Shown here piece after piece: positions 1 through 34,310 of a DNA stretch of 34,310 bases. The notes under the pieces were generated by a model. That model saw only the letters and a list, made by a program, of their open reading frames with translations, was not told where the DNA came from and did no database searches. How positions within the stretch are numbered: the first letter of the stretch is position 1; each line of letters opens with the position of its first letter. Source of the DNA: Sulfurovum sp. (GTDB taxonomy: Bacteria > Campylobacterota > Campylobacteria > Campylobacterales > Sulfurovaceae); the NCBI GenBank assembly GCA_027019175.1, contig JALUXB010000009.1:1-34310 (forward strand). Reading direction: 5' to 3'. The position numbers and the translations under genes are program-made.

Positions 1-516
1 GCCAAACGCGCCGCTGAGATTGACCTTGCGAAGCTCTGCTTTACGCAGTGAAAGAGCATAAAGTTTCAGATAGACCGCCTCAACACTCTGTGGCGCGGCA
101 TCTTCAAAGAGGAATACGATGCGGTAGTCTTTGCCGATGTCCTCCATCGCTGCAAGTGTTTTGATCACCTGTACGTTTTTGTGTGCATTGCCTGTTGCTT
201 CAGGAACATAAGGAGCAAACGCAGCCATCGCATTGGCAACGAAGTTGTCATTAATTGTCGCAACAAACTCACTGCCGCTAAAGTCTACATCACACTTGGC
301 TTCCTGCAGCGCCCTGATGAATACTGCCGCCGAACCGAAGTTCTCTTTCCAGTTGATCAGCGGGAAACTCGCCTGCAGGATCTTTTCTGCATTCTTCTGT
401 CCTCTGTCCACACGTGCAATACCAAACGCCAGCGGCTCTCTGTAGCCCTCCTGTGCCGTTGTCTCTGAAACCAGTCTTTTGAATTCATCCGTGCTTGTCA
501 ATGTTTCGATTGCCAT
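1..516 (-). CDS. dapD: Tetrahydrodipicolinate N-succinyltransferase, Campylobacterota type (partial)
   Basis: DapD succinylates tetrahydrodipicolinate in lysine and meso-diaminopimelate synthesis in the cytoplasm. The minus strand translates from an ATG at 516 and is open to the window edge (172 codons). The product contains PLAFGIARVDRGQ, ILQASFPLINW and NFGSAA near the N-terminus, and VYLKLYALSLRKAELRKVNL then LSGAFGA near the cut end; these match the long N-terminal domain of the Campylobacter-type DapD as I remember it. The left-handed beta-helix catalytic domain lies outside the window. An AGGAG motif at 522-526 is spaced well for 516; an out-of-frame ATG at 520 is disfavoured. TATAAT-like minus-strand boxes occur at 538-543 and 553-558. 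Confidence 0.9.
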   Translation of the reverse strand, partial: MAIETLTSTDEFKRLVSETTAQEGYREPLAFGIARVDRGQKNAEKILQASFPLINWKENFGSAAVFIRALQEAKCDVDFSGSEFVATINDNFVANAMAAFAPYVPEATGNAHKNVQVIKTLAAMEDIGKDYRIVFLFEDAAPQSVEAVYLKLYALSLRKAELRKVNLSGAFG

Positions 517-593
517 ACATACTCCTAAAAAATGATAATTATAATGTGGAGGATTATACTCGGATTTATTTAAATTCGTGTAAAATGCGCGCC

Positions 594-764
594 ATGAAAC
601 ACTTAAGAGGCTATACCAGACGGTACTTTTCCCTTGCCATTATTGCGATGTACTCCACACTGCACAAGCTCTGTATGCTTGACAGCAACTATCAGTACCA
701 CAAACTGGCATACTCTCCCCTGCCTCACAAAACAGCACCTCCGGCTGAATCGGATAGCAGGTAG
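594..764 (+). CDS. Possible 56-residue small protein
   Basis: An open frame from ATG 594 gives a 56-residue peptide with a basic start (MKHLRGYTRRY) and a short hydrophobic stretch (FSLAIIAMY) at about residues 12-20, which is too short to be a clear membrane helix. There is no Shine-Dalgarno sequence. A TAAAAT box preceded by TG lies at 579-586, only about 8 bp upstream, so any transcript from it would be nearly leaderless. I do not recognise the protein, and the frame could be chance. The C-terminal end is proline-rich. Confidence 0.25.
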   Translation: MKHLRGYTRRYFSLAIIAMYSTLHKLCMLDSNYQYHKLAYSPLPHKTAPPAESDSR

Positions 765-817
765 AAAGTAGCGGAGGGAGATTTTTCCTTCTCTACTTTT
801 ACCTCTTCCAACCTCTT

Positions 818-907
818 GTAGGGTGCATACCCACGCACCTTTATACGATTACCAAAACATTATAGATACCAAAAATCCGATATACGGTGCGTGGGTACGC
901 ACCCTAC
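818..907. repeat. REP-like pair A (two inverted 22-nt GTAG hairpins)
   Basis: The unit at 818-839 starts GTAGGGTGC and ends GCACC. The unit at 886-907 starts GGTGCGTG and ends GCACCCTAC. They are reverse complements of each other with one difference. Each unit is itself a small hairpin (GGTGCGT paired with ACGCACC in the right copy) with a GTAG tetranucleotide at its foot. The paired, opposed arrangement is like the BIME form of bacterial REP elements, which are mobilised by RAYT (TnpA-REP) transposases. The pair lies between dapD and btuB. Confidence 0.75.
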
Positions 908-944
908 GGAGAATACAAACAAACATTAAAAGAAGGATACAACC

Positions 945-2825
945 ATGAAACACACCATTACACTCAGCCTTTTTGCGGCATCTCTGCTTACAACTGCATC
1001 GTTTGCACAGGAAGATCTCGGTGAGATTACCGTCACCACGGAAAATAAAGCACCTCAATCACTACAGAATATTACATCTGATGTAGATGTTATCACCGCA
1101 AAAGAGATAGAAGAAAGAGGTTACATCACTGTCACAGAAGCGCTCAATTCTCTTCCTGGAATCTCTTTTACAAGTAATGGAGGTTTGGGTAAATCCACAT
1201 CCGTTTATGTTAGAGGCATGGACAATAAAAGAGTGCTTATTTTAGTAGATGGCATAAGGTATCAAGACCCTTCCAACACCAATGGTGCAGCAATTCAACA
1301 TCTCATGATTACAGATATTGATCGTATAGAGGTTATTAAAGGTGCCCAATCTGGTGTTTGGGGTGCAGATGCTGCAGCAGGTGTTATAAATATAATTACA
1401 AAATCTGCTACAAAAGGAAACCATGCTTCTGCAAATATAGAAGCAGGGTCTTTCAATACAAAAAGATACAGTGTAAATGTTTCAAAAAAAACTGATACTT
1501 ATGATATTCTACTTTCTGCCTATAAAATTACCTCTGACGGCTTTACTACAAAAGCTCCTTTTGGAGAAAATATAGATAATATGGAAGATGATGGATATAC
1601 AAACCGTACTATAACTGCAAAGCTTGGTATAAATGTTACCGACAATTCAAGATTGGAAATTGTACATACAAATATTGAAGGCTCTACCGATTTTGATAGA
1701 AGAGATGAAAATGACACAGAAGCGCAAAGTGATTTTACGACAAAGTTGACGAGTATCTCTTACACCTACAATATTGGGAACCATTCCCTTAAACTTAAAC
1801 ATGAAATTTCAAGTTTCGAGAGAGAAGAAAAAAATATTACACCATCTCCTTGGTTTACACAAGTTGAAAAATTTGATGGAAAAGTTATAAATACAGAAAT
1901 GACGGACAATTTCAATTATAGAGAAAAAGATATCGTTGTCCTGGGACTAAGCCATCAAAAAACAGAAGCTGATTATACAACAGCATCAGGCAAAAGCGAC
2001 AACAGCACTTTTGTAAATAAAGCCCTTTTTGTAACAAACAGTAACCATATAGGTAAAAACATTATTCTTACAGAGGCAATTCGATATGATAGATATAACA
2101 ACTTTGAGAATAAAACAACTGGAAAAATTGGTTTTCAATATACCAGTGATATTGGATTAATCGTTACAGGAAACTATGGTACAGCATATAATGCTCCCAA
2201 TATAATTCAAATGTTGAACCCCTGGGGTGCTTCCAATAACAACCTGCAGCCAGAAACTATAAAAAGTTATGATCTTTCTGTCGGATATGGTGGATTAAAG
2301 CTAACTTATTTCAACCAAAAAATTGACAATATGATTTCCTGGTTCGACCCGGGTACACCATTCAACTTTAATGATGACTACTATAAAAATCTTTCAGGCA
2401 CTTCAAGAATAAACGGTATAGAGATAGTATATAGAAAAACATTTTTTGATAACTTGGTATTGGATACAAGCTATACGAAACTTACAAAAGCTGAAGATAA
2501 AGACCATAACAAGCTTTTAAGAAGAGCCCGGGAAAACTTTAAAATTGCATTAGACTACTACGCTATGGATAATCTTCATATAGGTGTTGATGCCCAATAT
2601 GTAGGTCAAAGAACCGATAAAGCTTTTAATCCAATTACTTTTAAACCCTATGATGTTGAAACAGGAAAATATACTGTTATCAACCTTACAGCAAATTATG
2701 ATATCACACCACACTTGGAGATTTATGGTAAAATCGAAAATATCGGTGACAAATATTACCAGACAGTATACGGTTACGCAACAAGCCCAAGAGCCTTCTA
2801 CTTCGGTATCAGAGGCAAAATATAA
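945..2825 (+). CDS. btuB: TonB-dependent outer-membrane receptor, BtuB-like (vitamin B12/corrinoid)
   Basis: The protein has 626 residues. It has a signal peptide (residues 1-21, ending SFA-QE), a probable TonB box (EITVTTENK, about 27-35) and a plug domain with VYVRGMDNKRVLILVDGIRY, IDRIEVIKGAQSGVWG and AAGVINIITK at about 87-152. A 22-strand barrel type C-terminus ends in aromatic Phe-Tyr-Phe-Gly-Ile-Arg. BtuB imports cobalamin across the outer membrane using TonB energy. The B12 substrate is inferred mainly from the following btuFDC and cob genes; receptor paralogues for siderophores look similar. After about the first 70 codons the gene is visibly AT-richer than its neighbours, which suggests transfer or recombination. 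REP-like pairs bound it on both sides. Confidence 0.85.
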   Translation: MKHTITLSLFAASLLTTASFAQEDLGEITVTTENKAPQSLQNITSDVDVITAKEIEERGYITVTEALNSLPGISFTSNGGLGKSTSVYVRGMDNKRVLILVDGIRYQDPSNTNGAAIQHLMITDIDRIEVIKGAQSGVWGADAAAGVINIITKSATKGNHASANIEAGSFNTKRYSVNVSKKTDTYDILLSAYKITSDGFTTKAPFGENIDNMEDDGYTNRTITAKLGINVTDNSRLEIVHTNIEGSTDFDRRDENDTEAQSDFTTKLTSISYTYNIGNHSLKLKHEISSFEREEKNITPSPWFTQVEKFDGKVINTEMTDNFNYREKDIVVLGLSHQKTEADYTTASGKSDNSTFVNKALFVTNSNHIGKNIILTEAIRYDRYNNFENKTTGKIGFQYTSDIGLIVTGNYGTAYNAPNIIQMLNPWGASNNNLQPETIKSYDLSVGYGGLKLTYFNQKIDNMISWFDPGTPFNFNDDYYKNLSGTSRINGIEIVYRKTFFDNLVLDTSYTKLTKAEDKDHNKLLRRARENFKIALDYYAMDNLHIGVDAQYVGQRTDKAFNPITFKPYDVETGKYTVINLTANYDITPHLEIYGKIENIGDKYYQTVYGYATSPRAFYFGIRGKI

Positions 2826-2843
2826 CAGTTATATAGCGTGCGG

Positions 2844-2932
2844 GTAGGGTGTTGTCCCCTGACAACACCATCGTCAAAATGTACACTTACTTTAAATATA
2901 GCAAAAGGTGTTGTCGGGGGACAACACCCTAC
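2844..2932. repeat. REP-like pair B (GTAG hairpins with a different stem)
   Basis: The unit at 2844-2869 is GTAG then GGTGTTGTC, loop CCCT, and GACAACACC. The unit at 2907-2932 is GGTGTTGTC, loop GGGG, then GACAACACC and CTAC. The stems are 9 bp and perfect. Position and architecture match pairs A and C, but the stem sequence is different (GGTGTTGTC instead of GGTGCGT), with both arms changed together. The pair fills the gap between btuB and btuF and ends just before the btuF start. Confidence 0.75.
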
Positions 2933-2942
2933 GGGATGCATG

Positions 2943-3776
2943 ATGAACTTTAAACTAATAGTACTGCTTTTATTGACACTTCATACCTATGCCAACGAGC
3001 GCATTGTTACCCTCTCCCCTGCCATCAACGAGATTGTTTTTGCACTCGGTGCTGGCAATGAAGTGGTAGGCAACACCCTCTACAGTACCTACCCCAAAGC
3101 ATCCCGTTCCCTGCCGAAAGTCGGCGGATACTTCTCCCCCGATTTGGAGAAGATCATGGCACTGCGCCCCACGCTGGTACTGATGCAGCCCAACAACCGT
3201 GCCCTTGCCAAACAGCTGCAGCGCCTTGGCATCGGCACCATGACCGTACGTATCGACCGTCTACCTCACATTGAGCAGGCGATCACCGCATTGGGAAAGC
3301 GTCTTGAACACACGAAAGAGGCAGCCAACATCACCCATGCCATTGCCGATGCACTTGCCAAAACCAAGGGTATCGTCAAGGGCAAAAAGATCCTCATCGT
3401 CTTTGGCTACAACCGTGTCATCAAAGGCAACGTCTTTGTAGCGGGACAGAACCTCTACTTCGATGACATCATCAATGCTTCAGGCAATACCAACGCGCTG
3501 CATGCCACACGCAAAGGACAGCCGGTACTCAGCCGCGAGAACATCATCGCACTCAACCCGGACATTGTCATTGTGCTGGCACACGATCTGGACAAAAAGC
3601 ACCTTACCAAAGAGGATGTCATCGCGCCGTGGCATACACTGCCCATAACCGCAGCAAAAAGAGGCGATATTTACCTCATAGACAAAGACTACAGCGGTAT
3701 TCCAAGCGACAGGCTGGTTTACTTTTTAAAAGATTTCAGGGAGATACTTCATGCCGCTGCACATCACCGACTATAG
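2943..3776 (+). CDS. btuF: Periplasmic cobalamin-binding protein of ABC transporter, BtuF-like
   Basis: This is the class III periplasmic binding protein that hands corrinoid to the BtuCD importer. From ATG 2943 (or the adjoining ATG 2940) the product has 277 residues. It begins with a signal peptide (FKLIVLLLLTLHTYA), then RIVTLSPAINEIVFALGAGNEVVG typical of BtuF/FhuD-type proteins, VGGYFSPDLEKIMALRPTLV, and a second lobe with KKILIVFGYNRV and PDIVIVLAH. A longer frame reaches back to 2838, but its extra N-terminus is only translated repeat and would hide the signal peptide. A weak GGGA at 2933-2936 directly follows the repeat hairpin. The end overlaps btuD by 26 bp. Confidence 0.85.
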   Translation: MNFKLIVLLLLTLHTYANERIVTLSPAINEIVFALGAGNEVVGNTLYSTYPKASRSLPKVGGYFSPDLEKIMALRPTLVLMQPNNRALAKQLQRLGIGTMTVRIDRLPHIEQAITALGKRLEHTKEAANITHAIADALAKTKGIVKGKKILIVFGYNRVIKGNVFVAGQNLYFDDIINASGNTNALHATRKGQPVLSRENIIALNPDIVIVLAHDLDKKHLTKEDVIAPWHTLPITAAKRGDIYLIDKDYSGIPSDRLVYFLKDFREILHAAAHHRL

Positions 3777-4449
3777 CGATGAGATACTCCACAACATCTC
3801 TTTTAGGCTTGAAGCGGGCAGCCATCTGTGCATACTCGGTGCCAACGGTGCAGGCAAAACGACCCTTGCCAAGGTACTCTGCGGGCTTATTGACACCAAG
3901 GCTGTCACCATAGACGGCAAACTCCTCCACGACCTGCACGGTACGGCGCGTGCCAAAGTAGTCAACTACATCCCTGCCAAACTGGAGATATTTGATACAC
4001 ATATGTCTGTAGAGGAGCTGCTGGCACTGAGCCACTTTGACACGGCACTGCATATCGGTGATGCTTTGGAGAGGCTGCAGATTGCACACCTTCAAGAGCA
4101 CCCATGCCGAACCCTCAGTTCCGGAGAGTCACAGCTGGTACTGACTGCTTCTGCACTGCTGCATAACGCGCGCTACACCCTCTTTGACGAACCTACCGCC
4201 AACCTCGACCCGATGCGGATGCGTACGCTTTTTGCGTTACTCTCGGATGAACATGTATTAAAAAGCAAGATCGTCATCACCCACAACCTTGAACTCGCTT
4301 TCAAACTGGGCTTTGACATCCTCTATCTTGAGGAGGGGCGTATCCGTTTTTATGGCAGTGCCGAGCGCTTTTTTGCGCAGTCGCAGCTCGATGCACTTTA
4401 CCATGGCAGTGTGAAAAATCTTGGTGATCATGTGGTGGTGTCGCTATGA
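3751..4449 (+). CDS. btuD: Cobalamin ABC transporter ATP-binding protein, BtuD-like
   Basis: This ATPase subunit has 232 residues and powers corrinoid import with BtuC. It shows a Walker A motif GANGAGKTT at residues 30-38, an ABC signature written LSSGESQ, Walker B YTLFDEP followed by the D-loop (ANLDP), and the switch histidine in VITHN. It is slightly short at the N-terminus: the usual first beta strand is compressed to LHITDYSDEILHNIS. The start lies inside the 3' end of btuF and the stop overlaps btuC by 4 bp (ATGA-type), so the three are a translationally coupled operon. The family also serves iron-siderophore uptake; B12 is inferred from context. Confidence 0.85.
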   Translation: MPLHITDYSDEILHNISFRLEAGSHLCILGANGAGKTTLAKVLCGLIDTKAVTIDGKLLHDLHGTARAKVVNYIPAKLEIFDTHMSVEELLALSHFDTALHIGDALERLQIAHLQEHPCRTLSSGESQLVLTASALLHNARYTLFDEPTANLDPMRMRTLFALLSDEHVLKSKIVITHNLELAFKLGFDILYLEEGRIRFYGSAERFFAQSQLDALYHGSVKNLGDHVVVSL

Positions 4450-5384
4450 AAACACTTTTCCTTCTTGCCTCTTTGTTGTTGCTTGTTGCCGCACCCTTCT
4501 TCGGGCAGATCGATCTATCGCTTACTAAACTGATGCAACCGCAGAGTATGGCACATCAGGTCTTTATGCAAATCCGTCTGCCACGTGTGCTGCTGGCATT
4601 TCTGGTCGGCGGCATTCTCTCACTGGGCGGGCTGGTCTTTCAGGTGGTCTTTCGCAACCCCATGAGTACTCCTTACACCCTTGGTGTTGCCAGCGGTGCC
4701 ACCCTCTTTACCGCCATCGCCATCATCGCAGGGCTGGGTGCCTACAGCCCTCTTTTTGCTTTTGTAGGAGCGATGATGACCGTGCTGATACTCTTTGCTG
4801 TCGCCTCCCGCTTTGGCGGATACGACCCCACCGCACTGCTGCTGGTGGGCATCGCCCTTGGGTTTTTCTATGCCGCGGCACTCATGGTGATGTACGCCCT
4901 CTCAACATTGCAGGAGAGTTACGAGATCTTGCGCTTTACCATGGGCAGTCTGGACATCGTAGGCTTCGGACAGATCGGCATCCTCGCCGCTGCTGCTGCA
5001 CTGCTTCTACTGATGATGCGTTACTACAAAAATGCCTTCAAAGCCCTGCTGGTCTCTTACGAGTTTGCCTTTTTGCAGGGTATCCGTGTCAAAAAACTCA
5101 GCTACACCCTGCTCTTTGGTGTCTCTGTGGCTGTCGGTGCAGCAGTAAGCCTTACAGGACCCATCGGCTTTGTGGGACTCATCATCCCCCACATGCTTGC
5201 CACACTCTACCGCCAGAGTGCAGAGAAGCTGCTCATGCCAAGCTTTTTTTACGGCGGTGTTTTTCTGGTACTGTGCGACCTCATCGCCCGTTCTTTGGCG
5301 GATGCGACACTGCCTATTGGTGTGGTCACTTCGTTTGTAGGGGCACCGTTTTTTATCTATCTGTTGCTACGGGGCAGGAAGTAG
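4446..5384 (+). CDS. btuC: Cobalamin ABC transporter permease, BtuC/FecCD family
   Basis: This 312-residue inner-membrane permease has about nine or ten hydrophobic helices. It carries FecCD-family landmarks: RLPRVLLAFLVGGILSLGG near residue 45, FRNPMSTPYTLGVASGA near 75, and GPIGFVGLIIPHM near 240, the part that contacts the ATPase. It completes the BtuF-BtuD-BtuC importer. The TAG stop codon (5382-5384) is made from the GTAG foot of the next REP-like repeat. The C-terminus FIYLLLRGRK is about the usual end of the family, so little if any protein has been lost. Confidence 0.88.
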   Translation: MKTLFLLASLLLLVAAPFFGQIDLSLTKLMQPQSMAHQVFMQIRLPRVLLAFLVGGILSLGGLVFQVVFRNPMSTPYTLGVASGATLFTAIAIIAGLGAYSPLFAFVGAMMTVLILFAVASRFGGYDPTALLLVGIALGFFYAAALMVMYALSTLQESYEILRFTMGSLDIVGFGQIGILAAAAALLLLMMRYYKNAFKALLVSYEFAFLQGIRVKKLSYTLLFGVSVAVGAAVSLTGPIGFVGLIIPHMLATLYRQSAEKLLMPSFFYGGVFLVLCDLIARSLADATLPIGVVTSFVGAPFFIYLLLRGRK

Positions 5385-5473
5385 GGTGCGATATTTCGCA
5401 CCGTTTACGTGTCAACCGATAGAGAATGCTGTTTTTTCATAACGGTTTGAAGGTGCGTGATTACGCACCCTAC
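5381..5473. repeat. REP-like pair C
   Basis: The left unit 5381-5402 is GTAG plus GGTGCGA, loop TATT, TCGCACC. The right unit 5452-5473 is GGTGCGT, loop GATT, ACGCACC, CTAC. Both are hairpins of 7 bp with the GTAG tetranucleotide at the outer foot, in head-to-head orientation about 50 bp apart. The right unit is identical to the single copy at 26715-26736. The left unit contributes the btuC stop codon. Confidence 0.78.
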
Positions 5474-5512
5474 GAAAAATATACAATTTACTATGCAATA
5501 AGGAGAAAAACT

Positions 5513-6577
5513 ATGCTACACCCCATCATTGGAACATTAGATACCATCAAAACCCTACAAGGAAAATCAGCCACCTTCATGCTCGCCATGAGCAATACCG
5601 CCACCGCCGACATTCCCGGCATTACCCAGGCGGGGATTCCCGGTATGCTGCACCTCACACCGGTGCTTGATGCGGAGTTTCTCACCACAGGCGCGGTACA
5701 TTCGCTTGAAAATATCGCAGAAACACCAAAAGGGGTACCCACTCCGGCACTCATCACCCGTGCGATGCACCTGCTGCATCCCTTTGCACACATTGAACTG
5801 CTTGATTTAGGACTCAAAATCACACCCAAAACCGATGCGCCGATACACGGTTTCGACATTCCTCCAAGCGGCAACATTGCCCAAGATTGCAACATCGACG
5901 CCAAAGCGGTCTTTGAAAAAGGTATCGCCTTCGGACAAAGCTATGAACTTCAAGATGACTACCTCATCCTTGCCGAATCGGTGCCTTCGGGTACCACCAC
6001 GGCAACTGCTACAGCACTGGCACTCGGATTCGATGCACGCAACTTTTTTAGCTCCAGTTTCAAAAATGTCCCCAACGACATCCGACAAACCACCATCGAC
6101 AAGGCACTCTTGCGCATTGAAGATACGGAAGATATCTTTGCCAAACTTGGCAAAGTCAGTGACAACATGCTGCTTTTTGTTGCCGGTTTTCTGCTTGGTG
6201 TAGATGACCGCTTCCCTGTTGTGCTTGCAGGCGGTACCCAGATGGCAGCTGCCCTGCTTGTAGCCGATGCCATCACACAACACTACCCCCAATACCGCCA
6301 ACAAAACACCCTAAAACCCATGCTTGCCACCACCAAATGGGTTGCCGATGATGCCCACTCCGACATCGCCGCCCTGCTTGCAATGCCAAATTTCCCTGTC
6401 AATGCCTGCTACAGTGACTTTGACTTCTCACAGGCCACACATCCCGCACTCAAACTCTATGATGATGGAGAAGCCAAAGAGGGCGTGGGTGCCGGAGGTG
6501 CGTTAACATACGGCATGATGAACGACTTGACGAAAGAAGGAATAACAGTACAGGTGGAGAAATTTTTGGGTTTATAA
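5513..6577 (+). CDS. cobT: NaMN:dimethylbenzimidazole phosphoribosyltransferase-like protein, UPF0284/TIGR00303 type
   Basis: The protein has 354 residues from ATG 5513, which follows AAGGAG at 5500-5505; a longer frame from 5426 reads through the repeat and is rejected. It contains MSNTATADIPGITQAGIPG, ESVPSGTTTATATALALG and a VVLAGGTQMAAALLVADAI segment near residue 240. These fit the UPF0284/TIGR00303 family found in archaea and cyanobacteria, not the enteric CobT with its GNTTxAAA motif. The family is known or proposed to make alpha-ribazole phosphate for the lower ligand of cobalamin. The last 12 codons form the left copy of the island-flanking direct repeat. Confidence 0.85.
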   Translation: MLHPIIGTLDTIKTLQGKSATFMLAMSNTATADIPGITQAGIPGMLHLTPVLDAEFLTTGAVHSLENIAETPKGVPTPALITRAMHLLHPFAHIELLDLGLKITPKTDAPIHGFDIPPSGNIAQDCNIDAKAVFEKGIAFGQSYELQDDYLILAESVPSGTTTATATALALGFDARNFFSSSFKNVPNDIRQTTIDKALLRIEDTEDIFAKLGKVSDNMLLFVAGFLLGVDDRFPVVLAGGTQMAAALLVADAITQHYPQYRQQNTLKPMLATTKWVADDAHSDIAALLAMPNFPVNACYSDFDFSQATHPALKLYDDGEAKEGVGAGGALTYGMMNDLTKEGITVQVEKFLGL

Positions 6578-6584
6578 ACCTTTA
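6541..6584. repeat. Island-flanking direct repeat, left copy (attL-like)
   Basis: This 44-bp segment covers the last codons and stop of the cobT-like gene. It matches 11059-11102 at 40 of 44 positions by direct reading, with longest identical runs GGAGAAATTTTT and GGTTTATAAACCTTTA. It contains the 12-bp palindrome GGTTTATAAACC. Both copies encode the same peptide end, EKFLGL followed by stop. Confidence 0.8.
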
Positions 6585-6640
6585 TCTGTTGTGTGTAAAA
6601 TTTTCATGTAAAACTTTTTCCTCAATATGTATTACCAAAA

Positions 6641-7288
6641 CTATAAAGTTTTCAAGTGAGCTATTAACTCCAATAGCTCTTCATCTCCAATATATCGTAC
6701 TATGTCAGATAACACTTCATCAAGATCTAAATCAAATTTCTGATAGTCAGCTATCCATGATTGATAATCTATCCAACTTCTACTGATTAGCATGGATAAA
6801 ATAGACTGTATGACCTTCTTTGTATTGCAGTTGTGTATATCTTGATTATCCCTATATCCACTCTCCTGAATGAATCTTCTTGAAATCTGTACAAATCTAA
6901 ATATATCAATCTGCTCTTTAAACTCATCGTAAATATTTTTAAACAACATACTATTTAAGGGTACTGCAATAAATACATTCTTGTTTTTTATTTTGTTATA
7001 GTTGTGAGTATTAGATACTTTATATACTTTTTCTTTACATAGACGGAAGGTTCTAACAAAATTATCTTCAAAATCTATCTCAAGTTCATCCCATCTTCTA
7101 GGCATGACTCTTCTTCTATCTTTACAGATGATAATGTCATTTAATGCTTCATATATTGGATGTTCAAAAAACGATTTTGGCATTTTTGTAGAAAAGCCAC
7201 GTGCCTTAGAATGTTTGCATGCCCTTTGTTCCAACATATGTTCGCGCTCTTCAATTTCTGCTAAATATTCATCTATTCTAATTCTCAT
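6641..7288 (-). CDS. Unrecognised protein of the accessory island (gene 5)
   Basis: I do not recognise this 215-residue protein. It starts at ATG 7288 with a good GGAG site six bases upstream and overlaps the stop of the previous gene by 11 bp. It begins with a charged helical stretch (YLAEIEEREHMLEQR), then basic clusters (CKDRRRVMPRRW), a central KNKNVFIAVPLNSMLF segment and a helical C-terminus ending in EELLELIAHLKTL. There is no signal peptide or membrane helix, so it is probably cytoplasmic. As the last gene of the five-gene minus-strand operon it likely works with the nuclease genes. It ends 57 bp from the left flanking repeat. Confidence 0.7.
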   Translation of the reverse strand: MRIRIDEYLAEIEEREHMLEQRACKHSKARGFSTKMPKSFFEHPIYEALNDIIICKDRRRVMPRRWDELEIDFEDNFVRTFRLCKEKVYKVSNTHNYNKIKNKNVFIAVPLNSMLFKNIYDEFKEQIDIFRFVQISRRFIQESGYRDNQDIHNCNTKKVIQSILSMLISRSWIDYQSWIADYQKFDLDLDEVLSDIVRYIGDEELLELIAHLKTL

Positions 7289-8042
7289 AAAATACTCCAA
7301 ACAGTCTATTACAAATCATGTTTATCATCATACTGACTGTGTCATTGTAATCACTATTTTGCTCTAAAAGTCTCTTTGTCAAGCTTTGAACTTCTTGATA
7401 AGCCATCTCACCATTTTTGATTTTTTCTACAAGCACATCAAGTACCTCATTTAACCTTTTCATAGCTTCACATATATGTCCAAATTCTGCAAGAAAAAGT
7501 AAAAAGAAAAGCGTTTCAATCTCTGTTTTGGTTGCTCTTTTAGCATGATTTATCAATATGTTCATCTCATTTTCATCAACTATATTGTACTTTCTACACA
7601 GAAATCTCCAACATTTGGCAAGAGAAATAATATCCTGTAGTAAAAAAATCTCTTTTTTTAGCTGATAATAGATTTGTAAAGCGTGTGTAGAGATATGTGA
7701 ATAGAAAATAACCTTTTCAAGTAGGCTGATTCGAGAGCTATCGATAAATAACTCATTTTTTATGGCTTCAGAATAAATGGTATATACAGCATCATCCCCG
7801 GCTATTTTAGCCGATTCATACATTAGCAGATTGATTTCTTCTAAAGGAGAAAGATGAAGATTTTCATATTTCATTTGAAAGTTCTTAATGAATATTTCAT
7901 CTGCCCAAATAATATGTTCTAACAACAAGCCTTTAAGTATGCGCTCTGCCACAGGAAATGTTCGTATAAGCGTTTCATCTATCCTCCACTCATCTGCCAT
8001 CTCACACAGAAACTCATGCCGCAAGGCTCTATCATCTAACAT
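7278..8042 (-). CDS. Unrecognised alpha-helical protein of the accessory island (gene 4)
   Basis: From ATG 8042 this gives 254 residues; the open frame extends to 8177 but there overlaps the FtsK-gamma-like gene. ATG 8042 lies in ATGTTAGATGA, overlapping the upstream stop by 11 bp, so coupling is likely. The product looks almost wholly helical (for example RHEFLCEMADEWRIDETLI and SLLEKVIFYSHISTHALQIY) with no catalytic motif I can name. Alternatively the winged-helix domain and this region were one protein now split by a frameshift near 8090-8110, since the upstream frame (CDFIQKNIKDS) also looks codable. It could be an adaptor or effector of the nuclease system; that is inference. Confidence 0.65.
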   Translation of the reverse strand: MLDDRALRHEFLCEMADEWRIDETLIRTFPVAERILKGLLLEHIIWADEIFIKNFQMKYENLHLSPLEEINLLMYESAKIAGDDAVYTIYSEAIKNELFIDSSRISLLEKVIFYSHISTHALQIYYQLKKEIFLLQDIISLAKCWRFLCRKYNIVDENEMNILINHAKRATKTEIETLFFLLFLAEFGHICEAMKRLNEVLDVLVEKIKNGEMAYQEVQSLTKRLLEQNSDYNDTVSMMINMICNRLFGVFYEN

Positions 8043-8244
8043 AACGGAATCTTTTATATTTTTTTGAATAAAGTCGCAAAGTTGCTTTTCTTTGCATGCA
8101 CATATTTTGCTGTATCTGCTCCATATATATTGCTGCACGGTTATATCCGATACCCAATGTTCTTTGTAAAAAAGCAATGGAGTAGTTGTTGTGTTTCAAA
8201 ACGATTTGCCGAGCTTGTTTGAGTTGTTGTTTGCTTACCTCCAT
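8032..8244 (-). CDS. Small stand-alone FtsK-gamma-like winged-helix protein (gene 3)
   Basis: The protein has 70 residues. Residues 7-46 (LKQARQIVLKHNNYSIAFLQ then RTLGIGYNRAAIYMEQIQQN) match the pattern of the FtsK/SpoIIIE gamma domain, whose hallmark is SxxxLQRxLxIGYNRAAxxM. In FtsK that winged helix reads the KOPS sequence. Here there is no motor domain; the remaining 24 residues are basic (RKATLRLYSKKYKRFRYVR). It starts 10 bp after the nuclease gene and overlaps gene 4. It may be a DNA-sequence reader for the system, or the N-terminal part of a frameshifted longer protein. Confidence 0.65.
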   Translation of the reverse strand: MEVSKQQLKQARQIVLKHNNYSIAFLQRTLGIGYNRAAIYMEQIQQNMCMQRKATLRLYSKKYKRFRYVR

Positions 8245-8254
8245 TTTTTCTCTT

Positions 8255-9217
8255 TTAAGCTAACCATTCAGGCATCAAAGTGTATTGTTCCAGTTCTGGA
8301 TGAATATATGGTGCTAACTCAGAATCTTTTATCTTTAAAAAGAGTTCTTCCCATAAAAGAATATTGCTTCCATATTTTTTAAGATGAGTCCAGTCTGAAT
8401 TAGGTCGATGTCCATACGACAAAAGATAATACAGACTAACATTTCTTCCAGTATGTTCTTCCAAGCATTCAACCAAACGTTGATAAAGTTTCATATTCTC
8501 TTTTACGGATGCTCCTATTGTTTTTACTTCAACAATAACTATCCGTTCTTCTCCAATGTGTACAATATCCGGTTTTATATTACTGAAATCTTTATTCCAT
8601 TGAGATTCGTTCAAACCAAAAACTGTATGTGTCAAGCCTCCTTCTACAATAGTGTTTTTACTATTCATTCCACTAAAATCAAGATGCTCCTTTTTAGGAC
8701 TTAACCACTTTTTACTTGTCTTGTTTAGATAGGAAGATTCATATATATTTAACTTCAATGCATTTTCAGTTTTACCCATCCATTCAAATGCCAACTGTGC
8801 TATTGCATTCCATCTGCTTTCAGAATGATGAAAACCCTTATCGCCTTCAAACATATATGTCGCATTTTGCACCAGTGTACTCCTGTCATATTCAATATAT
8901 TGTAATTCACGCTTTATCTCACGTGCATATGCCAATGCTTTTTGCGTTAGAGAATATTTTTGCCCATCGTAATCACTATATTCAAACAAAACAACTTTAT
9001 CTGCCATTTGAACAATTTTTCGTAAATTAAATACTTTTCTTCCTCTATTTTCATACTTATGTGAAATATGGTCATATTTTGAAACAAATTGCTTTACCAG
9101 TTTACAGGCATTAGGCGTTGCACAAAGGATCGTATCAACTTCTGAATTTTCAAGCAGAGCTTTTTCAATTGCCACATAGTCTGAAAAACTATAAGGGCAT
9201 ACAAATGCGATGGTCAT
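8255..9217 (-). CDS. SLOG-like domain fused to PD-(D/E)XK nuclease (island gene 2)
   Basis: The protein has 320 residues and starts at ATG 9217 behind GGGAGA. Residues 1-110 resemble a SLOG/DUF2493 Rossmann-like domain (TIAFVCPYSFSDYVAIEKAL at the start, then NLRKIVQMADKVVLFEYSD and AYAREIKRELQYI), although the usual glycine-rich ligand loop is not conserved. Residues 115-320 carry a nuclease core: Glu192 in NTIVEGG, Pro216-Asp217 in KPDIV, and Glu230-Val-Lys232 in VIVEVKT, which is the PD-(D/E)XK signature. A conserved tail follows (LYYLLSYGH, NILLWEELF, TLMPEWLA). SLOG domains sense or make nucleotide ligands in conflict systems, so this could be a ligand-gated DNase; that is inference. Confidence 0.72.
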   Translation of the reverse strand: MTIAFVCPYSFSDYVAIEKALLENSEVDTILCATPNACKLVKQFVSKYDHISHKYENRGRKVFNLRKIVQMADKVVLFEYSDYDGQKYSLTQKALAYAREIKRELQYIEYDRSTLVQNATYMFEGDKGFHHSESRWNAIAQLAFEWMGKTENALKLNIYESSYLNKTSKKWLSPKKEHLDFSGMNSKNTIVEGGLTHTVFGLNESQWNKDFSNIKPDIVHIGEERIVIVEVKTIGASVKENMKLYQRLVECLEEHTGRNVSLYYLLSYGHRPNSDWTHLKKYGSNILLWEELFLKIKDSELAPYIHPELEQYTLMPEWLA

Positions 9218-9250
9218 ATTTATTTCTCCCGTTTAACTTTTTCATATTGA

Positions 9251-9925
9251 TTATACCCATTCTGGTATCAATGTATATCTATTCAAATCATCACAAAAAT
9301 ACTTTTCAAGTTCACTGCCAATAAGTGATGCAAAAATCTCTTCCCACAACAGTACCTTACCACCAATTTTCTCAAGACGTTTCCAATCTTGAAAACGCTT
9401 GTTCTCATCCACTTTTCCATTCTCACATTGATTACCCTCATCTTCATGCCCGTATGACATGAGGTAATAGAGTTCGCATTTCCATCCCTCTTTTTTAATG
9501 TTTGCTACCAGTTTACTATATCTGTCAAAGTTATCCATACCCTCTTTTTTTCGTCCACGGAGTGTACGTCCTATAGTTCTGACAACAATGAGTACAATCT
9601 CCTTTTTCCTATCGTTTTTATAAATAATATCGGGATATACCCCTGCATTTTCCAAAGATGGAGTCTCCTCCCTAAACAAATATTTAATATTTCCTTCTAC
9701 GGTTGTATTGTCTGCACTCCACCCTTCAGGGGTCAAAGTCAAATCTGATTTGGCAATCCATTCTGCAGGCTCTTTAACTATTTGTGAATGATAAACCGAT
9801 AAACCATCTTTTGCATTTTTCGATAGATAAATTAATGCCAGCTGTGCCATCGTACTCCATCTACTTTGAGAGTGATAAAACCCATTATCTGAATGTCTAA
9901 ACAGATATGTTGCATTTTGTTTCAT
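9251..9925 (-). CDS. Paralogue of the nuclease half with degenerate active site (island gene 1)
   Basis: The 224 residues align from end to end with residues 117-319 of the next gene: QNATYxF, HSxSRW..xAQLA, NTxVEG, YPDII, LYYLxSYGH, LLWEEIF and PEWV are shared. It has no SLOG-like N-terminal domain; ATG 9925 has its own AAGGA six bases upstream, so the short form is probably real. The PD (98-99) is kept, but the catalytic Glu-x-Lys is Val114-Val-Arg116 (LIVVRT), so nuclease activity is probably lost. It may be a regulatory or structural partner that dimerises with the active copy. It opens the operon, divergent from the WYL regulator. Confidence 0.72.
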   Translation of the reverse strand: MKQNATYLFRHSDNGFYHSQSRWSTMAQLALIYLSKNAKDGLSVYHSQIVKEPAEWIAKSDLTLTPEGWSADNTTVEGNIKYLFREETPSLENAGVYPDIIYKNDRKKEIVLIVVRTIGRTLRGRKKEGMDNFDRYSKLVANIKKEGWKCELYYLMSYGHEDEGNQCENGKVDENKRFQDWKRLEKIGGKVLLWEEIFASLIGSELEKYFCDDLNRYTLIPEWV

Positions 9926-9952
9926 ACTTGATCCTTTAATTTATTTGGCTTA

Positions 9953-9976
9953 GCCTGACAAAATATCTTTTCAGGC
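9953..9976. promoter_or_regulatory. Inverted repeat in the operon leader
   Basis: GCCTGA at 9953-9958 and TCAGGC at 9971-9976 form a 6-bp inverted repeat with a 12-bp AT-rich spacer, 28-51 bp ahead of the minus-strand operon start. It could be an operator or a leader hairpin. The evidence is only the symmetry and position. Confidence 0.35.
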
Positions 9977-10000
9977 ACATTTATTTATTTGTCATCTTCC

Positions 10001-10029
10001 TTTTCAAAGACGCTGAGAAATGGTATACT
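10001..10029 (+). promoter_or_regulatory. Probable promoter of the WYL regulator
   Basis: TTTTCA (10001-10006) and TATACT (10024-10029) are separated by 17 bp, giving a sigma-70-like promoter whose start would fall near 10036, at the edge of the dyad at 10035-10053. Only sequence resemblance supports it. Confidence 0.45.
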
Positions 10030-10034
10030 GCAAC

Positions 10035-10053
10035 ATGGTCATTAAATGTCCAT
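10035..10053. promoter_or_regulatory. Candidate operator dyad for the WYL regulator
   Basis: The 19-bp sequence ATGGTCATTAAATGTCCAT is a dyad around a central A with one mismatched pair (T opposite T at the fifth position). It overlaps the expected transcription start of the WYL gene, where binding would block initiation. Autorepression through such sites is known for WYL regulators of defence loci; assigning this site is inference. Confidence 0.45.
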
Positions 10054-10072
10054 ATGATACAAAAAAGATTTT

Positions 10073-10993
10073 ATGATGGAAAAATTACAACAATACCAAA
10101 GACACAATATCATACTCGATAGGCTAAAAAATGGAGAAACACTCTCTATTACTACATTGTCAAGAGAGTGGGGAATTCCTACAAAAACCATTCAGAGAGA
10201 TTTTAAAAAGTTGCAGGAAGGCAATTATGGCGTTGTACGCGCAGAGGATGGTAAACGCTTTAAACTTGCCAAACAAAAGAGTACTCAAACTCAAATATCA
10301 GCACCCCTAAAACTTTTAGACAGCTTTTCTGAAGATATTGGTGGGAAATTTTATACAAAAGCCCAAAATGCTTTGAAACGTACAGAGCCGTATGTAAATA
10401 CTTCATTTTATACTAGAATTGATGTAGAGGACATCTCTGAAAAAGCATCTTTGATTGAACAAATAGAAACGGCTATTACCAAAAAAAGAACTATTTCATT
10501 TGACTATAGACGACATTACAAGCCAACTGAAATAAAACGATATACCCATGTCAAACCTTATAAAATTATTGTTTTTGACGGATTTTTCTACCTTTATTCA
10601 CAACACCATAACTATTTCCCCTCATTTTATCTCAAGGAGATATCAAACCTTTACATTGAAGATAGGACTTTTACCTATGATGAAAATATAGTATCTGCCC
10701 TAAAGAAAGCTCAGAATATTTGGTTCAATCCTAACAAAGAACCTTTTGAAGTAACACTATTTGTTGACAGTACCATCCGTATCTATTTTGAACGAAAACC
10801 ACTGAAAGATCAATTTATAAAAAAGTATCCTGACGGTACAGGAGAAGTTACTTTCAGTGTTACTGATAAACGAGAGGTATTTTCTTTATTGCAAAAATGG
10901 TTGCCTCATACTAAAGTTTTGGAACCAAATATCCTTCAGTATGAATTTGAAAATATGCTTGATGACTATATTCAATATTGTCGCCGTACATAA
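10073..10993 (+). CDS. WYL-domain transcriptional regulator
   Basis: The protein has 306 residues. Residues about 10-60 are a DeoR-type helix-turn-helix (TLSREWGIPTKTIQRDFKKL). Residues about 145-205 are a WYL domain, with RTISFDYRRH, HVKPYKIIVFDGFFYLYSQ (the WYL tripeptide reads FYL) and FYLKEISNL. A C-terminal WCX-like segment follows (FEVTLFVDSTIRIYF and REVFSLLQKWLP). WYL proteins bind nucleic-acid ligands and often control phage-defence operons (CapW/BrxR type). It is divergent from the five-gene operon, which it probably represses. The start may be ATG 10073 or 10076; the ribosome site is weak (AAAAGA). The composition is AT-rich like the island. Confidence 0.85.
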   Translation: MMEKLQQYQRHNIILDRLKNGETLSITTLSREWGIPTKTIQRDFKKLQEGNYGVVRAEDGKRFKLAKQKSTQTQISAPLKLLDSFSEDIGGKFYTKAQNALKRTEPYVNTSFYTRIDVEDISEKASLIEQIETAITKKRTISFDYRRHYKPTEIKRYTHVKPYKIIVFDGFFYLYSQHHNYFPSFYLKEISNLYIEDRTFTYDENIVSALKKAQNIWFNPNKEPFEVTLFVDSTIRIYFERKPLKDQFIKKYPDGTGEVTFSVTDKREVFSLLQKWLPHTKVLEPNILQYEFENMLDDYIQYCRRT

Positions 10994-11058
10994 TTGAAAA
11001 GTTTCTTTACTTGAGAATCTTATAGAGGATATCAAAGAATCACAATAATATATACAGC

Positions 11059-11102
11059 AATTACAGCACAGTTGGAGAAATTTTTAGGTTTATAAACCTT
11101 TA
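11059..11102. repeat. Island-flanking direct repeat, right copy (attR-like)
   Basis: This copy matches 6541-6584 at 40 of 44 positions. Read in the frame of the cobT-like gene it encodes AITAQLEKFLGL and stop, against GITVQVEKFLGL and stop in the intact gene, so coding sense is preserved although the rest of the gene is absent here. It is therefore probably the displaced original 3' end, with the 6541 copy brought in by the island, or vice versa. It lies 49 bp ahead of the antitoxin gene. Confidence 0.8.
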
Positions 11103-11151
11103 AGCAGACATACCATATGATTATGTATAAATAGAATATGTATAGAAGGGC

Positions 11152-11424
11152 ATGATGAATATTGTAAAAGTACGTAAAAACTTTTTGCTGGACAAAGAGA
11201 CGGTAGAAAAGGCGCAAGAGATTATCCTAAAACAGCACAAAAGCCTCACTGAAGCGATCACCCTCTACCTCAAAGCAGTGGTGAAAGACCCTACAGTCTT
11301 GCAAACCATTGAGCAGCGTGCCAAAAAGCGTACCGGCGCATTTATCGGTATACTTGACGGTGAAATTGGCGACAAGACATACAAAGAGATGAAAAAAGAA
11401 GCACTCCGACATAAGGTAGACTAA
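11152..11424 (+). CDS. Antitoxin of a PIN-type toxin-antitoxin pair
   Basis: The protein has 90 residues (89 from the second ATG at 11155, better spaced from AAGGG at 11146-11150). The N-terminal VKVRKNFLLDKETVEKAQEI then SLTEAITLYLKAVV looks like a ribbon-helix-helix DNA-binding fold, followed by a toxin-neutralising tail with TGAFIGILDGEIGDKTYKEM. The stop is two bases before the PIN gene. Such antitoxins usually repress their own promoter. It is the first gene after the right island repeat and appears to head the cobU operon. Confidence 0.75.
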   Translation: MMNIVKVRKNFLLDKETVEKAQEIILKQHKSLTEAITLYLKAVVKDPTVLQTIEQRAKKRTGAFIGILDGEIGDKTYKEMKKEALRHKVD

Positions 11425-11426
11425 TC

Positions 11427-11852
11427 ATGCCCATATTTCTCGATGCCAATATCTGCCTTGATCTGCTCGATACCACCCGACCTACCTCCAAAACCTCCGT
11501 TGCATGGTATATGGCACACAAAGACGATGCAAAGACGCTTTTCTATTTTTCAGGCGATTTCATTACTACCTTTTACTATATTCTTACCGAACGCAGAGGG
11601 GTTGACCGGTACAAAGCCGTACGTGCCATCGATGCTTTGAGTGAAGAGGTTATCCCCTTCTATCTTGAGCAGAGCGATTTTACGGCGGCAAAACAGAGCT
11701 TTTTCGAAGAGATGTTGGATGATTTTGAAGATCTCATTATACTCCACTCAGCCCTGCGTGCAGGATGTACCTCACTGCTTACCAACGATACGGCACTGCT
11801 GCATCTCAAAGATTTTGACACCCTTCACATCAAGGCACCCTTACACACATGA
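11427..11852 (+). CDS. PIN-domain ribonuclease toxin, VapC-like
   Basis: The protein has 141 residues. PIN-type acidic residues are in place: Asp6 in FLDANICLDLL, Glu55 in YILTERRG, Asp98/Asp99/Asp102 in MLDDFEDLIILHSA, and Asp121 in LLTNDTALL. VapC-type toxins cut RNA, often tRNA, when released from antitoxin. The last codons overlap cobU by 4 bp (ATGA), so toxin and cobalamin enzyme are translationally coupled, which is an unusual place for a toxin gene. Confidence 0.82.
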   Translation: MPIFLDANICLDLLDTTRPTSKTSVAWYMAHKDDAKTLFYFSGDFITTFYYILTERRGVDRYKAVRAIDALSEEVIPFYLEQSDFTAAKQSFFEEMLDDFEDLIILHSALRAGCTSLLTNDTALLHLKDFDTLHIKAPLHT

Positions 11853-12343
11853 AAATCCTCTACTACGGCGGTCAAAAGTCCGGGAAAAGCCTTTTGGCAG
11901 AACAAAAAGCACTGGAACTATCAGACGGTATCAAGCCCTGCTACATCGCCACCTATGACAACAGCTTCAACGACGATGAAATGCGCACACGCATCAAAAC
12001 ACACCAAAAACAGCGAGAAGATCGTTTCATCACCATCGAAGAGCCGCTGCATCCAAGCTCTCATATCCAAGCGGGCGGTACCTACCTCATCGACTGTATG
12101 AGTATGTGGCTGCTCAATACGTTGGAGATGCCCATGGAGATGCTCATACAAGAGATAGAAGCACTTTGCGCAACAGATGCCGACATCGTCTTTGTCCTCA
12201 ACGACGTCTCAAGCGGCATCATCCCTATTGACGCCATGAGCCGCACCTATGTCGATCGCAGCGGCATCGTCGGGCAGAAGCTTGCCGCCTTGTGCGACGA
12301 GGTGTATGAGGTGAAACTCGGGATTGCAGTGAGGCTCAAATGA
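11849..12343 (+). CDS. cobU: Adenosylcobinamide kinase / guanylyltransferase
   Basis: CobU phosphorylates adenosylcobinamide and transfers GMP to make AdoCbi-GDP, the acceptor for CobS. The 164 residues start with ILYYGGQKSGKS, a P-loop at residues 7-14, followed by LAEQKALEL. Further CobU features are YIATYDNSFNDDEMRTRIKT (the HQ..R nucleotide-transfer region follows at HQKQRED), TYLIDCMSMWLLN (Walker B-like), VFVLNDVSSGIIPIDAMSR, and the end segment GIVGQKLAALCDEVYEVKLG. Typical CobU has NEVG where this has NDVS. The gene overlaps the toxin gene upstream and the aminotransferase downstream by 4 bp each. Confidence 0.88.
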   Translation: MKILYYGGQKSGKSLLAEQKALELSDGIKPCYIATYDNSFNDDEMRTRIKTHQKQREDRFITIEEPLHPSSHIQAGGTYLIDCMSMWLLNTLEMPMEMLIQEIEALCATDADIVFVLNDVSSGIIPIDAMSRTYVDRSGIVGQKLAALCDEVYEVKLGIAVRLK

Positions 12344-13362
12344 CCCCGTTCCAACACGGCGGCGATATCGTTGCCTTCGCCCAACGCTGCGGATGTACGC
12401 CCGAAGAGGTTATTGACCTCTCTTCCAATATCAATTTCGTAAAACCGCATCTTAACACCGACTTCAACAGTGTTAATATTGCACCCTACCCCAACGATGA
12501 TAGATTGCAAAACGCTATTGCGTCGCACTACGGCGTAGCCTACGACGGACTTGCGCTCTTTAACGGTGCATCGGCAGCGATCTATGCTCTTTTTGCCTAT
12601 CTGCGGTATCATACTGTCAACCCACCCAACCATATCATCCTCTATGATCCGATCTATCTGGAATACAAAAGAGCTGCTGCACTCTATGGGTTTGAGGCAA
12701 TACACATTGACCGATTTACGGCACTTGACAAAGAGGTGCCAGACAATGCTCTTGTCATCTTCGTCAATCCTGCTACGCCTGACGGGTTGACCTACACGAT
12801 GATGCCGTTGCTTGAAACATGGATAGCAAAGGGGTGCCACATTCTTATCGATGAATCTTTCCTGGAGTTTACCCAAGTACCCTCTCTTGTATACCGTTTC
12901 AGAGACTATCCAAAACTCTGGGTACTCAAATCAATGACCAAATTTTTCGGCGCAGCGGGTGTACGGGTTGGGGCACTGCTCTCGAACGCTGCCAACATCT
13001 CAGCATTCACCGCCACCCAGCCACCGTGGCGACTAAGCACTTTTGACAGCACGTATATCCTTGAAGCACTCAAAGATAACACATTTGTCCATCGTTCTGC
13101 AGACTCCAACCGTAAAGCAAAAGAGGTATTGACAGCTCTTTTGGATACAAGTCCTCTTGTAGCACACCGCTATGAGGGAGAGGCAAATTTTGTACTCGTT
13201 AAACTCCATATAGCTGTAACAAAACTGCAAGAGATGCTGTTGCCTTACCGCACCCTTATCCGTGACTGTGGTAATTTTGACGGACTTGATAGGTATCACG
13301 CCCGTATTGCCGTCAAAGAGGTAGAAAAGTTTAAGGGGTTGCGGGAGGTGCTCCATGCATAA
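12340..13362 (+). CDS. cobD: Threonine-phosphate decarboxylase / CobC-type PLP aminotransferase
   Basis: The 340-residue PLP fold-type I protein begins HGGDIVAFAQRCGCTPEEVIDLSSNIN, the typical opening of CobD/CobC proteins (HGGNx, DFSxNIN). The internal lysine for PLP is in LWVLKSMTKFFGAAGVRVG (about residue 200), and IFVNPATPDG and ILIDESFLEF are cofactor-binding segments. It probably makes (R)-1-amino-2-propanol phosphate, which CbiB attaches to the corrin ring. The start overlaps cobU (ATGA) and the end overlaps cobQ by 8 bp. The Salmonella name is cobD and the Pseudomonas name cobC; this cobC differs from the phosphatase at 18434. Confidence 0.85.
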   Translation: MTPFQHGGDIVAFAQRCGCTPEEVIDLSSNINFVKPHLNTDFNSVNIAPYPNDDRLQNAIASHYGVAYDGLALFNGASAAIYALFAYLRYHTVNPPNHIILYDPIYLEYKRAAALYGFEAIHIDRFTALDKEVPDNALVIFVNPATPDGLTYTMMPLLETWIAKGCHILIDESFLEFTQVPSLVYRFRDYPKLWVLKSMTKFFGAAGVRVGALLSNAANISAFTATQPPWRLSTFDSTYILEALKDNTFVHRSADSNRKAKEVLTALLDTSPLVAHRYEGEANFVLVKLHIAVTKLQEMLLPYRTLIRDCGNFDGLDRYHARIAVKEVEKFKGLREVLHA

Positions 13363-14683
13363 CCTTTCCATCTTTGGCACAAGCTCCGATGCGGGCAAAA
13401 GCACGCTTACGTGGGTCATAGGCAAGCTCTTGCAAAACGCGGGCTACAGCATCGCGCCCTTCAAAGCCCAAAACGTCTCCAACAACGCCCACGTCGCAGA
13501 TGACGGCAGCGAGATCTCCGTCGCCCAACACTTTCAGGCAAAAGCGCTCGGTGTGCCTACCTCCTGGCACAACAACCCCGTTTTGCTCAAATCGGGCAGA
13601 GGCAACGCTGCTTCAGTCATCGTGCGGGGCAAACATCTCAGCGACAAAGAGGTAGGCGACTATTTCCGTGACATCGACACACTCAAACCCGCCGTCACAG
13701 AAGCTTTTACATATCTTGATACACGCTACGACATCGTCATCGCCGAGGGTGCAGGCTCACCCGTAGAACTCAACCTCATGGAGAAAGACCTTTCCAACAT
13801 CTTTGTCGCCCAAGCGTTCAATACAAAGATCATCCTCGTTGCCGATATTGAAAAAGGCGGTGTGTTTGCCTCGATTTACGGGGTCTATCATCTTTTGCCC
13901 GAAGCTTTGCGGAACAATGTCATCGGTGTGATTATCAACAAATTCAGGGGCGACAGGCGTTTTTTTGACGAGGGTGAGCGCATTATCGAAGATAAGTTCG
14001 CTATACCGGTACTTGGCGTACTTCCCTTTGAACCTTTCAACCTCGGGTTTGAAGACTCCCAAAGCCTACAACACTACACACAGGACTGCACCCGTGCCAC
14101 CCGCCGCGTCGCCGTTATAGCCTACCCCGCCATGAGCAACTACACCGATTTCGAGCCGCTTTTGGCAGATGAGGATGTCTGCGTCACCTTTATTGACCAC
14201 AACCGTCCGCTTGAAGCGTTCGACTGTATCATTCTCCCCGGATCCAAACGGGTTTTTGAGGATCTTGCGTGGCTTGAAGAGACAGGACTCAAACAACGTA
14301 TCCTCGAAGCCCACCGCCCAAAGCAGACCTACATCGTAGGTGTCTGTGGCGGCTTTGAGATGCTCCATCAAACCATTATCGATGAAGAGGGCATCGAAAC
14401 ACCCACCCCCAAAAGGGTAAAAGGTCTGGGACTTATTAAGGGAGAGATACGCTTCAAAAAAGAGAAGGTACTCCAAAAAAAGGGCGACACATACGAGATA
14501 CATCATGGCATCTCCAGCACCTTCCCCAACGGTTACAAAGATGCCTATATCTACGGTACTTTCAAACACGGGCTTTTTATCGATGATGTGTTTAGAAAAT
14601 ATGAAGCAAAACGCATTGAGCAGTTTGCTCAACAGATGCATCATTACCTTGATGGTGAGAGGCTACTCAATGCTCTTCGCTAA
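13355..14683 (+). CDS. cobQ: Cobyric acid synthase (glutamine-hydrolysing)
   Basis: CobQ/CbiP amidates adenosylcobyrinic acid a,c-diamide at four positions. The 442 residues begin with IFGTSSDAGKST (P-loop-like, about 6-17) and PFKAQNVSNNA, which is diagnostic. They continue with IVIAEGAGSPVELNL and ILVADIEKGGVFASIYG, then a C-terminal glutamine amidotransferase domain with IILPGSK, YIVGVCGGFEMLH (nucleophile Cys in CGG) and a late His in the EIHHG segment. It is shorter than the usual 480-510 residues, mostly at the C-terminal end, but the key motifs are present. It overlaps both neighbours in the cob operon. Confidence 0.92.
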   Translation: MHNLSIFGTSSDAGKSTLTWVIGKLLQNAGYSIAPFKAQNVSNNAHVADDGSEISVAQHFQAKALGVPTSWHNNPVLLKSGRGNAASVIVRGKHLSDKEVGDYFRDIDTLKPAVTEAFTYLDTRYDIVIAEGAGSPVELNLMEKDLSNIFVAQAFNTKIILVADIEKGGVFASIYGVYHLLPEALRNNVIGVIINKFRGDRRFFDEGERIIEDKFAIPVLGVLPFEPFNLGFEDSQSLQHYTQDCTRATRRVAVIAYPAMSNYTDFEPLLADEDVCVTFIDHNRPLEAFDCIILPGSKRVFEDLAWLEETGLKQRILEAHRPKQTYIVGVCGGFEMLHQTIIDEEGIETPTPKRVKGLGLIKGEIRFKKEKVLQKKGDTYEIHHGISSTFPNGYKDAYIYGTFKHGLFIDDVFRKYEAKRIEQFAQQMHHYLDGERLLNALR

Positions 14684-15569
14684 AACCGCACTCATCGCCT
14701 ATGCCACCGATCGGCTCCTGGGGGAGTTTCACTTTATCCGACACCCCGTAATCCTAATGGGAGATTATATCCAATGGTTTGAAAAACATTTTTACAAAGA
14801 TAGCATCTTCAGAGGAGCCCTTCTGTCCCTCTCTCTCATCACCGTTACGCTGCTTATTATCTCTCTTATCACCTATATTATCCATTCTCTCCTGCCTCCT
14901 GATTCCTACCTTCTGCCTATTCTATACGGCATCATCGCGTCTACGACCATCGCTTCGAAAATGCTCTACGATTCGGTCAAAGACATTCTCATCCATCCAC
15001 ACCATATCAAATATCTCGTAAGCCGAGACACGGAAAGCCTGAGCCGGTCGGAGGTCAACAAAGCCGCCATTGAAACCTACGCTGAGAACCTCAGCGACGG
15101 TGTCATCGCCCCACTCTTTTGGCTGCTGCTTTTGGGGCTCCCAGGTGCATTTGTCTATAAAGCGGTCAATACCCTCGATTCGATGGTAGGCTACCGCACC
15201 CCGCGCTACGAGAAATTCGGCAAAGTTTCCGCCCGCCTCGACGACTGGCTCAACTACATCCCCGCCCGTATCACCGCCCTGCTCATCCTTCTACTGTCTT
15301 CAAAATTCTACATATCCTCTACACTCTTGCACCAAGCCTCCCGCCACGACAGCCCCAATGCCGGCTATCCCATCACCGCCATGGCATGGGCACTGGACAT
15401 CCGTCTCGGAGGTCCTACACGATATTTCGGGAAAGTGAAGGAGAAGGCGTATTTTGGGGTAGGAAGAGAGATGATTACGACGGATGATATTCGCCGTGCA
15501 TTGGCGTTTCGAAATCGTGTGGATAGACTGGTTTTAGGCGGGTTGGCAGTGTTGAGTTTTATCAGTTAA
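14670..15569 (+). CDS. cbiB: Adenosylcobinamide-phosphate synthase
   Basis: CbiB joins cobyric acid to aminopropanol (phosphate) in the membrane. The start ATG 14670 lies 14 bp inside the end of cobQ, preceded by GAGAGG; an open frame reaching 14505 is an out-of-frame reading of cobQ. The 299 residues begin AKTALIAYATDRLLGEFHFIRHPVILMGDYI, the family's N-terminal signature. They include RDTESLSRSEVNKAAIETYAENLSDGVIAPLFW, KAVNTLDSMVGYRTPRYEKFG and SPNAGYPITAMAWALDIRLGG (quoted here by key residues D-G-V-I-A-P, D-S-M and S-P-N-A-G). Four or five hydrophobic helices are visible. It ends the overlapping cob operon. Confidence 0.92.
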   Translation: MLFAKTALIAYATDRLLGEFHFIRHPVILMGDYIQWFEKHFYKDSIFRGALLSLSLITVTLLIISLITYIIHSLLPPDSYLLPILYGIIASTTIASKMLYDSVKDILIHPHHIKYLVSRDTESLSRSEVNKAAIETYAENLSDGVIAPLFWLLLLGLPGAFVYKAVNTLDSMVGYRTPRYEKFGKVSARLDDWLNYIPARITALLILLLSSKFYISSTLLHQASRHDSPNAGYPITAMAWALDIRLGGPTRYFGKVKEKAYFGVGREMITTDDIRRALAFRNRVDRLVLGGLAVLSFIS

Positions 15570-15668
15570 CCCATTACCACCTCTCACCCAAAACATATAT
15601 AAAAGGTTTTTCTGACTTTTCATCATTTCAAGTGTGCCTGTTCTATGTACAATTGATTAATCGTCAGG

Positions 15669-15677
15669 TGCTATAAT
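15669..15677 (+). promoter_or_regulatory. Extended -10 promoter for the STAS-like gene
   Basis: TGCTATAAT at 15669-15677 is a full extended -10 box, 32 bp before the ATG at 15710. No clear -35 box is seen. The AAGGAG ribosome site follows at 15698-15703. Confidence 0.5.
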
Positions 15678-15709
15678 AAATAAAACCCCCATAAATCAAG
15701 GAGCATTCC

Positions 15710-16096
15710 ATGGCAATAAAAATCAAAGAACACGGTATTGGCATTGCGATCAAAAGAGCTAAAAAACAGTTGCTCATTGAAGTATCGATGTTTGGCAAAC
15801 TGACGCATGAAGATTATGAAACCTTTGTGCCAATGATAGACAAAGCACTCAAAGAGGCCAAAGGACTGGAAGTTGATCTTTTGGTCGATATGCGTCATTT
15901 CAAAGGCTGGGAGTGGGTTGCAGCATGGGATGATATGAAATTCGGGCTAAAACACCGCAACAGCTTTGATAAAATGGCAGTTGTTGGAGACAAAAAATGG
16001 GAAGAACTCTCTATAGAAATGTTTTCTCATATGATGAAGGGGAAAGCAAAGTTCTTCAAAGACCGTCAAAAAGCATTGGCGTGGCTACTCAAGTAG
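15710..16096 (+). CDS. STAS/SpoIIAA-like protein
   Basis: The 128 residues match the SpoIIAA-like (DUF3478) pattern: a first strand IGIAIKRAKKQLLIEVSMFGKLTHEDYETF, then LEVDLLVDMRHFKGWEWVAAWDDMKFG, DKMAVVGDKKWEELS and a terminal ALAWLLK (only key residues are meaningful here: G-K-L-T-H-E-D-Y and W-x-D-x-K-F). These proteins are small cytoplasmic lipid- or partner-binding folds of unclear role. The gene has its own promoter and a good AAGGAG site. It stands alone between cbiB and the sulfide dehydrogenase gene. Confidence 0.78.
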   Translation: MAIKIKEHGIGIAIKRAKKQLLIEVSMFGKLTHEDYETFVPMIDKALKEAKGLEVDLLVDMRHFKGWEWVAAWDDMKFGLKHRNSFDKMAVVGDKKWEELSIEMFSHMMKGKAKFFKDRQKALAWLLK

Positions 16097-16229
16097 CCTC
16101 TGCCTGGGCATATAGGCTAACAGTCACCAATAAAACAACTTCTTCAAATACATAAAATTTTACAGATACGCTTTGATAGGCAATCTATCATCTCAATCTC
16201 TCAATATTAATCTTTTGGTAATGAAAATA

Positions 16230-16238
16230 TGCTATAAC
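16230..16238 (+). promoter_or_regulatory. Extended -10 promoter for the sulfide dehydrogenase gene
   Basis: TGCTATAAC at 16230-16238 is an extended -10 box 33 bp before the ATG at 16272. A small inverted repeat GATAG/CTATC lies upstream at 16175-16189. A GAGGGA ribosome site is at 16260-16265. Confidence 0.45.
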
Positions 16239-16271
16239 ACAGCTTTATTTTTATTATAAGAGGGATTTAAG

Positions 16272-17597
16272 ATGAATAGACGTGATGCAATCAAACAGGG
16301 TGCCAAAATGCTCTTTCTGGCATCTGTAGCAACAGAGAGTGTTTTGGCAGGAGAAAAGAAAGAAACGTCCGGCAATGTATCACGTATGCCTTTGGCAAGA
16401 AATGCTCCACATATTGTGGTTGTCGGCGGTGGCTGGGCAGGACTCTCTTTTGCCAAGCACATTAAAGAGTATGTGCCGGATGCAAGGGTGACACTGGTAG
16501 AAAAACGTGATATATTCGTCTCCTGTCCTGTCAGCAATGCCTGGCTGGTCGATATGGTCGATATGGATTTCCTTACCCACAGTTTCATCGATGCGGCCAA
16601 TAACGGAAACTATACATACCTACAGGCTGAAGCAACAGACCTCGACAGCAGACACAATGTACTTCAAACTACAAAAGGTACATTGCATTACGACTATCTT
16701 GTATTTGCTACAGGCATTGAATATGACTACTATAACTGGTGTAAAGACGATCCTGTTCTTGAAGCGAGATTGAAACGGGAGTATCCGGCAGCATTCATAC
16801 CAGGCTCCGAACATTTGACACTAAAACGGAAAATAGAACGTTTCAAAGGCGGCAATTTTATCCTTACCGTACCAAGTGGAAACTATCGGTGCCTTGCCGC
16901 CCCGTATGAACGTGCCTGTCTTTTGGCAGATCATATTAAACGGCACAAGATAGACGGCAAAGTTATTTTATTGGATGCCAATAACACTGTAACCATCAAA
17001 GAAGCGGGATTTTTAAGTGCGTTCAAGGAACTATATGCCAAAGAACTTGTCTACATGCCCGAATCCAAAATTAATACGATCGATCTGGATAAAAAAATCA
17101 TAGCGACAGAATTTGATGAAATACCGTTTGAAGATATGAGTTTTTACCCTAATGTACGCGCCCCAAAACTTCTGGAAAAACTGGGACTGACCACACAGAC
17201 ACCCTACAACCGCATTGAAGCAAATTTGGATGTGTACACCAACCGTTTTAAAGGACACAAAAACATATTCGGCTGTGGTGATATCCGTCCTATGGGTTTT
17301 TCAAAATCTGGAAATACAGCCTATACCGAAGGAGACAATGTCGCCCGTATGGTAGCAGAAGACATTCATCGAAAAAAGATAACCTGGACCTCTCCCACAA
17401 CATTTTGCGTCTCAGTGATCTCTAAAAAACCACACTATGAAATGACACTGGTCTCTACATACAAATACGGGAAACACGGAGAGACCAAATTTGCCAGTTC
17501 TATAACCGATGAAGCCTGGAAAACAAATGGACTTGGAAAATCCAATGCCCAGTTTTCATGGGCACAATCGATGTATGACAATATGTTTTACGTGTAA
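16272..17597 (+). CDS. Sulfide dehydrogenase flavoprotein (FccB/SoxF-like), Tat-exported
   Basis: The 441 residues start MNRRDAIKQGAKMLFLASVA, a twin-arginine type signal. The FAD-binding loop is VVVGGGWAGLS (50-59), followed by VSCPVSN with Cys85 and ATGIEYDYY near 146. Cys207 lies in the NYRCLAAPYERA segment, which corresponds to the conserved CPPGPYERA part of flavocytochrome c, and Cys335 in IFGCGDIRP. The last approximately 70 residues look like the FCSD flavin-binding C-terminal domain. Flavocytochrome c oxidises sulfide in the periplasm, with a redox disulfide at the flavin; Cys207 and Cys335 are candidates. No cytochrome partner gene lies next to it, and the acceptor is unknown. It interrupts the cobalamin genes. 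Confidence 0.85.
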   Translation: MNRRDAIKQGAKMLFLASVATESVLAGEKKETSGNVSRMPLARNAPHIVVVGGGWAGLSFAKHIKEYVPDARVTLVEKRDIFVSCPVSNAWLVDMVDMDFLTHSFIDAANNGNYTYLQAEATDLDSRHNVLQTTKGTLHYDYLVFATGIEYDYYNWCKDDPVLEARLKREYPAAFIPGSEHLTLKRKIERFKGGNFILTVPSGNYRCLAAPYERACLLADHIKRHKIDGKVILLDANNTVTIKEAGFLSAFKELYAKELVYMPESKINTIDLDKKIIATEFDEIPFEDMSFYPNVRAPKLLEKLGLTTQTPYNRIEANLDVYTNRFKGHKNIFGCGDIRPMGFSKSGNTAYTEGDNVARMVAEDIHRKKITWTSPTTFCVSVISKKPHYEMTLVSTYKYGKHGETKFASSITDEAWKTNGLGKSNAQFSWAQSMYDNMFYV

Positions 17598-17616
17598 ACT
17601 TTTTAACTTTCCTCTT

Positions 17617-17640
17617 CTTCCCAACATTTTTGTTGGGAAG
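17617..17640 (+). terminator. Hairpin terminator after the sulfide dehydrogenase gene
   Basis: CTTCCCAAC (17617-17625), a six-base loop ATTTTT and GTTGGGAAG (17632-17640) form a perfect 9-bp stem, 20 bp after the stop codon. The T tract after the stem is weak (ATTCTGTA), so termination may be partial or protein-assisted. Confidence 0.6.
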
Positions 17641-17646
17641 ATTCTG

Positions 17647-17652
17647 TATAAT
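17647..17652 (+). promoter_or_regulatory. -10 box for the cobS group
   Basis: TATAAT at 17647-17652 lies just after the upstream hairpin and 18 bp before the GAGGA ribosome site of cobS. No good -35 box is visible at 16-18 bp. Confidence 0.4.
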
Positions 17653-17681
17653 ATTACCATATTGAAAAAAGAGGAACTCCC

Positions 17682-18443
17682 ATCCGTAAAAGATCACTAA
17701 ACCACTTCTATCTCGGTCTCAAATCAGCATTGGGATATTTTACCATGCTGCCTGTACGATTCAAACAGGAAGACGACCTTGGCCACACATCTGTACTGGG
17801 TGCGATGCTTTTTTGGCTGCCGCTGGCAGGATTGGTGAGTGCCGGCGGGAGTGTACTCGTTTATCTGCTGCTTGCCAAGCTTGGGTGGCTGGGAGCTGTG
17901 GTAGCAGCGCTTGTTTACCCTATGCTGTATGGGTTTTTGCATACGGAAGCGGTGGCGGATGTCGCCGATGCACTCTATGCCGCCCATTCGGGCAAAGATG
18001 CCTACAGCATCATCAAAGACCCCACCATAGGTGCGATGGGGATACTCTGGACAGTGGCGGCAGTGCTGCTTAAAACCTCGCTGATCGTCTATCTGCTCAT
18101 GCATGGAATGTGGGCACTCTTTGTCGCGGCGGCGATAAGCAGCCGGATGGGGCTGGAGATGCTCTTTTTTACGCAAACATTTCGCTCCTCGTTTATCCTA
18201 ACTCTGCAACGGGGCTTTGACAGTAAACTTTTTGGCGGCAGTATGGTACTCTTTTTGCTTGTAGGACTTGCCGTAACGGGAGCACGATTTTTCCTCATCG
18301 CGGCTTTGGCGATGGGGATCAGCTACCTTGTCGCCACGCGCATCGGCAAAAAGCTCGGCTTTCTCAACGGTGATGTGCTGGGCACCACACTGGAGGCAAC
18401 GGAGATCGTACTGATGCTTGGCGGAGCGTTGCTGTGGCTCTAA
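17682..18443 (+). CDS. cobS: Adenosylcobinamide-GDP ribazoletransferase (cobalamin synthase), start uncertain
   Basis: CobS joins AdoCbi-GDP with alpha-ribazole (phosphate) in the inner membrane. Landmarks are GYFTMLPVRF at the start, YGFLHTEAVADVADALYA (usual form GLHLDGLADxxDA), DPTIGAMGILWTV and, near the end, LGFLNGDVLGTTLEATE. Six or so helices are visible. The start is odd: the first standard codon is TTG 17730, which has no ribosome site and cuts the first helix short. In-frame upstream codons 17682-17729 read RKRSLNHFYLGLKSA, a good CobS N-terminus, preceded by AGAGGA at ideal spacing, but the initiating triplet at 17682 is ATC. The conservative call is 17730. Confidence 0.85.
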   Translation: MRKRSLNHFYLGLKSALGYFTMLPVRFKQEDDLGHTSVLGAMLFWLPLAGLVSAGGSVLVYLLLAKLGWLGAVVAALVYPMLYGFLHTEAVADVADALYAAHSGKDAYSIIKDPTIGAMGILWTVAAVLLKTSLIVYLLMHGMWALFVAAAISSRMGLEMLFFTQTFRSSFILTLQRGFDSKLFGGSMVLFLLVGLAVTGARFFLIAALAMGISYLVATRIGKKLGFLNGDVLGTTLEATEIVLMLGGALLWL

Positions 18444-18955
18444 CCCTTTTGAGGCATGCTGCCCTGCACCCAAAATACCAAAAGCGTTACAACGGCTGGA
18501 CAGATATAAGCATTGAACCCTCACTTTTCGACGCCAAAATAGCCGCACCGCTGTGCAAGCAGCGCTTCGACCACATCTACAGCTCCGACCTGATGCGATG
18601 TCAGCAGACACTCAGCTATATGGAGATGACTCCCTACATCACCGATAAGAGATTGCGGGAGGTACGCTTCAAGGTACACATTGAAGGGCTGAGTTACCAA
18701 GAGGTATCACAACGGATGGATTTCGATGCATCGCTGCTTGAAGATCACAAAGCATGGCACAACTATATTTGTATGGAATCATATGATGCGTTTAGCAGAC
18801 GCATCAGCAACTTTCTTGCTGACCTACCAAAAAACAAAGAGATACTCGTGTGTACGCACGGCGGGGTGATGCAGCATATGCTCTTGCTGCTGCACCTGCC
18901 GCCGCAACAAATAGGTTATCTTGACTGGACAAGGATTGAACATTATGAGTTATAG
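18434..18955 (+). CDS. cobC: Histidine phosphatase, alpha-ribazole phosphatase-like
   Basis: The 173 residues start at GTG 18434, overlapping the cobS stop. LTLLRHA (catalytic His8 in the RHA form of the RHG motif), YNGWTD, IYSSDLMRCQQT and LVCTHGGVMQH (second catalytic His) are the landmarks of the phosphoglycerate-mutase-type phosphatase family. In the cobalamin pathway the CobC member removes the phosphate from alpha-ribazole-5'-phosphate or from cobalamin-5'-phosphate. Function is assigned from its position directly after cobS. Its end overlaps the cysteine-rich gene by 11 bp. Confidence 0.82.
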   Translation: MALTLLRHAALHPKYQKRYNGWTDISIEPSLFDAKIAAPLCKQRFDHIYSSDLMRCQQTLSYMEMTPYITDKRLREVRFKVHIEGLSYQEVSQRMDFDASLLEDHKAWHNYICMESYDAFSRRISNFLADLPKNKEILVCTHGGVMQHMLLLLHLPPQQIGYLDWTRIEHYEL

Positions 18956-19376
18956 AGACTGGTTTGAAGCACATGGGGAAAAACACGCTGCCATTATGAA
19001 AAAACTGACACACTTCAGTGACGACGAGGTGATCGCCTACTTTCGCTTTGAGAATATGCGCAACAAAGAGCCCGACTTCTGTCCGCTCTATGCCGAAAAC
19101 AAAAAGTGCCACGATATGGAAGAGCTTAACTGCTACCTCTGCGCCTGCCCCAATTTCCGTTTCAACGACGAAGGATTTAGAGAGGTAGAAGGCAGAAGCC
19201 TCAAAAGCTACTGCGCTATCGACTCAAAAGAGGGCGATGTATTTAAAACAGATGATGCCATCCACCAAAACTGTAGCGGCTGTACTGTCCCCCACCATGA
19301 AGCCTACATCAAAAAGCATTTTAAAAGAGAGTGGTTTGAGATCATGAAAAAGGTAGCACCCGAAGATCAGTCGTGA
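18945..19376 (+). CDS. Cysteine-rich, probably metal- or Fe-S-binding protein
   Basis: The 143 residues start at ATG 18945, inside the end of the phosphatase gene. Eight cysteines occur: Cys46 (DFCPLY), Cys55 (KKCHD), Cys63, 66 and 68 (NCYLCACPNFRF), Cys90, Cys110 and Cys113 (NCSGCTVPHH). The spacing resembles the cysteine-rich small domain PF04071, which I recall near cobalamin and methanogen genes; the match is from memory. It could bind Fe-S or zinc and serve the end of the cob pathway, but its function is unknown. The gene is convergent with, and overlaps by 10 bp, the L,D-transpeptidase gene. Confidence 0.75.
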   Translation: MSYRDWFEAHGEKHAAIMKKLTHFSDDEVIAYFRFENMRNKEPDFCPLYAENKKCHDMEELNCYLCACPNFRFNDEGFREVEGRSLKSYCAIDSKEGDVFKTDDAIHQNCSGCTVPHHEAYIKKHFKREWFEIMKKVAPEDQS

Positions 19377-19864
19377 AAATCGACAACACCATATGCATCA
19401 TCGTATACGGCTGTTTTTCTGTGTTTACTGGTACGTTTGCTTGCCAGATACTCCGCTCCGTCCCCTTCGATAGTAACCGGTATCCCTACTTCCGCCCACT
19501 TGAACATACGCTGGGCAAAACCGTTTTTCATACGTACACAGCCGTGTGACGCAGGACGGTTTGGCACATAGCCAAGATGCATGGCAATGCCGTCATAGTT
19601 CAACCGAAGCATGTAGTACATCTTTGCGCCGCCATTTGGACGAGGCCACATGTTAGAAACATGATAGCGGCGCTTTTCCAGCACCTGATATACTCCAGTT
19701 GGTGTTTCTCTTCCTTCAACCCCTGAAGAAATACGTCCGGAGAAGAGAACGTAACCGTCCTCATAGGCATACGCTTTCTGCTCTGATAGATCAATAACAA
19801 TCGATTTTTCCGCCAGCAACGGTGTCATAACCATCACAAAGAGGAAGAAATACGATCGTTTCAT
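19367..19864 (-). CDS. L,D-transpeptidase (YkuD/ErfK family), exported
   Basis: The 165 residues begin with a signal peptide (MKRSYFFLFVMVMTPLLA). SIVIDLSEQKAYAYEDGYVLFSGRISSG opens the YkuD fold, with TPTGVYQVLEK next (only the order of segments matters here). The catalytic motif is His96 in IAMHLG and SHGCVRM at residues 106-112, with His107 and the nucleophile Cys109. These enzymes make 3-3 crosslinks or attach proteins in peptidoglycan. It follows the polysaccharide exporter by 17 bp and may belong to the same transcript. Confidence 0.9.
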   Translation of the reverse strand: MKRSYFFLFVMVMTPLLAEKSIVIDLSEQKAYAYEDGYVLFSGRISSGVEGRETPTGVYQVLEKRRYHVSNMWPRPNGGAKMYYMLRLNYDGIAMHLGYVPNRPASHGCVRMKNGFAQRMFKWAEVGIPVTIEGDGAEYLASKRTSKHRKTAVYDDAYGVVDFHD

Positions 19865-19881
19865 TAACTAACACTACCTAA

Positions 19882-20634
19882 TCAATTATCAAGGTATTTC
19901 AATGTTACGAATGGTGCAGCGATCTTCGTGATTGTTTCAAACGGAGATGTAAAGTTGCTTGAAGCCACTTTGAACTCTTTCCAGTTATCTGGCTGTACAT
20001 ACACAATATCGTTAGGTCTAAGCATCAGGTTGGCAAGTGTCATGTTGTCAAAGTGCGTCAGATCAACACGTCTGATATGCATTCCCTTCTTATCACTGGA
20101 CAGGATGATAATATTATTTCTAACCGCTGAATCTGTCAAGTCACCTGCATGGGCAATCGCTTCAAAAAGTGACATTTTCTCTTTATCAAGCTCGATAACA
20201 CCCGGTTTGTTTACCTCGCCAAGTACCAAAATACGCTTGTTAAGGACTTCCAGATATACCGACGGTGTGTTCAGGTATTTTTTATACATACGGGTAATCT
20301 TGTCTGCTGCCTGTGTCTGTGTCAAACCGGCAATATGTACCTTTCCTATCAGAGGAAGTGTAACATTTCCTGCCGCATCGACAAGGATACCTTTGTTGGT
20401 CATAGGCTGTCCGAGCTCCCCGCTTGCAGCCATATTTTCCTGGTTTGGGTCCTTATAGAGCAGTACCTGAATCCTGTCCTGAGGTAAAATACGGTACTCA
20501 ATACTTCTATCGGTAATTCGCTGATTCTCAACACTGTGCTGTGTCTGCAACAGCTTGTAATCAGAATCCATGCCACATCCGCTCAATAAGAAAGCAGCAA
20601 ACATGACTGCCCCCCATCCTGCCCATTTTCTCAT
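19882..20634 (-). CDS. Outer-membrane polysaccharide export lipoprotein, Wza-like
   Basis: The 250 residues start at ATG 20634, behind AAAGGGA; a longer frame to 20793 overlaps the phosphatase gene and lacks a signal. The lipoprotein signal ends with the lipobox LLSGC (Cys about 19). EYRILPQDRIQVLLYKDPN opens the Poly_export domain, with GNVTLPLIGKVHIAGLT and YLEVLNKRILVLGEV following. SLBB-type repeats include GVIELDKEKMSLFEAIAHAG, and RPNDIVYVQPDNW lies near the end. It forms the outer-membrane channel for exopolysaccharide, working with the Wzc-type kinase upstream. Confidence 0.88.
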   Translation of the reverse strand: MRKWAGWGAVMFAAFLLSGCGMDSDYKLLQTQHSVENQRITDRSIEYRILPQDRIQVLLYKDPNQENMAASGELGQPMTNKGILVDAAGNVTLPLIGKVHIAGLTQTQAADKITRMYKKYLNTPSVYLEVLNKRILVLGEVNKPGVIELDKEKMSLFEAIAHAGDLTDSAVRNNIIILSSDKKGMHIRRVDLTHFDNMTLANLMLRPNDIVYVQPDNWKEFKVASSNFTSPFETITKIAAPFVTLKYLDN

Positions 20635-20686
20635 ATCATTCCCTTTCTTTTTTTGTCGTTTATCATAGCATAACTCTATTGAGTTC

Positions 20687-21427
20687 TCAGAGTAATCTAT
20701 CATTTTTAATGTTGTTGTTTTCACAAACCTTATGGTATACATCACTGTAAAAAAGTTCTGAAAGCGTATCGATCTGTTTTCGGTGATGCACATCAGATCC
20801 GAGAAAATCGATCATTCCTGCCTCACTTAAAAAGTTCGCCAACCCCTCAGCCTGCTTACCATAGTGTCCGCCAAAAGAGTTGATGTTCACCTGGAAATGA
20901 ACCCCAAGATCTTTAAAGCGCCTATACTCCTTTTCCGGATCACGAATATAACGGTAACGTTCCGGATGTGCCATCATCGGTTCATACCCTGCCTCACCAA
21001 TGGCAAAGATCATCTCTTCAATCTGTAAAGGTTTTGAAATGTAGGAACTTTCAAAAAGTACATAACGATTTGCAATAGACATGATCTTATCTTGTTGCAT
21101 CTCTTCAAAAAAATGTTCGTCCAGATAGTATTCTGCACCTGCTTCAAGCACTAAAGCAATGCCGTTTTTTTCAGCCTCTTGTCTGAGTGCATCAAGTCCA
21201 TTCAAAATTGTTGTAGCACTATTGGGATAACTGTCCGACATAATATGCGGCGTAATAATGAGTTTTTCATATCCCAGTGCTTCAAAACCATGCAAAAGTG
21301 CAAGACTCTCTTCTAAAGACCGTGAACCGTCATCAATGTTGGGTATCAGGTGGGAATGTACATCTACAGACAGTATGGGGCCACGCCTTTTTTCCTTTTT
21401 CTTTTTTTTGAAAAAGGGGAAGAACAT
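20687..21427 (-). CDS. CpsB/CapC-type protein-tyrosine phosphatase (PHP fold)
   Basis: The 246 residues start with a lysine run (FFKKKKKEKRRG) and then DVHSHLIPNIDDG, with metal-binding His24 and His26. LIITPHIMSDSYPN, EAGAEYYLDEHF, MMAHPERYRYI and FLGSDVHHR supply the remaining PHP metal ligands. Such enzymes dephosphorylate the tyrosine tail of the cognate BY-kinase, here encoded directly upstream: the kinase stop and this start share a base (TAATG). The lysine run may bind the membrane or the kinase tail, which is inference. Confidence 0.9.
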   Translation of the reverse strand: MFFPFFKKKKKEKRRGPILSVDVHSHLIPNIDDGSRSLEESLALLHGFEALGYEKLIITPHIMSDSYPNSATTILNGLDALRQEAEKNGIALVLEAGAEYYLDEHFFEEMQQDKIMSIANRYVLFESSYISKPLQIEEMIFAIGEAGYEPMMAHPERYRYIRDPEKEYRRFKDLGVHFQVNINSFGGHYGKQAEGLANFLSEAGMIDFLGSDVHHRKQIDTLSELFYSDVYHKVCENNNIKNDRLL

Positions 21428-23724
21428 TACTTTCCTTCCTCGTAATATCCATACCCGTATCCATACCCGTAGCCGTAGCCGTGGCGATCGGCTTTCACAT
21501 CGTTTAAAACAATGCCCAGCCCATGTATCTCTTTAAGGTGTGAGAGCTCATTGATATTATGGATAAATGCTTTTTTGGAATACCCGGCACGCAGTACATA
21601 AATGCTGGTATCGGAAAGATGCATCAGGGTACGTGCATCGGTCATCAGACCAATTGGAGGAGTATCAAGAATGATCACATCATATGTTTCTCTCAATTCT
21701 TCCAATATTTTTTCTGTCAATTCACTCTGGATCAGCTCACTCGGATTGGGGGGAACAGGTCCGGAGGTAATGACATCAAGATTTTCATATTCTGTTTTTT
21801 GTATGACATTTTTCAAAGAGGTACTGCCGGCAAGCAGCGTGCTTACCCCCTGTCGATTGGGAAGATTGAATTTTTCATGTAAAGTCGGTTTACGCATATC
21901 GAAGTTCAATATGATGACTTTTTTGTTTGCAATGCTCATGATCGCTGCCAGATTGATACAGAGTGTCGTTTTCCCCTCTCCCCCTACTGTGGATGTCACA
22001 GAAATAATATGGGAATGTTCTTTACGCACCATAAATTGTAAATTGGTTCTCAGGTTTCTGAACGATTCTGCGACAGCAGACTTTGGAGAGAGCAGTACAG
22101 AAAGTTTGTTCTCATCTGTTTTGATATGGGGAATTGTGCCCAGCAGCGGCACATCTGTCATATATTTGACATCCTCCTCGCTCTGGATACGGTCATCTAA
22201 AAAGTTTCTTAGGAAAGCCAGGGCGATACCGACAATCAGCCCAAGGATCAATCCGATAAGAATGATCATTTTCCGTTTTGGTTTAATGGGGCTTCCCGGA
22301 TAAAGCGCCGTATCTATGATACGGTTTCTGCTGACCGTTGAAGCCTTGATGATAGCTGTTTCGGAACGTTTTTCAAGGAGATAGGAGTACACTTTTTCAT
22401 TGACGGCAAATTTCCTTTGCAGCTGCCCATACATACGTTCATCTGCAGGAAGCTCATTCAATTCCTTCTGATATCGTGCAATACTCTCTTCAAGCAGTCT
22501 TTTTTTCTCATCCATACTGCTTTTGAGATTCTTGATCATATCGGTGATGGTTTTTTTAAGATAGCTGATCTGCTTGCGAAGCTTGACCACACCGGGATAC
22601 ATCTCTGTGTAGTCTTCTCTAAGCTCTTTCTTCTTCAAAATTGCCTGCTGCAGAGCACTGAGCTGTTCCGCCAGGGCTTCATTGCCCCTACCGATGCCGA
22701 TTACAGAAACCGATTCAAGGTTTCTGCCTTTTTTGATTTTTTTGTAGAGGCTGTTAAGGAGTTCACTCTCTATCGATATCTCTTCAAGCTTCGATTCGGC
22801 CTCACTCATTTGTCGGATAATCACTTCTGCCTTGGAACTTAGGTTGACAGTATTGGTTCCCTTTTTAAACTCTTCGATCTTGACGGCCGAACTTTTCAGG
22901 TTTTCCGTAATTTTTTTCAGCTGCTTATCGATGAAATCCAGTTTCCGTGTTGCTTCTTTCGTTTTTTTCTCAATATTCTGCTTGATATAGGCTTCTGCCA
23001 GTGCATTGGTATATTCCTGTGTTCTCAGCGCAACATTGTCTTCATAGGAAATTGCCAATATGGTAGAATATTTGGAAGTTTGGGAAACACTCACTTTTCC
23101 GACAGGAAAATTTTCTTTGCTGACAACAAAACGGTAGGATGCATCTTTCAATGGTGCTGTACGGACAATATTCAGGTGAAAATGCGGCGTAACAACCTCT
23201 TCTCCAAAAGGAAGTACTTTATCGTAAGACCACACGCTGCCGTTTTTGTCTTTGCGTTCATCAACCACCAGTCTGAAATGCTTTGGATCAGCAACAGGAT
23301 AAAGCTTGAAAGTGATGCCGAATCCTTTTAACATCCCTACTTTAAATGGACTTGACTTATAAAGCTCTACCTCTTTAAAATGTCTTGTTGTAAAATAACG
23401 ATGGGAAAAATCCACATTCTCTGCCGCCATTTTTGCCAGAAAACGGGATTTGATAATACCTATTTCCGTATCAGGATTGACCGCTCCTGCATCCATAGCC
23501 ATGTTGATAACATCTCCAGCACCATAACCACGTTGCTGCAAACCGACTTCAACTGTCGCAGTAGACTGGTAAATATTAGGTTTGAAATAAGCAATATAGG
23601 CACTGACCGCACCAAATAAAATGACAAAGAAAATGATCATTTTCTTATATCGTAGGATGGTACGCAAGATTTCTTTGATATCTATTTCATCTTCATGTGT
23701 AGAAATATGATGTGGCTCGCCCAT
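21427..23724 (-). CDS. Polysaccharide co-polymerase / tyrosine autokinase, Wzc-like
   Basis: The 765 residues start at ATG 23724 with AAGGA; a longer frame to 23745 has no site. A Wzz domain follows a first membrane helix (KKMIIFFVILFGAVSAYIA, about 27-45). A long coiled region (about 255-440) leads to a GNVR-type segment (ADERMYGQLQRKFAVNEKVY) and a second helix (MIILIGLILGLIVGIALAF). The kinase domain has Walker A TVGGEGKTT near 575, Walker A' VIILNFDMRKP and Walker B DVIILDTPP. The tail is a run of six Gly-Tyr repeats and one more Tyr, the expected autophosphorylation cluster. It controls chain length and export of exopolysaccharide. Confidence 0.92.
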   Translation of the reverse strand: MGEPHHISTHEDEIDIKEILRTILRYKKMIIFFVILFGAVSAYIAYFKPNIYQSTATVEVGLQQRGYGAGDVINMAMDAGAVNPDTEIGIIKSRFLAKMAAENVDFSHRYFTTRHFKEVELYKSSPFKVGMLKGFGITFKLYPVADPKHFRLVVDERKDKNGSVWSYDKVLPFGEEVVTPHFHLNIVRTAPLKDASYRFVVSKENFPVGKVSVSQTSKYSTILAISYEDNVALRTQEYTNALAEAYIKQNIEKKTKEATRKLDFIDKQLKKITENLKSSAVKIEEFKKGTNTVNLSSKAEVIIRQMSEAESKLEEISIESELLNSLYKKIKKGRNLESVSVIGIGRGNEALAEQLSALQQAILKKKELREDYTEMYPGVVKLRKQISYLKKTITDMIKNLKSSMDEKKRLLEESIARYQKELNELPADERMYGQLQRKFAVNEKVYSYLLEKRSETAIIKASTVSRNRIIDTALYPGSPIKPKRKMIILIGLILGLIVGIALAFLRNFLDDRIQSEEDVKYMTDVPLLGTIPHIKTDENKLSVLLSPKSAVAESFRNLRTNLQFMVRKEHSHIISVTSTVGGEGKTTLCINLAAIMSIANKKVIILNFDMRKPTLHEKFNLPNRQGVSTLLAGSTSLKNVIQKTEYENLDVITSGPVPPNPSELIQSELTEKILEELRETYDVIILDTPPIGLMTDARTLMHLSDTSIYVLRAGYSKKAFIHNINELSHLKEIHGLGIVLNDVKADRHGYGYGYGYGYGYYEEGK
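21442..21480 (-). repeat. Gly-Tyr codon repeat in the kinase tail
   Basis: Six tandem 6-bp units of the form GGN-TAY, plus one extra TAT/TAC, encode GY repeats at the C-terminus of the kinase. Third bases vary (GGC TAC, GGG TAT, GGA TAC), so the array is not perfect, but it can still gain or lose units by slippage and so alter the number of phosphorylatable tyrosines. Confidence 0.75.
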
Positions 23725-23817
23725 TTTTATCCTTGCTGCATACACGCTATGGTATATTTTGAAGAGATATTATAACCAAATAAATTTAGGCTCCTGCAAA
23801 AGCACAGTATCGCAAAT

Positions 23818-24831
23818 TTAGTATGTATACCCATTTGGATTCTGGCTTTGCCACCGCCAGGTATCTTCACACATCTCTTCGATTCCCCTCTTCGCTTCCC
23901 ATCCAAGTACTTTTTTTGCATAGGCAGGATCAGCATAACACTTTGCAATATCACCATTGCGTCGAGGCGCAAACACATATGGTACTTTTTTTCCGGAAGC
24001 TTTCTCAAATGCCTTTACCATATCGAGAACAGAATATCCCTGACCGGTACCGAGATTCACTGTCAAAACACCTTTGATATCCGGTAATTTTTCAAGTGCT
24101 TTAAGATGCCCTTCAGCAAGATCAACAACATGAATATAATCTCGTACACCTGTTCCGTCATGGGTATCATAGTCATTACCGAATATGCTGAGTTTCTCCC
24201 GTTTCCCTACCGCTGTTTGCGCAATAAACGGCATAAGATTGTTTGGAATGCCGCTTGGGTCTTCGCCAATACGCCCGGACTCATGAGCACCTACCGGATT
24301 GAAATAACGCAGAAGTATGACTTTCCATTCAGCATCAGAGATATAAAGATCTTTCAATATTTCTTCAACAAAAAGCTTGCTGCGTCCGTAAGGGTTGGTC
24401 GCTGAAAGGGGAAAATCCTCTTTTATAGGGGTAGTATGCGGATCACCGTAGACTGTTGCAGAGGAGGAAAAAACGATCTGCCTGCAGCCGTGTTCTGCCA
24501 TTACTTCACACAGCTGTACTGTCCCGCAGACATTGTTTTCATAATAGCGCAGCGGCTGTTCGACAGACTCACCAACTGCTTTAAGACCGGCAAAGTGGAT
24601 CACCGCATCGATTTTATGATTGCTGAATACCTCCTCAAGATCTTTCCTGCTACGGATATCCCCTTCAATCAATATCGTCTTTTTGTCTGTCAGGGCTTCA
24701 ACCTGTCTAATGCTCTCCGCTGATGCATTGCTGAAATTATCAAAGACAATAACATCATAGCCCGCGTTAAGAAGCAGAAGCGTGGTATGTGAACCAATAT
24801 AGCCGGCACCGCCGGTAACCAATATTTTCAA
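23818..24831 (-). CDS. galE: UDP-glucose 4-epimerase
   Basis: GalE interconverts UDP-glucose and UDP-galactose for surface polysaccharide. The 337 residues have the NAD loop GGAGYIGSH (7-15), DNFSNAS (31-37), VIHFAGLKAVGESV, SSSATVYGDP around 122-131, and the catalytic Tyr148-x-x-x-Lys152 (PYGRSK). RYFNPVGAH and DGTGVRDYIHVVDLA are typical of GalE. The length is usual for the family. It lies 93 bp before the kinase gene and 12 bp after a small membrane-protein gene, so it is probably in the exopolysaccharide operon. Confidence 0.95.
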   Translation of the reverse strand: MKILVTGGAGYIGSHTTLLLLNAGYDVIVFDNFSNASAESIRQVEALTDKKTILIEGDIRSRKDLEEVFSNHKIDAVIHFAGLKAVGESVEQPLRYYENNVCGTVQLCEVMAEHGCRQIVFSSSATVYGDPHTTPIKEDFPLSATNPYGRSKLFVEEILKDLYISDAEWKVILLRYFNPVGAHESGRIGEDPSGIPNNLMPFIAQTAVGKREKLSIFGNDYDTHDGTGVRDYIHVVDLAEGHLKALEKLPDIKGVLTVNLGTGQGYSVLDMVKAFEKASGKKVPYVFAPRRNGDIAKCYADPAYAKKVLGWEAKRGIEEMCEDTWRWQSQNPNGYTY

Positions 24832-24843
24832 ACGAAGATACTC

Positions 24844-25209
24844 CTATACCCGTAGTGTAAGCAATGCTTTTTTCGTCAAAAGCCAAACGTCAGTAAATGT
24901 AATAATCAAATAAAAGCCGATTAGCCAAAATACCAACTGTGAAGTGCCGTGAAATGCAGCGAGGAAATCAGAAACAGGTACACCCACCACGAGGCAAAAA
25001 TAGAAAAAACCAAGAAATAGCCCCAAAACATAAGGCAAAAGCAGAAGGGAACCAAGCATTGAAAGAATCGGGTTTTGTTCAAAAAACGTCACTAACCCTC
25101 TTTTCTCCTCTTCAATCTCATCCATTATCGTGTGAGAAGGTTTTCTTCTTCTCCCCATACCCTTATTCAACTCTATAAGATTAAAATCATTTTTGTTAGA
25201 GGTTCTCAT
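24844..25209 (-). CDS. Small membrane protein, unrecognised
   Basis: From ATG 25209 the product has 121 residues (GTG 25221 is an alternative next to AAGGGA). The N-terminal 60 residues are charged (GMGRRRKPSHT, DEIEEEKRG). Two hydrophobic segments follow: PILSMLGSLLLLPYVLGLFL running on to FFYFCLVVGV, and LVFWLIGFYLIITFTDVWLL. I do not recognise a family. As first gene of the presumed galE-polysaccharide transcript it may belong to that pathway. A 20-bp dyad lies 39 bp upstream. Confidence 0.65.
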   Translation of the reverse strand: MRTSNKNDFNLIELNKGMGRRRKPSHTIMDEIEEEKRGLVTFFEQNPILSMLGSLLLLPYVLGLFLGFFYFCLVVGVPVSDFLAAFHGTSQLVFWLIGFYLIITFTDVWLLTKKALLTLRV

Positions 25210-25247
25210 ATTTAGCAACACTTCCCTTCATTATTACGGTAAAAATA

Positions 25248-25267
25248 TTATTGATGATTATCAATAA
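25248..25267. promoter_or_regulatory. 20-bp perfect dyad upstream of the polysaccharide transcript
   Basis: TTATTGAT, GATT, ATCAATAA form a perfect 8-bp inverted repeat with a 4-bp centre. The right half GATTATCA resembles half of a Fur box, but the match to the 7-1-7 Fur consensus is incomplete. It may be an operator for the minus-strand gene starting at 25209. Confidence 0.35.
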
Positions 25268-25352
25268 AACAACAGACAGGTAATAATTATAGCTTTTTTA
25301 TTATGAAACTATACTAATATGAATATATGGTATTTATGAGGATTTTAAGAAG

Positions 25353-25427
<75 letters not shown>

Positions 25428-25455
25428 ACGGTTAAAAGAAGTTACAAACTTAAAA

Positions 25456-25530
25456 TGGCTCCGGCACCAGGATTCGAACCTGGGACCAAATGATTAACAG
25501 TCATCTACTCTACCGCTGAGCTATGCCGGA
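25456..25530 (-). tRNA. tRNA-Asn (GTT), copy 2
   Basis: A second 75-nt cloverleaf with anticodon GTT lies 28 bp upstream on the same strand. The D arm and anticodon region are nearly the same as copy 1, but the acceptor (TCCGGCA/TGCCGGA) and T stem (CCAGG/CCTGG) differ by compensated changes. The CCA end is encoded. Confidence 0.95.
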
Positions 25531-25586
25531 ACAGTTAAATTTGTGAATGGGATTATAGAGAAAAAGTCCTTTAAAGTCAAGGGTAT

Positions 25587-26549
25587 TTAATCCTTTTTAT
25601 AAAAAATGACGCCGTTAGAGTCTACCTGTACAATTTTTTTCTCATTTTGCAGAAATTCAAATCGTTTTTGACTCGCTTCATCAAACAAGGCTTCAATATC
25701 TTCCTTTGTTAATGGACGCTTGGCGAGGGTGTCGAGTATCTCTTCTTCAGTATAGGCAGAAGGGGTCATGTGTGCTTTTTTGCGTGACGCAATATAGAGC
25801 GGAAGAGAAGGATCAAACTGTCGGCTCAAAGCCAAAAGTCTCTCATAACTGACCGGTTTTACATCAAATGCCGGCGGACGGTCAATCGTACCGAGATCAA
25901 TACGGTCGGGATGTAGTTTCAGAAGGTAGTCATTAAGTGCCCCAATCTCTTCAGGTTTGTCATTGAGTGTTGCTACCACCAAAATTTCGATAATGAGCGA
26001 ACCCCGGTAACGTGCTTTAAAATCAAGCATTCCCTTTTTAATACGCTCTACATCGATCCCCTCATGCGAACGGTCGAGTTTTTTAAGGCACTTCTGTGTC
26101 GCACAGTCAAGTGAGAGCTTCACTTCATCAAACTTTAGCAGTGCTTCCTGTATTTTTGGATCATCAATCGTCGCTGCATTGGAGAGAATGAGCGTTTTGG
26201 TATGTCCCTTGATCTTATTGATCACTTCTATCAGCTCATTGAGATAAGGATAAAGCGTAGGCTCTCCATTGGCAGTTACCGTCAACACATCGATATCGCC
26301 ATGTTCACGCAATCCCTCTTTGACAGCATTTATGATCTGTGCCACAGGAAGCACCTCATCCTGCTGCGCCATCGTCTTGGCAGGATCAAGTTCACAGTAA
26401 AGGCAGTCGAAGTTGCACTGTTTCTTGCCCGGGCTCAGGTCAATGCCGAGAGATTTTCCAAACCTTCTTGAGTTGATGGGGCCGAAGATGATATTTGGAA
26501 AGCGCTTAGCGTTGAGCGTTGTACGTTGAGATATGTTGTTAGTTGGCAT
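25587..26549 (-). CDS. Radical SAM protein
   Basis: The 320 residues contain FGPINSRRFGKSLGIDLSPG followed by CNFDCLYCE, a CxxxCxxC cluster at Cys45, Cys49 and Cys52 for the 4Fe-4S/SAM site. DVLTVTANGEPTLYPYL supplies the GGE-like SAM contact (NGE), and LILSNAATI and VKLSLDCAT are further barrel strands. The last 80 residues (YTEEEILDTLAKRPLTKEDIEALF) look like a small winged-helix or helical domain. This subgroup is widespread in Campylobacterota and usually annotated only as radical SAM; I cannot name its substrate. It is followed by the two tRNA-Asn genes on the same strand. Confidence 0.88.
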   Translation of the reverse strand: MPTNNISQRTTLNAKRFPNIIFGPINSRRFGKSLGIDLSPGKKQCNFDCLYCELDPAKTMAQQDEVLPVAQIINAVKEGLREHGDIDVLTVTANGEPTLYPYLNELIEVINKIKGHTKTLILSNAATIDDPKIQEALLKFDEVKLSLDCATQKCLKKLDRSHEGIDVERIKKGMLDFKARYRGSLIIEILVVATLNDKPEEIGALNDYLLKLHPDRIDLGTIDRPPAFDVKPVSYERLLALSRQFDPSLPLYIASRKKAHMTPSAYTEEEILDTLAKRPLTKEDIEALFDEASQKRFEFLQNEKKIVQVDSNGVIFYKKD

Positions 26550-26605
26550 AATTTTTCTTTAGTGAGTCAATCATTCTTATAATATCGCTTTGAGTTCTTT
26601 GACCC

Positions 26606-26625
26606 AAAAGAAACCTGTTTCTTTT
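26606..26625. repeat. 20-bp palindrome between hemE and the radical SAM gene
   Basis: AAAAGAAAC, CT, GTTTCTTTT is a palindrome with 9-bp arms. It lies downstream of hemE on the minus strand and could act as a weak AT-rich terminator, but the stem has little GC. Confidence 0.35.
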
Positions 26626-26714
26626 TGAATATATCCGAATTGGCAACTGCGTTTCCAGAGATCAAGTCGTTCACATCGCATTTAATCATCTTCCTCTCTA
26701 TTCAAGGCTAAATC

Positions 26715-26736
26715 GGTGCGTGATTACGCACCCTAC
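26715..26736. repeat. Single REP-like unit D
   Basis: GGTGCGT, loop GATT, ACGCACC, then CTAC: identical over 22 nt to the right unit of pair C (5452-5473), 21 kb away. It lies 30 bp after the hemE stop, so on the minus strand it forms a GC-rich hairpin that may protect or end the hemE transcript. No opposed partner is seen nearby. Confidence 0.75.
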
Positions 26737-26765
26737 ATCTCCATGTTCAGCGCTGTGTCGCAGAC

Positions 26766-27806
26766 TCAGCCCTTCCGGCTTACTCTGTGACATTCTTTGA
26801 CAAAATGCTTTGCATTCTCCACCGGTACGTCGGGGAGAATCCCGTGTCCGAGGTTAAAGATGTGGCGTTTGCTGCCCATGATCTCCTGAAGTGCTTCGAC
26901 ACATTCGGTGGTCGCCTCTTTGGAGTAGAGACGGCAGGGTTCCATGTTGCCCTGAAGGACATATTTGTCTCCCAGTTTCTCTTTGGCAAATGCCATTGGC
27001 GTACCCCAGTCGACACCAAACACATCGAAATTGCCGTAGACAAGTCCTCGTTCGATAAATGCCGGAATACCTTTGGGGAACATGATGATAGGAATATGCG
27101 GATATTTCGCTTTGAGATAGTCGGCGATCTCTATCATATATTTCCAGCTGAATTCATCATATTTGCTCGGCTCGATCGCTGCTGCCCAGGAGTCAAAGAT
27201 CTGCACCACATCAATACCCGATTCGATCTGCTTCTCCATATAGAGTTTGACAACCTCGGTCACTTTGGCAAGGATATTGTGCAGCAGTTCAGGATTGGTA
27301 TACATCATCTTCTTGCAGATATTATAAGTCTTGGTACCCTGTCCCTCGATCATATAAGTCGCCAATGTCCACGGTGCACCGGTAAAACCGATGAGTGCCT
27401 TGTCATCTGCCAGACGTTCTTTGATCAACTTGATCGTATCGTACACATAGGTTAGCCTGCCAGCAGCCTCTTCACCGCCGATGAGTCTATCAAGATCCTC
27501 CTGCGATGTGATAGGGTCGGAAAACTTGGGTCCTTCTCCCTTGACAAAGCTCAGATCCATCCCCATCTCATCGGGGATCACCAAAATATCACTAAAGAGG
27601 ATTGCTGCATCCACACCGACAATATCTACCGGCTGCAATGTTACTTCAGCCGCTTTTTCAGGGTCGTGGCACAGGTCAAGAAAACTCCCCGCTTCGGCAC
27701 GTACTTTCATATATTCGGGCAGATATCGTCCCGCCTGTCTCATCATCCATACCGGTGTGTACGGTGTCTCCTTGCCCAAACAGGCATCTACAAAAATCTT
27801 GCTCAT
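26766..27806 (-). CDS. hemE: Uroporphyrinogen decarboxylase
   Basis: HemE removes four acetate carboxyls from uroporphyrinogen III to make coproporphyrinogen III in heme synthesis. The 346 residues show [16 protein letters not shown] (17-32, with the substrate-binding Arg), [15 protein letters not shown] (the catalytic Asp in SDIL), [23 protein letters not shown], and [21 protein letters not shown] by key residues N-L-G-H-G-I. The length is normal. The start shares bases with the stop of the UPF0114 gene (ATGA-type), so it ends the gyrA-asd-UPF0114-hemE transcript. Confidence 0.96.
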
Positions 27807-28375
27807 CAGTGGCTGTCTCCCTTATGCATAAAATAGAATGCCAGTGCAAGTGCCAAAATAGCACCCGCAAGGGCGAGCATGTCCATGGCGCCACCGTAGG
27901 TCGTGTGCATGGCACGCTTGAAAAAGCCGACAATGAGCACCATAATGATCACCTTGGCAAGCTTGTCTTTGAGTTCATCGAGCGAATGGATCTCCAGTAT
28001 TTTGGAGGCTGCACTGCGCTCTGCTACATCGATTTTGGAAATGAACAGTTCATAAAGTCCGAAACCGAAGATGAACAGCACAATCGCTATCAGATAGAGG
28101 TCTATTGCCCCAATCAACTCGGCAACAATTTTCTCATGGAAATTTGCTACATGCCCTGCATGTCCAAAATAGTTTGTAAAAACTGTACCGGCTACATGCC
28201 AAACATCGACACTTGCAACAATAAAGAGCGCAATGCCCCCTATCATACTGAAAATAACAGCAAGCAGGACGAAAAAGCGTGTACCCCATAGCACACTTTC
28301 AAAGGCATGCTCAATCACCGACTGGTTTTCCCTGTCCATTGCCAAATGTTCTTCTTCTGTATGTGTCTCTTTCAT
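27806..28375 (-). CDS. UPF0114 (YqhA-like) membrane protein
   Basis: The 189 residues have an N-terminal cytoplasmic stretch and about four membrane segments: [40 protein letters not shown], the [11 protein letters not shown] helix, and [31 protein letters not shown] followed by [19 protein letters not shown] is the UPF0114 signature by key residues. The role is unknown. It sits 3 bp after asd and overlaps hemE, so it is co-transcribed with housekeeping genes. Confidence 0.88.
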
Positions 28376-28378
28376 AAG

Positions 28379-29416
28379 TTACACATCCTCCTGAAGTTTG
28401 ATCCACTTCTGAGCAATACGTACTGCATTGGTCGCAGCCCCTACTCTGACCTGATCTGCTACACCCCACATATGGAGTATATTTTCAGAGAAGATATCTT
28501 TTCTGATACGGCCGACATAGGTATAATCTGTATCGGTTGCCGTAATCGGCATGGGATATTCACCCTTTTCAAGATCATCGACAACTTTTACATTCTCGAA
28601 GTTCGCCAGTGCTTCTCTGGCTTCTTCTACACTCACATCAACCCCTTCTTTAAACGTTACAGTAATCGACTCGGAGTGTGAACGGAGCACCGGAACACGT
28701 ACACAGGTAGCCGAGACGGCAAAGTCTGTATGCATGATCTTGTTGGTCTCATTGACCATCTTCATCTCCTCTTTGGTGTAGCCGTTTTCCATAGGTTTGT
28801 CGATCTGAGGAATGACATTGAGCGCAATCTGGTGACTGAAGGCTTCTATGTCCGTTTCATCGAGTTTGAAAGCGAAAAAGTCTTTCATCTGCATTACCAG
28901 CTCTTCCATTCCCTTTTTGCCTGCACCCGAAACTGCCTGATAGGTACTTACATCGACACGTTTGATGCCGTAGAGATCATCAAGCGGCTTGAGCAGCTGT
29001 ACCATCTGAATCGTCGAACAGTTGGGGTTTGCAATGATTCCGGTATCTTCCCACAGTTCAATATCTTCGGGGTTTACCTCAGGTACGACCAGCGGCACAT
29101 CAGGATCCATTCGGAAGTGTGAAGTGTTATCGATCACTACAGCTCCCGCTTCAACCGCATACTTGGCATAGTGTGCCGAAATGCTACCGCCTGCACTGAA
29201 GAAGGCGATATCGATATCGCGTCCTTCAAAGACAGTCTCTGTTAACTCTTCGATCTTGTAGGTTTTCCCCTGACACTCGACTTCAACCCCTACACTGTTT
29301 GCACTGGCCAAGGGAAGTACGGTATTGATGGGAAACTTCACCTCATCCAGTACTCTAAAAAGCTCTTCGCCCACAGCGCCGGATGCGCCAACAACTGCTA
29401 CATTATATTTTTTCAT
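28379..29416 (-). CDS. asd: Aspartate-semialdehyde dehydrogenase
   Basis: Asd reduces aspartyl phosphate to the semialdehyde for lysine, diaminopimelate, threonine and methionine. The 345 residues have the NADP loop VVGASGAVGEEL (8-19), FFSAGGSISAHYA, VIDNTSHFRMDPDVPLVVPE, catalytic Cys133 in ANPNCSTIQM, YQAVSGAGKKGMEEL, and ATCVRVPVLRSHSESITV, which carries the active-site region His. Length and motif order are standard. It starts one base after the gyrA stop, which implies strict co-transcription. Confidence 0.96.
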   Translation of the reverse strand: MKKYNVAVVGASGAVGEELFRVLDEVKFPINTVLPLASANSVGVEVECQGKTYKIEELTETVFEGRDIDIAFFSAGGSISAHYAKYAVEAGAVVIDNTSHFRMDPDVPLVVPEVNPEDIELWEDTGIIANPNCSTIQMVQLLKPLDDLYGIKRVDVSTYQAVSGAGKKGMEELVMQMKDFFAFKLDETDIEAFSHQIALNVIPQIDKPMENGYTKEEMKMVNETNKIMHTDFAVSATCVRVPVLRSHSESITVTFKEGVDVSVEEAREALANFENVKVVDDLEKGEYPMPITATDTDYTYVGRIRKDIFSENILHMWGVADQVRVGAATNAVRIAQKWIKLQEDV

Positions 29417-29417
29417 T

Positions 29418-31937
29418 TTATTCCAGTCCTAAATCTAAAGTATTTTGAGAGGCTTCTCCCGCCTCCTCTTCGTTGTTTTCTTCTACCTCTTGGGGCTTCT
29501 CTTCTTTCTGACATTTTGCCACGGAAACAACAATATCTTTCTTATCGACAGTAACAACTTTGACACCCGAGGTATTACGTCCTGCTTTTCTGATCTGTTC
29601 CATATCGACACGGATCATCTTGCCGACACTGGTCAGACACATCAGGTCTTTGTCCTCTTCGACCAGTACCACGCCGACCACATCACCGGTTTTAGGTGTC
29701 AGTTTCATGGAGATCACCCCTTTACCCGCACGGTTCTGCTCACGGTACTCACTCGCTGTCGTACGTTTTCCAAGTCCTTTTTCGGAGAGCATCAGCAGTT
29801 CATCCTCTTCATCCTGGATGGTTGTCGCACCGCAGACATAGTCACCGTCAATCTTGAACTTGATCGCCGTCACACCACGGGAAACACGCCCGATCTCTCT
29901 TGCATCTTCTACCTTGAAGCGGATACAGAGCCCTTTTTTGGTAGCAACAAACAGCCATTTTGTTTCCGGCGTTACAATTTTGGCGGTAACCAGTTCATCG
30001 TTTTCATCAAGATTGATCGCTCTGACACCATTACTTCTAATGTTTGAGTATTCAGAGAGATTGGTACGCTTGACGATACCGTTTTTGGTAAAGAATACAA
30101 GCGATTTGCTCTCATCGAAGTCTGTTGTAGGAATGATCGCCATGATCTTCTCATCCGGCTGCAGATTGATCAGGTTGACCACCGCTTTGCCTTTGGCAGT
30201 ACGTGATCCTTCAGGAATACGGTAAACTTTAAGCCAGTAGAGCTGTCCTCTATCAGTCACAAACATGAGCGTGTCATGCGTGTTGGAGGTAAAGAAGCTC
30301 TCGATGAAGTCATCATCATAGGTCGTCACCGCCGTTTTACCCTTGCCGCCTCTGTGCTGTTTCTCGTACATCTTCACCGGTACACGCTTGATGTAGCCTC
30401 TGTGGGTAATGGTCACAACCATCGGCTCGTTAGGAATAAGGTCTTCGATGTCAATGTCGTCATAGTCATCTACAATTTCCGTACGTCTTGGGGTAGCATA
30501 CTTTTCCCCTATTTCAACAAGTTCATCACGGATAATGGCATTGATCTTCGCTTCAGACTTGAGAATACCTTCAAGCTCTGCAATCTTTTTCAACAGTTCT
30601 GCCAACTCGTTTTCGATCTTCTCGATCTCCAATCCTGTCAGACGGCGCAGACGCATTTCAAGAATCGCTTTTGCCTGAATTTCGGAGAGTTTGAAACGTT
30701 CCATCAGGTTGTTACGTGCATCTTCATCATCTGAAGAGCTTCTGATGATTTTAATGACTTCATCAATATTGTCAACAGCAATCTTCAAACCTTCCAAGAT
30801 GTGTGCTCTTGCACGCGCTTTTTCCAAATCGAAGATGGTACGGCGGATTACAACTGTCTTTCTGTGATTGAGGAAAAGGTCAAAGAGTTCCATCAAAGTA
30901 AATACTTTTGGCTCTTTATTGTTAATGGCCAGCATAATGATCCCGAAGGTTACCTGCATCTGTGTCGATTTAAAGAGATTGTTCAGCACGATCTCACTCA
31001 TCGCATCACGTTTCAGCTCAAGCACAACACGTATACCTTCACGGTCGGACTCGTCACGGATCTCACTGATCCCATCGAGCTGTTTATCCCGTACCAGTTG
31101 CGCAATATTCTCAATGAGTCTTGCTTTATTGACCTGGTAGGGAAGCTCATCGATAATGATGACCTCTTTGTTTCCTTTTTGCTCAATATGTGTTTTGGCA
31201 CGCACTTTGATACGCCCGCGTCCGGTAGTATAGGCATCCGTAATTCCCTTACGTCCGAAAATGATACCGCCTGTCGGGAAATCCGGCCCCTGTACGATTT
31301 TCATCATATCTTCAACTGTTGCGTCAGGATTGTCAATGCGCAATACCAGTGCTTCGATCAATTCATCCAAACGGTGAGGCGGAATATTGGTTGCCATACC
31401 TACGGCAATACCGCTTGAACCGTTAAGCAGCAGGTTGGGTACACGTGAAGGCAGTACGTCAGGCTCAACCATAGAGTCGTCGTAGTTGGGGACAAAATCG
31501 ACTGTATCTTTTTCAATATCGTTCAGCAGTTCTTCTGCAATCTTTGTCATACGCGCTTCGGTATAACGCATTGCAGCAGCATTGTCACCGTCAATAGAAC
31601 CGAAGTTTCCCTGACCGTCTATCAGAGGCGCCTGCATGGAGAAATCCTGTGCCATACGCACCAGCGCGTCATAGACTGCCGTATCACCGTGGGGGTGATA
31701 CTTACCGATGACATCTCCGACAATACGTGCAGATTTTTTATAGGGTGCACGGTGTGAAAGATTGAGATCATTCATGGCATACAGAATACGCCTATGCACA
31801 GGTTTCAGTCCATCACGTGCATCCGGCAATGCCCTACCGATGATGACACTCATCGAGTAGTCAAGGTAGCTCGTTTTAATACTCTCTTCAATCAATACCT
31901 CTTCGGTATTGTGACCGTCTTCAAACAAATCAGCCAT
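29418..31937 (-). CDS. gyrA: DNA gyrase subunit A
   Basis: GyrA is the DNA-cutting subunit of gyrase. The 839 residues start at ATG 31937 (AAAGGA five bases upstream; a frame reaching 31979 has none). [20 protein letters not shown] and [10 protein letters not shown] open the protein. The active Tyr lies in [11 protein letters not shown]. The quinolone region is [15 protein letters not shown] with Thr86 and Asp90, the susceptible state by Campylobacter numbering. Six C-terminal blades follow ([12 protein letters not shown] and similar). The GyrA-box, Q(R/K)RGGKG in E. coli, appears as QHRGGKGK, which supports gyrase over topoisomerase IV. Confidence 0.97.
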
Positions 31938-32099
31938 TCTTTTCCTTTGCGTTTGTAAAAGTTTGTAAATTTTACCCAATTTAATGGCTAAACAGGCTTA
32001 AAATCGATTTTAGAGGGGTTTATGGGGATTTTTTGAGTTTTAGGGGATTTTTGGTTAACATAATATTTTTGAAAATCATGCCTATTTTCGCTTTTGGAC

Positions 32100-32134
32100 T
32101 TTATGCCTACTTTTTTAAAAAACGTAGGCATAAA
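32100..32134. repeat. Long inverted repeat between the thioredoxin-like gene and gyrA
   Basis: TTTATGCCTAC (32100-32110) and GTAGGCATAAA (32124-32134) are perfect 11-bp arms around T6-A6-C. A third copy of ATGCCTA lies at 32078-32084, 25 bp from the left arm in direct orientation. On the minus strand this lies after the thioredoxin-like gene and before the gyrA promoter zone, so it may be a terminator or a regulatory site. Confidence 0.5.
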
Positions 32135-32193
32135 ATATTGTTCTATTCTGAACACTACACATTGAACGCTGCCAAATAGCCAGACTGTTTGGC

Positions 32194-32526
32194 TTACTCC
32201 GTCATCATTGTGTAGGGGCGTTTGAGCTGCTCAGTCATTTTATGCAGACTGACTGCCCTCCCCTCTCTTACAAACTCCCGTCCGTCAAGAAAAACAATCA
32301 TCGTCGGTACAGAGAAAACTTGAAAGTGTGCCGAGATTTCAGGATTTTCATGGGCATCGAGGTAAATTTGCTTGATCTTGGGAAACTCACTATCAAATAG
32401 TTCTTTGAATTTCGGTCTGAGCGCATGGCAGACGTTGCAGTTCTCTCCTGAGAAATAGAGCAGTACGCCTATTTCTGACCGTATAATGTTTTGTAGTTCT
32501 TCCAATGTATAGGTTTTCTCTTTCAT
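32194..32526 (-). CDS. Thioredoxin-like protein
   Basis: The 110 residues carry GVLLYFSGENCNVCHALRP, a CxxC redox site (Cys-Asn-Val-Cys) at about 29-32, and FSVPTMIVFLDGREF with the cis-proline of the thioredoxin fold. There is no signal peptide, so it is cytoplasmic. The CNVC site is atypical for thioredoxin (CGPC). It follows the coiled-coil gene by 22 bp on the same strand as selO; a redox link to SelO is possible but is inference. Confidence 0.85.
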   Translation of the reverse strand: MKEKTYTLEELQNIIRSEIGVLLYFSGENCNVCHALRPKFKELFDSEFPKIKQIYLDAHENPEISAHFQVFSVPTMIVFLDGREFVREGRAVSLHKMTEQLKRPYTMMTE

Positions 32527-32548
32527 TCCTGCTCTTTTTTACAAATAT

Positions 32549-32878
32549 TCACAGTGCTGCGAACAGAGAACAGCGCTCCACTGTTTCCTGTCCGAATGTC
32601 TGCATCAGACGTTGGTGGTCAAGTTTGACGTAGCGGTGTACTTTACGGTAAAGATGGCGAATATCTTCCTGGTGTCCCAGTGCATAAAAATCACGCTCAA
32701 CTTTTTCAAGATCAAGCAGGTTCTGTCGACAGCGTGCACGCTGAATACGGTTGAGACGCTGACGCGCCTGTGCCTCCTGTAATTGACGCTTGATGCTGTG
32801 CAGACGGCTGAAAAAGTGGCGTAGTTCACTCTCAAGCTCAGAAACCGGCTGTGTATCAAAACATTGTAAACGGTACAT
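32549..32878 (-). CDS. Small basic coiled-coil protein, unrecognised
   Basis: The 109 residues start behind AGGAGG, an ideal ribosome site. They are mostly helical and charged: VSELESELRHFFSRLHSIKR, QEAQARQRLNRIQRARCRQN and LLDLEKVERDFYALGHQEDI in succession form a likely coiled coil over residues 13-75. I recognise no family. It lies between selO and the thioredoxin-like gene in one probable transcript. Confidence 0.7.
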   Translation of the reverse strand: MYRLQCFDTQPVSELESELRHFFSRLHSIKRQLQEAQARQRLNRIQRARCRQNLLDLEKVERDFYALGHQEDIRHLYRKVHRYVKLDHQRLMQTFGQETVERCSLFAAL

Positions 32879-32936
32879 GATTGCCTCCTGAAATAGAATC
32901 TTTTCTCATTATAATGGCTCCGTGCTTAAACAAGGC

Positions 32937-34310
32937 TCATGAGCTGCAGCTGAGCTTCGTGTTACGGTATTCCTCAGGTGTATGCGCTGCCCAGCGTTCA
33001 AACTTCGGATGTTCCTCAAAAGGATTCTGTGCAATTTGAAAAAGATCGTCTATCAGCACATAGTCCCCTTTTTCAGCTGCATCGATGGCTTCCTGAAGCA
33101 TATAGTTTTTCAAAACATATTTGGGATTGGTCTGAAGCATTGTTTCATGGCATTCTGCTGTACTGCTTTTGTTATGTTTCAGCCGTTCATCGTAACTGTC
33201 AAGCCACTCGTTCATGGGGGTATGGTAAAGACCCAAAGAAAGCAGCGGCTTACGCTCACCGTCGTATCGGCTGAGGGTTCTGAAAAAGAGTGTGTAGTCC
33301 ACTTGCAATGCCTGTAATACCCCGAGCAGATGCTTTACCAGTAGCATATCCCCTTTCTCTGCCGTATCAAGCCCCAGCTTTTGCTGCATCTTTTCAAGAT
33401 ATGCGGTACGGTAGAGCGTACGGTACCCGCTCAGAATTTCTTCCATTGCGTTGGTGTCTATCAAGGGTGAGAGCGCTGTCATCAATGCACGCAGGTTCCA
33501 CTCTGCCACATCGGGTTGATTACCGAAGCTGTAACGCCCGTAGGCATCGGTATGGTTGCAAATGTTATTGTGGTCATAGACATCCAAAAAGGCGTAAGGG
33601 CCGTAGTCGATGGTAAGTCCTGCGATGGACATATTGTCTGTATTCATCACGCCGTGGTTGAAACCTGCCGCCTGCCATTTGGCAATCAGTTTTGCCGTAC
33701 GCACCACCACCTCTTCGAAAAAACGGATGTAACGGTCACTTTGTCCAACCAGGTGCGGATAGCTCTCGGCAATAGCATACTCAAGCAGCTGCTCCAGCGC
33801 ATCGAAACGCTTTTTATGGGCAAAATACTCGAAAGTGCCAAAACGTACCCAGCTTGGGCTAAGACGCAGCACAATAGCACCTTTTTCCCACTCTTGACGG
33901 TAAACCGAATGGTTTGAACCTATAATTGCAAGCGCACGTGTTGTCTCAATATGCAGCCCGTGCATCGCCTCGCTCATCAGGTATTCCCGTATGGAGGAGC
34001 GAAGCACAGCACGCCCGTCACCCGAACGCGAATACTTTGTAACCCCTGCACCTTTAAGCTGCAAATGCCACCCGTTGAGTGTACCAATGTTCACCGCACG
34101 CCCGTCACCAAGCTGCGGGACGTAATGGCCAAACTGATGGCCGGCATAACACATGGCAAACGGCACACTCCCCTCCGGATGCCAACTACCGTTGACAAAT
34201 TCGACAAAACGCCCGGTATAAAGCGCTTCTTTGTCAATCCCCAGTTCTTCTGCAAGCGGTTCATTGGCATGAATGAGAAAAGGGCCTTTCAGAGGTGTAG
34301 GTGTTACCGG
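32937..34310 (-). CDS. selO: Protein adenylyltransferase SelO (YdiU family), 5' end outside the window
   Basis: SelO is a pseudokinase-fold enzyme that attaches AMP to proteins, linked to redox stress in other bacteria. The open frame reaches the window edge (457 codons plus stop); the first visible residues PVTPTPLKGPFLIHAN and LAEELGID belong near the family's N-terminus, so only a few tens of residues are missing. Diagnostic segments are CYAGHQFGHYVPQLGDGRA, LQLKGAGVTKYSRSGDGRAV, LRSSIREYLMSEAMHGL, FNHGVMNTDNMSIAGLTIDY (Asn and Asp for Mg-ATP) and PYAFLD. The usual C-terminal Cys motif is represented by KLSCSS. Confidence 0.95.
   Translation of the reverse strand, partial: PVTPTPLKGPFLIHANEPLAEELGIDKEALYTGRFVEFVNGSWHPEGSVPFAMCYAGHQFGHYVPQLGDGRAVNIGTLNGWHLQLKGAGVTKYSRSGDGRAVLRSSIREYLMSEAMHGLHIETTRALAIIGSNHSVYRQEWEKGAIVLRLSPSWVRFGTFEYFAHKKRFDALEQLLEYAIAESYPHLVGQSDRYIRFFEEVVVRTAKLIAKWQAAGFNHGVMNTDNMSIAGLTIDYGPYAFLDVYDHNNICNHTDAYGRYSFGNQPDVAEWNLRALMTALSPLIDTNAMEEILSGYRTLYRTAYLEKMQQKLGLDTAEKGDMLLVKHLLGVLQALQVDYTLFFRTLSRYDGERKPLLSLGLYHTPMNEWLDSYDERLKHNKSSTAECHETMLQTNPKYVLKNYMLQEAIDAAEKGDYVLIDDLFQIAQNPFEEHPKFERWAAHTPEEYRNTKLSCSS

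Follow-up and report, generated by a model that had tools for sequence, protein, structure and literature searches.

The cobalamin uptake locus of a Sulfurovum-like bacterium contains three opposed pairs of short repeats which, like a single unit further downstream, are GTAG-type REP sequences, the pairs being REPINs. As a whole, these elements are best explained, with high probability, as ordinary members of a genome-wide GTAG REP/REPIN population that was spread by RAYT transposases and is now orphaned. Sulfurovum has already been published as a carrier of GTAG REPs, being named among the genomes where GTAG and CGTC repeats coexist (PMC3733652), and the present elements add a further case. 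The window, i.e., the whole stretch of 34,310 nucleotides that was analysed, belongs to a 2.2 Mb assembly in 87 contigs with a completeness of 99.99%. The exact octamer GTAGGGTG occurs nine times in the window, seven of these inside the four elements, whose positions had been given correctly to the base by a sequence-only reading. Two hairpin classes, A (22 nt) and B (26 nt), are found in the genome. The elements and the genes of the locus are as follows.

818–907: REPIN 1, class A/class A, with REPs of 22 nt each at 818–839 (+) and 886–907 (−), 37 bp 5′ of the btuB start
945–2825, + strand: TonB-dependent receptor, btuB-like (Pfam Plug and barrel; best NCBIfam model B12 receptor TIGR01779, 288.6 bits, under the model cut-off of 599.7)
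2844–2932: REPIN 2, class B/class B, with REPs of 26 nt each at 2844–2869 (+) and 2907–2932 (−)
2940–3776, + strand: btuF-like periplasmic binding protein (best model BtuF, 90.1 bits, under the cut-off of 234)
3751–4449, + strand: btuD-like ABC ATPase (ABC_tran over the Pfam cut-off; none of the 25 NCBIfam models listed attains its own cut-off)
4446–5384, + strand: btuC-like FecCD permease (best model BtuC, 172.7 bits, under the cut-off of 334)
5381–5473: REPIN 3, asymmetric, class A′ (GCGATATTTCGC)/class A, with REPs at 5381–5402 (+) and 5452–5473 (−)
5513–6577, + strand: cobT-like protein (NF003372 over the cut-off; TIGR00303 CobT 234.7 bits, cut-off 240)
26715–26736, − strand: single REP, class A

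The class A consensus hairpin, present in pairs 1 and 3, consists of a 7-bp stem and a 4-nt loop, the left arm of pair 1 being reduced to 5 bp, and the class B hairpin of pair 2 has a perfect 9-bp stem and a 4-nt loop. The presence of hairpins next to a GTAG foot, as proposed from sequence, is borne out, but their description as imperfect does not hold in general. RNA folds of pairs 1, 2, and 3 lie far below those of dinucleotide shuffles (z −7.8, −10.2, and −5.3, respectively). Pair 2 follows the btuB stop (2825) and ends 7 nt short of the btuF start, taken as the first in-frame ATG (2940). At the other end of the transporter genes, the TAG stop codon of btuC (5382–5384) comes from the GTAG foot of pair 3. 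Side effects of the btu copies are likely to comprise this stop codon and a very stable predicted hairpin in the btuB–btuF and btuC–cobT parts of the mRNA; a role of the pairs in shaping transcripts, which had also been suggested, is possible.

Counting across the whole assembly, GTAGGGTG followed by 6–26 arbitrary nucleotides and CACC yields 148 matches, the reversed pattern none; as assembly-wide pattern counts, 95 matches are of the N10 and 48 of the N12–16 form. Among 43 neighbour pairs within 150 bp, 26 A/A and 11 B/B pairs are opposed with their feet outward, and no mixed pair is. Three of these 37 represent one palindrome read on both strands, so that the corrected counts are 25 A/A and 9 B/B. 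Hence, 34 separate opposed pairs combine units of the same class in inverted order, which is the arrangement that defines REPINs, and the btu hairpins can be regarded as settled as ordinary REPINs. The assignment of the elements as REP-like has accordingly held, since they are abundant genome-wide, arranged as REPINs, and of a type that is RAYT-borne in related species. Of 99 units mapped with a simple ORF caller, 81 lie between predicted ORFs, 12 in ORFs under 150 aa, five in longer ORFs, and one at an edge; GTAG REPs are characterized by this combination of many copies and a mostly intergenic location. With the GTAG REP families and dimers of PMC3733652 the elements share the GTAG foot, the short hairpin, head-to-head dimers, and an intergenic location mostly behind genes with the foot often giving a TAG stop codon, the likeness being one of described features. 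To that account are added here the two classes, a sister-genome comparison, and a RAYT assignment.

The density of three pairs within 4.7 kb, to which attention had been drawn, is real when compared with a uniform null (mean 1.80 three-unit runs, maximum 8, in 2000 simulations) but not peculiar to btu, since such runs, with three units in a span of 4.7 kb, number 11 in the genome, the btu cluster being one. This density therefore reflects general clustering. It would be conceivable that the pairs constitute a cobalamin-specific regulatory system: the locus has REPs in three consecutive gaps, two gaps of its counterpart in one relative (G022) also contain REPs, and in three relatives a REP lies inside btuD. 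Yet ten other such runs lie elsewhere in the genome, the gaps are filled by different classes, and G016, with the same gene order, has no REPs in the three gaps. Because btu is one of 11 three-unit runs and a search of the window yielded no cobalamin riboswitch, the special tie to cobalamin genes was rejected, and such a system is considered extremely unlikely.

Evidence for copying of whole elements comes from comparisons within the genome. Two 92-nt REPINs are 96% identical with a spacer identity of 0.92, and pair 3 is 91% identical to its nearest copy elsewhere in the genome with a spacer identity of 0.86, whereas shuffled spacers reach at most 0.66 in both cases. The spacers of pairs 1 and 2 do not rise above the shuffled level (best REPIN resemblance 0.59 and 0.62). 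Spread involves, at least in part, entire REPINs, each made of two head-to-head REPs and the spacer between them; this is seen for pair 3 and other REPINs, pairs 1 and 2 excepted. Spread of inverted REP pairs as a unit is also what PMC3116915 and PMC8049555 describe for REPINs.

In the sister species G009, the orthologous place is retained for 39 of the 99 units; an exact REP is present at 22 of these places and not at the other 17, which include one clean empty site. Pair 3 is common to both species, being the same element at the same place, while the single class A REP at 26715–26736 faces an orthologous gap devoid of a REP. Where the sister has no REP, its gene ends differ, in a small number of cases. 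The idea that GTAG served as a pre-existing insertion target was not retained, the sole clean empty site (n = 1) bearing no GTAG.

The position of the copies relative to genes raises the question of whether the host maintains the elements as RNA or DNA structures, e.g., 3′-end hairpins protecting or ending mRNAs, in which case the spread by a transposase would be ancient and selection would retain copies behind genes. In support of this assumption, the foot of singletons close to a gene end is directed toward the stop codon in 36 as opposed to 12 cases (p 7e-4), and divergent gaps account for just five of the 81 units between predicted genes. Moreover, the arms of eight REPINs shared with the sister (L129 at 8206, being inverted, was excluded) diverge less than their spacers (10/352 versus 37/367 positions, p 7e-5). 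However, selecting the arms by an exact pattern in the genome of the window makes them look less diverged; at 17 of the 39 orthologous sites the sister has no exact REP; and insertion bias or purging of harmful copies would also place copies behind stops. In addition, 15 gaps without REPs, compared between the two species, have a median identity of 0.82 and thus show roughly the same conservation as the REPIN spacers. Because of the latter finding, a claim of constraint on the spacers was dropped as well: their divergence had seemed slow against fourfold-degenerate sites of btuF, btuD, btuC, and cobT (161/464 differing, with the btuF row, 8/11, unreliable as its reading frame is off). Host maintenance is judged unlikely, though not negligible.

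Candidate agents of the proposed spread are found in related genomes. Among 36 same-genus relatives, 13 encode REP-type RAYTs, with 18 genes in total; all 18 proteins are Y1_Tnp by Pfam, and a profile built from them matches the solved TnpA-REP structure 4er8 at 1.1e-28. At least one GTAG hairpin lies near 17 of the 18 genes, none having been found at G013:C84, so that these genes combine the Y1/HUH domain and the flanking GTAG REPs of RAYTs; related RAYTs bear related hairpins, matching their own clade. To this extent the relatives' small Y1 proteins resemble TnpA-REP/RAYT (PDB 4er8; PMC8266576). Class A hairpins were seen beside just one RAYT (G014:C1), though several genomes are rich in class A REPs; class B RAYTs are represented by those of G024 and G015. 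Without correction for shared ancestry, REP counts are higher in genomes with than in those without a RAYT (medians 57 and 6, Mann–Whitney p 4e-5; 58.5 and 3.5, p 0.004, among genomes at least 90% complete). REPINs are likewise commoner in E. coli where a RAYT is present, according to PMC8049555. On the model of characterized RAYTs, a Y1 transposase of the IS200-like type would recognise the GTAG foot and hairpin in single-stranded DNA and then copy or move the element, with surviving copies most often directly behind a stop codon. RAYTs related to those of the relatives presumably spread the present copies; the enzyme would since have been lost from this genome and its sister, or be absent from their assemblies, leaving the population orphaned.

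The agent is missing just where the model requires it: searches of the 87 contigs of the window's own genome and of G009 yielded no REP-type RAYT. A cognate RAYT accompanying its REPINs in the same genome is lacking in this assembly, which sets the large population apart from the REPINs of PMC3116915 and PMC8049555 and the genome from the TnpA-REP systems of 4er8 and PMC8266576. The sequence-only reading had named, as jointly speaking against it, absence of the elements elsewhere and absence of a RAYT; the former is contradicted by the 148 matches, the latter was observed, and a RAYT as agent within this genome is not supported. A cognate RAYT might still be present in the organism and missing from the assembly. 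The assembly consists of 87 contigs, RAYTs have REPINs at their flanks, and the first bases of the sister contig G009:C20 fall within the right arm of pair 2, indicating that REPINs can coincide with contig ends; the REPIN pair with 96% identity implies fairly recent copying. Against this stand the completeness of the genome, the sister being about 99% complete and also without a RAYT, and the record, in PMC8049555, of E. coli genomes that keep REPINs without a RAYT. A missing gene is possible, if somewhat unlikely. It is improbable that the REPIN population with its two classes is still mobile, or is retained by the host, in a RAYT-less lineage comprising this species and its sister, be it through another enzyme acting in trans, e.g., a Y1 protein flanked by inverted repeats, or through gene-end hairpins useful to the host. 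Sulfurovum-like genomes form a compact set with differing hairpin classes, matching RAYT clades, and some members with many REPs and no RAYT, which allows one to ask whether REPINs persist without their own transposase.

A search for a Y1 RAYT with a flanking copy, as had been suggested, returned a single Y1 gene in the genome, C30:7449–8216, encoding a protein of 256 aa, with no REP on its contig. Action of this protein on REPs in trans could be envisaged, as it is the product of the sole Y1 gene found and its nearest relatives, in G009 (95% identity) and G002 (92%), sit in genomes that also have class A REPs. Nevertheless, G013 has copies with 80–82% identity and no match to the class A form, and the association between presence of this type and REP count is weak (p 0.20 for all 36 genomes and 0.04 for the 18 with a completeness of at least 90%). 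The flanks of the gene also differ in kind, and the protein was rejected as the REP transposase; mobilization of REPs by it is very unlikely. Instead of GTAG REPs, the gene is bounded by long inverted repeats of non-REP sequence conserved in its relatives, and a Y1 domain between such repeats places it, by its flanks alone, among the TIRYTs, resembling the TIRYT/TIRtron systems of PMC3733652. The inverted repeats of its relatives start GGGGTCAG, fitting the TIRYT motif GGGGWSAS (PMC3733652), and its own copy reads AGGAGTCAGG.

The three opposed pairs of GTAG-footed hairpins in successive gaps of the btu locus are REPINs of a known kind, and hairpins of the same form recur throughout the assembly (2,203,513 bases in 87 contigs, of which contig C9, bases 1-34310, is the window). 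The coordinates assigned to the pairs and to a single REP by the sequence-only reading are exact:

818-907, pair 1, REPIN
2844-2932, pair 2, REPIN
5381-5473, pair 3, REPIN
26715-26736, single REP

The repeat character ascribed to the hairpin there was borne out genome-wide, with 148 matches to GTAGGGTG-N6-26-CACC (72 forward, 76 reverse) versus none to the same pattern read in reverse. Two classes are present: class A (22 nt; 95 matches to GTAGGGTG-N10-CACC), with heads that are mostly GCGTAnnCACGC and sometimes GCGATATTTCGC, GCGAAATCTCGC or near variants, and class B (26 nt; 48 matches to the N12-16 form), nearly all with a TTGT/CTGT...ACAA/ACAG head. When REPs at most 150 bp apart are pooled, they form 99 units, of which 59 are single REPs, 37 pairs and 3 triples. 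Neighbouring REPs within 150 bp make 43 pairs. In 37 of them (26 A/A, 11 B/B) the two REPs are opposed and point their feet outward, always with both of one class; three of the 37 are each a single palindrome counted on both strands. The remaining six comprise one tandem and one feet-inward A/A pair, two mixed tandem pairs, and one feet-inward and one tandem pair of class B. Short palindromes (G000:C76:17600-17625, C34:11317-11346 and C84:21482-21511; 26-30 bp) carry GTAG at each end and look as if a REPIN had been stripped of its spacer and one arm.

The density of pairs around the btu genes, stressed in the sequence-only reading, does exceed uniform expectation: three units fall within 4,656 bp of DNA 11 times in the genome, versus a mean of 1.80 under a uniform null. 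The btu run, however, is only one of these 11. The btu gene names rest on homology only: Pfam identifies a TonB receptor, Peripla_BP_2, ABC_tran and FecCD, and B12-specific NCBIfam models score highest for receptor, binding protein and permease yet stay under their cut-offs, the CobT model TIGR00303 slightly so. The RNA folds of pairs 1-3 (-41.8, -50.7 and -39.2 kcal/mol) lie in codirectional gaps, and pair 2 stops 7 nt short of the first ATG in frame with btuF; such structures may influence the ends of the mRNAs or the translation of btuF.

By a simple ORF caller, 57 of the 99 units lie between codirectional, 19 between convergent and 5 between divergent genes; 12 fall in ORFs shorter than 150 aa, 5 in longer ones, and the last is at an edge. 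The REP foot supplies a TAG stop codon in 16 units; it does so for btuC in the window and likewise in the sister species G009. Singletons near gene ends have the foot toward the stop in 36 cases versus 12 otherwise. Placement and foot usage agree with those of GTAG REPs in other species in the available part of PMC3733652, which names a Sulfurovum strain and was the only paper found for Sulfurovum and repetitive extragenic palindromic sequences; none was found for REP-associated tyrosine transposases in Campylobacterota.

The RAYT partner anticipated by the sequence-only reading did not turn up in the window's genome. Its one Y1_Tnp match is a 256-aa protein (C30:7449-8216), on a contig without REPs of the searched form; this gene and its relatives sit between inverted repeats, (GGG)GTCAGGTGATAAT...ATTATCACCTGAC(CCC), the arrangement named TIRtron in PMC3733652. 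Relatives also carry another Y1 kind, smaller at about 155-200 aa. A profile built from four of these proteins, counting scores above 200 bits, detected 18 genes in 13 of 36 same-genus relatives (one cut by a contig end), while its sole hit in the window's genome was the C30 protein, at 35.6 bits. Rebuilt from all 18 and run with E up to 10, the profile again gave no other protein there. All 18 match Y1_Tnp, and the small-RAYT profile matches TnpA-REP 4er8. GTAG-footed hairpins adjoin 17 of them, and in 11 (L215, L216, L219, L220, L222, L223, L225, L227, L245, L246, L251) the TAG that ends the RAYT gene belongs to the adjoining foot. Four RAYTs that group together (G031, G015, G024, G008; support 84/89) are flanked by class B hairpins, and a fifth near them has a class B-like hairpin; class A hairpins flank one RAYT, G014:C1, and other groups carry other hairpins, several forks of the tree being weak.

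Counted as GTAGGGTG-N8-18-CACC matches, the median number of REPs is 57 in genomes with a small RAYT (n=13) versus 6 in those without (n=23; p 4e-5, shared ancestry ignored), and 58.5 (n=6) versus 3.5 (n=12; p 0.004) in genomes at least 90% complete. For the long Y1 kind, present as a full-length copy of at least 60% identity in 10 genomes, p is 0.20 for all genomes and 0.04 for those at least 90% complete, again ignoring shared ancestry. The window's genome has 145 REPs by this count and G009 has 49, both with zero small RAYTs. There is precedent for such an orphan population: RAYT-less E. coli genomes with REPINs are recorded (PMC8049555) and deletion is given as a possible cause of missing REPtrons (PMC3733652). 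PMC8266576 describes how cleavage takes place at CT or CA close to the REP, and what part GTAG plays.

BtuD of the window and of G009 are 89% identical. Pair 3 occupies the identical place in G009 with identical asymmetric heads, and pair 2 is probably common to both, since G009 contig C20 starts within its right arm. An orthologous place was found for 39 of the 99 units, with an exact REP in 22 and no exact REP in 17; the G009 stretches were picked around its own REPs, so that these are not genome-wide rates, and gain in one species is indistinguishable from loss in the other. In some gaps (L159 versus L297, L161 versus L289) the two species differ in class, one having A and the other B. In eight shared REPINs, arms differ at 10/352 positions versus 37/367 in spacers (Fisher p 7e-5), a ninth, inverted REPIN (L129 at 8206) being left out; median identity of REP-free gaps is 0.82 (15 measurable gaps). 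The two species share one gap with an asymmetric REPIN (L129 8297-8390 versus L305) whose orientation is reversed between them.

Farther away, G016 shares the window's gene order and has no REPs in the three gaps, and G022 carries a single REP with a different head between btuC and cobT and another upstream of btuB. In three relatives, a class B-like REP lies in frame within btuD (L254 about 5460-5485 in G022, L255 about 983 in G008, L256 about 940 in G018), encoding GIVGGQYPT, GVVRVQHPT or GVAREQHPT; at that position BtuD of the window has several residues fewer. A second hairpin family, GGTATGC-stem-GCTTTTATT, follows stop codons in gaps that hold REPs in the window's genome (L289, L292, L297, L300 and L302 in G009; L128 and L157 in the window's genome), and is often preceded by tandem repeats of seven bases (GAATGAG or GAATAGT, for example).

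Follow-up and report, generated by a model that had tools for sequence, protein, structure and literature searches.

The closest mechanistic precedent for the locus described here is Can1 of type III CRISPR, which, like our operon, combines a Rossmann-type sensor and a PD-(D/E)XK nuclease with a degenerate nuclease-like domain, in Can1 one that is needed for activity (PMC6981274). This nuclease-like domain has no active-site residues, and charge reversal of two arginines in it abolished activity (PMC6981274). However, Can1 is a single polypeptide with two CARF domains, whereas the dead half in our window (the whole stretch of 34,310 nucleotides that was analysed, from contig C9 of a Sulfurovum-type genome, G000) is encoded by a separate gene and has no sensor domain. 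Can2, Card1 and VC1899 (CARF-PD-(D/E)XK) are homodimers of active subunits. The long protein of the window has the same domain order, and a Foldseek search with its whole model placed two such two-domain Rossmann plus PD-(D/E)XK proteins on top, VC1899 (1xmx, E=4.2e-4) and Can2 (8bao, E=1.1e-3), but with a TM score of only 0.24, and its N-terminal domain appears closer to SLOG proteins. Membership in the type III CRISPR CARF effectors (Can1, Can2, Card1) was rejected, since the Csm1/Cas10 model TIGR02578 was silent in the window's genome; it was also silent in two relatives (G056 and G005) and present in a third (G036).

In XPF-ERCC1 and in RecBCD (RecC), too, a live nuclease domain works with a dead relative, which contacts DNA or holds the substrate in position. 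Unlike the window operon, which has no helicase, these are DNA repair machines with an unrelated domain context. In BspD6I, both subunits are catalytic, recognition resides in the large subunit, and such systems carry a methyltransferase. R.BspD6I is a PD-(D/E)XK nuclease of two unequal subunits (PMC6261011), and both of them, Nt.BspD6I (Z 6.7) and ss.BspD6I (Z 5.8), are among the nearest folds of our short model. Nevertheless, we rejected a heterodimeric type IIS restriction endonuclease, because one subunit of the window pair lacks the E and the K and the operon proteins gave no methyltransferase match. CBASS was rejected as well, because the SMODS cyclase model PF18144 was silent in four genomes and the operon itself has no cyclase. 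Furthermore, PADLOC-DB gave no credible match for the nucleases, the FtsK-gamma protein or proteins A and B; the WYL regulator alone matched. Pairing of a live with a dead nuclease is recurrent (Can1, XPF-ERCC1, RecC), but for a separate dead gene with a constant V-x-R, next to a nuclease with a sensor-like domain and a stand-alone FtsK-gamma domain, the searched libraries contain no described counterpart. The operon is compact and testable, both for the contribution of a dead nuclease subunit and for the question of whether nucleases have come to be targeted or licensed through FtsK-gamma domains.

A nuclease and its catalytically dead paralogue

The features of the locus are listed in Table 1. 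The two nuclease genes are both on the minus strand and are separated by 33 bp, with the short gene directly upstream of the long one and promoter-proximal in the window operon.

Table 1. Features of the nuclease locus, with positions counted from the first letter of the window
Feature	Position	Strand	Remarks
Insertion between cobT and cobU	6578..11848	.	only 53 bp in a relative whose CobT is 88% identical
Protein A, no family	6641..7288	-	
Protein B, no family	7278..8042	-	
Stand-alone FtsK-gamma mini-protein, 70 aa	8032..8244	-	Pfam PF09397, E=1.9e-12; GYNRAA segment
Long nuclease, 320 aa	8255..9217	-	residues 1-112 Rossmann/SLOG-like, ~117-320 PD-(D/E)XK; D217, E230, K232
Short catalytically dead PD-(D/E)XK paralogue, 224 aa	9251..9925	-	
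Codons of the short copy	9629-9631 (D99); 9584-9586 (V114); 9578-9580 (R116)		
Palindrome ATGGTCATTAAATGTCCAT between regulator and operon	10035..10053	.	
Divergent WYL-domain transcription regulator (HTH-WYL-WCX)	10073..10993	+	
DUF6364-PIN toxin-antitoxin-like pair	11152-11852		in the same cobT-cobU insertion

A sequence-only reading had proposed that the two products are paralogues, one of which has lost its catalytic residues. BLASTP confirmed the paralogy (33% identity and 53% positives over 230 positions, E=3e-36). The active-site signature PD-x12-E-V-K is intact in the long copy (D217, E230 and K232), and the columns of the short copy that face these residues hold D99, V114 and R116, giving V-x-R. 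The same reading had both products keep an upstream glutamate and a common end. Indeed, the Glu of TVEG/TIVEG (E192/E77) and the P-E-W end are common to both window products, but the C-terminal Trp is not kept in the short copies of all relatives; in G005, a stop after PD removes it.

D217, E230 and K232 are invariant in all long copies, which represent four lineages. The nuclease domain of the long copies has 64 invariant columns; 46 of them are also invariant across all short copies, and 7, E230 and K232 among them, are lost in every short copy. The Asp of "PD" is still present in the short copy of the window and is replaced by Asn and Ser in those of two relatives. The long protein therefore belongs to the PD-(D/E)XK superfamily, by the core fold of its model and by the Asp/Glu-x-Lys signature. 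The short protein lacks the residues of a PD-(D/E)XK enzyme (V-x-R in all copies, and another residue for the Asp in two of the three lineages), and since the fold is shared and the catalytic Asp and Glu-x-Lys are not conserved, it is a member as a pseudoenzyme only. Motifs kept in the short copy are the upstream Glu E77, HS-E/Q-SRW and SYGHE. Just past the dead strand lies a basic loop common to the short copies, VVRTIGRT-x-x-GRKKE, with 5 to 6 K/R in 16 residues compared to 2 to 3 in the long copies; other short-specific features are a conserved insertion after SYGHE (DEGNQCE-G) and K208 in place of P.

Three Sulfurovum lineages have a short copy: the window and G056, which differ by one amino acid, G005 and G022 (the latter two 57 to 62% identical to that of the window). 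They form a single clade in a maximum-likelihood tree whose root is not fixed (bootstrap/SH-aLRT 100/99), so that the V-x-R form is a separate clade, and none of the short homologues in the three lineages has an intact E-x-K. Nor is the short gene a decaying pseudogene: the frames are open and undamaged, and pairwise dN/dS is ~0.12-0.18, which indicates purifying selection and is of the same order as the ~0.15-0.2 of the long copies, although the short-copy values are approximate because dS is saturated (1.5-2.2). The short copy is real, conserved and selectively kept, and an active/inactive duplicate within one operon, as had been proposed, is supported. One old duplication followed by vertical descent would be compatible with the tree; a recent tandem duplication in the window was ruled out, because the short clade is older than the split of its three lineages (root not fixed).

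A dead copy is not needed in every lineage, since it is absent beside the long copy in two of the four long-copy lineages (G036 and Helicobacteraceae 4484_230). In G022 (L018:440-2435), an intact dead copy lies beside the WYL gene, a transposase-like gene (insertion sequence) follows, and the rest of the operon, including the long copy, was not detected in that genome.

Predicted structures, operon partners and regulator

AlphaFold2 models, built on shallow alignments, reached a pLDDT of 81 and a pTM of 0.61 for the long protein and a pLDDT of 82 and a pTM of 0.85 for the short one. The long model has a five-stranded alternating alpha/beta N-terminal domain (1-112), followed by a C-terminal PD-(D/E)XK domain with an alpha-beta-beta-beta-alpha-beta core (helix 133-148; strands 155-161, 172-180, 218-221 and 225-231; helix 242-256; strand 259-266). 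The short model corresponds to this second domain alone. Its nearest neighbours are mostly PD-(D/E)XK nucleases, at modest Z scores of 5 to 7 (BstEII, AF1548, Cdn1, Nt.BspD6I, SdaI, Can2, VC1899, EndoMS, ss.BspD6I and Can1). Sub-threshold PDDEXK_4 and AHJR-like matches of the nucleases are compatible with the fold. The N-terminal domain is never present in short copies, and no sensor domain is hidden before the start of the short gene, since the upstream frame closes within a few codons. This domain has no Pfam match, and its best VIA Z scores are to YpsA (10.8), a Moco-binding protein (10.1), DprA (8.1) and ThsA-SLOG (7.5). Because these are its nearest matches in the comparison, we call it SLOG-like, with eIF2B and other Rossmann folds nearly as high (~8); judged by the model, it appears most like SLOG nucleotide sensors.

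Downstream of the long copy, the FtsK-gamma mini-protein and protein A are found in all four lineages (window/G056/L022, G005, G036 and L024). The GYNRAA segment of the mini-protein corresponds to GYNRSA of the host FtsK and to the solved FtsK-gamma domain 2j5p, and mini-proteins with an intact GYNRAA are also encoded in relatives at L024:4857-5054(+), L020:7037-7210(-) and L017:1760-1972(-). KOPS motifs are bound by FtsK-gamma (PMC2680272), and it is possible that the mini-protein is a KOPS reader tied to the nuclease. A literature search for FtsK-gamma domains that stand alone in defence systems found no paper.

Protein B, the start of which we place at the ATG at 8042 because homologues begin there, is kept in three of the four lineages and is missing in G036. 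In the latter (L020:6343-7047), an N-terminal extension of protein A resembles the start of protein B, as though the two had become one through an in-frame deletion. No family was found in Pfam, NCBIfam, PADLOC or PHROGs for the nucleases, protein A or protein B. One motif of protein A, PRRWDELEIDF..LC..VYKVSN, has a weak counterpart in a small protein with Cys residues that is encoded next to a restriction-modification enzyme of another Sulfurovum. This 123-aa protein of G012 (L037:5711-6082; CPLKWDDL..HYCEVC..NVYQVSN) is encoded directly 3' of the large restriction-modification-like enzyme; the protein A version is Cys-poor.

The loci of relatives also vary around the nuclease genes. In G036 and L024, the long copies carry another N-terminal domain and are preceded by a 108-aa protein, with no short copy or WYL gene adjoining, and the long copy of G005 has an inserted DUF4116 stretch. 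Just 5' of the short gene of G005 (L017:4194-4445), a ClpX-type C4 zinc-finger mini-protein is encoded (83 aa, PF06689), by reading likewise in G022; the window has none.

WYL regulators are frequent companions and controllers of phage-defence systems (PMC9122588, PMC9122601). A divergent WYL regulator was present at every short-copy locus whose upstream side was covered, and a similar palindrome lies near the regulator start, at the same gap, in the window, G005 and G022. The palindrome is likely the WYL operator.

A tentative model and its alternatives

In our model, which we propose tentatively and with somewhat less than even confidence, the operon encodes a two-subunit effector nuclease composed of the live long and the dead short protein, and it is probably a defence system. 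We infer the long-short heteromer, which the earlier reading had also suggested, from co-conservation, the shared fold and the analogy to Can1. The long protein would be the live subunit, in which a SLOG-like Rossmann domain that may sense a small ligand precedes an intact PD-(D/E)XK domain. The dead copy would pair with it via the common fold and supply a non-cutting half, and its Arg/Lys-rich loop, which has no counterpart in the live copy, would be suited to hold nucleic acid. Such a pair may give a single cut or a nick instead of two. The FtsK-gamma mini-protein would probably contact DNA, and the WYL protein would control expression. Counting against a two-subunit nuclease are the lack of a second-messenger synthase in the operon, the two long-copy lineages without a short copy, the one genome with a short but no detectable long copy, and the modest fold matches (Z below 7 for the short model, TM 0.24 for the whole long model); Csm1-type Cas10 and the SMODS cyclase also gave no match in the window's genome. 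In its most far-reaching form, the model describes an anti-invader system of Campylobacterota, in which a ligand-sensing SLOG-PD-(D/E)XK nuclease forms an obligate heteromer with the dead subunit and FtsK-gamma directs or licenses it via host chromosome-orientation motifs, thereby distinguishing self from foreign DNA; we consider this very doubtful.

The main rival to the two-subunit nuclease is a brake, in which the dead copy would act in the manner of an antitoxin, keeping the live nuclease inactive by binding to it or by competing for its dimer interface until the SLOG-like domain receives a signal. The promoter-proximal position of the short gene directly before the long one fits an antitoxin encoded first, and the WYL regulator appears to control expression. 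Orphan antitoxins often survive, and an intact orphan short gene persists beside an insertion sequence in G022. However, two lineages tolerate the live nuclease with no short copy next to it, and the conserved basic loop points to contact with nucleic acid and not to inhibition. We regard a brake as conceivable but rather unlikely.

It is improbable, in our opinion, that the short copy has become independent of the nuclease and serves another function, such as DNA or RNA binding or autoregulation together with the WYL protein. The basic loop, the DEGNQCE-G insertion and K208 are specific to the short copies, and the orphan in G022 adjoins the WYL gene, but elsewhere the short gene immediately precedes the long one within a single operon, and the majority of its motifs are common to the live copy.

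That the short copy is a relic being lost is largely refuted and highly improbable: the drift of the catalytic Asp (D, N, S), the final Trp lost by the stop in G005 and the two lineages without a short copy would fit, but the open frame in three lineages at 57 to 62% identity, the low dN/dS and the same V and R everywhere speak against it. Catalytic residues are known to migrate in the PD-(D/E)XK superfamily, and E77, HS-E/Q-SRW and SYGHE are retained, but with Val for E230 in all short copies and an Asp that is not conserved within the clade, there is only the slimmest chance that the short copy still cuts by means of a rearranged active site.

Distribution and mobility of the locus

Homologues are rare. 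Profile searches gave matches in 6 of 78 genomes of the genus. One of these (G039) was weak only and was rejected as a relative, because it is a different PD-(D/E)XK-like protein and no other part of the operon accompanies it. When 397 genomes were drawn evenly across the phylum, matches were confined to the window's own genome, and no relatives were found in the viral contigs, plasmids and phages searched. A scan of 84,980 species genomes returned six loci, all in Campylobacterota, with patterns that need a conserved stretch, so that remote kin could be missed.

The locus is near-identical in the window and in G056 (L019), mostly with 0 to 3 differences per 200 bp. The exception is a sharply bounded block at ~8.0-9.0 kb with 7 to 10% divergence, which takes in the live nuclease domain, the FtsK-gamma gene and the beginning of the gene for protein B. 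Near-identity broken by such a block suggests, with the usual caution for metagenome assemblies, that the locus was recently exchanged and that the live-nuclease cassette was exchanged separately. The operon is apparently mobile. The gap between cobT and cobU measures 5.3 kb in the window and 53 bp in the relative listed in Table 1, and the two genes abut in G022.
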